Positions 1-64,000 of a stretch of DNA of 64,000 bases are shown piece after piece; the first letter of the stretch is position 1; every line of letters begins with the position of its first letter. This DNA comes from Nitrospira sp. (GTDB taxonomy: Bacteria > Nitrospirota > Nitrospiria > Nitrospirales > Nitrospiraceae). The position numbers were made by a program, and so were the translations under genes. Where the stretch lies: positions 186,001 to 250,000 of the forward strand of contig CP126122.1 in assembly GCA_030123565.1 (NCBI GenBank). Direction: 5' to 3'. The notes below the pieces were generated by a model that did not search any database, was not told the DNA's origin, and was given only the letters and a program-made list of their open reading frames with translations.

Positions 1-1
1 T

Positions 2-430
2 TTTGCCGTCGGGCTGCTCCTCCTGCTCGGGATGATGCTGTGGTACCAGATCGTGCCGCCCTGGACGCTGGTGTGCCTGCCCCTGTTCGTGGGGGGGGCG
101 GTGGTCACCGCGCTGTCCGTGAGCCTGTGGCTGTCGGCGCTCAATGTCAAATACCGGGATGTGGCGTCGATCGTGCCCTTGATGACGCAATTGTGGATGT
201 TTGCCTCCCCGGTCCTGTACCCCGCGTCCCTGGTGCCGGAGCCCGTTCGTGTGTACTATGGATTGAATCCCATGGCGGGGGTCATTGAGGGGGTTCGCTG
301 GGCGCTCTTGGGCAAGGCGGCCCCGGATTGGGGGATGGTAGCGGTGAGTCTGGGGGTGGTCACGATCTTGTTGGGAGGCGGCGTGATGTTTTTTCGGAGG
401 GTGGAGCGAACCTTCGCCGATGTGATCTGA
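2..430 (+). CDS. ABC-2 type polysaccharide export permease, C-terminal part (Wzm-like)
   Basis: Open from the window edge, so the N-terminus is missing. The visible part is the C-terminal half of an ABC-2 membrane permease: hydrophobic segments near the start (LLLLLGMMLWYQ), a second around LFVGGAVVTALSVSLW, and a final one (VAVSLGVVTILLGGGVMFF), with the family-typical stretch NVKYRDV followed by a hydrophobic MTQLWMFASPVLYP segment. That stretch is characteristic of O-antigen/teichoic-acid exporter permeases. It ends with TGA directly before the ATG of the Wzt-like ATPase, so the two are translationally coupled and should form one inner-membrane exporter of lipid-linked polysaccharide. Confidence 0.85.
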   Translation, partial: FAVGLLLLLGMMLWYQIVPPWTLVCLPLFVGGAVVTALSVSLWLSALNVKYRDVASIVPLMTQLWMFASPVLYPASLVPEPVRVYYGLNPMAGVIEGVRWALLGKAAPDWGMVAVSLGVVTILLGGGVMFFRRVERTFADVI

Positions 431-1702
431 ATGGGAGACACCGCGGTACGAGTCGAGCAGTTGTCGAAGCGGTATCGCCTGGGGGCGACCCATGCCTCGG
501 AGACCTCCCTGGCCGGCGCCCTGGCGCGAGGGCTGAGCCGGCTCTGGCGGCCGCAGCCGGCCGTCCCCCGGGCTGCGGCGAGCCTCTGGGCGCTGCGCGA
601 CGTGTCGTTTGAGATCAAACAGGGGGAAGTGTTCGGGGTGATCGGCACCAATGGGTCGGGCAAGAGCACCCTCCTGAAGATCCTCTCGCGGGTGACCGAA
701 CCCACGCGGGGCCGGGTAGTCCTCACGGGGCGCTTCTGCGGCTTGCTGGAAGTGGGAACCGGCTTCCATCCGGAACTGACCGGGCGGGACAACGTCTACA
801 TGAGCGGGGCCATTCTGGGCATGACCCGCCAGGAAATTGCCCGGAAGTTCGACGAGATCGTGGCCTTCGCCGAAGTGGAGGCCTTTATCGACACGCCGGT
901 GAAACATTACTCCAGCGGGATGTATGTCCGGTTGGGGTTCTCGGTGTTGGCCCACATGGACCCGGACATTCTGATCGTGGACGAGGTGCTGGCGGTGGGG
1001 GACGTGCGGTTCCAGAAGAAGTGCATGGGGAAGATGGAGGCTGTGGGGCAGCACGGGCGGACGGTGATCCTGGTGTCGCACGACATGCAGGCCATTACCC
1101 GGTTATGCAAACGGGCGATGCTGTTGCACAAGGGCGAGGTGGTGCACGAGGGCACGGCCCACGACGTGGTGAATCAGTACCTGCACGCCGGCCATATTCA
1201 GGCCTGTGCGGCATGGCCGGACCCGGCACAGGCGCCCGGCAACGAGGTCGTGCGCCTGCGGGCCGTGCGCATTCAGACTGAATCCGGCGTCGTCACGGAT
1301 AGATTCGACATTCGCCGACCGATCAACATGGAGATTGAATTCGATATTATCAAACCGGGCCATATCCTCGTGCCGGTGTTCAACCTACACAATGACGAGG
1401 ATGTGGTAATTTGCACGGTCCATGATCGTGATCCGGCCTGGCGGCGAAAGCCTCGCCCCATGGGGGGATATATCTGTACGGCCCGGATTCCCGGCAACCT
1501 GCTGACTGAAGGAGTGATTACCGTGGCAGTGGTCGTGATGACCGAGGATCCCTTTCGTCTGCATGCCTATGTCCCTCAGGTGGTTGGTTTTCGGGTCGAT
1601 GAAAGCGCAGAGGGAGACGGCGCGCGGGGCGACTTCAGTGGCCGATGGGTTGGTGTCATACGACCGCTTTTGGAGTGGAGAACTCAATACAAGCCGCAGT
1701 AA
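431..1702 (+). CDS. Polysaccharide ABC exporter ATP-binding protein with C-terminal Wzt-like domain
   Basis: 423 residues. The ATPase half has Walker A GTNGSGKST (72-80), a signature region HYSSGMYVRLGFS and Walker B ILIVDEVLAVGD near residue 180, then the switch histidine in VSHDMQAI. After about residue 260 a beta-rich domain follows (ending in VGVIRPLLEWRTQYKPQ) that fits Wzt-C domains, which bind the capped end of an O-antigen chain. The 40-residue insert before the Walker A (ALARGLSRLWRPQPA) is usual for this subfamily. It starts at the base after the permease stop. The C-terminal domain suggests a Wzt-type O-antigen exporter rather than a TagH-type one, but the polysaccharide cannot be told from sequence. 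Confidence 0.9.
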   Translation: MGDTAVRVEQLSKRYRLGATHASETSLAGALARGLSRLWRPQPAVPRAAASLWALRDVSFEIKQGEVFGVIGTNGSGKSTLLKILSRVTEPTRGRVVLTGRFCGLLEVGTGFHPELTGRDNVYMSGAILGMTRQEIARKFDEIVAFAEVEAFIDTPVKHYSSGMYVRLGFSVLAHMDPDILIVDEVLAVGDVRFQKKCMGKMEAVGQHGRTVILVSHDMQAITRLCKRAMLLHKGEVVHEGTAHDVVNQYLHAGHIQACAAWPDPAQAPGNEVVRLRAVRIQTESGVVTDRFDIRRPINMEIEFDIIKPGHILVPVFNLHNDEDVVICTVHDRDPAWRRKPRPMGGYICTARIPGNLLTEGVITVAVVVMTEDPFRLHAYVPQVVGFRVDESAEGDGARGDFSGRWVGVIRPLLEWRTQYKPQ

Positions 1703-1876
1703 AGACAAGCAGCGCATTGCGGTGTCGGTTACCTTGGATGGAAGGGGGTCCTGTCAACGCAGGAAAGGAAAACCTTCGCGGGCGCAACACTGAGCCTGTC
1801 GGTTGTTTGCGAGAAGCCCGGTCTGGAATGTGTTCAGGAGGGAGGAATCCGGCAAGGGTGGGGGGGAGAGAAGCAC

Positions 1877-2266
1877 GTGAATGTTTTGATTGCACCCCTT
1901 TCGGTACTGATCGGAATGGGGCTATTTCTCGGTCTTGGGGGCATTGCGGCGCAGGCCCAACTCAGTGCCTGTACCGGTCTCTCATACACCCATACGAGGT
2001 GTGAAAGTCTGAGAGGGAATCCCCTGGCGGGCGACGCTATCCGAAGCTTCGTTAGCCCAGAGCCAAAAGGAGAATCTCTTACCGGCTTGCCCGATGTGTC
2101 GAAGAGCCATACTTTTCAACACCAGGTTCCGATGGAGCCGATTGCCGAACCGCTCATGCCCCCGATCGACGGCGCCCGGGACTTTCTCAACCGACGTGAT
2201 CCGGCGCATGTGATCCAGCCCATTCAGCCGATGGCCCAGCCGCACCCCGGGTTGGGGGGCCGTTGA
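1877..2266 (+). CDS. Small exported protein of unknown function
   Basis: 129 residues with GTG start, chosen because a strong purine-rich ribosome binding site (ggggggagag) lies just upstream; the ATG four bases later is out of frame. Residues 1-27 are a Sec signal peptide (LIGMGLFLGLGGIAAQAQ) with likely cleavage after AQA. The mature part is short, proline-rich (IQPIQPMAQPHPGLGG at the end) and has two cysteines near its start. No family recognised. It stands alone between the O-antigen exporter and the next lipoprotein, after a 174-base gap in which I see no other feature. Confidence 0.6.
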   Translation: MNVLIAPLSVLIGMGLFLGLGGIAAQAQLSACTGLSYTHTRCESLRGNPLAGDAIRSFVSPEPKGESLTGLPDVSKSHTFQHQVPMEPIAEPLMPPIDGARDFLNRRDPAHVIQPIQPMAQPHPGLGGR

Positions 2267-2424
2267 TTCGGATGGAAGGCTGTGTTCGTGCAGCGCTCCG
2301 CTCTCCCATCCTCCCCAAGAGACACCAGTGAATTGACTTTCCCTTGGCGTTCCGGCTAGGGTCCGGCCCGTGCGACCTTCCGGTCGAACGGTCTCTGGGG
2401 TGACGCTGAGGCATGGAGGCGGCC

Positions 2425-2823
2425 ATGGTCAGGTTGCTGTCGTGTATTGTGTTGACGGCGCTGACAGTCTGGGTGCTGGAAGGTTGTACCAAAGTGGCCC
2501 AAGTCACGACGTTGGCCGATGAGAACTGTCACCACAGCGTCCGCGACCAGCTCAACGCCATCCTTCTCGACGAGGGAGAGAAACCCGAGATCGCGAACCG
2601 TCTCTCTGTGAACACGACGACGGTTTTGGCGACCGGTGCGCTGGGTCCGCGACCCTTCGGGGTCTCGTCGCCTTCCGGCGCCGACTATAGTTTTTTCGTC
2701 GAACGTAAGAGCGAGGAATGTCTGCTGCGGCTTTACGGTCGGAGGAAGGGCTTCACCCGCTATACGAACAACCTGACCTATATCGCGACGCGGCCCCTTG
2801 AAGGTTGTGCCTGTGCCGAATAA
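2425..2823 (+). CDS. Putative lipoprotein of unknown function
   Basis: 132 residues. The ATG at 2425 is preferred over the in-frame ATG at 2413 because GGAGG sits five bases before it. The N-terminus (MVRLLSCIVLTALTVWVLEGC) is a lipoprotein-type signal with Cys21 as candidate lipidation site, although Glu at -2 is not ideal for a lipobox. The mature domain has four further cysteines (ENCHH, EECLL, EGCACAE) suggesting disulfides in the periplasm. No family recognised. A long frame on the opposite strand across this gene looks like a shadow. Confidence 0.6.
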   Translation: MVRLLSCIVLTALTVWVLEGCTKVAQVTTLADENCHHSVRDQLNAILLDEGEKPEIANRLSVNTTTVLATGALGPRPFGVSSPSGADYSFFVERKSEECLLRLYGRRKGFTRYTNNLTYIATRPLEGCACAE

Positions 2824-3280
2824 GCATCCTGTCCACCCATTATCCTCACAATACTGATTGAAGTAACATTTCTTCCCCGCCTGTCCACCTGTGCCAAGCA
2901 CTGTCCTGTGGCACAACATTGGCACAGGACCTATTCCTCTGGCACAGCCCACCCCTTGCGCCATCCTTTCCTTGCAGATTCGTAACGCCTTGTTTTTCAG
3001 GCCACAAGTTCGGTCTAGGGTCATTGGCACGAGCTTTGAGTTAAGCGGTTACGCACCTCGTAGGACAAAGCCCTTGGGGAGTTCGACTGAGCCGGACTCG
3101 GTTTGCCCGAGGCTGGGACCATGTCCCAAGTGTCTCGGGCCTCGGCATCCATGCCATTTCGGTTGCATCGGGGGAGGGACATCGTGTGGACAGACAGTGA
3201 GGACCATCGAGGTACAGGGTAGGTGTTTCGCGGCCCCGTCGATGGAGCATCTATGTCGATAGGGGCGGGAAGGGGGGATC
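2824..3280. other. Intergenic region with clustered TGGCACA motifs
   Basis: No convincing gene. Between about 2890 and 2950 the motif TGGCACA or its complement occurs four times (tgtgcca, tgtggcaca, ttggcacagg, ctggcacag). One pair has GG and GC dinucleotides ten bases apart, as in a sigma-54 -24/-12 promoter, but the -12 half reads TGGC rather than TTGC and it lies about 350 bases before the next gene. The rest shows nothing recognisable. Confidence 0.3.
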
Positions 3281-3613
3281 ATGTCGTTCGACAAGAAAGA
3301 CAATGGAGCGGGGAGGCGCAGTCCTCTCGTGATCGGACCTGGGAGGAAGAACCACCTAGGGTCTGATGGTCACGCACTCGTCGCGGCCAAGCGTCGGCCT
3401 GAGGACCTGACAGCGCGTGAACGGGAAGTTCTTCGTTTGATCTGGGGCGGGCATACCAATCGCAGCATTGCGGAGCAGTTGAAGATCAGCATTAAGACTG
3501 CGGAGGCGCATCGGTCGAACATGATGAAGAAGTTGCGGGTGTCCAATACAGCCCAGCTGCTCAAAGCGGCCCTGGAGGGAAAGATTCTTCACGCGAACGA
3601 CGAAGCGCGGTAA
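3281..3613 (+). CDS. Orphan LuxR-type helix-turn-helix protein
   Basis: 110 residues. The C-terminal half (about 42-104) is a complete LuxR/GerE DNA-binding domain: LTAREREVLRLIWGG, then SIAEQLKISIKTAEAHRSNMMKKL, and a final helix NTAQLLKAAL. No receiver or ligand domain precedes it, only about 40 basic, glycine-rich residues. GGGAAGGGGGG upstream supports the start. Probably a transcription factor acting alone or with a partner carrying a sensor domain. It closely resembles the minus-strand protein at 37340-37675 in design. Confidence 0.85.
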   Translation: MSFDKKDNGAGRRSPLVIGPGRKNHLGSDGHALVAAKRRPEDLTAREREVLRLIWGGHTNRSIAEQLKISIKTAEAHRSNMMKKLRVSNTAQLLKAALEGKILHANDEAR

Positions 3614-3717
3614 GCGGTGGGTTGTCGTGAACTGCGATGCCCCTCGGTTTGGAGTCGGTGACGGCAGTGCAAGTGACCAGTTGCTGCACAGACTGGGAAT
3701 GAAGCGGCAACTGGGCC

Positions 3718-3954
3718 TTACGATCCTGGAGTAGGATGGGTCAGGTCCGTGGTGCCGAGGGTCTGGCGCCATTCACTCGCGACCTGATCGCGTTCTTCCA
3801 TCGTCATGGCCGCATACTTGCGGAACATCTGCGGTCCTCGTCGTCGCCGCCACGTCAGGAAGTTGAGGAAGTGGTCCTTGCAGATGGAATGGGTTCCAGC
3901 CGGCGCATAGACTCTCGCCTGACAGCCATCGATTAAACAGGTCTGTCCACTCAT
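3718..3954 (-). CDS. Small cysteine-containing protein of unknown function
   Basis: 78 residues, no signal peptide or membrane segment. Three cysteines and nearby histidines are packed in the first 30 residues (TCLIDGCQARV, then SICKDHF), which could bind a metal ion. The C-terminal half is helical and charged (FRKYAAMTMEERDQVASEWRQT). The reading frame agrees with the GC-rich third-position bias of neighbours, and a purine-rich GGGAGGCACCG precedes the start. No family recognised. Confidence 0.55.
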   Translation of the reverse strand: MSGQTCLIDGCQARVYAPAGTHSICKDHFLNFLTWRRRRGPQMFRKYAAMTMEERDQVASEWRQTLGTTDLTHPTPGS

Positions 3955-4136
3955 CGGTGCCTCCCGTTAATTCCATCAAAGTATGCCGGAGATCGCTGCG
4001 CAAATGCAATGTGGCGATCAGGTCCACATCGGCGACCGGCAGCAACCGGCACCGGAAATTCCGCTTGCAATCGTGACGATCGCCCGGTTACGGTACCGCG
4101 TTCTCCGGGGCTCAGGATTGGCGGTGTGAGCGCAGC

Positions 4137-4391
4137 ATGGCGATGCAGGTCATCTCGGTGGTCGGAGCCCTGATGGTGCTCGTGGCCTATGGCCTCATCC
4201 AGGCCGGGGTCTGGCGCGAGTTGGATGCGGGGTATCTGGCGCTGAACATCCTGGGTTCACTGTTGTTGGGAATCGTTGCCATTGAAGATCGGCGCGTGGG
4301 GTTCGTTCTGCTGGAATTCGCATGGGCCGGGATCGGGCTGATCGGAGTGGCCAGGGCTCTTCGCGCCAGACATGCCCGCCGTACTCTCTAA
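4137..4391 (+). CDS. Small three-helix membrane protein, CBU_0592-like
   Basis: 84 residues, almost entirely hydrophobic: helices at about 4-24 (VISVVGALMVLVAYGLIQAG), 32-48 (LALNILGSLLLGIVAIE) and 52-74 (VGFVLLEFAWAGIGLIGVAR), ending in an arginine-rich tail. The pattern GALMVLVAYGL...Y.ALNILGSLLL...F..LE..W..IGLIG fits the CBU_0592-like family of small inner-membrane proteins, whose function is unknown. It is followed 65 bases later by the soluble protein at 4457. Confidence 0.7.
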   Translation: MAMQVISVVGALMVLVAYGLIQAGVWRELDAGYLALNILGSLLLGIVAIEDRRVGFVLLEFAWAGIGLIGVARALRARHARRTL

Positions 4392-4456
4392 CCGCCGATC
4401 GGATCACAGCATGCACAAGAACTATCGGGCAGTCTTGTAACGAAGGAGAAGGGACT

Positions 4457-4939
4457 ATGGCAGGGTTGTTATCGGCAGACGACATATTCGAGCAGGCGAA
4501 GGATGCGGCGGTCGCCGCCACCAATCCGGACGAGAAGGCGCTCCAGATCGACTACGAGGCGTTGCAACTCAAGATTCGTGCGGCACTCGGGGATCGCAAG
4601 GTGGCGCGCTGCCACATCAACAAGTTTCTGCCTGAGGGCTATGAAGACCAGGGTCGGTTCAATCTGGTCCTCTTGACGGCCGGCAATGTGATCTTCGACA
4701 TGGTCATCGGCGACAGCTATTTCCGGTACGATGTCGTGTCCGTGGGGCAATTGGACAAGGTGCAGGTCATCGACGCCATGTGGGACAACCGCGAGAAGCG
4801 CCGGGAAGAGCCGTTCCTGAGTCTTCGGCTCATGCATGCCGAAGAGACGCATCTGTTGTTGGCGTTGGACGAAGAAGAACGGAAGAGCCTGCTGGGGTTC
4901 GCGTCGGCCGTGACCGCCGTGCGGAATCCCGAGCGGTAG
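4457..4939 (+). CDS. Conserved hypothetical soluble protein
   Basis: 160 residues. The ATG at 4457 is chosen because AAGGAGAAGGG lies just before it; an in-frame start far upstream would overlap the membrane gene. There is no signal peptide. The sequence mixes helix and strand (IDYEALQLKIRAAL, FNLVLLTAGNVIFDMVIGDSYFRYDVVSVGQL, EETHLLLALDEEERKSLLGFASAV), looking like a compact alpha/beta domain. No motif allows a function to be named. The next gene, ygfZ, converges on it with six bases between stops. Confidence 0.6.
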   Translation: MAGLLSADDIFEQAKDAAVAATNPDEKALQIDYEALQLKIRAALGDRKVARCHINKFLPEGYEDQGRFNLVLLTAGNVIFDMVIGDSYFRYDVVSVGQLDKVQVIDAMWDNREKRREEPFLSLRLMHAEETHLLLALDEEERKSLLGFASAVTAVRNPER

Positions 4940-4945
4940 CTCTGG

Positions 4946-6037
4946 TCAGGAACGGACGTAGAACGGGAGGGCATGGACGGTCGCCGCATGGCGCGTCCCT
5001 GCCACCTCGACCGTCAGCGCCGTACCAGGAGACGAAAAGTCCCGCAGTGGAAATCCGAAGGCCAGCACTGCCTGTTGTTGTGGCGAGAACACCGCGCTGC
5101 TGATCCAGCCCACCTCACGATCACCGCTGAAGAGTTTCGATCCCTTCGGTGGAACCGCCTGGTCTTGGACGACGAGACCGACCAGGTGCCGCCGGACGTT
5201 CCCGTACGTATCCATCCGCGCCACCACTTCCTGCCCTGGATAACAGCCCTTGGAGAGGCTGAAGGCCTTCCCTTCCAGGTTGGCTTCGGGCGGAACGATC
5301 TCTTCATTGAGGTCGGGTCCTGCCTTGGGGAGCCCTGCTTCGATCCGCAAGATGTCCCTGGCCGCTGCGCCGACCGGTTTGATACCGAAGGGGGTACCGG
5401 CCGTCATGAGCTGCTCCCAGGCGGCGGTCACGCCGTCAGCAGGCAGCAGTAGTTCAAAGTCCTGCTCGCCGGTTTCTTCGGTACGGACGATCAACGCCGG
5501 ATGCCCACCGATGGTGGTGGGGACCTGGTTCAAGAGACCGAGGGAACGGACGTCCGTGCCGAACGCGGCCGCGATCAATTCTGCGGCCTTCGGCCCGCTC
5601 ACCAGCAGCAGGCCCCAGCTCTCTGCGCAATTGTCCATCTTGGCCTTAGTGCCGTAGAGGAGAAACTTCCGCAAGGCCTGAAACGTGGCGTCCCCCACCT
5701 CGCCGACATCTTCGATCCACACTGCATCGGGCCGGATGTAGAGCCGGAAGTATCCCAGCATTTTCCCCTTGTGGGTGAGGAAGCTGGAGTAGCGGCCTTG
5801 CCCCGGTTGCAGCGGGAGGATGTCGTTGCTGATGATGCTCTGCAGCCACTTGATGCGATCGTCGCCGGTCACTCGGAGTTTGCCGCGGTGCGACAGGTCC
5901 GAGATGCCGACTGCGTGGCGGATTGCGGCATGCTCCGCCGCGACGTGGCCGTAGTGGGCAGGAATCGACCATCCGGCGACCTCATCGAACGTCGCGCCGA
6001 GTTGTTGGTGCTGGTCGTGGAGTCGAGATTGTTTCAT
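4946..6037 (-). CDS. ygfZ: YgfZ/CAF17-type folate-binding protein (GcvT-like)
   Basis: 363 residues with the aminomethyltransferase (GcvT) fold. The hallmark that separates YgfZ from true GcvT is present: KGCYPGQE at 263-270 with Cys265, followed by VVARMDTYGNVRRHLVGL. YgfZ proteins bind tetrahydrofolate and help make or repair certain iron-sulfur proteins, including tRNA-methylthiolating enzymes. No glycine-cleavage genes are nearby, which agrees with YgfZ rather than GcvT. The N-terminus (GWSIPAHYG, ISDLSHRGKLRVTGDD) is full length. It lies downstream of the degenerate receiver gene, separated by a GCTGA-rich repeat. Confidence 0.88.
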   Translation of the reverse strand: MKQSRLHDQHQQLGATFDEVAGWSIPAHYGHVAAEHAAIRHAVGISDLSHRGKLRVTGDDRIKWLQSIISNDILPLQPGQGRYSSFLTHKGKMLGYFRLYIRPDAVWIEDVGEVGDATFQALRKFLLYGTKAKMDNCAESWGLLLVSGPKAAELIAAAFGTDVRSLGLLNQVPTTIGGHPALIVRTEETGEQDFELLLPADGVTAAWEQLMTAGTPFGIKPVGAAARDILRIEAGLPKAGPDLNEEIVPPEANLEGKAFSLSKGCYPGQEVVARMDTYGNVRRHLVGLVVQDQAVPPKGSKLFSGDREVGWISSAVFSPQQQAVLAFGFPLRDFSSPGTALTVEVAGTRHAATVHALPFYVRS

Positions 6038-6056
6038 TGGATTCTTGCTCTCTGCT

Positions 6057-6106
6057 CTCAGCCTTCAGCGTGCCGTTCTGAGCTGACGGCTGATTGCTGA
6101 CAGCTG
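6057..6106. repeat. GCTGA-rich intergenic repeat, copy 1
   Basis: About 50 bases built from GCTGA/TCAGC units (agctgacggctgattgctga). It aligns over about 45 bases with copy 2 at 8002-8046. It overlaps the last codons of the receiver-like gene, whose C-terminal residues CQQSAVSSERHAEG are therefore repeat-derived. Confidence 0.75.
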
Positions 6107-6477
6107 TTGGCTATTATTTCTTCCACCAGCTCTCTGGTTCGCGCTGAGAACTCATTTCTGGAGACAATCTTCGTCACGCCGAGTTCCTTCGCGCATTTCC
6201 AGGTGTCCACTTCCTCGTGATTGGCAAAGGCCAGGATGGGCAATGAGCGTAGCATAGGATCGGCCTGGAGGGCTTCCAGCGCCTTGAACGCATCGACGCC
6301 CGGGTCGTTCATGTTGAGGATCATGGCGGCCGGGACCAGCGACGCGGCCTTCTCCGCCACCTCGTCGTGGTTGCGGACCCGCTCCAGACCGTAGCCCTGG
6401 GGGCGTAATGCGTCGCGCACCTTGGTATAAAAGAAAATGTCTGTGACTGCTACCAGGATGGTGCTGTTCATCGTCAT
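6058..6477 (-). CDS. Receiver-like protein lacking the phospho-acceptor aspartate
   Basis: 139 residues. AGGAG five bases before the ATG at 6477 fixes the start. The sequence runs like a CheY-type receiver: strand ILVAVTDIFFY, strand AAMILNMNDPGVDAF where ILLDxxMPGxDG is expected, strand LPILAFANHEEVDTW, and GVTKIVSRNEF in place of the conserved lysine region. The acceptor aspartate position is Asn and the N-terminal acidic pair is reduced, so phosphorylation is unlikely and it may act as a protein-protein module. It is nine bases downstream of the TPR gene, probably in one operon. The C-terminal 15 residues derive from an intergenic repeat. Confidence 0.7.
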   Translation of the reverse strand: MTMNSTILVAVTDIFFYTKVRDALRPQGYGLERVRNHDEVAEKAASLVPAAMILNMNDPGVDAFKALEALQADPMLRSLPILAFANHEEVDTWKCAKELGVTKIVSRNEFSARTRELVEEIIANSCQQSAVSSERHAEG

Positions 6478-6485
6478 CCGTGCTC

Positions 6486-7001
6486 CTAATTCAGCGAACT
6501 GATGAGTCGACCCAGGGCCTTCTTGGCCAGACTGTAGTCGGGATTGAGGACGAGGGCCTGTTTGTAACAGTCGATGGCCTCGGTCCACTTGCCTTGACGT
6601 TCATAGACGCGGCCGAGATTCAGGTGTGGAAAGGCGGGGCTTTCGTACCGCCTCGCCTGCATGGCCTTTTGAAACCAAGGAATCGCCTCGTTCAGGTCGC
6701 CCTTTTCGATGAGATAGGCGCCGATGTCGTTATAGGGGTTGCCGAAATCCGGATCACAGGCGATGGCCTTGTGGCACTCTTCGATCGCCTCGTCCAGCTT
6801 GCCCATGAAACTGTAGGTCCAACCGAGAAAGGTATAGGCCTCGGCGGTCCGGTGTGTCGCCAGCGATTGTTTGTACAGGCTGACGGCTTCTTCCAACTGC
6901 CCCTTCATCTGCCGCTCGTAGGCTTGCTGAAAGAGTTGCCAGGCTTCACGCTTGTCTTCGTCGCTGCCTTCGCCCTGTATGAGAAAATCTTGTACATCCA
7001 T
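6486..7001 (-). CDS. TPR-repeat protein
   Basis: 171 residues, soluble, made of about four to five tetratricopeptide repeats from residue 20 onward (AWQLFQQAYERQMKGQLEEAV, TAEAYTFLGWTYSFMGKLDEAI, NPYNDIGAYLIEKGDLNEAI, FPHLNLGRVYERQGKWTEAI, SLAKKALGRLISSL). TPRs form scaffolds for protein interactions. The tight spacing with the degenerate receiver downstream suggests the two proteins act together, but no partner or process can be named from sequence. Confidence 0.85.
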   Translation of the reverse strand: MDVQDFLIQGEGSDEDKREAWQLFQQAYERQMKGQLEEAVSLYKQSLATHRTAEAYTFLGWTYSFMGKLDEAIEECHKAIACDPDFGNPYNDIGAYLIEKGDLNEAIPWFQKAMQARRYESPAFPHLNLGRVYERQGKWTEAIDCYKQALVLNPDYSLAKKALGRLISSLN

Positions 7002-7043
7002 ATCGCGTACGTCCTATCTCTTCTCTCTTCAATTTTTCAGCAG

Positions 7044-7133
7044 GAGCGGCCAAGGTTGCCCTCCACTGCGCGCATCGAACGAGCACAGCTGTATCGTGCG
7101 CGTTCTGCGAGCAATGAGGGCACCTGGCCGCTC
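7044..7133. repeat. Imperfect inverted repeat between thi4 and the TPR gene
   Basis: Arms 7044-7063 (gagcggccaaggttgccctc) and 7116-7133 (gagggcacctggccgctc) pair over about 17 bases with two bulges, around a 52-base loop. It lies in the 184-base gap downstream of thi4 and could fold in RNA as a terminator-like or stabilising structure, though no T-run follows. Confidence 0.55.
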
Positions 7134-7185
7134 ACTCTTCGTCCTTCTGAGGCCGCGCGTTGCGCGAGCAAAGAACCCGTCCGCG

Positions 7186-7992
7186 CTACTCCTGTTTTAA
7201 CTTCTTCTTAATCAGCTCCGCTCCGTAGCGTCCTGAGAGCAGCATCGAGCCGAAGGCAGGCCCCATCCGCGGCGTGCCGAACACAGCTGCGACGGCCAAT
7301 CCGATCACGAAGCAGTTCTCGTAGACTTCTCCGGTCCGGTCCATGACCTCTTCTTCCGACCGGGACACCCACATGGCGCCGTTCCCTGGTACCGGCTGAT
7401 AGAGGCCGCGCTTGTTCAGGAGCGTGACCACGACTGCGTCATGCCCGGTCGCATCGACCACGATTGTACTCTCAAGAGCGATGGGATCGACATGGATGAT
7501 GTCATGGCCGGCCATTTCGGCAGTCGTGCTGTTCACGACCACACCCTCCAGTACGCCGTCCCGGCGCAGAATCAGATCGACCACGCGGGTCAGGTTCATG
7601 ATCTTCGCGCCGGCCCCGTAGGCGGCGGCAATCAGCGCGCCCGTGGCATGGGGCGGATCGACCATATACATTCCATCGCATTCTTTGATCTGTTTGCAAG
7701 GCACGCCCACTTCTTCGAGAATCTTGTGGGCCGGCGCGCAGATGGTGGCCTTGTTCATCAGGTATCCACCGGACCAGAAACCCCCTCCCAGCGCGAGGCT
7801 CTGCTCGACGACGACGGTCCGGAATCCCATCTTGGCCAGGTCGTGGGCACAGATCAAACCGGATGGGCCGGCCCCGACGATGATCACATCGCTCTCGATG
7901 AGTTGATCGAACTCTTTATAGTATTCCCGCGCGATGTGGCGGGTGATGTCGCGCTCACGTAACGGCGCCGGTTTGGGTTTAGGCATATTCAC
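7186..7992 (-). CDS. thi4: Thi4-family thiazole synthase, His-type (probably sulfide-dependent)
   Basis: 268 residues. Thi4 makes the thiazole precursor of thiamine from NAD and glycine. The FAD/NAD fold motif GAGPSGL is at 40-46, then VVEQSLALGGGFWSGG, and GPAFGSMLLSGR near the C-terminus. Suicidal yeast/plant Thi4 uses a cysteine in its central loop as sulfur donor; here the equivalent stretch HDIIHVDP has His167, as in archaeal enzymes that use free sulfide and act catalytically. It follows thiC by about 60 bases on the same strand, so it is probably under the same TPP riboswitch. Expression of a sulfide-dependent, oxygen-sensitive reaction is an inference. Confidence 0.88.
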   Translation of the reverse strand: MNMPKPKPAPLRERDITRHIAREYYKEFDQLIESDVIIVGAGPSGLICAHDLAKMGFRTVVVEQSLALGGGFWSGGYLMNKATICAPAHKILEEVGVPCKQIKECDGMYMVDPPHATGALIAAAYGAGAKIMNLTRVVDLILRRDGVLEGVVVNSTTAEMAGHDIIHVDPIALESTIVVDATGHDAVVVTLLNKRGLYQPVPGNGAMWVSRSEEEVMDRTGEVYENCFVIGLAVAAVFGTPRMGPAFGSMLLSGRYGAELIKKKLKQE

Positions 7993-8001
7993 TCCTGCCG
8001 G

Positions 8002-8046
8002 TCAGCCTTCAGCGTCGGATGTTCAGAGCCGACCGCTGATTGCTGA
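8002..8046. repeat. GCTGA-rich intergenic repeat, copy 2
   Basis: Occupies most of the gap between the thiC stop and the thi4 start. On the minus strand it reads tcagcaatcagcggtcggct, then gctgaaggctga, matching copy 1 (6057-6106) closely. Confidence 0.75.
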
Positions 8047-8053
8047 ACCATTT

Positions 8054-9988
<1,935 letters not shown>

Positions 9989-10016
9989 TCATCGAAGGTG
10001 AGCGCCTGACGGTCGA

Positions 10017-10050
10017 ATAAAAAAAGCCGCATCCAGCTCGGGTGCGGCTT
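10017..10050 (-). terminator. Rho-independent terminator of the thiC leader
   Basis: On the minus strand the stem gccgca / tgcggc encloses cccgagctgga and is followed at once by a run of seven T residues. It lies between the TPP aptamer and thiC, so ligand binding probably decides whether this terminator forms. Confidence 0.85.
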
Positions 10051-10074
10051 GAAGCGATCACGAAGCCAGTAGAT

Positions 10075-10165
10075 CGGTCGCTTCCCTACGCTGGTATTAC
10101 CCAGGTCAGGTTGTGAGGGTCGTCCGACTTGCTCGGACTCTCAGCCTATTGGCCCCCCTAGCTGT
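10075..10165 (-). promoter_or_regulatory. TPP riboswitch (THI element) controlling thiC-thi4
   Basis: The minus strand carries the conserved thi-box pieces in order: ggctgagag, then cctgacctgggtaataccag, then cgtagggaagcg. These form the pyrimidine- and pyrophosphate-sensing arms of the TPP aptamer. It precedes a terminator hairpin and thiC, so high TPP should end transcription early. Confidence 0.95.
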
Positions 10166-10299
10166 TGGAGGTGATCGTACCGACCTGCCGACACGATGTC
10201 AATCTACTGGAAGGCCCAGGAGCGAAGGTTCTTCAGTGCCGGGTCGTTGAGGCGAAGGGCCTGGCCGGACGTGAGCCCTGTACGTGGATGACGCAATCC

Positions 10300-10485
10300 T
10301 TACCCCATCGCCGCCCAGATCTTCTGGGCGTTCTCTCCGGTAAAGGTCATATCGTCCTGCGCCGAAGAACTGCGCTCGAAATAGAGATGCAGCAATCCCC
10401 CTCCAAAATGCGCCTCTCGGACGAGGTCGAGGTTGATGGCCACTTCGCCGGGACGTTCTTCATCCTTCACTTTGACGAACCGCAT
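10300..10485 (-). CDS. Small conserved protein of unknown function
   Basis: 61 residues, soluble, start supported by GAAGGAGGG seven bases ahead. The sequence VKVKDEERPGEVAINLDLVREAHF...LHLYFERSSSAQDDMTFTGENAQKIWAAM suggests a short beta-rich domain with a C-terminal helix, like small proteins that bind or modify a larger partner. No family named. It lies upstream of the thiC leader on the same strand, but the riboswitch promoter probably separates them. Confidence 0.6.
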   Translation of the reverse strand: MRFVKVKDEERPGEVAINLDLVREAHFGGGLLHLYFERSSSAQDDMTFTGENAQKIWAAMG

Positions 10486-10619
10486 AATGCTTCCCTCCTT
10501 CTGTGAGGTGCCGATGGTGCTTCAAACGGGACCGACGAGTCCCCTCTCAGCTGAAAGTCGGCATACCCTATGCGCGGGATAGAAACGAGTCAAGGTCGGA
10601 AGCGGCCACTCATCCTACG

Positions 10620-11648
10620 CTACCCTTCTTCAGGAGCGGTAGTTCGCCGGCCGTTCGCCGTTGTGTGGCCGGCAGCTTGCCGGTGGGCTGATTTCGATTG
10701 GCTGCGGAATTGGGCCGGCGGGAGTCCGAACTCACGTTTGAAGGCTCGGTTAAAGGACGACTCCGACTCATAGCCGACCTCGGCGGCGATCTCCGCTACA
10801 CTGCTGTTGGTGGAAGTGAGCATCTGTGCGCCGAGTTGAAGACGCCAGCCGGTGAGATAGGCAATGGGGGGCTCCGCGAGATACTGCCGGAACCGCTCGG
10901 CCAGGACGGAACGTGAAATGCCGACCTCCTTCGCGAGCGTGGCAATCGTCCAGGGATGGGCCGGCTTGCGATGCAGCAGAGCCAAGGCTTTCCCGACTTC
11001 AGGGTCGCGGATGCCGGCCAACCAACCGGTCTGTTCCGGCGGGAGCAATGCGATGTAGCGTCGAAGCGTTTCGACGAACAGCACTTCGGACAATTTGGCG
11101 AGCACGGCCTCGCCCCCGGGGCTGGATGCATCCGCATTGCTCACCGAATAGCGAATGGACTGTTCCAGCCATTGGCCTGACGCGTCGTTGCGGATGTTGA
11201 CCTTCAAAATGGGCGGCAGCCCACCCAAGAAGATTCGGCTGAGGTGCGGCTCGCAGGCCATGTAGCCGCAGATGAGTTTGGTGATCTCGCCGCCCCCGCC
11301 ATGGCGGGAGACCGTGAGGCCCTCGGATAACACCCGTTGCAGGGCTTGCGCGCTGTCCACCGGTCTGACCGGCGAACCGTTTCCCATGATGTGCGGATCG
11401 CCGTGCGGAAAGATGACGATATCCCCCGCGTTGAGAGGAAGCGGCCGGCCGTCTCCCTCGACATGGGCGTAGCCCCGGCCCTCGGTCAGCAGGTGATAGA
11501 TGATGACGTGCTTGGCGCCCGGGGAAAGGTACGAAGCCAGGATGTGCGAGGCCGGTTGGCGAAAGCACCAAGGCGCTGAACACTCGGCATTGTAAAACAG
11601 GGCTCCATCAAGCCTGACGGCCTTCAGCACTTCGGAGAGGACATCCAT
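10620..11648 (-). CDS. AraC-family transcription regulator with cupin sensor domain
   Basis: 342 residues from the ATG at 11648, preferred because GGAG lies six bases before it and it begins like its relatives (MDVLSEVLKAVRLDGALFYNAE). Residues 1-200 form a cupin-type ligand domain (YHLLTEGRGYAHVEGD, LNAGDIVIFPHGDPHIMG) and the last 100 a double helix-turn-helix of AraC type (WTIATLAKEVGISRSVLAERF, SVAEIAAEVGYESESSFNRAFKREFGLPPAQFR). It is divergent from the beta-propeller gene at 11850 with about 200 bases between, so it may regulate that cluster. The inducer is not predictable. Confidence 0.9.
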   Translation of the reverse strand: MDVLSEVLKAVRLDGALFYNAECSAPWCFRQPASHILASYLSPGAKHVIIYHLLTEGRGYAHVEGDGRPLPLNAGDIVIFPHGDPHIMGNGSPVRPVDSAQALQRVLSEGLTVSRHGGGGEITKLICGYMACEPHLSRIFLGGLPPILKVNIRNDASGQWLEQSIRYSVSNADASSPGGEAVLAKLSEVLFVETLRRYIALLPPEQTGWLAGIRDPEVGKALALLHRKPAHPWTIATLAKEVGISRSVLAERFRQYLAEPPIAYLTGWRLQLGAQMLTSTNSSVAEIAAEVGYESESSFNRAFKREFGLPPAQFRSQSKSAHRQAAGHTTANGRRTTAPEEG

Positions 11649-11798
11649 GCGCGCTCCAATCCGGAGGTGCGGCGTTTCGGCAAAGCGTACCGGACGCCAA
11701 AGCAAGGGGCATGTAGCCTAGCACTTCTCTGTCAAGAGAGCCAGACTCCCGGGTAAGGCGTTTCCCGCGCATCCTCCTATACTGCGCATATGGTTACA

Positions 11799-11865
11799 GC
11801 GGCGAGGCCGAGCCGCTCTTTGATCCAAAAACACACAAAGGAGGCAACCATGTTGACCAGCGCCT
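11799..11865 (+). repeat. Duplicated leader, copy A
   Basis: About 65 bases running through the ribosome binding site and first five codons of the beta-propeller gene, closely matching copy B at 13109-13172. The identical block includes cacacaaaggagg and atgttgaccagcgc. Confidence 0.8.
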
Positions 11866-13079
11866 ATGCATCGCAAGTCGAGACGCCTTCTCAAAACTGT
11901 TCCCTGCCGCTCCGGCTTCTCTCTTTGACCGTTGGACTGCTTCTCTCGTGCGCTTCGCCGGCTTCGGCCGAGATCCTCGCTCTGTTGAACTACGAGAGTA
12001 AGCCCGATCAATCGGTGCGGCGGGAAGGGATCGCGATCATGGAGATTGATCCCGAATCATCGGACTTCGGGAAAATCCTGATGGATATTCCCCTGCCCCC
12101 CGACCTCGTCGCCCATCACATCTTTTTCAACCGCGATAAGAGCAAAGCGTATGTCACCGCCTTGGGGAAAAGCATTTTGCACGTCGTGGACCTCACTAAG
12201 TTTCCCTACCGGCTGCGCGCGATTGCCGTGCCGGACTGCCAGGTTGGCGAGGATCTCGTCGTGTCGGAAGATAACAAGACGTGGTATCTCACCTGCATGG
12301 GTTCGAGCACGGTGATCATGGGGGACGCCGTGAATGATCAGCCGACCAAAACGGTCAGCGCGTCAGAACCGGCCGTGGCCACGATCCTGTATCCGCACGG
12401 GATTGCGATTCACAACGGCATCAACCGGGTCCTGATCACCAGCACCATGAAGCCGGATGATGTAGGTCAGGCCGGTGACACGGTCACGGTGTTGGAGGCC
12501 AAAACCGGCAAGGTCCTGTCGACGCATCGAGTTGCCTCAAAACCGGCTCCCGCCAAATCCGCCCCCGTCGAAATCATGTTCGCCCCGAAGGCGGACCCGC
12601 CTGTGGTGCACATTACCAATATGTTCGAGGCGACACTGTGGGCGGGAGTTTGGGATCAGAAAACCGAGACCTTCTCCTTCAATCAGATCGATGACTTCAG
12701 TGCGAAGGAACAAGGGATGCCGTTGGAGATGCTCTATAACAGGAAGGGAGACCGCTTGTTCGTCACCACGGCCAAGCCGGGGTTCGTCAATCTCTATGAC
12801 AACACCGATCCGCGGCAGCCGAAGTTCATCAAGTCCATTCCCGCGGCTCCGGGCGCCCACCATAGCGTGCTGTCGCCCGATGAACGGTACCTGTTTGTCC
12901 AGAATAGCTTCCTCAATTTGGAAGGCATGAGTGATGGATCCATCACAGTGATCGACTTGAAGAATAACAAGGTTCTGGGGAACATCGAGACCTTGAAAGC
13001 GCAGGGGTTCAATCCCAACTGCATCATGCTGCTGCCGAATCATTTTCAGAACGGCGGATTGCGCGCCCACGCTCATTAA
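11850..13079 (+). CDS. Exported YncE-like beta-propeller protein
   Basis: 409 residues. AAAGGAGG five bases before the ATG at 11850 fixes the start. A Sec signal peptide covers about residues 20-45 (LRLLSLTVGLLLSCASPASAE, a longer n-region than usual). The remainder repeats a pattern of strand-turn units (ILHVVDLTKFPYRL, GDTVTVLEAKTGKVL, FVNLYDNTDPRQPKFIKSI, SITVIDLKNNKVLGNIETL), typical of a seven-bladed propeller of the YncE/surface-layer type. These are periplasmic scaffolds or binding proteins. It is followed 77 bases later by a methyltransferase sharing an almost identical leader. Confidence 0.75.
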   Translation: MLTSAYASQVETPSQNCSLPLRLLSLTVGLLLSCASPASAEILALLNYESKPDQSVRREGIAIMEIDPESSDFGKILMDIPLPPDLVAHHIFFNRDKSKAYVTALGKSILHVVDLTKFPYRLRAIAVPDCQVGEDLVVSEDNKTWYLTCMGSSTVIMGDAVNDQPTKTVSASEPAVATILYPHGIAIHNGINRVLITSTMKPDDVGQAGDTVTVLEAKTGKVLSTHRVASKPAPAKSAPVEIMFAPKADPPVVHITNMFEATLWAGVWDQKTETFSFNQIDDFSAKEQGMPLEMLYNRKGDRLFVTTAKPGFVNLYDNTDPRQPKFIKSIPAAPGAHHSVLSPDERYLFVQNSFLNLEGMSDGSITVIDLKNNKVLGNIETLKAQGFNPNCIMLLPNHFQNGGLRAHAH

Positions 13080-13108
13080 ACATAAGAGCCGGACGGCCAC
13101 TGTTGGAG

Positions 13109-13172
13109 CGGCGATGCTAAACCGTTTCTCGATCCGAACACACAAAGGAGGAAACCATGTTGACCAGCGCGT
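13109..13172 (+). repeat. Duplicated leader, copy B
   Basis: Leader and first codons of the methyltransferase gene. It differs from copy A by about ten scattered changes and a two-base gap; the two downstream proteins are unrelated after residue five. Confidence 0.8.
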
Positions 13173-13978
13173 TATCACCTAAAGCGGAGAGTGTGAAGAC
13201 TCGTCTCAAAACTATCTGGATGGCCGGTGACTACGATCGATTCTCGCGTTACATGGAAAGCGGAGCACGGGAGTTCTATGGCCGCCTTACTGCCCCGCCC
13301 GGTTGCCGATTGCTGGATGTAGGCTGTGGCTCAGGCCAGTTGGCTCTGATTGCCGCGAAGGATGGTTTGGAGGTGACCGGTGTGGACATTGCCGGCAATT
13401 TGGTGGAGCGGGCGCGGGTGCGCGCTCGTGCGGAGGGTTTAAAAGCGCGTTTCGAAGAAGCCGATGCAGAGGCGCTGCCCTTTGATGATGCGAGCTTCGA
13501 TGTGGTGGTGAGCTTGATCGGAGCGATGTTCGCGCCACGACCTGACCTGGTGGCGCAGGAACTGCTGCGGGTGTGCAAGCCGGGAGGAACCATTGCCATG
13601 GCCAATTGGACAGCGCAGGGTTTCGTAGGGCAGATGTTCAAGACCGTCTCGGCGTTCATTGCGCCGTCCGGAATGCCCTCGCCGGTCCTGTGGGGCGACG
13701 AGGCCACAGTTCGTGAACGGTTGGGCAAGGGACTGTCGGATCTCAAGCTGGTCCGGCGCGACTATACCTTCAATTATCCCTTCCCTTCCGCGGAGGTGGT
13801 GGAGTTCTTCCGCCTCTACTACGGACCGACCAATCAGGCGTTTGCCGCTCTCCATGCCGGCGGCTCCGAGCGTCTTCGCCGGGAGCTCGAAGCGCTCTGG
13901 TCTTCTCACAATCGAGGGGGGACTGACTGCACCATCGTCTCAGCTGAATATCTGGAAGTGGTCGGCACTCGAGCGTGA
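13157..13978 (+). CDS. SAM-dependent methyltransferase, class I
   Basis: 273 residues. AAAGGAGG precedes the start. The SAM-binding motif LLDVGCGSGQLALIAA lies near residues 50-66, motif II as VTGVDIAGNLVERARVRA, and DAEALPFDDASFDVVVSLIGAMF is the acidic loop that orders the active site. It resembles UbiE/COQ5-like small-molecule methyltransferases; the substrate is unknown. It sits between an exported propeller protein and an AhpD-like protein on the same strand. Its first residues (MLTSA) repeat those of the propeller gene because the leaders are duplicates. Confidence 0.88.
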   Translation: MLTSALSPKAESVKTRLKTIWMAGDYDRFSRYMESGAREFYGRLTAPPGCRLLDVGCGSGQLALIAAKDGLEVTGVDIAGNLVERARVRARAEGLKARFEEADAEALPFDDASFDVVVSLIGAMFAPRPDLVAQELLRVCKPGGTIAMANWTAQGFVGQMFKTVSAFIAPSGMPSPVLWGDEATVRERLGKGLSDLKLVRRDYTFNYPFPSAEVVEFFRLYYGPTNQAFAALHAGGSERLRRELEALWSSHNRGGTDCTIVSAEYLEVVGTRA

Positions 13979-14042
13979 TTTGTCCGGAGAAAGAATGGCA
14001 CGCACAGCCCATTCAACATCTCAGCACCATCAGGAGGTTGTC

Positions 14043-14345
14043 ATGTACGATTTAAAAAATCTTAGCAAGATGAAGGATCTAGAGATCCATGCGCCCGAGG
14101 CGATGAAAGCGTTTGTGGCCTTCGACAAGGCTGCCGTGGCTGAGGGAGCGATTCCGGGGAAATATAAGGAATTGATGGCACTCGCGGTCGCGTTTACGAC
14201 TCAGTGCCCCTATTGCATCGAAATCCATGCGAACAACGCGCGAAAACTCGGCACGTCGGATCAGGAGATCGCCGAAGCCGTTCTAGTCGCCGCGGCGTTG
14301 CGCGCGGGCGGGGCAATCACCCACGGCACCCATGCCTTGAAGTGA
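14043..14345 (+). CDS. AhpD-like / carboxymuconolactone decarboxylase-family protein
   Basis: 100 residues, start fixed by AGGAGG six bases ahead. All-helical small protein with the redox motif CPYCIEIH in the AhpD arrangement (Cys-X-X-Cys then His). AhpD-like proteins pass electrons to peroxiredoxins or act as disulfide reductases. The conserved GKYKELMALAVAFTTQCPYCIEIHANNARKLG matches the family core. It ends the three-gene run that begins at 11850. The 257 bases before pyk hold no other feature that I can see. Confidence 0.88.
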   Translation: MYDLKNLSKMKDLEIHAPEAMKAFVAFDKAAVAEGAIPGKYKELMALAVAFTTQCPYCIEIHANNARKLGTSDQEIAEAVLVAAALRAGGAITHGTHALK

Positions 14346-14602
14346 ACGAGGCCTATCGCTGTTCTGGCGGAATCGTTCTGATCGGGGCGGAGAACGAGGC
14401 ATGGGCCGCGGCATCGACCGGCCGGTGCCTGACCACGGTGCTGGCCGGGTCATTGCCGAGAAAATTGTCGCCTTTCCAATTCCTCGACGGCCTGATGGGT
14501 CGGAGAACGAAGCCGCCCCCGCAATTCGGACGGACGTTGTGTAGAACCTGTTCGACGCTGGCAGTACATGTTTACCGCTGAGGCATAGCTGCAACGGTTC
14601 GC

Positions 14603-16042
14603 TCATCCTGTCTCGGGGGCTGCTTCGGGTAGGCTGTCGTCCGAGGGTACGTCGCGAATCTGGATCGAGTCGACCCGTTGCCGGGCCAGGACGTCTGAGA
14701 TAATGACGACCTTGTCGCCGATCTGAAACTGTTCACGCTCCTTCAGGATCCGGAATGCCGTTTGCAATGTTTTTTCGGGGTCCGAGCTGAAATCGATCTT
14801 GAACGGGAAGACACCGCGGTTCAGCATCATGGTTCGCCGCGGTTGGCTCATGTTGGTAAAGGCGTAGATGTCGGTCAAAAACGGACGGCAGTTCGCGACG
14901 AGATCGGCCATGAGTCCCCGTCTGGTGATCACGACGATGCCCTTGGCCTTGATCCCCTCAGCCAGTTGGACGGCAGCCGCCGCCAATTGCTGCTTGTTCC
15001 CCGCGTTGCGCAAACCTTTCGCAAACTGCAAGCCGGGAATTGCCTCGGATTTCAGCGCAATCTTGCGGAGGTATTCGACACATTTCACCGGATACTTTCC
15101 CACCGTGGTTTCTCCCGACAGCATGACGGCATCGGCTTCTTCATAGATTGCGTTGGCGACATCGGTGACCTCGGCGCGGGTGGGGTGCGGATTGTGGATC
15201 ATGGATTCGAGCAGATGAGTGGCCACGATCACGCGTTTCCCATACTCGGCGCACTTCCGCACGATCGTGCGCTGGACATTCGGAAGATCTTCCAGGTTGA
15301 TCTCCACCCCCAGATCTCCACGCGCCACCATGATCCCGTCCGATTCCTTGATGATCTCGTCCAGGTTCCGGACCCCTTCCTGGTCCTCGATTTTGGAGAT
15401 GATTTTCACCCGCCCGACCTTGTCGCCCATGAGAGCCTTGAGCTGCCGGATATCCTCGGCCTCGCGCACGAACGACAGGGCGATGAAGTCCACGTCTCGT
15501 TCCAGCCCAAACAGGATGTCTTTGGTGTCCTTGTGCGTAATCGCCGGCAGATTGACGCGGATGCCCGGAAGATTCACGTGCCGCTTGCTCTTCAAGCGGC
15601 CGCCGTCCAAGACGCGGCATCGCATGAGGCGGTCCATTTTCTCCAGCACCTCGAAATTGATCAGCCCGTTGTCCACCGTGATCTTGTCCCCGACGTTGAC
15701 TTGCTCCAGCAAGTCCGCATAGTCGATGTGAATGGAGCTCTCCTCCACGTCCGTCGACCCGCGGGTGGTCACCGACACGATGGCGCCCTCCCGCAGATCC
15801 AGCTCGTTGGAAAGATCCCCGGTGCGGATCGCCGGGCCTTGTGTGTCCAGTAGAATGGGGATAGGAAATTGCACCTTCTTGTTGAGCGTCTTGATGTGTT
15901 GAATGACCTTGGCGTGAGAGTCGTGGTCGCCGTGGGACATGTTCAGGCGGGCGATCGTCATGCCAGCCTCATACAGCTTCTGCAGCATCTCGTAGGATTC
16001 CGTGGCCGGGCCGATCGTGCAGATGATGCGGGTCTTTTGCAT
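14603..16042 (-). CDS. pyk: Pyruvate kinase
   Basis: 479 residues from the ATG at 16042, preferred since AAGGAA lies three bases ahead; an in-frame start 18 codons upstream is less likely. It converts PEP and ADP to pyruvate and ATP. Visible motifs: TRIICTIGPAT at the N-terminus, ARLNMSHGDHDSH, active-site lysine region KIISKIEDQEGVRNLDEI, GDLGVEI, and VMLSGETTVGKYPVKCVEYL. It is the last gene of a minus-strand run behind a tautomerase gene. The C-terminal 20 residues extend past the usual end. Confidence 0.96.
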   Translation of the reverse strand: MQKTRIICTIGPATESYEMLQKLYEAGMTIARLNMSHGDHDSHAKVIQHIKTLNKKVQFPIPILLDTQGPAIRTGDLSNELDLREGAIVSVTTRGSTDVEESSIHIDYADLLEQVNVGDKITVDNGLINFEVLEKMDRLMRCRVLDGGRLKSKRHVNLPGIRVNLPAITHKDTKDILFGLERDVDFIALSFVREAEDIRQLKALMGDKVGRVKIISKIEDQEGVRNLDEIIKESDGIMVARGDLGVEINLEDLPNVQRTIVRKCAEYGKRVIVATHLLESMIHNPHPTRAEVTDVANAIYEEADAVMLSGETTVGKYPVKCVEYLRKIALKSEAIPGLQFAKGLRNAGNKQQLAAAAVQLAEGIKAKGIVVITRRGLMADLVANCRPFLTDIYAFTNMSQPRRTMMLNRGVFPFKIDFSSDPEKTLQTAFRILKEREQFQIGDKVVIISDVLARQRVDSIQIRDVPSDDSLPEAAPETG

Positions 16043-16105
16043 GTGTTCCTTGGGGCAATGACGTCGAACCGAGGCCATTTTACGTCTTCTCGCCACCCTC
16101 GTCTA

Positions 16106-16327
16106 TTATTGCGAGGGGGAGGTGAGGTGGGCCTGCTGCTTTTTCCAGTCGTCGGTCAATAACCCGGAGAAGCCCCAATCCTCTTCGGCAATTTCTTGAA
16201 TGACGATGTGAGTCTGCTCCGGCTTCTTGCCAAGAATGCGGACGAGCGATGTCGTCACGTCTTTGACGAGTTCCGCCTTCTGGGCCCTCGTCGCTCCCTT
16301 GGTGATCTGAATATTCACATACGGCAT
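16106..16327 (-). CDS. 4-oxalocrotonate tautomerase-family protein
   Basis: 73 residues. AGGAG lies six bases ahead of the start. After removal of Met the catalytic Pro1 is exposed (MPYVNIQITKGATRAQKAELV), the defining trait of this family of small oligomeric tautomerases. The C-terminal WGFSGLLTDDWKKQ is like that of tautomerases annotated as PptA-like. The substrate is unknown. It lies directly upstream of pyk. Confidence 0.88.
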   Translation of the reverse strand: MPYVNIQITKGATRAQKAELVKDVTTSLVRILGKKPEQTHIVIQEIAEEDWGFSGLLTDDWKKQQAHLTSPSQ

Positions 16328-16383
16328 GGTGGCTCCTGTTCGATCGTTGTTCTTCGTGCCCGGCCCTGTTCGTCAACACCTGC

Positions 16384-16704
16384 CTAGCAGGCTGCGAAAA
16401 AGCTCGATTGTTGCATAATACACCGCGATCAGCTCACGTGCCGTATCGGCGTCAGAATCGCCCGCAGGATGCGCAAAAAGGCCGTCCAGCAAGGCCGCAG
16501 CGAGGTCCGCGACGCGAAGCATAATGAGCGTCACGTGTGCGGACGCCGGCGAGACGGTGAGCCGGCAGTGTCTTGGAGGCGAATCATCACAGTCTTACCC
16601 GCCCACCCTGAGCCTGCCGGGACAGGCTCTGTGCCCATGGCCGTACGTTGAGCGTCTGAGCGATGCGAGAACGCCGCTGGCGGATTTTTTCCGTATCCTG
16701 CTAG
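16384..16704. repeat. MITE-like repeat element, copy 1 (CTAG-ended inverted termini)
   Basis: The 321-base element begins ctagcaggctgcgaaaaag and ends ttttttccgtatcctgctag, which are inverted copies of each other with a few changes. A 31-base block (16474-16504) is exactly inverted at 33410-33440 in copy 2, and 16660-16704 matches 33322-33366 inverted. The right-hand CTAG supplies the TAG stop of the gene at 16701. No gene lies within. Confidence 0.8.
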
Positions 16705-16982
16705 AGGATGCCCTGCTCGATTTCGTGCAGGTAAAGAAAGTCCGGCGTTTTCACACCGGTCGCTCTCCTGATTTCGACCAACTCCGGGGATTCGAAGAAG
16801 CGACGGGTTTCGTCCAGCGAGGACCAGGTTGAAAAGTGGACGATGCGGTTGGCATCGTTGTCGTATCGCAGGAGTTGGTAGCTGATTTCCCCGGCACGTT
16901 TTCTGAGACCCGCCGCTTGGTCGAAGACGGCTTTCCATGCGGGATAAGCTTCGACTTCGTGAATGATCAGCACGTGGGGCAT
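16701..16982 (-). CDS. Antibiotic-biosynthesis-monooxygenase-like (ABM) domain protein
   Basis: 93 residues, GGAG five bases before the ATG. The pattern MPHVLIIHEVEAYPAWKAVFDQAA...GEISYQLLRYDNDANRIVHFSTWSSLDETRRFFESPEL is a dimeric alpha/beta-barrel of the ABM-like group: strand, helix, two strands and a helix ending in SPEL. Such proteins bind small organic or heme-like ligands. The function cannot be fixed. Its stop codon is formed by the terminal CTAG of a repeat element. Confidence 0.75.
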   Translation of the reverse strand: MPHVLIIHEVEAYPAWKAVFDQAAGLRKRAGEISYQLLRYDNDANRIVHFSTWSSLDETRRFFESPELVEIRRATGVKTPDFLYLHEIEQGIL

Positions 16983-17325
16983 GGGAACTCCACATACCGG
17001 TGGCTTGGTCGGCCGTTACAAATCAGTCTGCTGCGGCCAAGTGTACGGCAAAGCGGGAAGAGTATTCATCACTGAGGATGAGATGGGGGGGGAATGCTCA
17101 ATGTTGAAGAATTTGGAGGGGGAAGAGATGACAAGGAAGAAGCCGGACCCCACACACCGCGAAATGTGTGATTGCAAGACCTGACCCTCAGTCTCTGGCA
17201 AAGTCTACTGCAAAGTTGGGGGCGTATTATCACTTCGTGGGCGATGAGTGTGGGGGAGGAATGTTCAGTGCTCAATGTTGAGTGGGGACGGGAGGCGAGG
17301 GGCAATTCACGACTGTTGAAGACAA
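16983..17325. other. Degenerate direct duplication left of the insertion sequence
   Basis: No gene. Unit 1 (about 17040-17185) contains tgtacggcaaagcgggaag, tcaatgttgaag and caccgcgaaatgtgtgattg followed by caagacctgaccc. Unit 2 begins near 17200 with tctactgcaaagttggg and tcaatgttgagtgg; its tail, ccgcgaaatgttgattc and gattcccgacccc, lies beyond the insertion sequence at 18660-18698. The insertion sequence thus broke the second unit. Confidence 0.6.
17318..17325 (+). repeat. Target-site duplication of the insertion sequence, left copy
   Basis: GAAGACAA directly before the left inverted terminus, matched by GAAGACAA at 18640-18647 directly after the right one. Eight bases is the size expected for ISL3-family insertions. 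Confidence 0.9.
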
Positions 17326-18639
17326 GGCTCTTCAGGAAACCGTGTGGGTAGTTAACGTCTCTTGCGCTATGCTCGGAGCCTCACAAGGAGGAGCCGAGCC
17401 ATGCGCGACTTTGAACTCTATCAGGCCGTCTTGGGGTTGCGGGCCCCCTGGACCGTCGTCAACGTGGAGCTGGATGTGAAGGGGAAACAGGTGACCGTGA
17501 CCGTAGAGGCCGGACCGGGGCCCTATCCCTGTCCTGAGTGTCAGGAGCCGGTCCCGGGCTATGATCGCAAGCGCCGACGGTGGCGGCATCTGGATACCTG
17601 CCAGTTCACGACGTGGATCCAGGCGGACCTCCCCCGCGTGAGCTGTCCGACCCATGGGGTTAAGCAGATCGCGGTGCCCTGGGCGGAGCCCGGCTGTCAG
17701 TTCACTGCCTGGTTCGAGCGCCTGGCCATTGATGTGCTCCGGGAGTGTTCGGTGACGGGGGCTGCGGGGCTGCTGCGCATCACGTGGGACGAGGCCTGGG
17801 GGATCAAGGCTCGGGCGGTCGCTCGGGGGCTGAGCCGCCGGACCCAGGACATCATGCCGCACCTCGGCGTCGATGAGAAAGCCATCGCCAAGCGGCACCG
17901 CTACCTCACGGTCGTTGCCGCCCTGGATCGCAGCCGCGTCCTCTACCTGGCGGAGGATCGCAAGCAGGAGAGTCTGGACGGATTCTGGACGATGCTGACG
18001 TCCGCTCAGCGCGAGGGGATTGAGGCGATCGCCATGGATATGTGGGAGCCCTCTGTGCAATCCACGCGGGCGCATGTGGAGGGCGCCGAGACCAAGATCG
18101 TCTTCGACAAGTTCCACGTCGTCAAGCATCTCCACGACGCGGTCGACCACGTCCGCCGCGCCGAGCACCGAGCGTTGAAGCAGGCTGACGACGCTCGTCT
18201 CACCGGCACGAAATATCTCTGGCTCATGCGCCCCAAGGAGATGACCCCCGAGCAGCGGACCACGTTCCGCACATTGCAGTGCTCGGACCTCAAGGTGGCA
18301 CGGGCCTGGACCCTCAAGGAGCGCTTCCGCCAGTTCTGGGACTACACGTACTGCGGCGCGGCCCAGAAGTTCTTCGCCCGCTGGTTCTGGCGCGCCACCC
18401 ATAGCCGCCTGGTCCCGATGGCCGAGGTGGCTAAACTGATCCAGCGCCACCTCCCCAACGTGCTCACCTATCTGCAGCATGGCATCACCAATGCGGGCCT
18501 GGAAGCCGTCAACGCGACGATCCAGTGGGTGAAGAAGACCGCCCGCGGCTTCCGGAACGTCGAGCATTTCAAGACTGCGATCTATTTCCACTGCGGAGGA
18601 CTGGATCTCTATCCAACCCACACGAAAGCCTGAAGAGCC
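17326..18639 (+). mobile_element. Intact ISL3-family insertion sequence
   Basis: 1314 bases bounded by inverted termini: left ggctcttcaggaaaccgtg, right (complement) ggctcttcaggctttcgtg, both continuing with tgggt. It holds a single transposase gene and is flanked by an exact 8-base direct repeat. All parts needed for movement appear present, so it is a recent or at least undamaged insertion. Confidence 0.93.
17401..18633 (+). CDS. ISL3-family transposase
   Basis: 410 residues from the ATG at 17401, which follows AAGGAGG by nine bases. An N-terminal zinc-binding region (CPECQEPVPGYDRKRRRWRHLD...VSCPTHG) precedes a helix-turn-helix and the DDE catalytic core: Asp158 in LGVDEKAIAK, Asp213 in AMDMWEPS and Glu368 in GLEAVNATIQ, all in the DDE_Tnp_ISL3 order. 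Length is normal and no frameshift is seen. The gene almost reaches the right terminus, ending six bases before the element ends. Confidence 0.95.
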   Translation: MRDFELYQAVLGLRAPWTVVNVELDVKGKQVTVTVEAGPGPYPCPECQEPVPGYDRKRRRWRHLDTCQFTTWIQADLPRVSCPTHGVKQIAVPWAEPGCQFTAWFERLAIDVLRECSVTGAAGLLRITWDEAWGIKARAVARGLSRRTQDIMPHLGVDEKAIAKRHRYLTVVAALDRSRVLYLAEDRKQESLDGFWTMLTSAQREGIEAIAMDMWEPSVQSTRAHVEGAETKIVFDKFHVVKHLHDAVDHVRRAEHRALKQADDARLTGTKYLWLMRPKEMTPEQRTTFRTLQCSDLKVARAWTLKERFRQFWDYTYCGAAQKFFARWFWRATHSRLVPMAEVAKLIQRHLPNVLTYLQHGITNAGLEAVNATIQWVKKTARGFRNVEHFKTAIYFHCGGLDLYPTHTKA

Positions 18640-18647
18640 GAAGACAA
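18640..18647 (+). repeat. Target-site duplication of the insertion sequence, right copy
   Basis: GAAGACAA, exact partner of 17318-17325. Confidence 0.9.
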
Positions 18648-18796
18648 TTGGTTGCCACACGCCGCGAAATGTTGATTCAATATAAGATTCCCGACCCCTT
18701 TTCTTGGCCCAGAACCGATCTGATTTTCGCCACCATCGACGAGTGGCGGCAGCGCTGGATGAAAATTAACGACCCGTCATACAGCCATCGGCTTGT

Positions 18797-19858
18797 TTAA
18801 GTGAAAGATATGATCAACCAAAGAATGGCGGCGATATCAAAAACCACATTCCAGTCAAAGGATTTGCTAGCCAATATGCAGAAAAGCCAGGCATAAAAAG
18901 TTATGCCGAAGGACCACGTTAAGACAATAAAGAACCTTTCTAGGGTATCGCTGGGATCGCGAAGCATGACTAGAAGAAACAAAATGAGCACAAAGACAAA
19001 AAAGAAATTTGCCGCTGATTGAGGAGAATGAAAGGATTCGATGATTCCAACTAGAAATCCGATGAGTGCTCCTGAAAATAAGCCTCTTCCAAAGGCCTGT
19101 AATATTAGCGTTCGGCGCGCAGATGGAACTGAGGCCTGTTTTCTATTTTCACCTTCTTCTACTGGAATGTCCCCAGCTAATGACTCTATTACTATGTTTT
19201 TTGTAGCGTCTCGAACGGACGAACCGATGATGGTTCCCCATACAATTGCACATTGAAGACTGGCTACTATTAAACTCCCCACCAAAACAGAGACAATGAT
19301 AACAGCCAAGAAATCAAAGAGAGCGATGGGCCCATGTCCACTCCCCCCGCCAAATAGCCCCGGCGCATTCACACTGAGATTTGCTATCGCGACGATTGAA
19401 GATCCATGCTGAAATCCATGTATTTGAGCAGCAACGAGAATGGATGTCGGAATATTAATTGCTAAGTGTATAAAAAACTGTTTATCCACCTGAAAGAACT
19501 CCTTGGTAAAGAAGGTATCGAGTAAGGACTCAATTAAGTGATACCGAGACAAATTGGCTATCTGTAGGCGCGATACGATGAGCCCTACGAGTGCGCCGAA
19601 AACTATTTCAATTAGGAAGTCGCCCGCTGACAACTCGATCGCAGCGCCTAAGGATCGGAGCTGCACCACATCGGTAATCGCTAAGCGCAGGACGCTTACA
19701 ACATTAACAAAGTTTGCAATAACCACCGCACCAAAGGTAAGAACGCCAGCCTGTGCAATACTTTTGGTGACCTTCAGTTCAGTAAGCTTTTTATGCGACT
19801 GAGAATAAGTAGAGCTATCTTGAGACCGCGTCTGTCTACGGCCAATTATCAAGGACAT
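18797..19858 (-). CDS. Integral membrane protein of unknown function
   Basis: 353 residues, visibly AT-richer than the surrounding genes. After a 30-residue polar N-terminus there are about eight hydrophobic segments (AGVLTFGAVVIANFVNVVSVL, FLIEIVFGALVGLIVS, FIHLAINIPTSILVAA, LFDFLAVIIVSVLVGSLIVAS, GLFSGALIGFLVGIIES, FFFVFVLILFLLVML, FIVLTWSFGITFYAWLF, AAILWLIISFT). A polar loop (ESLAGDIPVEEGENRKQASV) sits mid-protein. No family recognised. It lies next to the insertion sequence and a second orphan gene, so it is probably acquired DNA. Confidence 0.7.
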   Translation of the reverse strand: MSLIIGRRQTRSQDSSTYSQSHKKLTELKVTKSIAQAGVLTFGAVVIANFVNVVSVLRLAITDVVQLRSLGAAIELSAGDFLIEIVFGALVGLIVSRLQIANLSRYHLIESLLDTFFTKEFFQVDKQFFIHLAINIPTSILVAAQIHGFQHGSSIVAIANLSVNAPGLFGGGSGHGPIALFDFLAVIIVSVLVGSLIVASLQCAIVWGTIIGSSVRDATKNIVIESLAGDIPVEEGENRKQASVPSARRTLILQAFGRGLFSGALIGFLVGIIESFHSPQSAANFFFVFVLILFLLVMLRDPSDTLERFFIVLTWSFGITFYAWLFCILASKSFDWNVVFDIAAILWLIISFT

Positions 19859-20027
19859 AGGTGCCTCGCAGTGGAGGAGGCCAAGGAGATTCTTTGCATG
19901 TTAAGGTGAGAAGGATTGTTCCGGCATATTGACGTTGATACGGCATCAATCCCGCTTTCAGTGGCGTTATCCGAACCGAATCGAGTTGGTTATGAAAGGC
20001 TTCTATTCATCTGGGACCCAGCGAGGT

Positions 20028-20417
20028 TCAAATATTATGAGGTTCCGAATGGGTTGCATAACAACGTATTTCCACTGTTTCCAATAATCTTTTTGCTCTA
20101 TTCAGGTTATCGAACGGCGTTGAAGTATCCGGCCCGAATTGCGCCATGAAGCGATACCTGAGTGCATGAAGGCGAGAGAATAGGTCGACGTGCCGGTTGT
20201 AGCGTTCAATAAGGACGTAAGCTTGGTCCAAGGCGTCCTTATCCTTGGGGCTTTCGTTCGGTCCAGGCTTCCGCGTTTTACCTTCCCCCTCATAGCCGAA
20301 CGAGCTCCGAATTGAGTTGATGATATCTGGCGCTTGATAGAAGAGTGCGAGGATCTCTACGATGCTCGCTATGATGGCACCGCTTTGAATGAGATCGGTC
20401 AAGTCCTTTAGTGACAT
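20028..20417 (-). CDS. Hypothetical protein with one N-terminal hydrophobic segment
   Basis: 129 residues if it starts at the ATG at 20417; an in-frame GTG at 20453 would add 12. Neither has an ideal ribosome binding site. Residues 3-25 (LKDLTDLIQSGAIIASIVEILALFY) are amphipathic to hydrophobic, followed by a charged stretch (GEGKTRKPGPNESPKDKD) and a helical domain (LIERYNRHVDLFSRLHALRYRFM). No family recognised. Base composition is intermediate between the AT-rich gene at 18797 and the core. Confidence 0.5.
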   Translation of the reverse strand: MSLKDLTDLIQSGAIIASIVEILALFYQAPDIINSIRSSFGYEGEGKTRKPGPNESPKDKDALDQAYVLIERYNRHVDLFSRLHALRYRFMAQFGPDTSTPFDNLNRAKRLLETVEIRCYATHSEPHNI

Positions 20418-20453
20418 TATGTAAACTAAACTCCAAATAGCGCGGACGATCAC

Positions 20454-21081
20454 CGCGCTCTCTTAGCTAGACCGCCAAACGATGACCTCCAATCTAACAG
20501 GTTGGGCAAGCCATCGGAAGGAGGAAGAAACACCCGAACGCTGTTTGTTCTCAACCCGTTTTCAGCGAGGGGACTGGCATAGTCTTCACTGCGCGTATTG
20601 ACCGAGCACCATCCAATGCTCCCTCCGTATGCCTGATTCTCCCTCTCCGGCCTATTAGACGGGGGGAGGACCGACCGGCTGGTGAGCGAGCATCGGCCGA
20701 TCCGCCGCTCTTCCGGGTAGAGCCTGGCGGGCGATTGTCCGCCCATTGACTGCATGAGCAGGTACCCGACTAGCCGTAGCAGGCGGCCGTTGCGTTTCGG
20801 AGGCAACGGCGAAGCCTGTCCTGTCTGAGCCGGTAGCCGGCGAGTTGACAGGCTTCGAGCAAGCACGGCGCAGTCGGGTGCTCAGGCAGGCGTCAGCGGC
20901 GGACCAATCGCCTGTCAGGCACCGATCCCTTCCCACGCGCCCTTCGACCCATCTCCCAAGCTCTTTCTAGGCCTTCTTCTCATGGCTGGTTTCATTGATT
21001 GTGCGGGAAAGGGTATCGTAGAATTATTCACTTTGGGTCGGCCGGTGATCCAGAGTATTTCGCTCAACCGAAAGGCTGCAG
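20454..21081. other. Non-coding region with a structured palindromic element
   Basis: Minus-strand frames cross this stretch but their low-complexity Arg/Ser/Pro composition, and the nested complementary arms beneath them, argue that they are not genes. The remarkable part is 20722-20920, entered separately. The remaining 20454-20720 and 20921-21081 show no further feature. Confidence 0.45.
20722..20920. ncRNA. Candidate structured RNA or palindromic element
   Basis: Nested complementary arms form a multi-branched fold: an outer stem 20722-20743 with 20898-20920, a middle stem 20755-20771 with 20872-20884 (acccgact / agtcgggt extended by tgagc / gctca), and inside it two perfect hairpins, gccgttgc / gcaacggc (20786-20810) and gaagcctgtc / gacaggcttc (20811-20856), the latter capped by gccgg / ccggc. 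It may be an RNA gene or a non-autonomous mobile element; strand unknown. Confidence 0.45.
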
Positions 21082-22185
21082 GTGAAAACGGTTGCCACGC
21101 TCCCTCGTCCCATTACGGACTATCAGGCCCTCTCGCCCGATGAGCTGTTCGAGAGAACCCGTGCGGCCAAACGCACGCTCGGTGATCGGGTCATGATCCT
21201 CGGCCATAACTATCAACGGGACGAAGTCATTCAGCATGCCGATTTCCGTGGCGATTCCCTGATCCTGTCGCAGGTGGCCGAACAACGGTCCGATCGGCCC
21301 TATGTCGTATTTTGCGGCGTGCACTTCATGGCCGAAACCGCCGATGTGTTGAGTCGTTCCAATCAAACCGTCATCCTCCCCGACATGGCGGCAGGCTGTT
21401 CCATGGCGGACATGGCCGCGATCGAACAGGTGGAACAGTGTTGGGATGCGCTGGGGCGGATCGTGCCGGTCGAAGAGACGGTCATGCCGGCGGTCTATGT
21501 GAATTCAGCCGCGGTCCTGAAGGCCTTTTGCGGGGAACATGGCGGTCTTACCTGCACCTCGTCCAATGCGCGGAAGGTGATCGAGTGGAGCTGGGCGCGC
21601 CGAGAGAAGATCCTCTTCTTTCCCGATGAACACCTGGGCCGGAACACGGCCAATAAAATGGGCATCCCTCGCGACCAGATGATCATCTGGGATCCCTACA
21701 TGCCACGCGGCGGCAATTCCGTGGAGGCGATCCAGCGGGCGAAGTTGATTCTGTGGAAGGGCCATTGCAGCGTGCACCAGATGTTTCAACCGTCGCATGT
21801 CGATTATTTCCGCAAGCAGCACCCCGAGATCAAGGTGATCGTCCATCCGGAATGTCATGAGGACGTGGTCAACAAGGCCGACCTGGTGGGCTCGACGGAA
21901 TTCATCATTCGAACCATTACCGCCGCGCCTGCGGGCACGGTCTGGGCGGTCGGCACGGAACTGAATCTGGTCAATCGGCTCAAGCACGAACAGACCGACA
22001 AGAAGGTGTTTTTCCTCTCCTCGACCGTGTGCCAGTGCGCCACCATGTTCCGCATCGACGCTCCGCACCTCTGCTGGGCCATGGAGAACCTGGCCGAAGG
22101 GCATGTCGTGAATCGCATCGTTGTCCCGGCAGACGAAAAACAGTGGGCGAAGGTGGCGTTGGACCGAATGATGGCCCTCAGTTGA
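21082..22185 (+). CDS. nadA: Quinolinate synthase NadA
   Basis: 367 residues with GTG start. It condenses iminoaspartate with dihydroxyacetone phosphate to quinolinate for NAD. Family stretches: VMILGHNYQRDEVIQHADFRGDS, CGVHFMAETADVLS, AAGCSMADMAAIEQVEQCWD, TCTSSNARKVIEW, FFPDEHLGRNTA and STVCQCATMFRIDAPHLCW, which include the three cysteines for the oxygen-sensitive 4Fe-4S cluster. No nadB or nadC is nearby. A GCTGA-rich repeat follows its stop. Confidence 0.96.
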   Translation: MKTVATLPRPITDYQALSPDELFERTRAAKRTLGDRVMILGHNYQRDEVIQHADFRGDSLILSQVAEQRSDRPYVVFCGVHFMAETADVLSRSNQTVILPDMAAGCSMADMAAIEQVEQCWDALGRIVPVEETVMPAVYVNSAAVLKAFCGEHGGLTCTSSNARKVIEWSWARREKILFFPDEHLGRNTANKMGIPRDQMIIWDPYMPRGGNSVEAIQRAKLILWKGHCSVHQMFQPSHVDYFRKQHPEIKVIVHPECHEDVVNKADLVGSTEFIIRTITAAPAGTVWAVGTELNLVNRLKHEQTDKKVFFLSSTVCQCATMFRIDAPHLCWAMENLAEGHVVNRIVVPADEKQWAKVALDRMMALS

Positions 22186-22218
22186 CAGCGAATAGCCCTC
22201 AGCGGTCAGCCTTCAGCC
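22184..22218. repeat. GCTGA-rich intergenic repeat, copy 3
   Basis: Starts at the nadA stop codon (tgacagcgaatagccctcag, then cggtcagccttcagcc), the same words as copies 1 and 2 in shorter form. Confidence 0.6.
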
Positions 22219-22366
22219 AAGACTACGTTGCGAAGTATTTCAGGAGTACCGGCAGTTCGAAGCTCATGCCTTCCTAGCTCGTGAAATGGCTGGTGCCTTC
22301 CCCCTCCCTTCCGGTATATTCCATCCACCAGCCGAGCGCCTATGGCCGCTGTCCATTGCGGTGCCG

Positions 22367-22394
22367 ATCGCTGAAGGCTGACAGCCGATAGCTC
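22367..22394. repeat. GCTGA-rich intergenic repeat, copy 4
   Basis: atcgctgaaggctgacagccgatagct just before ileS; inverted relative to copy 3, so nadA-ileS spacer carries two facing partial copies. Confidence 0.6.
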
Positions 22395-22402
22395 GAGTAG
22401 GT

Positions 22403-25218
<2,816 letters not shown>

Positions 25219-25222
<4 letters not shown>

Positions 25223-25740
25223 GCCCTGCCGTCCGATACCTGCTGCTGGGCCTCCTCAGCCTCGTGATCGTGGTGGCGGATCAGGCCACGAAAGCGCAGG
25301 TCATGCAAACCATGCGGCTGCATGAGTCCATCCCCGTGGTCTCCAATTTCTTCAGCATCACGTACATCCGCAATCCCGGCGCGGCGTTCGGGTTCTTGTC
25401 GTCCAGCAGCGGGTCGTTCCGCTTCGTGTTTTTCGGCGTGACGTCGCTCTTTGCCTTGGGATTGCTGGGAACGATCCTGGTTCGCATGCCGAAGCACAAT
25501 TGGATGGGGCAACTCAGTGTGGCAGGGATTCTCGGCGGGGCGATCGGGAATTTACTGGACCGCCTGCGTTACGGGGAAGTGATCGATTTTCTGGACTTTT
25601 ATTTTAACGCCTACCATTTCCCGGCCTTCAACGTCGCCGATTCGGCGATTACGGTCGGGGTGGGGTTCCTGATTCTCCACTTTGCCCTCGAAAAGCACCC
25701 GGATGATGCCCCGGTGCTTCAGGAGAACCGTCCCTCTTAG
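25219..25740 (+). CDS. lspA: Lipoprotein signal peptidase LspA
   Basis: 173 residues from a GTG that overlaps the ileS stop (GTGA). It cleaves the signal peptide of diacylglyceryl-prolipoproteins in the inner membrane. Four membrane helices are visible, and the aspartyl protease motifs are GGAIGNLLDRLRYGEVIDFLDFY and FPAFNVADSAITVG with the two catalytic aspartates. NPGAAFGFL is the conserved periplasmic region. The several lipoproteins in this window are plausible substrates. Confidence 0.97.
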
Positions 25741-25755
25741 CCATCCCGCTTCCGA

Positions 25756-26025
25756 TCAGGCCGGCAAGGTGATGATGAAGCCGCCCTGTTCGCGGAACTG
25801 CTTCTGCTGCGCCTCCGAGAACATGACGAGCGGTTCGCTGTGGCAGAACTGGCATTCCTTGAGCGTAATCACGGCGTCAGGCTCACCGATTTCCACCAAG
25901 TGCTTCTTCGCCAGTGTCAGGGCCTTTTCCTGCGTCGTCGTCATGACGTCGAAGTGCAGCTTGCCTTTTTTGCCCTTCACCCATGTATCGTAGACGTGGA
26001 CCGTGTCCATCGTTTGATTTCCCAT
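25756..26025 (-). CDS. DUF2024-like small protein
   Basis: 89 residues. The sequence TVHVYDTWVKGKKGKLHFDVMTTT...ALTLAKKHLVEIG...ITLKECQFCHSEPL...QQKQFREQGGFIITLPA matches my memory of the DUF2024 pattern: an N-terminal VHVYDT strand, a CxFCHxE motif and a C-terminal GGFIIxL. Function unknown. AAGGAG lies ten bases before the chosen start; an inner ATG five codons on is an alternative. Confidence 0.75.
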   Translation of the reverse strand: MGNQTMDTVHVYDTWVKGKKGKLHFDVMTTTQEKALTLAKKHLVEIGEPDAVITLKECQFCHSEPLVMFSEAQQKQFREQGGFIITLPA

Positions 26026-26053
26026 GGCGGCTCGGCTCCTTCTCGCAGGGTGA

Positions 26054-26932
26054 TTAGTGGACGACCAAGAGCACGATGATGCCCAGCACCATGCGATAGT
26101 AGGCGAATACCCGCAGGCTGTGGCGTTGCACGAAGGTGAGAAAGGCGGCGATGACCGCCCAGGCGACTACGAACGACACCACCAGCCCGACCCCGAGGGC
26201 GACATAGTCCTGCTGGGTAAAGACGGCTTGGGACTTCAGCATCTGGTAGATGGTGGCGATGATCATCGTCGGGAGGGCCAGAAAGAAGGAATATTCGGTG
26301 GCGACGCGGCGGTCGAGCCCGGCCAGGAGGCCGCCGACGATCGTCGAACCGGAGCGGGACATGCCTGGGATCAGGGAAACGCACTGCGCGAGGCCGATCC
26401 AGAGAGCCGACCGAGGCGTGACCTGGAGGAGTTCCGTGGTGCGCACGCGGTTTCGCATCCGCTCCACCGCCAGAATAATGAGGCCCCCGATGATCAGCGA
26501 TGCTGCGACGGTCGCCGGTGCAAAGAGATGGGCCTTGATCGACTTATGCGCGAAGAACCCCACGAGCGCTGCGGGCAGGAAGGCCAATCCCAGTCCGATG
26601 ACGAACCAGAGGTTGGGATGGGCGTGAATAGACTTCTGGAGGATCGCCGTCCATGCGGTGGCTCCGCGTGCCGCCACCAGCGAACGAAATTCTCGTTGTT
26701 CACGGATGGTGTGGGAGGCGAGCGCCGCGAGTTTGGTGCGCTCATAGGCGATGATGGCCAGAATCGCCCCCAGCTGAATCGAAATCTCCACGTTCGAGGC
26801 GATGTCTCCCGTGAATCCGAGGGCATGCCCGGCGAGAATCAGATGGCCTGTCGAGGAGACGGGAAGAAATTCCGTCAGGCCTTCGATGATGCCGAGAATG
26901 ACGGCGAGCTCCGGGCTCCAGTTCATCATCAT
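26054..26932 (-). CDS. uppP: Undecaprenyl-diphosphatase UppP (BacA)
   Basis: 292 residues from the ATG at 26932 (MMMNWSPELAVILGIIEGLTEF); longer frames upstream add 18 residues not usual for the family. It recycles undecaprenyl diphosphate, the lipid carrier of cell-wall and O-antigen synthesis, in the inner membrane. Signatures: EGLTEFLPVSSTGHLIL with the catalytic Glu and PGMSRSGSTIVGGLLAG, plus at least seven hydrophobic helices. Loss confers bacitracin sensitivity in other bacteria. Confidence 0.95.
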   Translation of the reverse strand: MMMNWSPELAVILGIIEGLTEFLPVSSTGHLILAGHALGFTGDIASNVEISIQLGAILAIIAYERTKLAALASHTIREQREFRSLVAARGATAWTAILQKSIHAHPNLWFVIGLGLAFLPAALVGFFAHKSIKAHLFAPATVAASLIIGGLIILAVERMRNRVRTTELLQVTPRSALWIGLAQCVSLIPGMSRSGSTIVGGLLAGLDRRVATEYSFFLALPTMIIATIYQMLKSQAVFTQQDYVALGVGLVVSFVVAWAVIAAFLTFVQRHSLRVFAYYRMVLGIIVLLVVH

Positions 26933-27169
26933 GACAAGAGTTGGTATTGGAAGTACTGGTGGTGTGTGGTTTCGATGAACAGTCACTGCATATTCCCAAA
27001 CTGTCCTCCGGCAGTCAAGCGCCGGCTGATTTTATACGCCGTCGGGGCCGACACCGGGTTCCGGTTGGCGCCACGCAATCGGCAAACCTGTTGACAAAGT
27101 GTGGAGGTTGGCATACACAGACAGGATGGAAGAAGCCCGATCGGTCTTGATCGAACAGGGGAGGGTCGC

Positions 27170-27901
27170 ATGAGGCAAGTGTGGATGGTTGGGCTCGCGT
27201 TCGTCTGCGTGATGGCCGTCAGCGGGTGCGTGAGCGACAAGAAATACCGTGAGGCGCTCGCCGATGCCGACGCCGTCAGGGGCGACCTGGAGCGCGCGCG
27301 TGCACAGAAAAATGCGCTGGAACAACAGGTCAAGACGCTGAAGGATCTCAATGCCAAGTTCGGTTCAGAAAGCCAAATCGCCCGGGATGAACTCCAGCGT
27401 ATCGAACATGGACGCGACAAAGAGCGCGATACCATCGAAGTGCGGACGAAGGAGCTGGAAGACAAGGTCAAACAGCTGACGGCGCAAAATCGGAACATCA
27501 AGCAGGAGTATGACGAGGCGCGTCGGCACAACGAGCAACTGAAATCGCTGGTGGCGCGGTACCAAAAAGAAATGAAGGAACGGTCACGATCGCTGTCGTC
27601 GAGTTCGGCCCCTTCGGCATCGATGCCCCCTTCGTCGGGTGCTGCCTCATCTTCGGCCAAGTCGGCGCAATCGGCCGTCTCGCTCGGCATGCCGGCGGAG
27701 TCGGCGCCTGCGTTGTCCCTGCTCAACATCAATAAGGTGTCTTCGGCCGAGTTGGTCCTCTCCTTGGGAATCACCCAGGATGTTGCCGACCGGATCGTGA
27801 GCAACCGTCCCTACAAGGTGAAGGGCGAATTGGTCGCCAAGAATGTGGTGCCGAAGGACGTATTCGACGACATCAAGGATCGGATTACCGTCAGCCCGTA
27901 G
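27170..27901 (+). CDS. Coiled-coil lipoprotein with C-terminal helix-hairpin-helix domain
   Basis: 243 residues from the ATG at 27170. Residues 1-20 are a lipoprotein signal (VWMVGLAFVCVMAVSGC) with Cys20. About 30-150 is a continuous heptad-rich coiled coil (RGDLERARAQKNALEQQVKTL, RTKELEDKVKQLTAQNRNIKQ). A Ser/Ala-rich linker (LSSSSAPSASMPPSSG) leads to a helix-hairpin-helix domain (INKVSSAELVLSLGITQDVADRIVSNRPYKVKGEL) of the ComEA type. In the periplasm this may bind DNA or act as a protein scaffold. A strong terminator follows, isolating it. Confidence 0.75.
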   Translation: MRQVWMVGLAFVCVMAVSGCVSDKKYREALADADAVRGDLERARAQKNALEQQVKTLKDLNAKFGSESQIARDELQRIEHGRDKERDTIEVRTKELEDKVKQLTAQNRNIKQEYDEARRHNEQLKSLVARYQKEMKERSRSLSSSSAPSASMPPSSGAASSSAKSAQSAVSLGMPAESAPALSLLNINKVSSAELVLSLGITQDVADRIVSNRPYKVKGELVAKNVVPKDVFDDIKDRITVSP

Positions 27902-27944
27902 GTACCGTCGCCGATAGTCTACGGTTCCAAGCGCCGTCGTCGAG

Positions 27945-27985
27945 AAGGCCGTTTGCCGTCGCGGGCAAACGGCCTTTGTTTTTGC
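27945..27985 (+). terminator. Rho-independent terminator after the coiled-coil lipoprotein gene
   Basis: aaggccgtttgcc pairs with gggcaaacggcctt around a four-base loop (GTCG-type), followed by tgttttt. Twelve base pairs is long; it may also stop transcription from the other side. Confidence 0.85.
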
Positions 27986-28087
27986 AGCTGCGTGGATCGA
28001 GAGGGGGAAGGGGACGTCCCGGCTGAATCGCCGAATCATTTCCTGGTAGAATGCCCCGCGTTGCCGGAAGGGAAGGATCGCCAGTCC

Positions 28088-29368
28088 ATGCGCCGTCTCA
28101 GTTTGATCGCCGGAGTGCTCGCGATCGGCCTTGCGATCGCGGGGTACGTGCTGTTCAACGGCGAGCGGAAAACTCCGGTGCGGTATCGTACCGTTCCCGT
28201 CGAACGGGGGACGATCGTGTCCCTGGTGACGGCGACGGGTACGATCAACCCCATTACCACGATCCAGGTCGGCAGTCAGGTGTCCGGCATGATCGAAAGT
28301 CTCCATGCGGATTTCAATTCCAAGGTCAAGGCGAACCAGGTGGTGGCGCGCATCGATCCCTTTCCCTACCAAGCTAGGCGCGATCAGGCTGCCGCAAGTT
28401 TGGCCAACGCGAAGGCGGCGTTCGACAAGGCGCGGATCGACCAGGCCCAGCGGCGACGAGAGCTCGATCGGGCCAAGGCGCTGGTCGGACAGCAATTCGT
28501 CTCGCAAAACGAACTCGATGTCGCCCTGACGGCATCTGAAGGGGCATTGGCGCAAGTGAAGGTCACGGAAGCGGCCGTCAAGCAGGCGGAGGCGATGTTG
28601 GAAGCGGCTCAATTGGACCTGAAGTATACCGTGATCCGCTCACCGGTCGATGGAGTGGTCATTTCCAGGCTCGTCGAGGTCGGGCAACGAATCTCCGCCA
28701 GCTTTTCCATTCCCACCCTGTTCTTGATCGCTGAAAATGTGACGAAAATGCAAGTCGATACCAATGTCAGCGAAGCCGACATCGGCGGCGTGGCCGAAGG
28801 AAAGGAAGCCTTCTTCACGGTGGATGCCTATCCGGGAGAGTTCTTTCACGGACGGGTGCGGCAGGTCAGAAATGCGCCGATCAACATTCAGAATGTGGTG
28901 ACCTACGACGTCGTGGTCGAATTCGAGAACCCGAATTTTCGTTTGAAACCGGGCATGACGGCCAATGTGTCCATTGTCGTGGCCAGGAAAGATCAGATTC
29001 TCAAGGTGCCGAACTCGGCGCTGCGCTTTACCCCTCCGAAAGGAGCGACCGGGGACGGGGTGGTCGTCAAGCCTGCGAAGGGAGAGGAGCCGGGGGGAGG
29101 ACGTCCGCTCGGAGGCGGGGCGCCGGAATCGGCAAGCCGCCTGCGCACCCTGTGGAAACAGGGTGCCGACGACGAGTTGGAACGTATTCAGGTGGAGATG
29201 GGGATCTCCGACGGAGCCTTTGCTGAAATCAGTTCCGCCGAGATCAACGAGGGCGATGAGGTCATCATCGGTCTCGAGGTTTTGCGCGGCGATCGCAAGG
29301 GTGGTGACCTTCCCCCTGGTTTTGGCTCCGGACAACAGCGCGGCCAGCGGCGTGATCGGGGGATCTAG
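28088..29368 (+). CDS. macA: MacA-like periplasmic adaptor of an ABC efflux pump
   Basis: 426 residues from the ATG at 28088. An N-terminal membrane anchor (LSLIAGVLAIGLAIAGYVLF) precedes a membrane-fusion-protein fold: lipoyl half-motif TATGTINPITTIQVGSQVSGMI, a helical hairpin (about 105-190, rich in Ala/Gln), the second lipoyl half DLKYTVIRSPVDGVVISRLVEVGQ, a beta-barrel and membrane-proximal domain. The C-terminal Gly/Gln/Arg tail is odd but common in adaptors. It links the inner-membrane MacB to a TolC-type outer-membrane channel, not encoded here. TAG is followed by the next ATG. Confidence 0.9.
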   Translation: MRRLSLIAGVLAIGLAIAGYVLFNGERKTPVRYRTVPVERGTIVSLVTATGTINPITTIQVGSQVSGMIESLHADFNSKVKANQVVARIDPFPYQARRDQAAASLANAKAAFDKARIDQAQRRRELDRAKALVGQQFVSQNELDVALTASEGALAQVKVTEAAVKQAEAMLEAAQLDLKYTVIRSPVDGVVISRLVEVGQRISASFSIPTLFLIAENVTKMQVDTNVSEADIGGVAEGKEAFFTVDAYPGEFFHGRVRQVRNAPINIQNVVTYDVVVEFENPNFRLKPGMTANVSIVVARKDQILKVPNSALRFTPPKGATGDGVVVKPAKGEEPGGGRPLGGGAPESASRLRTLWKQGADDELERIQVEMGISDGAFAEISSAEINEGDEVIIGLEVLRGDRKGGDLPPGFGSGQQRGQRRDRGI

Positions 29369-29369
29369 C

Positions 29370-30080
29370 ATGGGTTCCTTGATCGAGTGTGAAGACATCT
29401 GGAAGATCTATCGCGTCGGCGACATCGAGGTCCAGGCCTTGCGGGGAATCAACTTGACCATCGATCGGGGCGAATTCGTGGCCGTGATGGGTACGTCCGG
29501 ATCAGGCAAATCCACCCTGATGAATATTCTTGGTTGCCTCGACCAGCCGACTCGTGGTCGGTACAGGCTGGATGGGTTGGATGTGGGGACGGCGAAGCCG
29601 GATCTTCTGGCGGAGCTTCGCAATCGGCAGATCGGCTTCGTGTTTCAGAACTTCAACCTCATTCCCAGAACCAGCGCGTTGGAAAACGCCCAGCTACCGC
29701 TGTTCTACCGTGGAGTCTCGATCAAGGAGCAGCGGAAGCAGGCCGCTGCCGCGTTGGGGCGCGTCGGGTTGGTCGGCCGGGAACAGCACTATCCGACCCA
29801 ATTGTCCGGCGGCCAGCAACAGCGTGTCGCCATTGCGCGGGCGTTGGTCGGGGCTCCCTCGATCCTCTTCGCGGACGAACCCACCGGCAACCTCGATACG
29901 GGCTCGAGCCGGGAAATCATGGATATTCTCGAGCGCCTCAACCGCGAGGACGGGATTACCGTCATTCTGGTGACGCATGAATCAGACATCGCCGCCTATG
30001 CGTCCCGCGAACTCATCATGACCGATGGACAGGTTGTGCAGGATATTCGACGGGCTCCCCACCTGTCCGCCGTACGGTAG
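29370..30080 (+). CDS. MacB-type ABC transporter ATP-binding protein
   Basis: 236 residues, start one base after the macA stop. Walker A GTSGSGKST near residue 40, Q-loop GFVFQNFNLIPRTSALEN, signature [17 protein letters not shown], Walker [14 protein letters not shown]-loop VTHESDIAAY. The MacB/LolD subfamily is indicated by the insertion in the FNLIPR...NAQLPLFYRG region. It is separate from its permease, unlike E. coli MacB, which is fused. Operon with macA and the permease. Confidence 0.94.
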   Translation: MGSLIECEDIWKIYRVGDIEVQALRGINLTIDRGEFVAVMGTSGSGKSTLMNILGCLDQPTRGRYRLDGLDVGTAKPDLLAELRNRQIGFVFQNFNLIPRTSALENAQLPLFYRGVSIKEQRKQAAAALGRVGLVGREQHYPTQLSGGQQQRVAIARALVGAPSILFADEPTGNLDTGSSREIMDILERLNREDGITVILVTHESDIAAYASRELIMTDGQVVQDIRRAPHLSAVR

Positions 30081-30086
30081 GAACCC

Positions 30087-31322
30087 ATGTTCGCCTTCAT
30101 TCTGCTGACCGTTATGACCGCGTTGCGGATTCTGAGCCGGAACCGCCTTCGCGCCGGGCTGACCATGCTCGGCATCGTGATCGGTGTGGGTGCCGTCATC
30201 GCCATGGTGAGCATCGGACAGGGAGCCCGCGCTGTGGTTCAGGCGCAGGTCGCCAGCATGGGGACCAACGTGATCATCGTCATGCCGGGATCCACGACCG
30301 TGAGCGGAGTCCGGGGCGGGCAGGGTGGGGCGGTGACCTTGACGGTGGCGGATGCGGTGGAAATGAAAAAGCGGAGTCCCCTGCTGTCGGACACCGGATG
30401 GGCCAAACGGGATGTGATGCAAATCGTCAACGGAAACCGCAATTGGAACGGACCGGTCAACGGAGTCTCGCCGAGTTATCTCACCATCCGTGATTGGTCG
30501 TTCACAAGCGGAGGACCGTTCACCCAGACGGATATGGAAAGCGCGGCCCGCGTGGCGTTGATCGGCCAGACGATGCTGGAGAACCTGTTCGATCCAGGCG
30601 AGGAGGCGATCGGCGCGACGATCCGCATCAAAAACGTGCCGTTCCAAATTGTCGGTGTGTTGGCGCCCAAGGGTCAGTCGGCCCAGGGCTCCGATCAAGA
30701 CGACGTCATCTTCATTCCCTTCACGACGGCGGAGCGGAAGGTGTTCGGCAGTCAGTTTCTGGGGTCGGTCGGGGCCTTGTTTGCGTCAACCGAGCAGAGC
30801 GCCGATTTGCCCGAGGCGGTGGAGCACATTCGCGAAGTCTTGCGGTCCCGCCACCGTCTTCAGACCGGGCAGGCGGATGACTTCACCATCCGGACTCAGG
30901 TCGACATCGGCAAGGTGCAGGAGGGTACGAGCCGGACCTTGACGGTCTTGCTGTTCGCCATCGCTTCGGTGTCGCTGCTGGTCGGCGGCATCGGGATCAT
31001 GAACATTCTCCTCGTCTCGGTCACGGAGCGGACGAGGGAAATCGGGGTGCGCATGGCGGTCGGTGCCAAGCGGCTGCATATCCTGTCGCAGTTTCTGATC
31101 GAAGCCGTGACCTTGAGTCTGGTCGGCGGCGTCGTCGGGGTCATCGTCGGCATCGTCGGCGCCCGGCTCACGACCGTTATTGCAGGATGGCCGACGATCA
31201 TTTCTCTCGATGCCATCGTCATTGCGGTGATCTTCTCCCTGGCCGTCGGGATCTTCTTCGGTCTCTACCCTGCCAATAAAGCGGCACGGCTCAATCCCAT
31301 CGAAGCCCTGCGTTACGAGTAG
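30087..31322 (+). CDS. MacB-type ABC transporter permease
   Basis: 411 residues with the FtsX/MacB layout: TM1 (AGLTMLGIVIGVGAVIAMVSIG), a long periplasmic domain (residues 40-290), then three C-terminal helices (VLLFAIASVSLLVGGIGIMNILLVSVTERTREIGVRMAVGA, LIEAVTLSLVGGVVGVIVGIVGA, DAIVIAVIFSLAVGIFFGLYPANKAARLNPIEALRYE). The NPIEALRYE ending is a family hallmark. Seven bases after the ATPase. Exports a small molecule or peptide/lipoprotein; substrate unknown. Confidence 0.93.
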   Translation: MFAFILLTVMTALRILSRNRLRAGLTMLGIVIGVGAVIAMVSIGQGARAVVQAQVASMGTNVIIVMPGSTTVSGVRGGQGGAVTLTVADAVEMKKRSPLLSDTGWAKRDVMQIVNGNRNWNGPVNGVSPSYLTIRDWSFTSGGPFTQTDMESAARVALIGQTMLENLFDPGEEAIGATIRIKNVPFQIVGVLAPKGQSAQGSDQDDVIFIPFTTAERKVFGSQFLGSVGALFASTEQSADLPEAVEHIREVLRSRHRLQTGQADDFTIRTQVDIGKVQEGTSRTLTVLLFAIASVSLLVGGIGIMNILLVSVTERTREIGVRMAVGAKRLHILSQFLIEAVTLSLVGGVVGVIVGIVGARLTTVIAGWPTIISLDAIVIAVIFSLAVGIFFGLYPANKAARLNPIEALRYE

Positions 31323-31371
31323 CGAGGGCGAGCGGATCGACGGGCCTCGATTCACCGGCGGTCGTGAGGGG

Positions 31372-32610
31372 TCAGTGGAGGGTCCGTTCAAATTCCGACG
31401 GCATCGTTCCCAAGACCGAACGAATGCCGCGAACCGGAGCCTGTTCATCCTGGTTGGCGAGGTCGATCACGAGCGGGACGATATAGGGATTGCCCGATGG
31501 ATCCTGGGTGATCGTCACGATGGGCTGGTGCAGTTTGCTTGAGTTGATCACGGTGACGATCGCCCGCTCTCCGGTCGTGAGTTCGACATGGCTATAGACG
31601 GGGTAAATGCCCAGCACCTTCACAAAGAGCGAAATCAGTCGGTTCTCGTATTTTCCTTCCTGCCCTTCCTGATAGAGCCGTTGCAACGACTGGTGCGGGG
31701 TCAGCGGAGAGGCGCCGCCGAATCCCGTCAGGAGTTCATCGTAACGGTCCGTCACCATCACGATCCGCGTCATGTCCGAGGTGAACGCGCCGCCTGTTTC
31801 GGCCGGAAATCCGCTTCCGTTCAAATAGGCGTGATGTTCCGCCACGATTTGCTCGACCGAAGGCGCGAACCCGCCTTGACGTTCCAGAAGAATCGCGCCG
31901 CAGCGCGCATGGGATTCGTAGGTCTTGCGGCCCTGTTCGGAGATGGCGGTCGAGGTATCGTGGATGCGCCGGAGGATGGTCGAGGGGACCTGCAGCAACC
32001 CGATGTCATGCAGGAGCGCCCCAGTGGCGAGGTCTTGCAGCGCAAAGAGGTCGTAGGCCGCGGCATGGGCGAGGATCATCGAAAAGCTGCAGGTCGCGAG
32101 CGCATGCTGGCTGAGAGAGGCATTGCCACTCCGGCCTTGGCTGAAGACAATGAACAGGGCATGGGTGGTCAGGGTCCGGGCGACGGCGCTGATTTCATGG
32201 ACCGTGTGTTTGGCCTCCTCCGGATCGACGGCACCGGTTTTCGTGATGCGTGAAAAGGTCGATTGCACCGACTGTTCGAGTTGTGCGCGTGCGGCTCGAG
32301 CGGCCTGCAGTTCCTCCGTCATGGCGGCGAGGGACCGGACTGCAGGTTTGCCTTCTCCCGTTGTGGACCACAATTGAGCGACGGCAGGCGGTCGCGCCGG
32401 TAACGGATCGGATGCTTCAGGCAGGTCGATGCCGCGGCTCGGGTCGATCTGCAGGTGTTTGACCCCGGCGCGCCGTAACTTGTCGATCTGCTCCTCCGTG
32501 CGAACCAGAAACGAATGCCGCAGAAAGGGTGAGCGAAACCAGGCGACGTCCAGTTTGGCGACGTGCATGCCGACTCGAAGCGCATCGATGGTGATCGGTC
32601 GGTGTGCCAT
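31372..32610 (-). CDS. HD-GYP-type phosphodiesterase with DUF3391-like N-terminus
   Basis: 412 residues. The N-terminal 130 (ITIDALRVGMHVAKLDVAWFRSPFLRHSFLV) is the DUF3391-type domain common before HD-GYP domains. The HD-GYP core runs from about 165 to 310: HALATCSFSM, LLHDIGLLQVP, YESHARCGAILLE, EHHAYLNGSGFP and VTDRYDELLTG. HD-GYP enzymes hydrolyse cyclic di-GMP. Metal-binding histidines and aspartates remain, but the HDIGK lysine is Leu and GYP is GFP, so activity is uncertain. Converges with the macB permease, 50 bases between stops. Confidence 0.85.
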   Translation of the reverse strand: MAHRPITIDALRVGMHVAKLDVAWFRSPFLRHSFLVRTEEQIDKLRRAGVKHLQIDPSRGIDLPEASDPLPARPPAVAQLWSTTGEGKPAVRSLAAMTEELQAARAARAQLEQSVQSTFSRITKTGAVDPEEAKHTVHEISAVARTLTTHALFIVFSQGRSGNASLSQHALATCSFSMILAHAAAYDLFALQDLATGALLHDIGLLQVPSTILRRIHDTSTAISEQGRKTYESHARCGAILLERQGGFAPSVEQIVAEHHAYLNGSGFPAETGGAFTSDMTRIVMVTDRYDELLTGFGGASPLTPHQSLQRLYQEGQEGKYENRLISLFVKVLGIYPVYSHVELTTGERAIVTVINSSKLHQPIVTITQDPSGNPYIVPLVIDLANQDEQAPVRGIRSVLGTMPSEFERTLH

Positions 32611-32657
32611 AGAGTGAGAGGGCCGCAGGCTCGTCCGCGCCTTGTCCTTACCCTGTC

Positions 32658-33236
32658 TTATCGGTCTCGCGGTGCGCGAGATGGATGTTCCGGATGAGCG
32701 GGAACCGCGGTCGTGAGGGTTGCGGGGCGAGCGGGCTCCGGTGATACGGGCGGCGCGACAGACAACAGTATTTCCATGCGAGGATCGTCCCGATCTTGAT
32801 GCTTGTAAAGATGTGTTTCCGTCACCCGGTTATCATTCAGCCCCAGCCCCTCACACAAGGCATCTTGCGTGATTTTGAGCCCTCCATCGGTATCCCGACG
32901 CAACACAGAGGCAAAGAAAAAATGGATCGACAGCGAGAGGCTCGCCTGCCGCAAGGCCTGTCTCAGAGTATCACGATGGGGCGATTGGGCAAGCGCAACG
33001 AGAATTTGCTGCCCGACGAATTCCTTGTACGCGCGTCCCTTGGCGGAGAGCAGGCGGCGGCCGTTGACGGTGGCATATTGATGATTCACGCTGGGAGGAA
33101 CGGGCAAGGTCAGCCCGATCGACTCTGCTGTGACCCGCACAGCTGGTCCTTGGGTTGTGAATCGCAACAGGGAGTCCCGGCTTCCGGAGGGCGTACGTGA
33201 CAGAACGAGAGCTCTGCTGGAAAGAGGGGTCTTCAT
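32658..33236 (-). CDS. RusA-like endodeoxyribonuclease family protein
   Basis: 192 residues from ATG at 33236 (a longer frame reaches 33305; neither has a clear ribosome binding site). RusA resolves Holliday junctions and is often phage-borne. The family core is seen: LPVPPSVNHQYATVNGRRLLSAKGRAYKEFV, then RRDTDGGLKITQDALCEGLGLNDNRVTETHLYKHQ, where RRDxDGGLK holds the acidic/basic catalytic residues. The C-terminal 30 residues are Pro/Ala/Arg-rich and unconserved. No other phage genes are nearby. Confidence 0.75.
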   Translation of the reverse strand: MKTPLSSRALVLSRTPSGSRDSLLRFTTQGPAVRVTAESIGLTLPVPPSVNHQYATVNGRRLLSAKGRAYKEFVGQQILVALAQSPHRDTLRQALRQASLSLSIHFFFASVLRRDTDGGLKITQDALCEGLGLNDNRVTETHLYKHQDRDDPRMEILLSVAPPVSPEPARPATLTTAVPAHPEHPSRAPRDR

Positions 33237-33321
33237 GGATTGCGGCCGAAAGGAAGTCGATCGGACAGTGATGTGGGATTGTCGAGGACGGGATAAGCGG
33301 CGCAAGGTCCTGCCTCTTGCG
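33237..33321. other. Spacer before the repeat element
   Basis: Contains only the uncertain 5' end of the RusA-like gene. With the adjacent repeat element (33322-33527) it makes a gap of about 290 bases in which I see no other feature. Confidence 0.4.
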
Positions 33322-33527
33322 CTAGCAAGATACTGAAAAAGTCCGCCAGTGGCGTTCTCGCGTCGCGCCGAGGCTCACCGTACGGCCCAGAGTACGATTC
33401 GCCCCATCGCTCGCTGCGGCCTTGCTGGACGGCCTTTTTGAGTATCCTGCGGAAACATTCGTTCGTGGCACCGGCTGTTCAGGGGGCGAATTAGGGGCAT
33501 CTAACAGTTTTTTCTGCATTCTGCTAG
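33322..33527. repeat. MITE-like repeat element, copy 2 (CTAG-ended inverted termini)
   Basis: Begins ctagcaagatactgaaaaag and ends ttttttctgcattctgctag: imperfect inverted termini. An internal end (tttttgagtatcctgc near 33435-33450) also resembles a terminus, giving a 129-base core plus a 77-base extension, as in copy 1, in the opposite orientation. The right CTAG supplies the stop codon of mraZ. Confidence 0.8.
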
Positions 33528-33964
33528 AGAAGATTGAGGATCTTGGCCATGTTTTGTTCGTACCGATCCTCGGTTTTTGAGATGTACCGCCGCCATTCCG
33601 CCGGATTCCAGATTTCCATGCGGTGATACAAGCCCACGAGAATGATTTCCTGGTCTTCGTCCATCGGCACGAGTTTACGAAGGCGTCCTGGAATCAACAC
33701 ACGCCCCGCTTTATCGATCTCCGAGGTTCCGGCTTCCGACACGACATAATGCATGAACAGGCGGCTCTGGTCCTCGTCCAACGTGGTTTTGGTCCGCTCC
33801 AACACCTTTTCCCATTCCTTGGCAGAGTACACCCAGAGAGACTGTTCGGCGTTTTTCAGGAACATCACCTGATTGCCTTCGGCCTCCAGATGTTCCCGGA
33901 GGGGAGAGGGAATCAAGAAGCGCCCCTTTTCATCGACTTTGCAGAGGTACTCTCCGGCGAACAT
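33524..33964 (-). CDS. mraZ: MraZ transcription regulator
   Basis: 146 residues from ATG at 33964 (MFAGEYLCKVDEKGRFLIPSPLREHLE); the ATG three codons earlier touches the GGAGG ribosome binding site and cannot be used, whereas this one is nine bases from it. Two AbrB-like swapped-hairpin DRxxR-type modules: GEYLCKVDEKGRFLIPSPL and DKAGRVLIPGRLRKL. MraZ usually heads the dcw cell-division cluster; here no mraW or ftsL follows, but an excisionase-like HTH precedes it. The stop TAG is part of a repeat element terminus. Confidence 0.93.
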   Translation of the reverse strand: MFAGEYLCKVDEKGRFLIPSPLREHLEAEGNQVMFLKNAEQSLWVYSAKEWEKVLERTKTTLDEDQSRLFMHYVVSEAGTSEIDKAGRVLIPGRLRKLVPMDEDQEIILVGLYHRMEIWNPAEWRRYISKTEDRYEQNMAKILNLL

Positions 33965-33980
33965 TATCGGCATCCTCCGG

Positions 33981-34178
33981 TCATGGCCGCGTGGTCGGGC
34001 CGGAACGTTCCTGGAGCCACCGTTCGAGGTCGGTACGGGCGAAACGCCATTCCTTCCCCAGTTTGAAACCAGGCAAGTGGCGGTCCTGAATATAGCGGTA
34101 TAACGTACGGGGGCTGATCTTGAGATAGCGGCAGGTTTCTGCCACCGTCAGCAGCTCGTTCTTGGGATCGATGGCCAT
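33981..34178 (-). CDS. Excisionase-family helix-turn-helix protein
   Basis: 65 residues. The motif LLTVAETCRYLKISPRTLYRYIQDRHLPGFKLGKEWRFARTDLERWLQER is the MerR-like/excisionase DNA-binding domain, complete at the size of the stand-alone form. Sixteen bases upstream of mraZ and on the same strand, so the two are likely co-transcribed. These regulators are found both in phage excision and as general transcription factors; the context favours the latter. Confidence 0.9.
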   Translation of the reverse strand: MAIDPKNELLTVAETCRYLKISPRTLYRYIQDRHLPGFKLGKEWRFARTDLERWLQERSGPTTRP

Positions 34179-34292
34179 GAAGACTCGATGGAGGCATGTG
34201 CAGGAACATATAAGCCAGTCACCTATCCGTTTCTGAGCCGATGGTAGGAGAGAAGGGCAATCCTGTCAAGCGAATATTCATGACAATATGCG

Positions 34293-34637
34293 TCAGTCGA
34301 GGTCGGTGGAGTCCATATCGGTCGATGGCAGTTCTCCTCCCTCCATCGCGGCCTCGACGTCCTCCCCGAGATCTTCTCCCATTTCCTGCCCCATTTTTTT
34401 CATGAATCGGGCCATGCTTTGCGGGTCGTTTTCATCCAGTCCGCCCAAATGGCTTGGATCGGTCAGGGCTTCGAGCCGTGCCTCTTCTGATTTCGGAGAG
34501 CCAAACCGTGACATCAGCCGTTCCAGGTCGTGACTGCGACAATGGCCACAGGATTGTGGCGGAGGAGCACTGATGCTCAGGACCAATCGACTGGTCCGTT
34601 TTCCACATTGCCGGCAGCGGTATTCGTAGATCGGCAT
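34293..34637 (-). CDS. FmdB-type zinc-ribbon protein
   Basis: 114 residues. N-terminal zinc ribbon MPIYEYRCRQCGKRTSRLVLSIS...SCGHCRSHDLERLMSRF has the two CxxC pairs of the FmdB regulatory family. The C-terminal half is acidic and Met-rich (FMKKMGQEMGEDLGEDVEAAMEGG), a common appendage in these proteins. Role unknown, possibly transcription regulation or a metal-dependent interaction. It directly follows the comF gene with three bases between. Confidence 0.88.
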   Translation of the reverse strand: MPIYEYRCRQCGKRTSRLVLSISAPPPQSCGHCRSHDLERLMSRFGSPKSEEARLEALTDPSHLGGLDENDPQSMARFMKKMGQEMGEDLGEDVEAAMEGGELPSTDMDSTDLD

Positions 34638-34640
34638 CGT

Positions 34641-35438
34641 TTACACCCTCAGCTCCGGTTGCCGGTGAAAGGCCGACGGCGGAAGAGCGGCATCCGGCAC
34701 CATGCCGGCGTCAACCGAACGGGCGAGCGCGAGGACTGCGACGTCTGCAGCGCCGGCTTCACGCAGGGTCCTGGCGCATTCGTTGGCCGTCACCCCGGTG
34801 GTGAAAACATCATCGATCAGGAGGATGCGTTTACCCTCGACCTCACGGGGCAGGCGCAGGGCAAACGCCTTGCGAAGATTGTGCAGGCGGGCCGAGCGCG
34901 GGAGCGTGGTTTGTGGATCGGTATCGAGGATGCGCATCAGGTTCCGAAAGGATACAGGCCTCCGAAGGATGGGAGCGATGTGGTCGGCGAGGAGCAGGGA
35001 CTGATTGAATTCCCTGCGGCGGAGGCGATGGGGGTGGAGAGGGACCGGCATGAGCTGGTCCACATCCAAGTTCCGAGGCAGGGCTTGGGCGAGCAGTGTT
35101 CCCAGTGAATCAGCCAGCGCTACCTTTCCTCGGTATTTAAAGAGGGCAATGGCATCCTGCAGCGGCGGGCAATAGGCATAGGCAGCCCAGGCCTGGCTGT
35201 AATGCGGCGCACTGGTGCGGCAGTCATGACATTCATGGGTCGGACTGTATAGAGTTGCGGCAGGCGATGCGTAGGGACGGTGACAGCGCGGGCAGGACGG
35301 CCCTTGGAGTGGTCGAACCAGTTTCCAACATCGACGACAGAAAAACGGTGTCGGATCATCGGTGAGGGGCTTCCCGCAGGCGGTGCAGTCTGACGGGAGC
35401 AACAGCCGTGAAGCCTGTCGGAGGATGTCGAGGACCAT
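34641..35438 (-). CDS. comF: ComF-family phosphoribosyltransferase-like protein
   Basis: 265 residues from ATG at 35438, with AAGGAG upstream. N-terminal zinc finger (CTACGKPL...FFCRRCWKL...CPRCHRP...CHDCR) followed by a phosphoribosyltransferase domain: FKYRGKVALADSLG, LMPVPLHPHRLRRREFNQSLLLA and the PRPP loop ILLIDDVFTTGVTANECARTL. ComF acts in uptake or processing of transforming DNA in competent bacteria, but is also found where competence is unknown. Confidence 0.9.
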   Translation of the reverse strand: MVLDILRQASRLLLPSDCTACGKPLTDDPTPFFCRRCWKLVRPLQGPSCPRCHRPYASPAATLYSPTHECHDCRTSAPHYSQAWAAYAYCPPLQDAIALFKYRGKVALADSLGTLLAQALPRNLDVDQLMPVPLHPHRLRRREFNQSLLLADHIAPILRRPVSFRNLMRILDTDPQTTLPRSARLHNLRKAFALRLPREVEGKRILLIDDVFTTGVTANECARTLREAGAADVAVLALARSVDAGMVPDAALPPSAFHRQPELRV

Positions 35439-35652
35439 GGACGGCGCTTCTCCTTGCCGGTTCAACCGGGGCAGGGAATTGTGTTCCGGCTTTGTACGGA
35501 AATCCTTGCGGTCTGTCAAGGTTGTGGAGGGCAAAGCCGGTATGGTATACGACCATTCCACCTGTATCAGGGCGACTCCGCGTGGTCCTGTGGATCAGGC
35601 TATCACCGGCTGCAGGGCGTTCCACGATACTTCAGGCCGCCTCTTCCCAATC

Positions 35653-36357
35653 ATGCAAAATCCTGCCCAGACGGTGGTGACCGTGCGGAATCTCTCGAAA
35701 GAGTACCGCCGCGGCCAAACTGTGGTGCGGGCATTGCAGGATGTCACGCTTGATGTGAAGGCGGGGGACTTCTGTGCGTTCGTGGGGCCCAGCGGCTGTG
35801 GAAAGAGCACCCTTCTCAATTTGATCGGGGGGCTGGATCGGCCCACCTCCGGGATGATTGCGATCGAAAGTCGACCCGTGACCCATGCGAGCGCCATGGA
35901 GTGGACCAGTCTGCGGCGTGAATTGATCGGGATCGTCTTTCAAGCCTTTCATCTGATTCCAGGCTTGACCGTCGCGGAGAACGTCGCATTGCCTCTGTTG
36001 CTCAAAGGCGAGCAAGGAACCGCGGTCGCCGAGCGGGTCGATGAAGTGTTGCGGGCCGTGAATATGGATCGGCGCCGGTCACATCGACCGAGCGAGCTGT
36101 CGGGCGGGGAACAGCAGCGAGTCGCCATCGCCCGCGCGATCGTGCATCGACCCCGGCTGATCCTGGCCGATGAACCGACGGGGAACCTCGATTCCAAACA
36201 GGGTGCCGACATCGTCGGATTGTTCCGTGCGCTTCCGCAACGGTTCGGCCACTCGGTCTTGCTGGTGACCCATAGCGAGGCCGCGGCGGCGACGGCCGAC
36301 TACGTTTGGCACATGCGGGACGGCCGGTTGGTGAATTGTGTCAGGCAGGGGGTTTAG
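35653..36357 (+). CDS. LolD-like ABC transporter ATP-binding protein
   Basis: 234 residues. Walker [10 protein letters not shown] near residue 45, Q-loop [18 protein letters not shown], signature [17 protein letters not shown], Walker [14 protein letters not shown]-loop [13 protein letters not shown]. It belongs to the LolD/MacB/FtsE branch. No permease adjoins it: pyrD and a minus-strand LuxR gene intervene before the large FtsX-type permease at 37761, its most likely partner. It starts in the divergent gap after comF. Confidence 0.93.
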
Positions 36358-36371
36358 AAGAAAGGATCAGC

Positions 36372-37298
36372 ATGGATCTCAGCGTCACCATTGCCGGAGT
36401 CACATTCCCAAATTGTTTCATGAACGCATCAGGGGCGCTCTGTGTGACCCGTGAAGAATTGCTTGCGCTCGGCCGCTCCCGCGCCGGCGCCATCGTCACC
36501 AAGTCGATGACGTTGGAGCCACGGATCGGGAACCCCGAACCGCGTTACTTTGGCTTTCCCGGCGGGTCGATCAATTCGATGGGGCTTCCCAATCTCGGCT
36601 ATCGAGCCTATGCGGAACTCATTCCTGAACTTAAACGGTTTGGAAAGCCGGTGATCGCCAGTATTGCTGGCCTCTGTGAGGACGACTTCCTCACCATGGC
36701 ACGGACCATCGATCAGGCGCGGCCTGATCTGATCGAGGTCAATCTGTCCTGTCCGAATATTCCTGGTAAACCCCAGATCGCCTACGATCCTGCCGACTCG
36801 GAGCGGCTCCTCAAGTTGGTGAGGCCCCTCATTACCGTTCCGATGGGGGTGAAACTGCCGCCCTATTTCGATCCGGCTCACCATGCAGTCATGGCCGAGG
36901 TCATACGGCGCAACGGGGTGGATTATCTCAATCTGATCAATTCCGTCGGCAACGGCCTCGTCGTGGATCCTCAGCGCGCCACGCCGGTCATCAAGCCGAA
37001 GGGGGGCTTCGGAGGGTTGGGAGGCTGGTTGATCAAACCGGTCGCGCTGGCCAATGTAAGGGCATTTTGGAAGTTGCTCGAGGGACGTATTCCCATCATC
37101 GGAACCGGCGGGGTCATGCAGGGAGTTGATGCGTTCGAGCACCTGCTCTGCGGTGCAACGGCCGTTCAGGTGGGTACGGCGCTGGTTGAGGAGGGACTGA
37201 CGGTATTTGAGCGGCTGGAGTGTGAATTGACGGAAGAACTTAAAAGGCGGGGCATGCAGTCCCTTCAGGAATGCCGGGGGACCTTGAAGGAACTGTAA
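36372..37298 (+). CDS. pyrD: Dihydroorotate dehydrogenase, class 1A-like
   Basis: 308 residues from ATG at 36372 (MDLSVTIAGVTFPNCFMNASGALC), following GAAAGGA. It oxidises dihydroorotate in pyrimidine synthesis. Class 1 enzymes use a catalytic Cys; here Cys127 lies in IEVNLSCPNIPGKPQIAYD, the form typical of class 1A (Lactococcus-like, fumarate as acceptor). FMN-binding regions KSMTLEP, GGFGGLGG and GTGGVMQGVDAFEHLLCGATAVQVGTAL are present. No pyrK partner is near, as expected for 1A. Fifteen bases after the ATPase. Confidence 0.93.
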   Translation: MDLSVTIAGVTFPNCFMNASGALCVTREELLALGRSRAGAIVTKSMTLEPRIGNPEPRYFGFPGGSINSMGLPNLGYRAYAELIPELKRFGKPVIASIAGLCEDDFLTMARTIDQARPDLIEVNLSCPNIPGKPQIAYDPADSERLLKLVRPLITVPMGVKLPPYFDPAHHAVMAEVIRRNGVDYLNLINSVGNGLVVDPQRATPVIKPKGGFGGLGGWLIKPVALANVRAFWKLLEGRIPIIGTGGVMQGVDAFEHLLCGATAVQVGTALVEEGLTVFERLECELTEELKRRGMQSLQECRGTLKEL

Positions 37299-37339
37299 TC
37301 GACAGTGGCGGGAGCCCGGCGAGCGGTCTTCCTGCGTGA

Positions 37340-37675
37340 TTATTTGAAAGCAAAGTCCTTCGAGAGAAAACCGTGCTGCAGCGCTTGACGGAGCAGTTGG
37401 GCGACGTTGCGGACCTTCAATCGCCGCATCAGATTGAATCGGTGCACCTCCACCGTCCGCACGCTGATCCCCAGGCGGCGAGCGATGTCGCGGTTGGTAT
37501 TGCCTTGCGACACCAGTTTCAGAATCTCTTGCTGCCGCGGCGTCAGCCCGTTCGATCGTTTGCCGGTCGGCTTATGCGGCTTGGCAGGTTTTGTGACCCG
37601 CCTGGCCTTGGTCGACTTGGCGGTCTTGATCGTCCTCACGGTTTTCTTGGAGCGAACTCGTTTGCGTGGTTTCAT
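37340..37675 (-). CDS. Orphan LuxR-type HTH protein with lysine-rich N-terminus
   Basis: 111 residues from ATG at 37675. The first 45 residues are very basic (MKPRKRVRSKKTVRTIKTAK, KPAKPHKPTGKRSNG), resembling histone-like tails. The remainder is a LuxR/GerE domain: LTPRQQEILKLVSQGNTNRDIARRLGISVRTVEVHRFNLMRRLKV followed by NVAQLLRQALQHG. No sensor domain. The tail could bind DNA or RNA non-specifically. It lies antisense-oriented between pyrD and the permease gene and is related in design to the protein at 3281. Confidence 0.85.
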   Translation of the reverse strand: MKPRKRVRSKKTVRTIKTAKSTKARRVTKPAKPHKPTGKRSNGLTPRQQEILKLVSQGNTNRDIARRLGISVRTVEVHRFNLMRRLKVRNVAQLLRQALQHGFLSKDFAFK

Positions 37676-37760
37676 AGGGTTGTGTGTCCCAAATTCTACT
37701 GTTAGTAATCCTAGCATACCTGGGTAAATCTGTAAAAACAATTACTGGACCTCCGCCTGA

Positions 37761-40427
37761 ATGGGCTTCATCATGTCGCTGGTCCCCTCTGCCTTAGTCG
37801 CAGTCTGCACTCGTCTCGGGTGGGCGCACCTCTCCACGCGCCCCGGACGCACGCTTCTCACGATCATCGGGGTCGGGTTGGGGGTTGCGGCAACGATCGC
37901 CGTCCAGACCGCCAATGTGGATGTCCTCCGCTCCTTCGAGGAATCGGTCTTGAGCGTGGCCGGTCCCGTCACGCTGGAGGTATCGGCCGGAGAGTCTGGC
38001 ATGGACGAGCGTCTGATCGCCGACGTCAGGACCATCGAGGGGGTGGAATCGGCCAGGCCGGTGGTTGAAGTCGGCGTACGTGTGGCCGAAGGTGCCGGAC
38101 GTACCCACTCGTTCCTGATTCTCGGAGTGGATTTGCTGGAAGAATTGAACTCGATGCGGGACCGCATTCCCGCCACGCTCGATGCACTCAAAAATTCAGG
38201 GAAAGGAGATGGGTTGGAGGGCCTGCTGACCCCGAACGGCCTCTTGATGGGCCAGGCCCTTGCGTCGGATATCGGGATCGGAGCAGGGAAAGAGCTTGCC
38301 CTTCAAGCCGGCGGCCGCGAGGTCTCCGTCTCGATTCTGGCGGTCATGGATCGCCGGGCCGGCCCACCGTCGATATGGGATCGCTTGGCCGTGATGGACA
38401 TCGCTGCCGCGCAACGGATCTTCGGCCTGAGTGGTCGCTTGGATCGCATCGATGTCGTCACCAGGCCCTCTGCGTCGGTCGAACAGGTCGCGGAGGCGAT
38501 ACAGCGGGTCCTGCCTCCGGCTGTGACTGTGCGCCGTCCGATCCAACGCAGCCGGCAGGTCGAAGCCATGGTCGGCGCGTTTCAATTGAATTTATCCGTG
38601 CTGAGCATGGTGGGGCTGCTGGTCGGCATATTCCTGATCTATAACACCGTGTCCTTTACGGTGGCGCAGCGACGGCGTGAAGTGGGGATCCTGCGCGCAA
38701 TCGGGATGTCGGAGCCCATGGTCGTCGGGCTCTTTCTCGCAGAGGCCGGACTCTTCGGCCTGGCGGGAGGATTGCTCGGGGGTGGACTGGGGCTGGTGTT
38801 GGGGAATGTGCTCGTCGGCCTGGTCGGGCGGACGGTCCAAGACCTCTATGTCCCGTTGACAGACCTGCCGAAGACATTCGGTTTTCCCCCCGGATCGGGC
38901 CGGATGTTTCTTGAAGCGGTCGTGATCGGCAGCGGGGTCTCCATGTTGGGCGCGCTGAGCCCCAGTCTGGATGCCGGTCGAACCATCATCGTCGCGGCCC
39001 TTGCTCCAGGCGAATACGATGTCGCGCAACAGGTGCGTGCTGCGTCACTGGGTATCGCAGGGTGGGTTCTGCTGATGATCGCACTGGGGTCTGTCTTTAC
39101 CGGGCCGGTGGGCGGGGTGCCGGTCTTCGGGTACCTGGCGACCTTCTGCGTCCTGGCCGGACTTTCCTGTCTGGTGCCGATCCTGATGCAACAGTTCTGT
39201 CGCACGCGAGAGTTGGGAACGTCTATTCACGCGCCTTCGTTGGGGGGCGCGATTCGCCACATCGCACGGGAGCAGACCACGCGGGGGATCGGACGGAATG
39301 CGGTCACCGTCTCTGCATTCCTTGTCGGGGTGGCCATCATGGTCGGAGTGATGGTGATGATCAGGAGCTTTCGCGACACGGTCGAGATCTGGATCGATCA
39401 AACCGTCATGGCGGATTTCATCGTGGCGCCGACCGGGTGGCCGCATGTCGTCCAGAGTGGGACGTTGAACAACAGCCTTCCTTCTGCCTGGCGGACCAAA
39501 TTGGCCGGCACGGCAGAGGTGTCGGCGGTCGATGCCTATCGCGATGTTCGCATCGAACTGCAAGGCCGACCGGTCGCGCTGGTGTCTCGGGATCTGGCCC
39601 TCCATGCCGCAAGGAGCCGTTACCTCTTCGTCGAGGGGGAATCGGCGGCAATCCTGGCTCGTGCCGCGGCAGGAGAAGGGGCGATTCTTTCGGAGGTGTT
39701 GGCCGATCACCTGCAGGTGACCAGAGGAAGCCGATTGTCGGTGATGACGCCGGCGGGGGAACAATCGCTGGCCGTCCTGGGGGTCTTTTTCGACTATGCC
39801 ACGGACGGCGGGAAACTCGTCATCGATCGATCCCTCTATCGACAATGGTGGGACGACGAGGGCGTGACGGTATTCCCTGTCTACATCGTACCGGGCGTCG
39901 ACCTGGAGCAGGCTCGGAACAGCATTCTCAGAACCTTGGCCCAGGACTCCCAAGGGGAACTGTTACCGACCCTGTTGAGCAATGCGGAATTGCGACAGGA
40001 GATCCTCCGGATCTTCGATCGAACGTTCACATTGACCTATGTGTTGGAGGCCATCGCAGTGATCATTGCCATGTTGGGGATCATCAACACGCTGGTCACG
40101 TCCGTGGTGGAACGGCGTCGTGAGTTGGCCACCCTCCAGGCGCTGGGGAGCAGTCGCGGACAGATTACAGCGCTGATCCTCTGGGAGGCCGGGTATCTCG
40201 GACTGCTGGGGACGGCGATGGGATTGCTCGGAGGGCTCGCCCTGGCATGGATACTCATCAGGGTCATCAACCGCCAATCGTTCGGCTGGACGATCCAAGT
40301 CTCATGGCCGCTCGGCCTCATGGCCGAAGTCGCGGCCCTGGCCTTAATCGCATCACTCCTTGCCGGGTTCTGGCCTGCCCGTTGGGCCGCCAGGCAACCG
40401 CTGGTCGAGGGACTGCGTTACGAATGA
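37761..40427 (+). CDS. Large FtsX/MacB-type ABC transporter permease
   Basis: 888 residues. Two FtsX-type membrane units in tandem: TM near the N-terminus (LLTIIGVGLGVAATIAVQ), a periplasmic domain, three helices about residues 270-400 (LSMVGLLVGIFLIYNTVSFTVAQRRREVGILRAIG), then a second set beginning near 500 (GRNAVTVSAFLVGVAIMVGVMVM) and ending YVLEAIAVIIAMLGIINTLVTSVVERRRELATLQALG, and the WAARQPLVEGLRYE ending. Related to LolC/LolE and lipid/lipoprotein extruding permeases. Probable partner of the ATPase at 35653. Confidence 0.88.
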   Translation: MGFIMSLVPSALVAVCTRLGWAHLSTRPGRTLLTIIGVGLGVAATIAVQTANVDVLRSFEESVLSVAGPVTLEVSAGESGMDERLIADVRTIEGVESARPVVEVGVRVAEGAGRTHSFLILGVDLLEELNSMRDRIPATLDALKNSGKGDGLEGLLTPNGLLMGQALASDIGIGAGKELALQAGGREVSVSILAVMDRRAGPPSIWDRLAVMDIAAAQRIFGLSGRLDRIDVVTRPSASVEQVAEAIQRVLPPAVTVRRPIQRSRQVEAMVGAFQLNLSVLSMVGLLVGIFLIYNTVSFTVAQRRREVGILRAIGMSEPMVVGLFLAEAGLFGLAGGLLGGGLGLVLGNVLVGLVGRTVQDLYVPLTDLPKTFGFPPGSGRMFLEAVVIGSGVSMLGALSPSLDAGRTIIVAALAPGEYDVAQQVRAASLGIAGWVLLMIALGSVFTGPVGGVPVFGYLATFCVLAGLSCLVPILMQQFCRTRELGTSIHAPSLGGAIRHIAREQTTRGIGRNAVTVSAFLVGVAIMVGVMVMIRSFRDTVEIWIDQTVMADFIVAPTGWPHVVQSGTLNNSLPSAWRTKLAGTAEVSAVDAYRDVRIELQGRPVALVSRDLALHAARSRYLFVEGESAAILARAAAGEGAILSEVLADHLQVTRGSRLSVMTPAGEQSLAVLGVFFDYATDGGKLVIDRSLYRQWWDDEGVTVFPVYIVPGVDLEQARNSILRTLAQDSQGELLPTLLSNAELRQEILRIFDRTFTLTYVLEAIAVIIAMLGIINTLVTSVVERRRELATLQALGSSRGQITALILWEAGYLGLLGTAMGLLGGLALAWILIRVINRQSFGWTIQVSWPLGLMAEVAALALIASLLAGFWPARWAARQPLVEGLRYE

Positions 40428-41452
40428 AGGCCGACGGCTGACTGAGAGGTTTGCTCCGATCCCTGTGTGATGGGAAGTGCGTCCACCTGGATGTCGAAGC
40501 CGAGGTCCTCGATCATCCGCCAGACTTCCGGCGCGGGCTGGCCCGGTGTGGTGAGGTAGCCGTTCACAAACACCGAATCCGCCGGGTAGAGTGCCAACGG
40601 CTGCAAGCTGCGCAGATTGTGCTCCCGCCCGCCGGCGATCCGAATTTCCGTCCGCGGATGCAGGAAGCGGAAGAGGCAGAGTGCCTTCAGGCACCGTTGC
40701 GGCGTGAGGACGTCGCAACGTTCCAGCGGGGTACCGGAAGCCGGATGGAGGGTATTGATCGGAATCGAGTCCGGTTTGACCTCACGGAGCGCCAAGGCCA
40801 GATCGATCAAGTCCTCGTCGCTTTCGCCCATGCCCACGATGCCGCCCGAACAAATTTCAAGCCCGGCCGTCCGCGCATGCCGAATCGTGGCCAGCCGGTC
40901 TTGGAAGGTGTGGGTGGTGCAGATCGAGGGGTGATAGGCCTCGCTCGTGTTCAAGTTGTGGTTGATGCGATCGACTCCGGCCGCTTTCAGGTCCTTCGCC
41001 TGGCGTTCGTTGAGGAGCCCTAAGGAACAGCAGATCTGAATCGGGACTTCCTGCTTGATGGACCGCACGGCCGAGGCGATGTCGTCGATCTCTCGATCCA
41101 ACGGACTGCGTCCGCTGATGACGATGCAGTAACGCTGTGCCTTGGCGGCGGCAGCGCGTCTGGCTCCGGTCACCATCTGATCGTGGGGGAGCAGGCCGTA
41201 CCGTTCGATCGGGGCCGTCGAGACGGCCGATTGCGAACAGTAGTGGCAATCTTCCTGGCAGGCGCCGCTCTTGGCGTTCAGCAACATCTGCAGGCGAACC
41301 GTCTTGCCGAAGTACCGTTCGCGGACTTGGAAAGCGGCCTGCAAGAGTTCGAGCAGTCGAGAGTCCGATGCCTTCAATACGGCGAGGCTTTCCTCTCTGG
41401 TGAGCAATTCGTCCCGCAAGGCCTTGTCGGCCAGGATTGTGAAGTCAGTCAT
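40418..41452 (-). CDS. bioB: Biotin synthase
   Basis: 344 residues from ATG at 41452 (MTDFTILADKAL), with GAGGAG eight bases ahead. The radical SAM motif is Cys65-X3-Cys69-X2-Cys72 in SGACQEDCHYCSQ. Further BioB stretches: GRSPLDREIDDIASAVRSI, INHNLNTSEAYHPSI and CSGGIVGMGESDEDLIDLAL; the second-cluster ligands CCSLG and RIAGGR also fit. It converts dethiobiotin to biotin. The frame is open far upstream, but that part is the shadow of the next gene. Last gene of the rplU cluster; its end overlaps the permease end by ten bases. Confidence 0.97.
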   Translation of the reverse strand: MTDFTILADKALRDELLTREESLAVLKASDSRLLELLQAAFQVRERYFGKTVRLQMLLNAKSGACQEDCHYCSQSAVSTAPIERYGLLPHDQMVTGARRAAAAKAQRYCIVISGRSPLDREIDDIASAVRSIKQEVPIQICCSLGLLNERQAKDLKAAGVDRINHNLNTSEAYHPSICTTHTFQDRLATIRHARTAGLEICSGGIVGMGESDEDLIDLALALREVKPDSIPINTLHPASGTPLERCDVLTPQRCLKALCLFRFLHPRTEIRIAGGREHNLRSLQPLALYPADSVFVNGYLTTPGQPAPEVWRMIEDLGFDIQVDALPITQGSEQTSQSAVGLHS

Positions 41453-41546
41453 GCAGGCTACTCCTCGAAAAGACAGATCAAATCCCACCGACCGATTTTC
41501 ACTCTCTGTTGGTGGGGCAGGTCTATAAAAAAGAGCGGGGGAAACC

Positions 41547-42947
41547 CTACACGGTTTCAAATGGAGATGCAATGCCTTGATAGGGAACGGCACGGATGCG
41601 TGAAGGCTGGCCGTCTCGATCCGGCTCAGGCTTGTTGGCATCTCTCCAGGGGAGGGCGACGTAGGTGTTCCAGCGTCCACACCGCTTGCAGCGGCCGGAC
41701 CACTCGGCGAGTTCGTGGTGGCACTGGGTGCAGAGATAGGGCACCACCACCCGCTTCCTGAAGCCAAGGGCCTTCTTGAGTTCTCCCACTGCTTCATCCA
41801 TCCGCTGCTTGCGCAGATACAGGTTGGCCATGATTTTGTGATAATCGACGAGTTGCTCCTGTGTCCCGTCGAGGGTCGAAAGCACGTCATAGGCCTCATC
41901 CACCATCTCGAGGCGATAATAGAGTTTGCCGAGGTAGAACTGGACCACGGCGTTGTGGGGATCTTGCCGGAGCGCCTCCTGGTAGACCCGGATGATCTCG
42001 TCCGGTTCTCCCAGCTCGAGGAAGAGTTCTTCCAGGCGATGGAGGATGATGACACTGCGTGTCTTCGCATAGATCTTTTTGAGAATTTCGACCGCGTTCT
42101 TGGTTTTACCCTCTCGCACGAGAATCTCTCCGATGCCGATGTAGGCCGGCAAAAACGTGCGGTCTTTTTTGATCGCGCCCCGAAAGTAGCGGCGGGCCTT
42201 GTCGGGATGGCCGCGCTCCAGCAGTTGGCGCCCGACCTCGTACATACAGCCGAGCAGGAGATTGGCTTCGGCCCGCCGTTCGCTTTCCGGCAAATTGGCC
42301 TTGGCCAGCCGGTGTTGAATTTCGAGCGCATCACTCCATTTCTCAAGGCGGATGTAGAGGTCGCGTTTGCGGATCAAGGCCATCAGGTTGTCCGGCTCGA
42401 TGCGGAGGATGTCCTGCAGCGTTTGAAGCGCGTCTTCGTACCGTCGCGCACCCTCCAGGTCTTTGGCCAACTCGAGGAGGACTTCCACATTGCGGTCTTC
42501 GATGCGATGGGCTTGCTGGTGGAGGCGGATAGCCTCTGTAAAGTTGTTTTCCGCCCGATAGATGTTCCCCAGCCACAGCAGCGAATCTGTCCGGTTGGGA
42601 TCGATCACGAGGGCCCGCTCGAACAGGCGCACTGCATCCGCAGTCCGTTTGGACATGAAGGCGTGCGTGCCGTCCCGGTGCAAGGCATCGACCTTTTCCT
42701 TGCGGCGGACCAGGCGGTTGGTGCGCCAATTGAGGAAGACATGGGAGGTTTCTTTGATCGTGACGATGAGGGCCACCAGAACGGCGCCCAGGGCCATCGA
42801 CAACAACACCAAGGTCACGGGGCTCAGTTCGAACAGGGCGTCGGGGCTGGTTCGGATGGCAATTGTGCCGGGGTTCAGTTCACGGAAGTAACTGTAGAGA
42901 AAGACGCCGAGGCTGACGAGGAAGATCGTGGAGAGCAGCCGAAACAT
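41547..42947 (-). CDS. LapA-LapB-like membrane-anchored TPR protein
   Basis: 466 residues. Two N-terminal helices (MFRLLSTIFLVSLGVFLYSYF, then LSPVTLVLLSMALGAVLVALIVTIK) with NPGTIAIR between match LapA (DUF1049). The next 320 residues are TPRs (TADAVRLFERALVIDPNRTDSL, NFTEAIRLHQQAHRIEDRN, RYEDALQTLQDILRIEPDN). A rubredoxin-like zinc pair closes the domain: CTQC...CKRC. That order, TM-TPR-zinc, is LapB/YciM, which in E. coli controls LpxC stability and LPS balance. Here LapA and LapB seem fused. Two bases after rsfS. Confidence 0.85.
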   Translation of the reverse strand: MFRLLSTIFLVSLGVFLYSYFRELNPGTIAIRTSPDALFELSPVTLVLLSMALGAVLVALIVTIKETSHVFLNWRTNRLVRRKEKVDALHRDGTHAFMSKRTADAVRLFERALVIDPNRTDSLLWLGNIYRAENNFTEAIRLHQQAHRIEDRNVEVLLELAKDLEGARRYEDALQTLQDILRIEPDNLMALIRKRDLYIRLEKWSDALEIQHRLAKANLPESERRAEANLLLGCMYEVGRQLLERGHPDKARRYFRGAIKKDRTFLPAYIGIGEILVREGKTKNAVEILKKIYAKTRSVIILHRLEELFLELGEPDEIIRVYQEALRQDPHNAVVQFYLGKLYYRLEMVDEAYDVLSTLDGTQEQLVDYHKIMANLYLRKQRMDEAVGELKKALGFRKRVVVPYLCTQCHHELAEWSGRCKRCGRWNTYVALPWRDANKPEPDRDGQPSRIRAVPYQGIASPFETV

Positions 42948-42948
42948 G

Positions 42949-43368
42949 CTAGACCCGTTTCCGGGTGCGAGCCGGACGTGCTGCAGCCCGTGCAGGCCGG
43001 GCGGCCTTCAAGGCGCGCTCTTCCGGCAACGAGACCTGTCCTGCGTCGCCCCACAACCGTTCGAGGGCGTAGTGTTCGCGAATATCCTTCTGAAAAATGT
43101 GAACGACGACGTCACCAAAATCCATCACGACCCATTTGGCCGACGAGGCGCCTTCAATGCTGAGAGGGGCCTCTCCTTGCACGGTGAGGCACTCGCAAAC
43201 ATGGTCGGCAATCGCCCGAGCTTGGCGCTCCGATTCCCCGGAAGCGATGACCAGATAGTCGGCGACAGAAGTCAGTGTGGCGATATGCAGGATCAGGACA
43301 TCGGTGGCCTTCTTGTCCAGGATGGCGCTTGCCACCGCGAGAGCCTTATCCTTTGCTTCAAGTACGAT
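42949..43368 (-). CDS. rsfS: Ribosomal silencing factor RsfS, atypical start
   Basis: 139 residues if begun at ATC 43368 (IVLEAKDKALAVASAILDKKATDVLILHI). The RsfS core is clear: ILDKKATDVLILHIATLTSVADYLVIASGESERQARAIADHV and AKWVVMDFGDVVVHIFQKDIREHYALERLW. RsfS binds L14 and blocks subunit joining. The nearest in-frame ATG/GTG is GTG at 43488, 40 codons inside nadD and lacking a ribosome binding site. GGGAGG ends six bases before ATC, so ATC or the overlapping region may be the true start. Basic tail RPARAAARPARTRKRV. Confidence 0.85.
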   Translation of the reverse strand: MVLEAKDKALAVASAILDKKATDVLILHIATLTSVADYLVIASGESERQARAIADHVCECLTVQGEAPLSIEGASSAKWVVMDFGDVVVHIFQKDIREHYALERLWGDAGQVSLPEERALKAARPARAAARPARTRKRV

Positions 43369-44038
43369 CGTGGTCCTCCCTGTATAACCCCTCGCGAAGT
43401 ATATAGGATTCGACAGGGGGGGGCAACAGATTTGCCAGAGGGCTGCCCTCCTGAAGACGTTTCCTGATCTCCGACGCAGAGACTTCACAGGGCGGCAATC
43501 GAAGGAAGGTCAGCGTCCGGCCGTTCGCAAGGCCCACATCCGCCCGCTCCTGCCTGGCCATATCCAGCGCGATCACGCTGTCTTCCGGAACCGAATGAAA
43601 CAGTGGGATCGACGCCAGGGTTCGAAAGCTGACGGAAGGTCGTGAAATGACCACGAAATGGCAGCTCGCGAGCAGGGTTTCGGCATCCTTCCAGGACGGC
43701 AGGTCCAGAAATGCATCCAACCCGATGATAAAAAAGATGGTGGTCGCCGGCCCATATTCCTGCTGAATCGCGCGGACTGTGTCGATCGAATAGGATTTGC
43801 CGGGACGGCGGATTTCTAGGTCCGTGAGGGCGAATCCCGGCCTGTCTTGAATCGCCAGTTGGACCATTCGGTAGCGATGCCGGGCGGCCGCCAAGGTGCC
43901 GGATTGTTTGTGGGGAGGATCCCCGGTCGGGACGAAGAGGATCCGGTCCAATTGCAGGAGCTGCTGAGCGGAGTGCGCGATCGAGAGATGGCACCGGTGG
44001 ATCGGATTAAAGCTGCCGCCCAAGAGTCCGAGCTTCAT
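43358..44038 (-). CDS. nadD: Nicotinate-nucleotide adenylyltransferase
   Basis: 226 residues. It joins nicotinate mononucleotide to AMP in NAD synthesis. The nucleotidyltransferase motif MKLGLLGGSFNPIHRCHLSIA at the N-terminus contains GSFNPIHxxH. The fingerprint FFIIGLDAFLDLPSWKDAETLL and the C-terminal LPPCEVSASEIRKRLQEG complete the family pattern. It overlaps the rsfS start region by 11 bases, and proB stops 35 bases upstream. nadA lies 22 kb away. Confidence 0.95.
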   Translation of the reverse strand: MKLGLLGGSFNPIHRCHLSIAHSAQQLLQLDRILFVPTGDPPHKQSGTLAAARHRYRMVQLAIQDRPGFALTDLEIRRPGKSYSIDTVRAIQQEYGPATTIFFIIGLDAFLDLPSWKDAETLLASCHFVVISRPSVSFRTLASIPLFHSVPEDSVIALDMARQERADVGLANGRTLTFLRLPPCEVSASEIRKRLQEGSPLANLLPPPVESYILREGLYREDHDRT

Positions 44039-44073
44039 CGATCACGGTCCATGCGATCGTTCCGGTTCTCCAT

Positions 44074-45210
44074 CTAGGAGTGGTGCGGGGCGAGCAGGGC
44101 GAGGTTGTCCCGGTGGATGACCTCTTCATATTCCTGCAGGCCGGGAATTTTTTGAATGTCGGCGGTCTTGAGGCCCTTGATGCGGGTCAGGACGATCGAG
44201 GAGAAGTTGACCAATCCCTTCGCAAATTCCTTTCCGTCTGGTGTGGTGCAGGTCACGGGGTCGCCGGCCTCGAAGTGGCCGGTCACATCGAGGATGCCCG
44301 ATGCCAGCAGGCTCTTGCCTTTCTGTACCAGCGCTTCGACGGCTCCCTCATCCAGCTGAACCTGGCCGCGGGGACGCAAGGTAAAGGCGATCCAATGTTT
44401 CCGGCTGTTCATGCGTCGTTCTCGGGCAAGAAACAGGCTGCCGCCTGGTTTGCCGCAGAGGACGTCCGGGAGCAATCTGGTCTGCGTTCCGTTGAGAATC
44501 AGGGTGGGCACTCCGTACTCCCCCACCTTCTTGGCCGCCCGCACCTTGGTGGCCATGCCGCCGGTGCCTTCGAAGGTGGAGGACACCCCGGCCCGCCGTT
44601 CGATGTCTTCCGTGATGTGATCGATGAGCGGAATCAGCGTGGCGGTTGTGTCCTTGCGGGGGTCTGCGGTGAAGAGGCCGTCCACATCGGAAAGAATGAC
44701 GAGCAGATCCGCATCCACCAGGTGCGCGACTTGGGCCGCGAGGGTATCGTTGTCGCCCACGCGGATTTCTTCGACCGCAACCGTGTCGTTTTCATTGATG
44801 ATGGGAATGACGCCGAACTTGATCAAGGTTGTGAGGGTGTGCCGCGCGTTCAGAAATCGTCGCCGATCCGCCAGGTCTTCGTGGGTCAGGAGGACTTGCG
44901 CGACGCGCAGCGACAACCGTTCGAAGGCCTTCTCGTAGGCCCACATGAGGTGGCTTTGACCGACCGCAGCGGCGGCTTGTTTGACCGGCAGGCTCTTGGG
45001 ATATTCGCGCAGGTCGAGTTTCTTGATGCCGGACACGACTGCGCCGGACGACACCACCAACGCCTCGCGCCCTTGCGCCCGTACGTCTGCAATTTCACCG
45101 GCGAGCCGCTCGATCCGTTCGGCGCTCAGGCCGGTTTCGCGTGAGGCGACCAGGCTGCTCCCGATCTTGATGACCACGCGTTTGGCTTGTCTTAGGAGTT
45201 CGTCTCGCAC
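44074..45210 (-). CDS. proB: Glutamate 5-kinase
   Basis: 378 residues from GTG at 45210 (VRDELLRQAKRVVIKIGSSLV), inside the obgE end; longer frames are unlike the family. First step of proline synthesis. The amino-acid kinase core shows VVIKIGSSL, VVSSGAVVSG, INENDTVAVEEIRVGDNDTLAAQVAHLVDADLLVILSDVDGL and GTGGMATKVRAAK. Residues about 280-360 are a PUA domain (KGKSLLASGILDVTGHFEAGDPV). proA is not in the window. Confidence 0.95.
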   Translation of the reverse strand: MRDELLRQAKRVVIKIGSSLVASRETGLSAERIERLAGEIADVRAQGREALVVSSGAVVSGIKKLDLREYPKSLPVKQAAAAVGQSHLMWAYEKAFERLSLRVAQVLLTHEDLADRRRFLNARHTLTTLIKFGVIPIINENDTVAVEEIRVGDNDTLAAQVAHLVDADLLVILSDVDGLFTADPRKDTTATLIPLIDHITEDIERRAGVSSTFEGTGGMATKVRAAKKVGEYGVPTLILNGTQTRLLPDVLCGKPGGSLFLARERRMNSRKHWIAFTLRPRGQVQLDEGAVEALVQKGKSLLASGILDVTGHFEAGDPVTCTTPDGKEFAKGLVNFSSIVLTRIKGLKTADIQKIPGLQEYEEVIHRDNLALLAPHHS

Positions 45211-46223
45211 GAGGTTTTCCGTAGGAGGGCCACTTGCTGGCCGATGTACTGCACGCAGTCGTTCAGTCCCTCGCCTGTGGCGGCGGAGATGGCGAAGAAG
45301 GGAAGCTTCCGTCGTCGGCAATAGGTGCGGAGCCGGTCGAGGCGTTCACCCGTGCCCTTGATGTCGAGCTTGGTGCCCACGACGGCAAAGGGACGGGCGG
45401 CGAGCGTTTCGTCGTAGGCCGTGAGTTCATGGCACATGACCTCAAGGCTCGTGACAGGGTCCTCCGCAGCCCATTCGGAAATGTCGACCACATGGAGCAG
45501 GAGGCTGGTGCGCTCGATGTGGCGGAGAAACTGAAATCCCAGCCCCTTGCCTTCGTGCGCCCCTTCGATCAGCCCCGGGATGTCGGCAATGACGAAGGCC
45601 TGCTCATCGGTCCACCGGACGACTCCCAGGTTGGGGGTAAGGGTGGTGAAGGGATAGTCGGCGATCTTGGGCTGCGCTGCGGAGACGGCGGCGATCAAAG
45701 TCGATTTCCCTGCGTTCGGGTAACCGACCAAGCCGACATCGGCCAGGAGTTTCAATTCGAGACGAAGGAACCGTTCTTCGCCGGGAGTGCCGGGCTCAAA
45801 GTGGGTCGGGACACGGTTGGTCGAGGTGGCGAAGTGAGAGTTGCCTCGGCCGCCCCGGCCGCCCTGCGCCACGACGCAGGATTCCCCGTCCACCGTGAGA
45901 TCGGCCAGGAGTTCCTGGCTCTCATCGTCGAAGATCATGGTCCCGACGGGAACAGGAATGCAGACATCGAGCCCCGTGCGTCCATGACAATTGCTGCCTC
46001 CGCCCGGCTCGCCGTTCTGAGCTTCGTAATGTTTCTGATATCGGAGATCCAGCAGGGTATTGAGGCGAGTCGTGGCCGTGACTGCCACGCTGCCGCCATG
46101 TCCGCCGTCTCCACCGTCTGGGCCCCCGCGCGGGACGAACTTTTCCCGGCGAAAACTGCAGGCGCCGTTGCCGCCTCGGCCGGCTTTCACGAGGATTCGA
46201 ACTTGATCGACGAAGGCAGACAT
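45192..46223 (-). CDS. obgE: Obg GTPase (CgtA)
   Basis: 343 residues. Obg domain first (MSAFVDQVRILVKAGRGGNGACSFRREKFVPRGGPDGGDGG), with glycine-rich repeats, then a GTPase domain: G1 GYPNAGKST, G3 DIPGLIEGAHEGKGLG, G4 GTKLD, G5 ISA. A 50S-assembly and stress-linked GTPase. It lacks the C-terminal OCT domain, a usual variant. The rplU-rpmA-obgE-proB order is a widespread conserved cluster. Confidence 0.97.
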   Translation of the reverse strand: MSAFVDQVRILVKAGRGGNGACSFRREKFVPRGGPDGGDGGHGGSVAVTATTRLNTLLDLRYQKHYEAQNGEPGGGSNCHGRTGLDVCIPVPVGTMIFDDESQELLADLTVDGESCVVAQGGRGGRGNSHFATSTNRVPTHFEPGTPGEERFLRLELKLLADVGLVGYPNAGKSTLIAAVSAAQPKIADYPFTTLTPNLGVVRWTDEQAFVIADIPGLIEGAHEGKGLGFQFLRHIERTSLLLHVVDISEWAAEDPVTSLEVMCHELTAYDETLAARPFAVVGTKLDIKGTGERLDRLRTYCRRRKLPFFAISAATGEGLNDCVQYIGQQVALLRKTSCETNS

Positions 46224-46350
46224 CGCGGCAATCTTCCGGCGTTGTGGTTATTCACGGGCAGCAGTATAACGTATTTGCCGACCACTGAGGGAGGCTGCGT
46301 GGGCGAAGGGTTCCTGTTCCGTGGGAACAACTGTGTGGACTGAGGAGGGG

Positions 46351-46614
46351 TTAGGCCTTCGCCGTGGCCGGATAGACACTGACCTTCGAACGTCCGCGGC
46401 CACCTTCGAACTTGACCACTCCGGTCACGCAGGCGAAGAGGGTGTGGTCACGACCGAGGCCGACATTGAACCCCGGGAAAAATTTCGTTCCGCGCTGGCG
46501 GACGATGATGGAACCGGCCTTGACCGTTTCTCCGCCGTAGGCCTTGACGCCGAGGTATTGTGGGTTGCTGTCGCGACCGTTCCTTGTCGAACCGCCGCCT
46601 TTGTTTGTTGCCAT
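46351..46614 (-). CDS. rpmA: Ribosomal protein bL27
   Basis: 87 residues. [61 protein letters not shown] is standard bL27, without the Firmicute-type N-terminal extension. Its flexible N-terminus reaches the peptidyl-transferase centre of the 50S subunit. Twenty-one bases after rplU, with a ribosome binding site GGGGAG. Confidence 0.98.
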
Positions 46615-46635
46615 GGCGAACTCCCCTTCGAGCCG

Positions 46636-46950
46636 TTACTTCGTTTCGATCTCAGTGACCCGCAGCTGGGTAAAGCCCTGCCGGTGGCCCCTGGTTCGGC
46701 GATAATTCTTGCGGCGCTTTTTCTTGAAGACCGTGATCGATCTGGTGCGTCCCTGACGGATGATTTCCGCCGTCACGCGCGCACCGGCGACGACCGGCTG
46801 ACCGACAACCAGCCCACTGTCTCCATGCAGCAACCGGACCCTATCGAGGTGGATGGAGTGACCGACGTCGCCGGGGAGCGACTCCACTTGGAGCACCGTT
46901 CCCGCTTCCACTCGATACTGTTTTCCACCTGTTTCAATGATAGCGTACAT
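46636..46950 (-). CDS. rplU: Ribosomal protein bL21
   Basis: 104 residues from ATG at 46950 (MYAIIETGGKQYRVEAG), with GAGGAGAAGG just ahead. Conserved bL21 features: GKQYRVEAGTVLQVESLP, VTVFKKKRRKNYRRTRGHRQGFTQLRVTEI. Binds 23S rRNA. First gene of the cluster; divergent from ilvE, so the 213-base gap should hold both promoters. Confidence 0.98.
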   Translation of the reverse strand: MYAIIETGGKQYRVEAGTVLQVESLPGDVGHSIHLDRVRLLHGDSGLVVGQPVVAGARVTAEIIRQGRTRSITVFKKKRRKNYRRTRGHRQGFTQLRVTEIETK

Positions 46951-47163
46951 GTTCGTCCTTCTCCTCATCAGCAGAACGTGAGTCTCTATCATAGCGGTGA
47001 AGAGAGTGTCAAGGTAAAGTGCATGGGGGCGGCGCGAGGTATTTCGGTTTGGAAGCTGAACGGAATGGAGAACTGCCCGGACAAATGCGGAGTCAGGGTG
47101 AAGGGAGTCGCCGAGGGTGGTGTTCGTGAGCCGTTGTCTTGACGGTTATCGCAAGGCGCTGTT

Positions 47164-48090
47164 ATGATCCCGCGCATGTTGCAAGCCAGCGAAAAAATAT
47201 GGATGGATGGAAAATTCGTCGCCTGGGCTGATGCCCAGGTGCATGTGCTCACCCACTCGCTCCACTACGGATTGGCGGCATTCGAGGGGATTCGTTGTTA
47301 CAAGGGCAAGGGCGGGTCGGCCGTCTTCAGGTTGCCCGAGCATGTGAATCGCCTCTTCGAATCGGCTCACATTGCCATGATGGAGATGCCCTATGACAAG
47401 AAGCAACTGTTCGACGCCATCGTCGAGACGGTGAGGATCAATCGGTTGGAGGCCTGTTACATTCGTCCGCTGGTCTATATCGGGTACGGTGCCATGGGGC
47501 TCTATCCAGGCGAAAACCCCATCAAGGTGTGCATTGCCGCCTGGAAATGGGGGACGTACCTGGGGGACGAGGCCTTGACCAAGGGGATTCGTGCGCGGGT
47601 CTCTTCATTTACGCGCCACCATGTGAACGTCTCCATGACGCGCGGAAAAATATCCGGCTACTATGTGAATTCTATCCTCGCCAAACGCGAGGTGAAGGCT
47701 GATGGCTATGATGAGGCCATCATGCTCGATCCTGAAGGGTATGTGGCCGAAGGCACGGGAGAAAATGTGTTCATCGTGAGGCACGGCGTCCTGAAGACGA
47801 CCCCATTGACTTCGATCCTCGAAGGCATCACGCGAAACTCCATCATTCAGCTTGCCAAGGAACGTAATATCCCAGTGATCGAGGAGCGATTCACGCGCGA
47901 CGAGATGTACGTGGCGGATGAGGTGTTCGTCACGGGAACCGCTGCTGAACTCACGCCCGTGACGGAAATCGACCGACGACGGATCGGCACCGGGAGGCCA
48001 GGTCCGATTACGCAGGCACTACAGAAAACATTTTTTGAGATTGTCGGCGGGACTGATTCCTCCCATCGTCACTGGTTGACTGCCGTCTAA
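47164..48090 (+). CDS. ilvE: Branched-chain amino acid aminotransferase
   Basis: 308 residues (a second in-frame ATG lies at 47176). PLP fold type IV. KIWMDGKFVAWADAQVHVLTHSLHYGLAAFEGIRCYKG, the catalytic Lys162 in RGKISGYYVNSILAKREVKADGYDEAIMLDPEGYVAEGTGENVF, and GTAAELTPVTEIDRRRIG identify it. Last step of Val/Leu/Ile synthesis. D-amino-acid or 4-amino-4-deoxychorismate lyase relatives share the fold but the RGKISGYYVNS and TAAELTPV pieces favour IlvE. Confidence 0.95.
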   Translation: MIPRMLQASEKIWMDGKFVAWADAQVHVLTHSLHYGLAAFEGIRCYKGKGGSAVFRLPEHVNRLFESAHIAMMEMPYDKKQLFDAIVETVRINRLEACYIRPLVYIGYGAMGLYPGENPIKVCIAAWKWGTYLGDEALTKGIRARVSSFTRHHVNVSMTRGKISGYYVNSILAKREVKADGYDEAIMLDPEGYVAEGTGENVFIVRHGVLKTTPLTSILEGITRNSIIQLAKERNIPVIEERFTRDEMYVADEVFVTGTAAELTPVTEIDRRRIGTGRPGPITQALQKTFFEIVGGTDSSHRHWLTAV

Positions 48091-48225
48091 GATTCCGCTC
48101 TACTTCGTTTTCCTCAACGACCATACCTGTCACAAAAATCCGCGCAGGTCGACGAAGCCGGCGTGCTTCCGGTTGCGGCGGTGTCCCACGCGATCAAGAG
48201 AGAAACGAACCGAGGCTCTGAGGCT

Positions 48226-48591
48226 CTAGTGAGAACCTTCGCCGCTGGGATGGGACTCGGTGGCGGAAGGTTTGGCGTTGTCTTTGGTGTTGTCCGCTGG
48301 CGTTGAACTTGGAGTGGTCGCGGCCGGCTTCTTGTTCAAATCGATGACGGTGGAGGAAAAGTTCCGGTCCTTGGCAAGGATGGCCAGGGTTAACGAGGTG
48401 AACATGAACACGAAGGCCGTGACGACGGTGAACTTGCTGAGGAAGTTCGCAGGGCCGCGACTGCCGAAGACCGTTTGGCTCGAACCGCCGAATGCCGCTC
48501 CGATTTCAGCTCCCTTGCCTGATTGCAGCAGGATCGCGCCGATCATCAGCAGGCACACGATGACATGAACGATGACGAGTAAGGTATACAT
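48226..48591 (-). CDS. secG: Protein translocase subunit SecG
   Basis: 121 residues. Two hydrophobic helices (TLLVIVHVIVCLLMIGAILLQSG and LSKFTVVTAFVFMFTSLTLAIL) with the linker GKGAEIGAAFGGSSQTVFGSRGPANF typical of SecG. The C-terminal 40 residues are Thr/Pro/Lys-rich (ATTPSSTPADNTKDNAKPSA). Component of the SecYEG channel. It follows tpiA by six bases, a frequent tpiA-secG pairing. Confidence 0.95.
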   Translation of the reverse strand: MYTLLVIVHVIVCLLMIGAILLQSGKGAEIGAAFGGSSQTVFGSRGPANFLSKFTVVTAFVFMFTSLTLAILAKDRNFSSTVIDLNKKPAATTPSSTPADNTKDNAKPSATESHPSGEGSH

Positions 48592-48597
48592 CTTGGG

Positions 48598-49377
48598 TTA
48601 GGTCGAGGTGGGTCTGGACCCGAGAGCGACCGAGATGAGTGTAGCAAAAGAGACCGGATCTAAACAAGCCCCGCCCACGAGCGCGCCGTCGATTTCTTCG
48701 GAAACGAGAAAGTCGGCAATATTCTGCGGTGTGACGCTCCCTCCATAGAGAATGCGGACCCTGCTGCCGCTGTCCGTTCCGCTGAGTCCATCGATGGTAC
48801 GGCGGATCAACCGATGGATCGGAACGGCCTGATCGGACGATGCGGCCCGGCCCGTCCCAATGGCCCAGACCGGCTCGTAGGCGATCGTGATGCCTTCAAG
48901 TGATGTCGCTTCAATCCCTGCAAAGCCGGCACGCAGTTGTCGTTGGATGACGATGTCGGTATTGCCGGCGTCGCGGTCCTGGAGGGTTTCTCCCACGCAA
49001 AGGATCGGCTGAAGCCCATGCCGGATCGCTGCCAGCACTTTTTTGTTGGTCCAGGCGTCTTGCTCTCCGAAGTATTGCCGCCGCTCAGAGTGGCCGATGA
49101 GGACGAAGTGGCAGCCGAGGTCTTTCAGCATCGCGCCGGACACTTCGCCGGTGAAGGCTCCCTTTTCCTCCCAATAGAGGTTTTGCGCGCCGAGCAGGAA
49201 GAGAGGGGAAGAACCGAGCGCGTCGCGGACGGCCTGCAATGCGGTAAACGGAGGGGTGAGGCCGACCTGGATACCGGCGGTGCTTGAAACCTGTCGGAGC
49301 AATTCGCGAACGAACGCCGCCGCCTCAGAAGCGGTTTTGTTCATTTTCCAGTTGCCGACAAGAAAGCGCGTTCTCAC
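48598..49377 (-). CDS. tpiA: Triosephosphate isomerase
   Basis: 259 residues from GTG at 49377 (VRTRFLVGNWKMNK), chosen because GAGGAT lies nine bases ahead; the longer frame upstream is unlike the family. Key residues: NWKMNK, catalytic His in VLIGHSERR, catalytic Glu in AYEPVWAIGTG, and the loop GGSVTPQNI. Interconverts glyceraldehyde-3-phosphate and DHAP. Confidence 0.96.
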   Translation of the reverse strand: MRTRFLVGNWKMNKTASEAAAFVRELLRQVSSTAGIQVGLTPPFTALQAVRDALGSSPLFLLGAQNLYWEEKGAFTGEVSGAMLKDLGCHFVLIGHSERRQYFGEQDAWTNKKVLAAIRHGLQPILCVGETLQDRDAGNTDIVIQRQLRAGFAGIEATSLEGITIAYEPVWAIGTGRAASSDQAVPIHRLIRRTIDGLSGTDSGSRVRILYGGSVTPQNIADFLVSEEIDGALVGGACLDPVSFATLISVALGSRPTST

Positions 49378-49417
49378 GAAACGTCTATCCTCGTGAAAGG
49401 GAATGGGGGTGTTGTGG

Positions 49418-50617
49418 CTACGATTGGCGATTGGGGAGTGCCGCAAGACCGGGAAGCGTCTTGCCTTCGAGCAGTTCGAGGGCTGCGCCACCACCGGTTG
49501 AGATGAACGAGATGCTTTCGGATTCCCCGGCACGATGGATGGCGAGCGCCGTTTCGCCTCCGCCGACGATGGTCAGTGCATAGGCATTGGCCACAGAATG
49601 GGCCATCGCAAGGGTGCCCCTGGCGAAGGCATCGACTTCGAACATGCCCATCGGACCATTCCAGAGAATGGTCTTGGCGTCCTGAACGGCCTCTGAGAAC
49701 AGCTTGACGGACGCAGGTCCGATGTCAAGTCCGTACCATCCCTTGGGAATCTCCTGGACCGGGACGATCTTCGTTTCGGCGCCCGGCTCCCGGCTTGCCG
49801 CGACGACGCAATCCACCGGAAGGTAGAATTTCACGCCGCTGGAAAAGGCATGGTCTTGGACGCCTTTGGCGAAGTCGAGCATGTCGTTTTCGACCAGGGA
49901 GTTACCGATCTCAAGCCCCATGGCCTTCAAAAACGTAAAGGCCATGCCGCCGCCGATGATGACCTTGTCGACTTTTTTCCCGAGGTTCTCGATCACCCCG
50001 ATTTTCCCGGATACTTTCGCCCCGCCGAGAATGGCGACGAACGGACGGACCGGATTTTCAACCGCCCCCTCCAAGTATTCGATTTCTTTCTTCAGCAGGT
50101 ACCCGGCTGCTGCTTCGGGAATGAATTTGGTGATGCCGACCGTGGAGGCGTGGGCGCGATGGGCGGCACCGAACGCGTCATTGATGTACACATCAGCCAG
50201 GGAGGCCAGGGCCTTGGAGAATCCATCGTCGTTGTTCTCCTCTCCCGCATGGAAGCGAAGGTTTTCCAACAACATGACATCGCCCGGCTTCATCTTGGCG
50301 ACGAGGCCTTCGACGGCGGACCCGATGCAGTCCGGGGCGAAAATCACTTCCTTGCCGAGCAGGCGCTGCAAGCGCTTTGCGACCGGCGCCAGGCTGAATT
50401 TGGGGTCGAATTTTCCTTTGGGGCGACCGAGGTGCGAGCAGAGAATGACCTTGGCGCCCTCATCGACGGCGCGATTGATGGTCGGGAGGGTGGAGCGGAT
50501 CCTGGTATCGTCGGTAATCTGCAGCGAATCATCGAGCGGGACATTATAGTCGGCGCGAATGATGACGCGTTTCCCGCGAAGTTGGACATCCTCGATGATT
50601 CGTTTCCGAAGATTCAT
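49418..50617 (-). CDS. pgk: Phosphoglycerate kinase
   Basis: 399 residues. Typical features: RVIIRADYNVPLDDSLQITDDTRIRSTLPTI, CSHLGRPKG, ENLRFHAGEE, FAILGGAKVSGKIGVIENL, GPMGMFEVDAFARGT and the C-terminal SFISTGGGAALELLEGKTLPG. Transfers phosphate from 1,3-BPG to ADP. It lies 53 bases after gap. Confidence 0.98.
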   Translation of the reverse strand: MNLRKRIIEDVQLRGKRVIIRADYNVPLDDSLQITDDTRIRSTLPTINRAVDEGAKVILCSHLGRPKGKFDPKFSLAPVAKRLQRLLGKEVIFAPDCIGSAVEGLVAKMKPGDVMLLENLRFHAGEENNDDGFSKALASLADVYINDAFGAAHRAHASTVGITKFIPEAAAGYLLKKEIEYLEGAVENPVRPFVAILGGAKVSGKIGVIENLGKKVDKVIIGGGMAFTFLKAMGLEIGNSLVENDMLDFAKGVQDHAFSSGVKFYLPVDCVVAASREPGAETKIVPVQEIPKGWYGLDIGPASVKLFSEAVQDAKTILWNGPMGMFEVDAFARGTLAMAHSVANAYALTIVGGGETALAIHRAGESESISFISTGGGAALELLEGKTLPGLAALPNRQS

Positions 50618-50670
50618 GGCAGATCCTCAATCCTCTTGTCCGTGGATGGAGCGGCGGTCCTCAGGCCGGG

Positions 50671-51690
<1,020 letters not shown>

Positions 51691-51846
51691 TCAGGAATTA
51701 AGCGGGTTGAACAGAGTGGGTCTGGGGCGATAGTACTGAGCGACCACCTGTGTGTCAAGCGTACAAAAAGAAGAAATGGTCGTCTTGCCTGGACCTGGGG
51801 GGTCGGGTAGAGTCTGGCGATCTGAACATCAACCGGTCTGTGGTGC

Positions 51847-54282
51847 GTGATGCAATCTGAAAGACTTCAGCGTGAGGCGGCCAAGGTGTTGGAGTGGACC
51901 AAGCTGTTGGAGGTGTTGGCTTCTTACGCCCAATCGACGGTCGGTGCGGAAGAATGCCGGTCGTTGCAGTTGGCACAAGACCTTCGAGGGGCGCAATTAC
52001 GCCGGCAGGAAACCTCCGACATGCTGCTGTTGCGCGCCGGCGCCGATCCCTTTCCCCTGCTCCGGTTTCCCGACGTGACGGACCTGTTGGGACGTGCAAC
52101 CAAGGGTGCCTGTTTAGAAGCCCATGAGCTGCGGGATATCGCGCTGGTGCTGGAGTTGATCGAGGACGTGCAGCGCTATCTCTTGCATCACCAGGCCGAT
52201 GCGCCGACCCTGGGTGCGATGGCGGCACAATTCGGGCCGGTGGGCTGGTACCGCCGGCTCACGGTAGCATTGCATGCCGCGATCGACCCGGATGGGTCCA
52301 TGCGGGAATCGGCCAGTCCCGAATTGCAGCGGCTGATGCATCGCGCCAACGATCTCAAGCAGCACATGCGGTACCGCCTCGACCAGATCCTGCATTCGCG
52401 CCGCTACGAAGAGGTGCTGCAGGAAGACTATTTCGCGCAGCGCGAAGGACGGTATGTCGTCCCGATCAAGGCCGACATGCAGGGTAGGATCCCCGGCATC
52501 GTGCACGATGTGTCGGCGAGCGGGGCCACGGTATTTCTGGAACCGCGTGAACTCGTGGACCTCAACAACTCCATCAAGGTGGTGGATCTGGACGTGGAGC
52601 GAGAGGTGCGGAGGATCTTGCGGGAGCTCTCGGCGCTGATTGTTCCCCATGCGGCGACGATCGCCGACGGCTTGGCGCTGCTCGGACAACTCGATGCCGT
52701 CTCGGCCAAGGCGGAGTTGAGCCGGCGGCTGCAAGCGGTGCCGCCGCATCTCAACGACGAGGGCCGTATCCTGCTCAAACAGGCGCGACATCCGTTCCTC
52801 GTGCTGACCAAAGAACGGGTCGTGGCGAACGACTTGCTGTTCGATGAAACTGTGCAGGTGCTGATTATTTCCGGTCCCAACACCGGCGGGAAAACCGTCG
52901 TCCTCAAGTTGCTCGGGCTGTTCTCCCTGATGGTGCGCTGCGGTCTGCATCTGCCCTGTGCGCCTGACTCGGAGATGGCCGTCTTTCCATCGATCTACGC
53001 CGACATCGGCGATGCGCAGGACTTGGCGCGGGACCTGTCCAGTTTTTCGGCCCACATCACCCAGATGGTGCAACTCCTGAAAGAAATTTCCAATGGAGCG
53101 GATGCCGACGTCGAGCCTGGGCCGCGGCACCCAGGGCGGGCCTTGGTGTTGCTGGATGAACCGGTGACCTCCACGGATCCCGCCGAGGGTGCCGCGCTGG
53201 CGAGTGCGTTGCTTTGTCGATTGGCGGCGGCGGGAGTCAAGGTGGTGGCCACGACGCACTACAGTCTGTTGAAGGGCCTGGCCCAAGAAACGCCTGGTTT
53301 CGCCAATGCGAGCGTGGAATTCAATTTGGACAGCCTCTCGCCGACCTATCGGTTGATCTCCGGGCAGCCGGGCGGATCGGCGGCGATCGAGATCGCCGGG
53401 CGTCTGGGTATGGACCAGTCCCTGCTGCAGGATGCCCGTGCGCGTCTGCAGGGGCACAATCGGGTGCTGGAGACCCTGCTGAATGATTTGCAGGACAAAC
53501 AGCGGCGGCTGAGCGAGGACATGGCTGCTGCGAGCCTGGCGAAGCAAGCCGCCGAACAGGCGGCGCGGGAGGCCCGGCAAATGTTGGCGTTCTTGCAAGA
53601 GTCGGAACGGAACGAGCGGCAGGGGTTGAAGAAGAAACTGTCCCAAGAATTTCAACGTGCCAGGGCGGCGGTCCAGGCGACCCTCGATGAGTTGAAGCGC
53701 GAGCAAAAACTGCTCAAGGCCAAAGAGGCCAAGGTTCGACTCATTGAATTGGAGCAGGAGGTCACGCGTGAGGTGGGGGAGCCTCAGGAGCCGATTCCTG
53801 TGGAGCAATTGTTGGTCGGCGATGCGGTGGAGGTCGTCGGGTTGGGGATGACCGGGACGCTGCTCGAAAGTCCGCAAGGAAAAAAGCGGGTACGGTTGAA
53901 AGTCGGAGAAGGGGAAATCCTGGCCAACGTGGCGAGCCTGGCAGGGATCGCACGGACCCCGCAGCCTTCCCGAAGCGATCCGAACAAAGGATCCTCAGCC
54001 CCGCCGAGACGAGGCAGCCAGGCGCCGGCGCCGGAGGATATTCAGGAAACATTCGATGTGCGCGGCAGGACGGCGGACGAGGCCCTGGATGTCGTGGTAG
54101 CCGGCCTCGATCGTGCCACCCTGGGCGGGAGTCCGTTCGTGCGCATCATTCATGGCCATGGGACCGGCCGGCTCAAGGCCGCATTGCGCGAGTATTTGAA
54201 GGCCTCCCCCTACGTCGTAACCTTCAGACCGGGCGATCGCGCAGAGGGGGGTGACGGGGTCACGATTGTGGCGTTACGATGA
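51847..54282 (+). CDS. mutS2: MutS2-family ATPase/nuclease
   Basis: 811 residues from GTG at 51847 (an ATG follows immediately). The MutS core has Walker A GPNTGGKT at 343-350, Walker B ALVLLDEPVTSTDPAEGAAL, and a long coiled-coil clamp region (RARAAVQATLDELKREQKLLKAKEAKVRLIELEQE). The C-terminal Smr domain (TFDVRGRTADEALDVVVAGLDRA...IIHGHGTGRLKAALREYL) is complete with HGxGTG. MutS2 binds collided ribosomes or branched DNA and limits recombination; it lacks the mismatch-recognition domain I. It is divergent from gap. Confidence 0.95.
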   Translation: MMQSERLQREAAKVLEWTKLLEVLASYAQSTVGAEECRSLQLAQDLRGAQLRRQETSDMLLLRAGADPFPLLRFPDVTDLLGRATKGACLEAHELRDIALVLELIEDVQRYLLHHQADAPTLGAMAAQFGPVGWYRRLTVALHAAIDPDGSMRESASPELQRLMHRANDLKQHMRYRLDQILHSRRYEEVLQEDYFAQREGRYVVPIKADMQGRIPGIVHDVSASGATVFLEPRELVDLNNSIKVVDLDVEREVRRILRELSALIVPHAATIADGLALLGQLDAVSAKAELSRRLQAVPPHLNDEGRILLKQARHPFLVLTKERVVANDLLFDETVQVLIISGPNTGGKTVVLKLLGLFSLMVRCGLHLPCAPDSEMAVFPSIYADIGDAQDLARDLSSFSAHITQMVQLLKEISNGADADVEPGPRHPGRALVLLDEPVTSTDPAEGAALASALLCRLAAAGVKVVATTHYSLLKGLAQETPGFANASVEFNLDSLSPTYRLISGQPGGSAAIEIAGRLGMDQSLLQDARARLQGHNRVLETLLNDLQDKQRRLSEDMAAASLAKQAAEQAAREARQMLAFLQESERNERQGLKKKLSQEFQRARAAVQATLDELKREQKLLKAKEAKVRLIELEQEVTREVGEPQEPIPVEQLLVGDAVEVVGLGMTGTLLESPQGKKRVRLKVGEGEILANVASLAGIARTPQPSRSDPNKGSSAPPRRGSQAPAPEDIQETFDVRGRTADEALDVVVAGLDRATLGGSPFVRIIHGHGTGRLKAALREYLKASPYVVTFRPGDRAEGGDGVTIVALR

Positions 54283-54497
54283 ACCGAGGGCAGGGGCCTA
54301 TGTTCAGCGGCGGAATTTTTGTATGCTTATGCTGAAGAGGGCGCAGTTGGATATTCGCGGTCTGAGCTGTGAAATGTGTGGAGTGTGACATGACGTAAAC
54401 TCTCCTGCGAGTCGGCCATGATTCTCCGGCGAGAAGAGATCGCTCTCCGACCGGGCCGGAATCGGTCGAACCGCTGTTCTTCCCATGGCCTGCCGCT

Positions 54498-56804
54498 ATG
54501 AGTCAGCGGGTCAGCCTCCAGAGTTTGATCACCCTGTCTGTGCTGTCGGTGGGGATTCTCTCCGGCACGGTGGGTCTCGCCTATGCCTACTGGCATGCCA
54601 AACAGTCCCTTCAAACCACCGTCGGCATCACGTTCCAGGAAATAGCCCGCCAAAGCGCCGATAAGGCGGCGCTGATGTTGGCGAATGAAATCGAATGGCT
54701 GCAACGGCTCAGTGCGTTGCCGAGCATGCGGGCATCCGTTGAAGGGACGACGCAGGTCGGGCCGGTGGCGCAGGAGTTCGAACGGTGGCGTGAAGAGCAG
54801 AACCGGTATTTTCACTCACTGGCAATCGTGCGGGCGGATGGGCAATTGGTCGGAAGCCGGACGAGTGAGCACACGCGAACCTTCTATGCGCAGCAACCCT
54901 GGTGGTCCGTCGTTTTCCGAGACAATCGTCCCTGGGCCGGTCCCTTCACGGTCGACGAGGAAGGTCGTGGGTACTGGGAAGTGGCGGTCCCGATCGGTGG
55001 ACAGGGCGGGCCGGTACGCGGAGCCCTGAAGGTCGTCATCGGGACGGATCGCATCCTGTCCTCGATCCTGGGGAGCCGCATCGGTCGAACCGGTCACATG
55101 ATGGTCCTGGCCGACGATGGATCGGTGCTTGCCTGTTCCCTGCTGCCGCCGACCCTCCACACTGCCCTTCCCGCGGTCCTTGCCCAATGGGGAAAGGACA
55201 CACCAGCCGCCCGATGGTTCCGGATCGAGCAGGACGCCCATGGCGGCAGGGGAGGCATCGTTGGGGTGGCCCGCGTCGTCCTGCCTGCAGAGGTCGCACA
55301 GGCGCGGGTGTGGTACATCCTGATGCAACAGGATCCGGCCGAAACCTTCGAGCCGCTGTTGGCTCTAGTCGAAAAACTCGCGGCATTCTGGGTCGGGGCG
55401 ATCGGCTTCATCGCCTGGCTCCGCTGGAGGCTGGCGCGACGCATCGTGCGTCCCATCGGCAGGCTGATCGAGCGCGTCGACCGGCTCGGCGCAGCCAAGC
55501 TGTCAGAACCGCTTCCGGCCCAGTCACCCTGCCCGCCCTCCGGGATCGTGGAGATCGACGCGCTTGCGGCGAGTTTCGACGACCTCTCCCAACGGTTGGA
55601 ACAGGCATCGCGGGCCAAGGCCCAGTACGTCGGCCGGTTGGAGCAGGCCAATCTCGACCTGGCCACCTCGGAAGAGCATTATCGTCTCCTGTGGAACCAT
55701 TCAGTGGATACCAAAATCCTGGTCGATCCAACCGGCGCCATCCAAGACATCAACCGGCGCGGCGAGGTCATGCTGGGGCGGCCGGCAGCCACCATGGTCA
55801 ATCGTTCGGTGACCGACCTCGTGGCGGACTTCGAACGGCCCCGTCTGCTGAGTCAGCTGGCGCTGGTGCTGCAAAGCGGAGCCACGGTGCCGGCAGGGAC
55901 GATCCAGGTGCCGACGCCGGGCGGCGAGCTGACGATGGAACTGGATTTCGTGCCGGTCAGAAAATCCGGTCGCATCGAATCGATCGTGATGCAACTCAGC
56001 GACCTCACCGAACGGAAGGAACTCGAGCGCCAACTGCTGCGGTCCGAACGATTGGCGTCCTTGAGCCAATTCGCCTCGATGTTCGCCCATGACATCCGCA
56101 ATCCGCTGGCCGGGATCAAGAAGACGCTGGAGTGGCTGGGCCGGCGTCCGGAAATGGAGCAGGACCCGCCGCGCCGCTGCCTGGAGGATCTGCGGTTCAC
56201 CACCGACCTGCTGCTGGGCATGATCAACGACATGTTGGACGTCTACCAGGAAAACTATTCGGGCCTTCCGCTCAGCACCTCACCGGTCTCGCCCGGCCTG
56301 TTGCTGAAGGAAGTGATGCAGCTCTTTCGCTCCGAAGCAGAGGCGCAAGACGTCCGGTTCCTCCTGCGGGTTCCGGACGACGAGGTGTGGATCATGGGAG
56401 ACGGGCGGCGATTGCAACGGGTGTTGATCAACCTCATCCACAACGCGCTGAAGTACTCGCCGCCGCAAGGCACGATCATGGTGACCCTGCAGGTCGATGA
56501 GACGCAGGCTTCGCAAGGGGAAGGAGTCGCCGCGCCCCCTCACGGTCCGACGGTGACGGTGCAGATCGAGGATGAAGGGCCCGGGATCACACCGGAGGAC
56601 TTGCCGCATCTGTTTGAAATGTTCTTCAGGAAGAAGGACGGACAGGATTATCGGATCGGCCGCGGCCTCGGGTTACACTTCTGTCGCCTGGTGGTCGAAG
56701 CTCACGGCGGCCACATCAGGGCCGGAAATCGTCCGGAAGGCGGCGCCCTGTTTACGGTCGCCTTGCCGGTCAGGCAGGAGCAGCTATGCCCATCACCATC
56801 TTGA
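54498..56804 (+). CDS. Membrane sensor histidine kinase
   Basis: 768 residues. TM1 at about 8-30, a periplasmic domain of 250 residues like double-Cache (YWEVAVPIGGQGGPVRGALKVVIG), TM2 near 290, HAMP region (RRIVRPIGRLIERVDRL), a PAS domain near 395-510 (HYRLLWNHSVDTKILVDPTGAIQDIN), then the HisKA helix with His531 in FAHDIRNPLAGIKK and an ATPase domain with N box INLIHNALKYS, DEGPGI and GRGLGLHFCRLVV. It overlaps its response regulator by 19 bases. Signal unknown; 215 bases of upstream gap show no clear feature. Confidence 0.93.
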   Translation: MSQRVSLQSLITLSVLSVGILSGTVGLAYAYWHAKQSLQTTVGITFQEIARQSADKAALMLANEIEWLQRLSALPSMRASVEGTTQVGPVAQEFERWREEQNRYFHSLAIVRADGQLVGSRTSEHTRTFYAQQPWWSVVFRDNRPWAGPFTVDEEGRGYWEVAVPIGGQGGPVRGALKVVIGTDRILSSILGSRIGRTGHMMVLADDGSVLACSLLPPTLHTALPAVLAQWGKDTPAARWFRIEQDAHGGRGGIVGVARVVLPAEVAQARVWYILMQQDPAETFEPLLALVEKLAAFWVGAIGFIAWLRWRLARRIVRPIGRLIERVDRLGAAKLSEPLPAQSPCPPSGIVEIDALAASFDDLSQRLEQASRAKAQYVGRLEQANLDLATSEEHYRLLWNHSVDTKILVDPTGAIQDINRRGEVMLGRPAATMVNRSVTDLVADFERPRLLSQLALVLQSGATVPAGTIQVPTPGGELTMELDFVPVRKSGRIESIVMQLSDLTERKELERQLLRSERLASLSQFASMFAHDIRNPLAGIKKTLEWLGRRPEMEQDPPRRCLEDLRFTTDLLLGMINDMLDVYQENYSGLPLSTSPVSPGLLLKEVMQLFRSEAEAQDVRFLLRVPDDEVWIMGDGRRLQRVLINLIHNALKYSPPQGTIMVTLQVDETQASQGEGVAAPPHGPTVTVQIEDEGPGITPEDLPHLFEMFFRKKDGQDYRIGRGLGLHFCRLVVEAHGGHIRAGNRPEGGALFTVALPVRQEQLCPSPS

Positions 56805-57430
56805 TCGCCGAAGATCAGCGGCTGTTCCGCCAGAGCCTGCGCATGTTACTCGAGCACGAACGGGACCTTGTCGTGGTCGGGGAAGCGATGGACGGCCGGC
56901 AGGCGTTCGACCTCGCGGTGGCAGAAAAGCCGGGCATCGTGCTCATGGATGTGGACATGCCCAGGCTGGACGGCATCACCGCCACGCGGTTGATCCGGAG
57001 TTGTGTGCCGGACAGCAAGGTGCTGATGCTCTCGGTGCATGACGACGATGCCCGCATCGTGGCGGCCGTACAGGCGGGGGCCTGCGGGTACATTCTCAAG
57101 GATGCGGACCATCAGGAGTTCCTCCGGATCATTCGCGCCACCTACAGGGGCGAGCCGGTGCGGTCTGCCTTCATGCCGGACGGGTTTGCCAAGAAGGCGG
57201 TGGCCCTGGCCAATAAGCAGGACGAGGCCGGCGCACGAGGCTTGACCCTGCTGACCGATCGCGAGCGGGAAATCCTGGCCTGCGCGGCGGCCGGCCGCAG
57301 CAACAAGGACATCGCCGATCAACTCTGCGTGTCCCTGGACACCGTGAAGACCCATCTCCACCACATCTATCAAAAGCTGAAGGTGAGCGGTCGGGTGGAA
57401 GCGGTGCTCACCTACCTGGGCAACAGTTAA
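56786..57430 (+). CDS. NarL/FixJ-family response regulator
   Basis: 214 residues. Receiver domain: ITILIAEDQRLFRQSLRMLL, phospho-acceptor Asp55 in GIVLMDVDMPRLDG, VLMLSVHDDD and Lys of YILKDADHQEF. LuxR DNA-binding domain in the last 65 residues (LTDREREILACAAAGRSNKDIADQLCVSLDTVKTHLHHIYQKLKVSGRVEA). Overlap with the kinase gene shows they work as a pair; it probably controls nearby genes. Confidence 0.95.
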   Translation: MPITILIAEDQRLFRQSLRMLLEHERDLVVVGEAMDGRQAFDLAVAEKPGIVLMDVDMPRLDGITATRLIRSCVPDSKVLMLSVHDDDARIVAAVQAGACGYILKDADHQEFLRIIRATYRGEPVRSAFMPDGFAKKAVALANKQDEAGARGLTLLTDREREILACAAAGRSNKDIADQLCVSLDTVKTHLHHIYQKLKVSGRVEAVLTYLGNS

Positions 57431-57588
57431 CATTCACCGGTCTTCATGATTGTCCTCTCTCACCCGAAGGGTGGAGGGAAAATCCACCCTCCAGGCAATG
57501 GGCTCCACCTTCCTCCTTCCGTTACCATTTTCCGTGCTACAGGCGATGCCGTGCGGAGCGGCTTATCTTCAGGGAGGAGGACCACGTC

Positions 57589-57918
57589 ATGAGGCAAGGA
57601 TGGAAGAGAAAATCCCTGTTGCTTCTCGTCGGAGCGTTAGGAATGGCGTTGTTGTTCGCCTCTGCGGTTCAGGCTCAAGTCATACATCCGGACCAGATGA
57701 TCGGTTCTCCCGCGCCGCACAAGGAGGCGCCTCCGGAGAGCGACATCAAGTCCAACGAGCCTTCTGCGGGCGACTTGGAGAAGGGGTTTGACCGTCCGAT
57801 GATGGCGCCGGAGAGCGGCTCCTCCGGAACCATGGATATGAAAATGTTGAAGACGCCGGACGCAACCGATGCGGAGGATGCGCGTGAGTCGGACAGTCGG
57901 TCTGCGGTTTCCTTCTGA
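57589..57918 (+). CDS. Small exported protein of unknown function (1)
   Basis: 109 residues, AGGAGGACC ahead of the start. Signal peptide 1-30 (LLLLVGALGMALLFASAVQAQ). The mature part is short, rich in Pro, Glu, Ser, Asp and Met (HPDQMIGSPAPHKEAPPESD, GSSGTMDMKMLKTPDATDAEDA) and has no cysteines, so it is probably disordered in the periplasm. First of three small exported proteins after the two-component pair. Confidence 0.65.
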   Translation: MRQGWKRKSLLLLVGALGMALLFASAVQAQVIHPDQMIGSPAPHKEAPPESDIKSNEPSAGDLEKGFDRPMMAPESGSSGTMDMKMLKTPDATDAEDARESDSRSAVSF

Positions 57919-57960
57919 TTCATCGTCGGGATCGTTCAGTCTTATGAGAGGAGGCACAAC

Positions 57961-58368
57961 ATGAGTAACGAGGGGAAAGGTTACGGTTTGCGCGGGCTGG
58001 TCTTCGGACTGTTCTTCGGACTGTGCATCGGTTCGGGGTTGGTCCTCGGGACCGCGTTCGCGCAGCAATCGTGGGTCGATGATATCAATACGTCGCTCAA
58101 TTTCTATAAGACCAGCTACCCCGGTTCGAATTGGGAGCCCTACAGCCAGCGGCTGCAGGTGGTGAAAGAGGCGGTGGGCCGTGGAGATGCCAAAACCGTC
58201 AAAACCGAAATGGGGAAGTGGTTCAAGATGCTCAGGACCCGCGACCAAGGAATCCATGATGTCGCGGCCGACGAGCTGTTCAATTTCGCCTTGATGGTCA
58301 CGCCGATTCAGGAGTACGGCATTTCAGTTCCGCCGATCCCGGGAGCAAGCAGTGAGTCGGGCTATTGA
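57961..58368 (+). CDS. Small exported protein of unknown function (2)
   Basis: 135 residues, GAGGAGG nine bases ahead. Signal peptide or anchor about 11-34 (GLVFGLFFGLCIGSGLVLGTAFAQ) with cleavage probably after FAQ. The mature 100 residues are helical with aromatic residues (SWVDDINTSLNFYKTSYPGSNWEPYSQRLQVVKEAVGRGDAKTVKTE shape). No cysteines, no motif recognised. Forty-two bases after the previous gene. Confidence 0.65.
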   Translation: MSNEGKGYGLRGLVFGLFFGLCIGSGLVLGTAFAQQSWVDDINTSLNFYKTSYPGSNWEPYSQRLQVVKEAVGRGDAKTVKTEMGKWFKMLRTRDQGIHDVAADELFNFALMVTPIQEYGISVPPIPGASSESGY

Positions 58369-58410
58369 GCGAGGAGCCCGGATCTCGGACAGGGGCAAAA
58401 GGAGGCGATC

Positions 58411-58920
58411 ATGAAGTGGAAGATGTGCCTTATCCTCGGCGCAATGGGGCTGTTCTGGCCGCTGACGCCGGGGTTAGCCGGGCCTGCGGACGGCCCGATG
58501 GTCGGCGCGCATCTGGCCCTGAACGGCCAGATTGCCAAAATTGAGAGCGGCGTGCTGTTTGTCAAAACTCCGTACGGTTTGCGAATGCGGACGATTAGCC
58601 CGAACAAGGCCGACCGGGTCGGATTGCATGATGCCCGCATCGGTGACGAGGTGTGGTTGCTGGTCGATTCCGGAAATGTGTTGCTGGATGCAACCAGGCC
58701 GGGCGGAGAGCCGTTCACCAACCACAAAGTGGTGGCAGGCCGGATTCACTATGCAGACCCCTATTGGGGAGAGATCCAGATTTCGACCCCGGAGGGATTC
58801 GAGCGGTTTGAGGTCGATACGCTGGCAGGGAGCAAATTGTCGGTGTTCCAGGAGGGGATGCCCGTGACGATCGAATTGGATGCGGATAACGTGATGATCG
58901 ACATTCAGTCCACTCGATGA
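58411..58920 (+). CDS. Small exported protein of unknown function (3)
   Basis: 169 residues, AGGAGG five bases ahead. Signal peptide 1-23 (CLILGAMGLFWPLTPGLAG). The mature part is all-beta: LNGQIAKIESGVLFVKTPYG, GDEVWLLVDSGNVLLDA, AGRIHYADPYWGEIQISTPEGFERFEVD, resembling an OB-fold-like stress or scaffolding protein. Role unknown. It closes the set of three. Confidence 0.65.
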   Translation: MKWKMCLILGAMGLFWPLTPGLAGPADGPMVGAHLALNGQIAKIESGVLFVKTPYGLRMRTISPNKADRVGLHDARIGDEVWLLVDSGNVLLDATRPGGEPFTNHKVVAGRIHYADPYWGEIQISTPEGFERFEVDTLAGSKLSVFQEGMPVTIELDADNVMIDIQSTR

Positions 58921-59066
58921 CGAGGCGAGGTCGCGCGTCTCGTCGTCTTGACTTCGTCATGAGAGGCCCGTACCATCTCCATGAAGCGCGCTTCTGTCGG
59001 TCACGCAACCGGCCAGGGGCGCGCAGCTCCCCATAGCCCACAAGGCGAACGCACCAGGGTCGGCCA

Positions 59067-59849
59067 ATGCGACGTCGTCTGCCGTGGATGCTGGCGTGGC
59101 TGGTAGTAGGAGCATGGCTCACCGTCACGCCTCCGACTTGGGCGCTTGACCCGGCTGAACGTTCCGCCCTTCCTTTTCAAACGATTCTCGAACTGGAGCA
59201 GACGGCCCGTCTGCTGGCCATCCTGCTCGACTCCGGCCGCGCGGTCGTCAATGACAACCAGACGTTGTTGGACGATCCGGCGAAGGCCGACAAGGGATTC
59301 ACGCCGGAGGTCTTCGAACGACAATTGCTGGACATGTTTCGCGGTCGCGCCGGCATCGACCTGCAGGAGATCGAAACGGTCAAACTGCCCCCCCGCGATA
59401 AAGCCCTGCTCAAGGAACTGGTGGCGGTGAGCAAGCAGGTGATCGCAGACGAGCAGACGAACCTCAATCGCCACGGCGCCGGATTCAAGGGATTCATTCC
59501 GGCCGTGTTCGGCGCGCGCGTCGCCAGCAGGTTTACCGCCAAGACCGGCGTGCGCTTGAAACAAACGGCGCTGGTTCCACGGAACCCCGCCAATCGGCCG
59601 GATCCGTACGAACGGATCGCGCTGGAAGCCTTTGCGGATGCTTCCTATCCCAGGGAGAAAGTCATCAGCGAGATGGCGGCCAACAGCTCTGCGCTGCGCC
59701 TGATGTTCCCGCTGTATGCGACGCGACAGTGTCTCGACTGCCATGGAGGACCCAAAGGAGGCCTCGACCGCACGGGCTATCCGCGGGAAGGCTTCACGTT
59801 GGGGCAAAATGCCGGTGCCATCAGCGTCCTGCTGCCGGTTACGAAATGA
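59067..59849 (+). CDS. Tll0287-like (DUF3365) c-type heme protein
   Basis: 260 residues with an N-terminal signal (LPWMLAWLVVGAWLTVTPPTWA). The middle is a helical bundle with a conserved pair of motifs (LEQTARLLAILLDSGRAVVNDNQ, ALLKELVAVSKQVIADEQTNLNRHGAGFKGFIPAVFG). A single c-type heme motif Cys-X-X-Cys-His lies near residue 225 (CLDCHGGPKGG). This fits the DUF3365/Tll0287 family, heme sensors or electron carriers. The stop overlaps the ATG of the protease gene (ATGA), so both are translated together and probably act at the same site in the periplasm. Confidence 0.85.
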   Translation: MRRRLPWMLAWLVVGAWLTVTPPTWALDPAERSALPFQTILELEQTARLLAILLDSGRAVVNDNQTLLDDPAKADKGFTPEVFERQLLDMFRGRAGIDLQEIETVKLPPRDKALLKELVAVSKQVIADEQTNLNRHGAGFKGFIPAVFGARVASRFTAKTGVRLKQTALVPRNPANRPDPYERIALEAFADASYPREKVISEMAANSSALRLMFPLYATRQCLDCHGGPKGGLDRTGYPREGFTLGQNAGAISVLLPVTK

Positions 59850-61459
59850 AGATCTACATGGTCCTCCTGAGCTTCGTGTTTGCGACCGTCGAGATCGGAT
59901 GGGCGAGTGAACGCCAGCCGGTCCCGGCGGAAAAGCCCGCCGGCAGCGGCGTCATCGTCCACCATGACGGTTACATCCTGACGGCCCACCATGTCGTGTC
60001 GAACGCCAAACGCATCACGATCGTGACGTCCGGAGAATTCCGGGCGCCGGCCCTGCTGGTCAGCGTCGATGCCGAACATGACCTGGCCCTCTTGAAGATC
60101 GAGACGGTCGGATTGTCCGAGGCATCCCTCGGGTATGCCGGTGCGGTGAAATTGGATCAAGAGGTCATCGCCGTCGGATTTCAGTTCGGGCTGCGCGAAA
60201 TCACCGTCACCCGCGGACATGTGGCCGCCGTGCGTACCAAGGGGGTGCAGCGGGTGTTTCAAGTGGATGCAGCGGTGAACCCCGGCAACAGCGGGGGACC
60301 GGTATTCAACCGGCGGGGCGAAGTCGTGGGAATCCTCACCACGAAGTTTACCCATCCCTCCGGGATCGTACCTGAAGGCATGGCGTTTGCCGTCCCGATC
60401 AGTTACGCCACGCCCTTGCTGGCCAACATTCCGGATTTTGATTTTTCTTCCATCGGGAAGGCCAGAAAGGATTCCAAGAAAGGGAAGGGAAACGGGGATC
60501 TGGTCACGGAACTGGCACGTACGTCGGTGCGGATCGAAACGGTCCGCATGTCCGAAGGATCGGCTCCGTCGGCCCCGTCCGGCCCGGCGTCTCCACCGGT
60601 GGACGGTCAACGAAGTGGTCACCCGGTGGCTTCGGCACCGACGCTCCCAGCCCGCCCCCATGAATTGCCTTCCATGGCCGGTGACGAATACATCGACCGC
60701 GTGAACGCGCAACTCCGGGCGAGTCAACAGGAGGAATTGAAACGGCTTCTCGACCAGGGTCTGACGCCTCCTCCCGGGATGACGCTGATTCCGGCCGGTG
60801 AGTTCTTGATGGGGATGGAGGACGGCCTTCCGGATGCCCGCCCGCTCCATCGTCTGTACCTGAGTTCCTACTGGATCGATCAGCACGGGTTGACCAATGG
60901 TGAATATCGACAATGTGTGGACAGGGGAGGGTGTTTGCCTCCGAAAGTCCGTGAAGCGTTCGATGATCCGCAGCTGGTCCTGCATCCGGTCACGAATGTC
61001 ACCTGGACCCAAGCTCAGGCCTACTGTCAGTGGGCCGGGAAACGGTTGCCCACGGAGGCGGAGTGGGAAAAGGCGGCCAGGGGCACCGATGGACGGCGGT
61101 ATCCCTGGGGCAACAGCGACGAGATCATCCTGAAAAACAGAGTCAGGATGACGGACATGAAAACATCGGTCGACGGCGTCGAACCGGCGGGAATGCCGGC
61201 GGCCACCGCCTCACCCTATGGAGTGTCCGGCATGGTGGGGGTGGTCTCGGAGTGGGTGCGAGATTGGTATGCGGAAGATTTTTACCGGACCTCGCCCTCG
61301 CGGGATCCACAGGGGCCGTTGCGGGGGACCTTTCGTGTCTTGCGCGGCGGCGGTTGGATGGAGCGCCCCCTCGAATTGCGGACCGGCTATCGAAGCTGGG
61401 ACGAGATGACCTACTGGGGCCCGACCCTGGGATTCCGCTGCGCGAGCGACGTCCCGTAA
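59846..61459 (+). CDS. Exported serine protease fused to formylglycine-generating-enzyme-type domain
   Basis: 537 residues, start from the ATGA overlap. Signal peptide 1-20 (VLLSFVFATVEIGWA). Trypsin/HtrA-like domain: His49 in LTAHHVV, Asp79 in EHDLALLK, Ser149 in NPGNSGGPV, a complete triad. After a Pro/Ser-rich linker (SAPSAPSGPASPPVDGQ) residues about 300-535 form an FGE-sulfatase domain: GMTLIPAGEFLMG, YWIDQHGLTNGEYRQC, NVTWTQAQAYCQWAGKRLPTEAEWEKAARG, GVVSEWVRDWY and GFRCASD. No PDZ domain. Fusion suggests substrate recognition by the FGE-type domain. Confidence 0.88.
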   Translation: MKIYMVLLSFVFATVEIGWASERQPVPAEKPAGSGVIVHHDGYILTAHHVVSNAKRITIVTSGEFRAPALLVSVDAEHDLALLKIETVGLSEASLGYAGAVKLDQEVIAVGFQFGLREITVTRGHVAAVRTKGVQRVFQVDAAVNPGNSGGPVFNRRGEVVGILTTKFTHPSGIVPEGMAFAVPISYATPLLANIPDFDFSSIGKARKDSKKGKGNGDLVTELARTSVRIETVRMSEGSAPSAPSGPASPPVDGQRSGHPVASAPTLPARPHELPSMAGDEYIDRVNAQLRASQQEELKRLLDQGLTPPPGMTLIPAGEFLMGMEDGLPDARPLHRLYLSSYWIDQHGLTNGEYRQCVDRGGCLPPKVREAFDDPQLVLHPVTNVTWTQAQAYCQWAGKRLPTEAEWEKAARGTDGRRYPWGNSDEIILKNRVRMTDMKTSVDGVEPAGMPAATASPYGVSGMVGVVSEWVRDWYAEDFYRTSPSRDPQGPLRGTFRVLRGGGWMERPLELRTGYRSWDEMTYWGPTLGFRCASDVP

Positions 61460-61532
61460 CGTCACCGCCCCACGTGGATGCAGCCCCCTTTCGCTCTTCC
61501 TCGTTCTCCAGTACGATAGCCCCGCAAACAGT

Positions 61533-63704
61533 GTGACCGTTATCCCGTCCGGTCCCCTCATGGCATCCGCGACAAGTGCAAAAAAAATCCTGTCGGCGAT
61601 CTGGGTGGGACTGGCGGTCTTCGCCGTCGTCGCTGGTTTCCACATGACCGGGTGGTTCGACGTGGCGGAACTTAAGGCGCTGGATCACCTGGTCCGCCGC
61701 TACGCCGATCCTGCCAAGGCCGATTCCAATCTCATCTTGCTGGCGATCGATGAGTCGAGCCTCGAAGCCTTCGGTCGCTGGCCCTGGCCGCGCGATCGGC
61801 ACGGCTATGTCGTGCGTTATTTGAAACAGGCAGGGGCCAGGGCCGTCGTGTTCGACGTCATGTTCTTCGAGCCGGATGAAAATGCCGAGGAGTTCGATCA
61901 GTCCTTTGCCGATGACCTGAAGGCGGCGGGCAACGTGTTTCTCCCCATGCTGTTCCAGTCGGAACCCACTCCGATTCCGCCTGACCTGCTGGCCCGCGCG
62001 ACGGTGAAGGTTGAAGGGCCGGATGCCGGTCGCGTGACGATGGCGGCGACCTACGCCGGAGTGAAATTGCCGATTCCGGTCCTGGCGCAGCAGGCGCGTG
62101 GCTTGGGCGTCATCAATCTTTCGGCCGATGCGGACGGACCGACCAGGCGAATTCCCCTGGTGAGGCAGGTGAAGGGAAGCCCGGTGCCGCACCTGTCGCT
62201 GGCCCTGGCGCAATACCTGCTTGGCGCGGACAGACTATCGTTTCGGGACGGCAGCCTGCAGATCGGCACCAACAACATCCCCCTCGATGCGGATGGCAAC
62301 CTCTTGCTCGAATGGCATGGGTCGTTGGAACAGACCTACCATGCCGGGAAGTATTCGATCGGGAGGGTCTTGCAGGCCTTCGCGCAACAGCAGAAGGGCG
62401 AACGGCCTTCTCTCGATCCGGCGCTGTTCAAAGACAAGGTCGTGTTTATCGCCGGAACGGCGGCTGGTCTCTACGACTTACGCGTCACGCCGTTCTCCTC
62501 GGCGACCCCCGGTGTGCTCATTCACATGGCGGCGTTGGACAACCTGCTGCACGGGCAGGCGTTGCAGACGGCTTCCGCCTGGTTCTCGCTCGCGACCCTG
62601 CTGTTGCTCTGCCTGGTTTCGGCCGGGACCTTCATATTGTTCCGCTCCTATTTCATCAAGTTCGGCGTCACGATCGGATTGGCGGCGGCCTACTACGCCT
62701 TGGTCGTGCATGCCTTCTCTGGGCATGAGCGCTGGCTGGAACTGGTGCTTCCCGAAGCGGCCTTGGCGCTGGCCTTCGGCACGGCTGCGACCGTCGAGTA
62801 TGTGACCGAAGGGAAACAGCGCCGTCTGATGCGGGCGGCCTTCGATAAGTACATGTCCACCGAGGTCGTCGAAGAGATCATGCGGAATCCTGAGGCCATC
62901 AAGCTCGGCGGCGAGAAAAAGGAAATTTCGATCTTCTTTTCCGACATCGCGGGCTTCACCACGATCTCGGAAAAGATGTCTCCCGAGGACCTGGTGACGC
63001 TGCTCAACCGCTATCTGTCGGCGATGACGACCATCATCAAGAACGGCCATCGCGGCAATGTGAACAAGTATCTCGGCGACGGGATCATGGCCCTCTTCGG
63101 CGCGCCCCTGGACGATCCCACCCATGCGTCACTCGCCTGCTACGCGGCGTTGGACTGCCAGGCTGAGTTAGCCCGGCTCCGCGGGATCTGGAGGCGGGAG
63201 GGATTGCCGGAGATCGGCGCCAGGATCGGCATCAATTCAGGTCCCTGCATCGTCGGCAACATGGGCTCCGAGGAGCGGATGGAATATACGGTGACCGGCG
63301 ACACGGTGAACCTGGCTTCACGCCTCGAAGGTGCCGGCAAGTTTTACGACACGTCGATTCTGATCGGACAGCGGACGGCGGAACTGGCCAAGAAGGACGT
63401 TGAAGTGCGGGAGATCGATCTGCTACGAGTGAAGGGCAAAAAAGAGCCGGTCGTCGTGTTCGAACTCCTGGCCCGGAAGGGACAGCTGGACGAGAAAAAA
63501 CGGCGGGTCGTCGAGGTATACCGAGAGGGCCTGGCGGCCTATAAAACGCGCAATTTTTCGACTGCCTGCGCGAGATTTTCGGAGGCCGTCGCTTTGGATC
63601 CATCGGATGGGCCCTCGCGGGTCTACCTGGAACGGTCCGCCAACTATCGACAGACCCCACCTCCATCGGATTGGGATGGAGTCTATGAATTGACGTCAAA
63701 ATAG
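61533..63704 (+). CDS. CHASE2-domain adenylate/guanylate cyclase
   Basis: 723 residues (GTG start; an ATG at 61560 is equally possible). TM near the N-terminus, then CHASE2 sensor domain (DNLILLAIDESSLEAFGRWPWPRDRHGYVVRYLKQAGARAVVFDVMFFEP shape, with the conserved GRWPWPR), three helices at about 345-420, and a class III cyclase from 455: ISIFFSDIAGFTTISEKMSP, KYLGDGIMALFGAP, GINSGPCIVGNMG, YTVTGDTVNLASRLE. Makes cAMP or cGMP in response to a periplasmic signal. The C-terminal 60 residues resemble a single TPR. Confidence 0.92.
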   Translation: MTVIPSGPLMASATSAKKILSAIWVGLAVFAVVAGFHMTGWFDVAELKALDHLVRRYADPAKADSNLILLAIDESSLEAFGRWPWPRDRHGYVVRYLKQAGARAVVFDVMFFEPDENAEEFDQSFADDLKAAGNVFLPMLFQSEPTPIPPDLLARATVKVEGPDAGRVTMAATYAGVKLPIPVLAQQARGLGVINLSADADGPTRRIPLVRQVKGSPVPHLSLALAQYLLGADRLSFRDGSLQIGTNNIPLDADGNLLLEWHGSLEQTYHAGKYSIGRVLQAFAQQQKGERPSLDPALFKDKVVFIAGTAAGLYDLRVTPFSSATPGVLIHMAALDNLLHGQALQTASAWFSLATLLLLCLVSAGTFILFRSYFIKFGVTIGLAAAYYALVVHAFSGHERWLELVLPEAALALAFGTAATVEYVTEGKQRRLMRAAFDKYMSTEVVEEIMRNPEAIKLGGEKKEISIFFSDIAGFTTISEKMSPEDLVTLLNRYLSAMTTIIKNGHRGNVNKYLGDGIMALFGAPLDDPTHASLACYAALDCQAELARLRGIWRREGLPEIGARIGINSGPCIVGNMGSEERMEYTVTGDTVNLASRLEGAGKFYDTSILIGQRTAELAKKDVEVREIDLLRVKGKKEPVVVFELLARKGQLDEKKRRVVEVYREGLAAYKTRNFSTACARFSEAVALDPSDGPSRVYLERSANYRQTPPPSDWDGVYELTSK

Positions 63705-63727
63705 GCCGTGCTGAAGGGGAGGAAGCT

Positions 63728-64000
63728 GTGACAACACCACGATCGCTCTGGTTATCCCTCATGGGCCTATGGGTTGCTCTGGTTCTCCTGGGGACGGAAG
63801 CGCTGGCTGAAACGGTCTATGTGCAGGCCAGGACCGCGCAACTCCGCGCCGGGAAAACTTCGCTGGATGCCGTGGTGGGGAATGTGAAGTTCGGCGACGC
63901 CCTGGAGGTGGTCGGACGGGACGGCAGTTGGATGGAGGTGAAGACCTCGACCGGCGCGAGGGGATGGATCTTCGCCAACAAGACATCGCCTTCGAAACCG
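63728..64000 (+). CDS. SH3-domain exported protein, N-terminal part
   Basis: 91 codons to the window edge, GTG start with GGGAGGAAG ahead. Signal peptide (LWLSLMGLWVALVLLGTEALA) followed by a bacterial SH3-like stretch: YVQARTAQLRAGKTSLDAVVGNVKFGDALEVVGRDGSWMEVKTS and GARGWIFANKTS. Such domains bind cell-wall peptides or ligands. The C-terminus lies outside the window. Twenty-three bases after the cyclase, likely one operon. Confidence 0.75.
   Translation, partial: MTTPRSLWLSLMGLWVALVLLGTEALAETVYVQARTAQLRAGKTSLDAVVGNVKFGDALEVVGRDGSWMEVKTSTGARGWIFANKTSPSKP

Follow-up and report, generated by a model that had tools for sequence, protein, structure and literature searches.

Two short repeats lie in the window analysed here (64,000 nucleotides, bases 186001-250000 of the single-contig, 4.62-Mb genome of a Nitrospira, a genus of key nitrifiers), and each of them abuts a minus-strand gene so closely that the stop codon of this gene falls within the CTAG at the edge of the repeat. 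An earlier note on this sequence had placed them at 16384-16704 (A) and 33322-33527 (B), where we find them, and had claimed that the CTAG of the repeat supplies the stop codon of its neighbour. The question raised by this locus is therefore whether the repeats made these stops or settled on them, and what kind of element ends up in such places.

Table 1. Positions in the window of the two MITE copies, their parts and the genes that they abut.
Feature	Position	Strand	Remarks
MITE copy A, including both target-site duplications	16384..16704	-	321 bp, long form with M module; R end at right
CTAG, left target-site duplication of A	16384..16387	.	
77-bp extension of A, ending in the outer terminus CAGGCTGCGAAAAAG	16388..16464	-	
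Inner repeat of A (CAGGATGCGCAAAAAGGCCGTCCAGCA)	16465..16491	-	R-end mirror, C for G at position 10
M module of A, 76 bp	16500..16575	+	27 matches in genome, occurs outside MITEs too
R-end terminal inverted repeat of A (CAGGATACGGAAAAAATCCGCCAGCG reading inwards)	16675..16700	-	
CTAG, right duplication of A	16701..16704	.	16701-16703 is the TAG stop of the minus-strand ABM-like gene
ABM-domain protein gene, native stop = insertion target	16701..16982	-	Pfam PF03992
MITE copy B, including both target-site duplications	33322..33527	+	206 bp, short form
CTAG, left target-site duplication of B	33322..33325	.	
R-end terminal inverted repeat of B	33326..33351	+	
Inner repeat of B (reverse complement of CAGGATACTCAAAAAGGCCGTCCAGCA)	33423..33449	+	
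74-bp extension of B, including the outer terminus	33450..33523	+	
CTAG, right duplication of B	33524..33527	.	33524-33526 is the TAG stop of minus-strand mraZ
mraZ, native CTAG stop = insertion target	33524..33973	-	Pfam PF02381

The two repeats are members of one abundant family (Table 1). At least 25 well-preserved copies and about 40 recognisable ones are present in the genome, BLAST with A as query gives 52 matches, and the terminal inverted repeat (TIR) pattern CTAGCANNNTNNNGAAAAA has 23 exact matches, against none for the reversed control pattern; this abundance is far beyond chance. The copies fall into length classes of about 206-210, 230, 272 and 310-322 bp, with a single copy of 71 bp, and none of them contains a transposase ORF. 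A 209-bp form used as query finds matches in 57 of 61 related genomes, many of them full-length, at 81-99% identity. Dispersed copies, together with sites that are empty in relatives, are what is expected of a MITE, and the MITE-like nature proposed in the earlier note is confirmed by the small size, the lack of a transposase gene, the TIRs shared with an insertion sequence (IS) and the fixed-length duplication described below; the genome search that it had suggested also shows that the family goes well beyond the two copies of the window. No Rfam family matches inside A or B. The window also holds a TPP riboswitch (10066-10169, minus strand, 71.8 bits). One relative (G013) has a dozen copies that share 93-99% identity with the 209-bp query (97-99% for most), and such near-identity suggests a recent burst of the MITE in that species.

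Read from the R end, a MITE of this family consists of a TIR (CAGGATGNNGAAAAAGTCCGCCAGC), variable modules, an inner repeat, an extension of 74-78 bp and the outer TIR (CAGGCTGCGGAAAAAC), so that the two-part plan noticed earlier in A and B (a core with its own inner terminus, plus an extension) is a trait of the whole family. The inverted 31-base block that had been reported is also real, being the identical part of a 43-nt block at 95% identity; it is inverted because A and B lie, as whole elements, in opposite orientation, and we reject the reading of an inversion inside one of them. Mobile copies reduced to the core and bounded by the inner repeat were looked for among the copies examined in this genome, and none was convincing. 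The M module of the long form can form two hairpins and is a repeat in its own right: of its 27 genome matches (among them those at genome positions 316851, 661185, 698505, 2038655, 3137914, 4401135 and 4403672, and a tandem at 1048033-1048181) about ten lie outside MITEs; its stem bases co-vary between copies (GTCCGC..GCGGAC in some, GTGCGC..GCGCAC in others), as if the fold were kept.

CTAG had been described as the outermost part of the inverted terminus, and here the flanks tell otherwise. In a sample of 125 MITE copies from 20 genomes, the two flanking tetramers are identical in 92 copies (CTAG 63, TTAG 13, CTAA 11, others five) and differ by one base in another 28, and at independent sites with non-palindromic flanks they are repeated directly in 26 cases and inverted in one (P=4e-7). 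Since non-palindromic tetramers form direct repeats, and since the tetramer is single at empty sites, CTAG is not part of the TIR; it is a 4-bp target-site duplication lying outside it. One could still argue that CTAG, being palindromic and flanking half of the copies on both sides, belongs to the TIR of an extragenic palindrome of the REP/BIME type, a RAYT-associated kind that has no target duplication, but both the direct repeats and the single tetramer of empty sites speak against this idea, the clear 4-bp duplications are not those of a REP/BIME, and copies flanked by TTAG/TTAG or CTAA/CTAA refute it, so that we give it practically no credence. The preference for insertion at CTAG, also put forward in the note, is by contrast upheld as a property of the duplicated target (63 of the 92 identical flanks). 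Escherichia coli IS5 duplicates Py-T-A-Pu, most often CTAG (PMC5493358, Table 3), and the MITE flanks match this published target as well as that of MITEPsy1 (PMC3189936).

No transposase with these ends had been seen in the window, and this is correct: the only transposase gene there is an intact ISL3-family ORF of 423 aa (17362-18633, plus strand), near A and unrelated to A's ends. A search of the whole genome was nevertheless successful, since TIR-pattern matches 1325 bp apart led to two intact IS5-family ISs (1204458-1205782 and 3461646-3462970 of the genome), each spanning 1325 bp with its flanking CTAGs, whose ends are identical and in opposite orientation. Many MITEs carry exactly their TIR (CAGGCTGCGGAAAAA) at the extension end. 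The transposase (363 aa) is recognised by the model NF033581 (transpos_IS5_4) at 285 bits, for a cut-off of 140, and by Pfam DUF772 and DDE_Tnp_1; its score against IS1182 (203 bits) is below the cut-off of 270. Homologous ISs of other genomes, N. defluvii included, have ends of the same type and are flanked by TTAG/TTAG, CTAG/CTAG or ATAG/ATAG, that is, by 4-bp YTAR (or ATAG) duplications. Close homologues of the transposase occur in N. defluvii and other Nitrospira, and homologous ISs with ends of the same type and 4-bp YTAR or ATAG flanks are found in other phyla as well.

The MITEs and the IS of this genome thus have in common the terminal 15-17 bp and the flanking CTAG, but the IS is 1.3 kb long, codes for a transposase and has neither internal similarity to the MITE nor a visible inner mirror repeat. 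Their likeness ends some 20 bases in from the termini, so the present IS did not give rise to the MITE by deletion alone. We think that this IS, or relatives of it, probably supplies the transposase; in many MITE-rich relatives our search found no close homologue of this transposase, and there the MITE would have been mobilised by other ISs or by ISs since lost. A second IS5-like IS is present at 313044-314422 and 1053116-1054494 (genome coordinates), with the TIR CAGTGTGTTGACAAA, YTAR flanks and a transposase 43% identical to the first.

Whether the stops are older than the insertions can be read from the relatives. When the two flanks of B are joined, they align without interruption in all 26 relatives in which the site was located, none of which has an element at the mraZ stop, the tetramer at this stop being CTAG in 17, CTAT in six, CTAA in two and CTAC in one; likewise, a CTAG closes the ABM gene of many relatives that lack the element. 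CTAG stops in the absence of any element indicate that the stop is native and was then duplicated by the insertion, and the native CTAG stops of the ABM gene and of mraZ were therefore the targets. The observation of the earlier note stands, as the TAG stops do lie in the terminal CTAGs, but the causality that it assumed is reversed. In two relatives (G006 and G013) a MITE sits at the same CTAG of the ABM gene with its extension end adjoining the gene, opposite to the arrangement in the present genome, and belongs to another subtype, differing in its extension or in its set of modules; in a third (G028) the same holds as far as the contig reaches, this extension end being found close to the end of the contig. 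A MITE of another subtype in the opposite orientation implies that at least two insertions took place here. For annotators, this means that a stop codon at such a repeat can be native rather than the mark of a truncation.

To place the insertions relative to genes, we classed independent insertions on rebuilt empty sites and compared them with other CTAGs from random 20-kb stretches, which add up to 464 kb in this genome and 400 kb in others, with gene ends taken from a home-made coding-potential caller trained on these genomes and covering 78-82% of the sequence. A first background, made of CTAGs in MITE flanks, had given an odds ratio of 4.7 and was rejected because it was biased towards intergenic DNA. 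Only nine of 114 insertions are intragenic, compared with 124 of 327 other CTAGs (P=1e-10), and the median distance to the facing 3' end is 19 bp, as against 195 bp. Among non-coding sites, 40 of 105 insertions (38%) fall exactly on a stop codon, against 46 of 203 CTAGs (23%; OR 2.1, P=0.005), shares that are rough since the caller misses some small genes (the ABM gene of G013, for example). The difference is clear in this genome (12/19 versus 22/94, P=0.0016) and weak in the others (28/86 versus 24/109, P=0.11). The preference for gene ends suspected from two copies is thus supported; CTAG specificity and the loss of intragenic insertions account for much of it, and a modest excess at stop codons comes on top.

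We think it very probable that these MITEs are moved by a YTAR-cutting transposase of the IS5 family and are harmless when they land on native stops. The DDE transposase would recognise ends of the form CAGG(C/A)TGNNGAAAAA, including those of the non-autonomous MITEs, and would cut YTAR words, the rare CTAG being the best of them, with a stagger of four bases, which yields two copies of the tetramer. A YTAR word read on the opposite strand is again a YTAR, and either reading contains TAR, a stop codon; insertion into such a stop therefore restores it on either side of the element. A native CTAG stop would be rebuilt at whichever edge adjoins the gene, leaving the protein unchanged, and such harmless insertions would survive, those inside genes being lost. 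The target word of a transposon can thus make insertion at gene ends harmless.

In this scenario the excess at stops is probably due to selection. It might instead be due to targeting, if the transposase were guided to the 3' ends of genes by DNA structure, supercoiling or a terminating polymerase, and there are reasons to take this seriously: the excess at and near 3' ends is greater than CTAG frequency accounts for, one ABM stop was hit repeatedly, and E. coli IS5 chooses its sites by DNA structure as well as by sequence (PMC5493358). We nonetheless hold targeting to be the less likely cause, since the share of stops is greatest in the oldest third of the copies (54% versus 26-34%), as selective retention predicts, although the difference between the halves of the copies by age is not significant (P=0.16).

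A different explanation would have the elements kept for a function, as bidirectional transcription terminators or as 3'-end modules of the abutting genes, a role that the earlier note had also considered. The core, made up of the R end and the inner repeat, is predicted to fold as a long hairpin, TTTTT follows a stem arm on each strand, and, exact stops set aside, 16 of 60 insertions versus 12 of 141 CTAGs have a facing 3' end no more than 50 bp away (P=0.0014). A scan with a terminator consensus, whose pattern does not extend to long-loop stems, gives a single weak match, in A (16438-16424), and none in B, however; the regional total of terminator-like sequences (19) is not above that of shuffles (16.3), the elements show no orientation bias towards the gene (24 versus 17, P=0.35), fold z-scores are modest (-0.9 to -2.1), and the sites are empty in most relatives. 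A terminator role thus finds no support in the scan or in the orientation, and we judge it quite improbable, more so than targeting; the preferred explanation remains harmless insertion by an IS5-family transposase.

The inner repeat, a mirror of the R end, has the same subfamily bases as the R end at positions 8-9 in 115 of 124 copies, against at most 96 in shuffles; for the R end and the other outer end the count is 98, against at most 95. At position 10, all 24 copies of this genome have G in the R end but C in the inner repeat. As target duplications sit at the outer ends and not at the inner repeat, the latter is probably an inactive, paired end. Past their first 18 bases the extensions are almost unrelated (median identity 0.53, shuffled 0.47), and a nearly constant length despite unrelated sequence suggests a constraint on spacing. 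It is tempting to imagine a bipartite end, in which a putative transposase-binding but non-cleavable inner site, at a fixed spacing of about seven helical turns, would help to pair the ends or would let the MITEs outcompete their own IS; we offer this as a speculation, and a rather doubtful one.

A literature search found no description of a MITE of Nitrospira, and an abundant, genus-wide mobile repeat of these bacteria can now be named. Its class is already known from the target of E. coli IS5 and from MITEPsy1: it is an ordinary type of element, here an IS5-type MITE family of Nitrospira. What is new lies in the details, namely an inner repeat that mirrors one end but invariably has C in place of a G, and the extension of 74-78 bp, fixed in length and free in sequence; two points may be worth following up, that the element can land on a stop codon without harm and that its inner end is a mirror copy, probably inactive, set at a fixed spacing. 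Escherichia coli IS5 resembles the IS partner, with an IS5-family DDE transposase and a Py-T-A-Pu target in which CTAG is commonest (PMC5493358), but it is autonomous, unlike the MITE, and is likened to it by family and target, not by sequence. QMITE2 of Coxiella burnetii, according to a review, is also a MITE found mainly in 3' untranslated regions, but has duplications of 7-9 bp and other termini (PMC10969869). MITEPsy1 of Pseudomonas syringae pv. phaseolicola, captured while transposing, is an IS5-related MITE (probably from ISPsy2) whose TIR contains CTGAAAAAGCC and which lacks coding capacity and inserts with a 4-nt duplication of CTAG or YTAA; it differs in its size (100 bp), its few copies and its genus, and is described, in those parts of the paper that we draw upon, without an inner repeat, a fixed-length extension or an excess at stop codons (PMC3189936).

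Follow-up and report, generated by a model that had tools for sequence, protein, structure and literature searches.

The nested palindrome at positions 20722–20920 of the window (the whole 64,000-nucleotide stretch analysed, from a 4.6 Mb, one-contig Nitrospira sp. genome) is apparently one copy of a hairpin-forming repeat family that is restricted to the phylum Nitrospirota and, as far as we searched, undescribed. Its conserved inner domain, about 115–145 nt, folds into a three-way junction, as covariation establishes, and its outer stems are locus-specific, with mutually complementary arms in many copies, though not in all. We place at roughly one half the probability that the element is a fold-back palindromic DNA repeat able to copy its outer arms from the host. 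The relevant features of the window are as follows.

20722–20920, + strand: whole nested palindromic element, outer stem plus inner domain (folds and homologues)
20722–20743, + strand: 5' arm of the outer stem, 16+6 bp (minimum free energy fold)
20898–20920, + strand: 3' arm of the outer stem (minimum free energy fold; 3'-side remnants in genomes G016 and G027)
20747–20891, + strand: conserved inner domain, 145 positions and 46 pairs in models R1 and R2 (covariance models, alignments)
20764–20777, + strand: 5' arm of the middle stem (ACCCGACT a GCCGT), partner 20865–20879 (fold, alignment)
20786–20810, + strand: first inner hairpin (GCCGTTGC..GCAACGGC) (fold, alignment)
20811–20856, + strand: second inner hairpin, with internal loop CTGTNTGAG / CGAGTTnA (fold, alignment)
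17362–18633: ISL3-type transposase
18797–19858 and 20028–20453: orphan ORFs without a Pfam match at E<=0.001
20995–21024, + strand: promoter-like TTGATT-18-TAGAAT, probably that of nadA (related sequence upstream of nadA in most of 19 genus regions)
21082–22185, + strand: gene of 367 aa that we take to be nadA-like, the usual neighbour of the element in the genus

Folding bore out the nested arrangement proposed in the initial annotation, coordinates included. In the minimum free energy structure the outer stem comprises 16 bp, two of them G-U (20722–20737/20905–20920), continued by 6 bp (20738–20743/20898–20903), and the middle stem consists of 13 bp in three runs (20746–20759/20880–20896) followed by 13 bp in two runs (20764–20777/20865–20879). 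The inner hairpins pair over 8 bp (20786–20793/20803–20810) and 10 bp (20811–20820/20847–20856), the second with a 5-bp tip (20829–20833/20837–20841). All of these stems had been called perfect, which is true of the two inner hairpins, whereas the outer and middle stems are long and interrupted. Folded as RNA, the forward strand reaches -128.1 kcal/mol, where shuffled sequences average -86.1 (z -9.5); the reverse strand gives z -9.9, DNA parameters give z -8.9, and 0/200 shuffles matched the stability of the element. A repeat finder at default thresholds did not list the arms of the window element, presumably because its uninterrupted DNA arms are too short for that program.

BLASTN placed the element in 13 of 29 genomes of the genus. 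Covariance model R1, covering the inner 145 nt, matched 47 of 175 family genomes in 10 of 22 genera, and model R2, built from 67 matches, found the element in at least 59 of 395 phylum genomes and at least 27 of 169 genera, with eight candidates scored per genome and absence and copy number therefore read as lower bounds. A sequence pattern for the 3' half, which was derived from family members and could miss distant relatives elsewhere, retrieved 19 stretches from a collection of 84,980 species, 19/19 from Nitrospirota (titled Nitrospira, Nitrospirae, Nitrospirota or Thermodesulfovibrionales). A deeper scan of five genomes, at 150 candidates each and E<=1, counted 15 copies in G301, 18 in G244, 11 in G203, 3 in G229 and 3 in the host genome; the second inner hairpin alone accounts for 3 of the 18 and 4 of the 11. 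Each of these five genomes holds several copies, but many phylum genomes show one or none. The two further matches in the host genome are adjacent (C1:4521099–4521237 and C1:4521342–4521478). Many copies are orthologues in related genomes, and counts of alignment cells and copies are not counts of independent events. Solo second inner hairpins of the GGACTGTCTGAGCCCGAAGGGCGAGTTTCC type lie at L217:7267–7310 and L242:2910–2953 in G244 and on contigs C1, C2 and C13 of G203, and loci L171 and L173 (G050 and G045) hold tandem element pairs about 110 nt apart.

The initial annotation had matched the palindrome to no family, and library searches agree. Over the element, Rfam release 15 returned no family at the gathering score; permissive scans of two members gave chance-level matches only, and 12 of 40 far loci yielded only tRNA and SRP. 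The only Rfam family in the window is a TPP riboswitch (RF00059, 71.8 bits, 10066–10169, - strand), at the edge of a variable region bounded by nadA. Plasmid and phage sequences gave no BLASTN match to the element at E<=1e-5, and the literature searched held no description of the family.

The homologues share a common fold, a three-way junction in which a middle stem meets two hairpins, one short and one long, the long one bearing an internal loop. In the Nitrospiraceae alignment (A4), both-side changes occur at 35 of 46 pairs, with 88.6% of cells paired; in A5 (56 matches: 46 far, 10 near) the figures are 44 of 46 and 91.7%. Both alignments were fitted to the covariance model, and these values lean towards it. 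On all five measures 0/500 shuffles equalled either alignment, and in slid controls pairing fell to 27–44%. The internal loop CTGTNTGAG/CGAGTTT recurs in most copies seen, far ones included, and is replaced in the inspected copies of G301, G348 and G413. This wealth of compensatory changes upholds the earlier reading of a folded structure rather than a chance cluster of repeats. The same changes had been put forward as a test for RNA; they are present, but the test is weaker here, since they would also arise if one arm were copied from the other, so that covariation alone is no proof of RNA. A protein-coding reading was considered as well and is ruled out for the whole element, since the homologues differ by indels of one base and of other lengths.

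The outer arms tend to match their own partners. Among 60 Nitrospiraceae copies the complementarity of a copy's own arms has a median of 29 versus 13 for crossed arms, and among 45 far copies 21 versus 12; own arms exceed the 95th percentile of crossed pairs in 35/60 and 35/45 copies, respectively (the sets exclude sequences that contain N or lie too close to the end of a contig). The ten copies of G301 are on average 76% identical in the core and 55–57% in the flanks, and their own arms have a mean score of 23.4 versus 13.8 for crossed arms, one crossed pair (35) exceeding the best own pair (28). Own and crossed means are nearly equal in G244 (13.6 vs 11.6) and G203 (14.3 vs 12.7), where flanks are 0.50–0.65 identical between copies and locus-specificity is less clear.

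At two loci the arms resemble host sequence. Copies in g14, g15 and g17 stand beside a gene that we take to be glutaredoxin-like, and the flank beyond the element there carries an inverted copy of the last codons, stop codon and 3' flank of this gene. Arm pairing extends 30 nt into the gene, stop included, in 6 of the 40 copies with a nearby stop, all of them at this gene; in most of the remaining copies of this set, pairing breaks off before the stop codon is reached. When the gene end was compared with the far flank, the fit beat 500/500 shuffles in 7 of 11 copies tested and was borderline in two (2 and 3 of 500 shuffles as good), and two g15 copies showed no detectable arm copy at this gene (46 and 94 of 500 as good). 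By these sequence comparisons the far arm is an inverted repeat of host sequence, and since coding sequence is unlikely to have adapted to the element, the far arm is probably the copy. Copied coding sequence is confined to this one gene and represents one or two events. The tandem pairs at L171 and L173 also lie near it. At L295–L320, 3' of the same gene, a different nested hairpin family (GCTCGCGCAACGCGCGGCCTCCGAAGGCCCTCGTTGGACGCGCGC) stands inside long stems; GCTCGCGCAACGCGCGGCCTCCGAAGGCCCTCGTTGGACGCGCGC hairpins occur there in numerous sister genomes from which the studied element is missing at that place, several then followed by T, and pieces related to the GCTCGCGCAACGCGCGGCCTCCGAAGGCCCTCGTTGGACGCGCGC family are also found upstream of the element in some genomes of the genus.

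The second case concerns a G301 locus whose counterpart in G413 lacks both the element and the 5' arm and carries the 3' arm (score 42, 0/1000 shuffles as good); the inverse of this 3' arm fits the 5' side in G301 (score 28, 0/1000 shuffles). In G348 the same locus has neither element nor arms (3' arm score 14, 286/1000 shuffles as good). A host-derived arm is thus probable at this second locus too, and loss of the element together with its 5' arm by deletion in G413 is a possible event that would give the same picture. Polarity is the same at both informative loci, where the 5' arm would be the copy and the 3' flank the original.

We read the copy in the window as an old insertion that lies upstream of the promoter of nadA and has eroded in some relatives. 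nadA is present in 27 of 29 genus genomes, and a profile search of these 27 (E<=1) located full or partial copies upstream of it in 15 and one copy away from it in G017. The gap between element and gene is usually 134–153 nt and widens to 744–791 nt in six of the 15 (G023, G002, G011, G006, G005 and G010; e.g. L045:8430–8900, - strand). The insert between element and nadA in G023 holds a PF09720 antitoxin and PF05016 ParE-like toxin pair, which the inserts of the other five resemble by eye; in G015 and G028 the apparent end of the same ParE-like toxin gene lies directly upstream of nadA. At L043 (G011:C20), nadA and its upstream element stand twice in tandem, spaced about 2.9 kb, which may be a true duplication or an artefact of assembly. 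More inverted repeats (GCTGTCAGCCTTCAGC-like) are visible by eye at window positions 22190–22390, in the interval from nadA to the following gene.

The 5' side of nadA-site copies is missing to a growing extent in G025, G018, G027 and G016, the G003 copy is without both inner hairpins, and 3'-side remnants adjoin nadA in G016 and G027, the rest of the element being gone. Because it is eroded in sister genomes, the nadA-site copy seems dispensable, with no essential role there. The only promoter-like match within 20400–21150 fits nadA, has related sequence upstream of nadA in the genus both with and without the element, and lies downstream of the element, which puts the element outside the nadA leader. 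A leader or riboswitch of nadA is accordingly ruled out, the wide gap in six genomes counting against it as well. As for the other neighbours named initially, the orphan genes are indeed there, and the wording 'next to an insertion sequence' proved loose, the ISL3-type transposase being on the same stretch but about 2.1 kb off.

The element could instead be a functional structured RNA, either a trans-acting RNA gene or an mRNA-end element, its + strand transcribed and its three-way junction kept by selection; we regard this as possible, on the doubtful side. Strong covariation and conserved single-stranded motifs agree with it, and so does the composition of the helices. On a working RNA strand G-U should stand well above A-C. 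The + strand of A4 helices 2–6 has 66 G-T versus 51 A-C in 61 Nitrospiraceae copies (61 of 67 rows, leaving out one duplicate, L053, L146, L147, L191 and the second L157 match), or 66 versus 32 once a junction pair that frequently stays open is set aside, and 45 far copies (A5 rows without near rows, L245 and L243) have 64 versus 26. Mismatches in A4 are mainly A-G, G-A and G-G (148, versus 18 pyrimidine-pyrimidine), much of this at few positions. The G-T excess is modest, favours the + strand and leaves room for selection on one strand (about 2 to 2.5-fold), but G-T makes up only about 4% of standard pairs in the far set. A control of 18 tRNAs gave 23 G-U and 0 A-C, a contrast biased by the preference of the tRNA finder for standard pairs. 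Also against a structured RNA stand the patchy distribution across the phylum, the erosion at nadA and the lack of a promoter-like match driving the element in the window. Gene context (66 of the 67 rows of A4 and 45 rows of A5, leaving out short matches; ORFs >=100 aa, no gene caller) points the same way. In the far set the 3' side faces an ORF stop in 31/45 copies, in 17/45 at 26–54 nt with the ORF on the opposite strand, and the 5' side faces a start in 25/45 and a stop in 10/45; the favoured + strand is antisense to the ORF of the adjoining stop, an observation at odds with a simple role as a 3' UTR. No orientation bias appears in the Nitrospiraceae set (3' side towards 24 stops and 32 starts, 12 stops within 50 nt). 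Not every copy is intergenic: an ORF, ignored in these context counts, covers the centre of the element in 14/45 far copies. RNA or single-stranded DNA of the + strand is a possible working form, and an RNA function of the element is likewise possible.

Of the three guesses offered in the initial annotation, a non-autonomous element fits best, because the family is multicopy in some genomes, is missing from or decayed in others, and at two loci bears outer arms that resemble the host. A dedicated RNA gene has no promoter-like match upstream of it in the window to back it, and G-T pairs are few, with a modest excess over A-C; a link to the insertion sequence is not supported, no protein family having been seen in common among the copies. 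The 1022 ORFs around Nitrospiraceae copies form recurrent clusters that reflect shared synteny, none common to all, and the surroundings of the far copies likewise have none in common. A conventional miniature transposable element, with terminal inverted repeats of its own and moved by a Y1/RAYT or IS enzyme, would account for the several copies in some genomes, for the element missing from the orthologous site in G413 and G348, and for nearest relatives lying in the same genome for 8/10 G301, 7/8 G244 and 6/7 G203 copies (a 57-copy set without L243 and short matches, in which G348 and G460 copies are under-sampled). Two G301 copies, L222 and L223, nevertheless fit G460 and G348 copies better (91 and 89%, 87 and 86%) than any within G301 (86% and 82%), so that recent spread within genomes is no more than possible. 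Among 15 genomes examined, Y1_Tnp is absent from 3 of 9 that bear the element (G203, G387 and G325) and occurs in 5 of the 6 for which no copy was reported, and the element was seen at 0/12 examined loci of 26 Y1 matches; neither neighbouring protein families nor Y1 transposases thus supplied a mobilising enzyme. One locus compared with two element-free relatives showed no direct repeat by eye, its flanks being too diverged to fix the ends. Terminal inverted repeats common to copies, of MITE or ERIC/NEMIS type, were not seen in G301, where own arms pair and the flanks hardly agree between copies (0.55–0.57 identical, 0.55 on the 5' side; core 0.76). Such an element is distinctly unlikely.

Position relative to genes bears on two further proposals. 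A long transcription terminator hairpin of ordinary origin would suit the many copies just past stop codons, as well as the sister genomes in which another long hairpin, in several followed by T by eye, occupies the place of the element at the glutaredoxin-like gene; yet T rarely follows the element on either side (by eye; L209 differs), termination does not require a conserved inner domain, and no + strand gene ends just before the element in the window, which makes this very improbable. Integron attC sites, with boxes RYYYAAC and GTTRRRY, are imperfect palindromes often found by a stop codon and keep structure better than sequence, as the element does; many Nitrospiraceae copies read ACACAAC...GTTGGGT, and a toxin-antitoxin pair adjoins the element in G023. 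The window copy, however, has GTC instead of GTT, GTT appears in 2/47 far rows (simple pattern), the box sequences are not kept, no arrays were seen in the stretches examined beyond tandem pairs, and conservation of the inner domain exceeds that of attC centres. We give hardly any credence to an attC-like site of single-strand recombination.

Among known repeats, the NEMIS/Correia elements of Neisseria are, like the present family, hairpin repeats beside genes, but each is a simple long stem, whereas ours is a three-way junction. PMC2229807 describes NEMIS/Correia as proposed RNase III substrates that affect neighbouring mRNAs, with 24-bp terminal repeats and target duplications. It also covers ERIC/IRU/RU-1, palindromic repeats with long stable stem-loops proposed to act on mRNA stability, and lists for ERIC terminal repeats of 7 bp, TA ends and duplicated targets. 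The element resembles ERIC, as described there, as a palindromic repeat of the 100–200 bp class forming long stem-loops, and differs in its locus-specific outer arms and its phylum, a separation drawn from descriptions. REPs, 20–40 bp according to PMC3733652, and BIMEs are likewise extragenic palindromes of bacterial genomes, but the element shows no association with RAYT (Y1_Tnp); Nitrospira moscoviensis is among the genomes tabulated in PMC12306157.

Quasipalindrome template switching copies one arm from the other, giving perfect inverted repeats without selection, and normally acts on short chance palindromes; here, unlike the usual case, its substrate would be a conserved element that recurs, and flanking host DNA would be drawn in. 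For the fold-back repeat that we favour, the palindrome would fold back during replication or insertion, and the new strand would then probably prime on itself and copy its own flank (snap-back synthesis, or template switching), which would lengthen and repair the stem. A long hairpin or cruciform would result at gene borders, and any transcript of it would form a very stable structure that could, by analogy with ERIC and NEMIS, affect the stability or ends of neighbouring mRNAs. Snap-back synthesis would also create compensatory changes without selection for RNA. Template switching leaves the conserved unpaired motif CTGTNTGAG/CGAGTTT unexplained. A bolder form of the fold-back reading, which we rate as rather improbable, is a phylum-wide mobile DNA that carries only its folded centre and has its terminal inverted repeats made anew at each site by self-primed copying of host flank, with constant polarity (5' arm copy, 3' flank original).

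The element thus represents a sizeable structured family that belongs to a whole phylum and turned up in none of the libraries searched, with arms apparently copied from host DNA at two loci, unlike the terminal repeats of known miniature elements. If the fold-back reading is true, covariation in this family would come from DNA synthesis and not from selection on RNA, a warning for covariation-based RNA discovery. The family is also a natural case in which strong covariation need not mean functional RNA, and for which the comparison of G-T with A-C on each strand and of filled with empty sites becomes a useful control.
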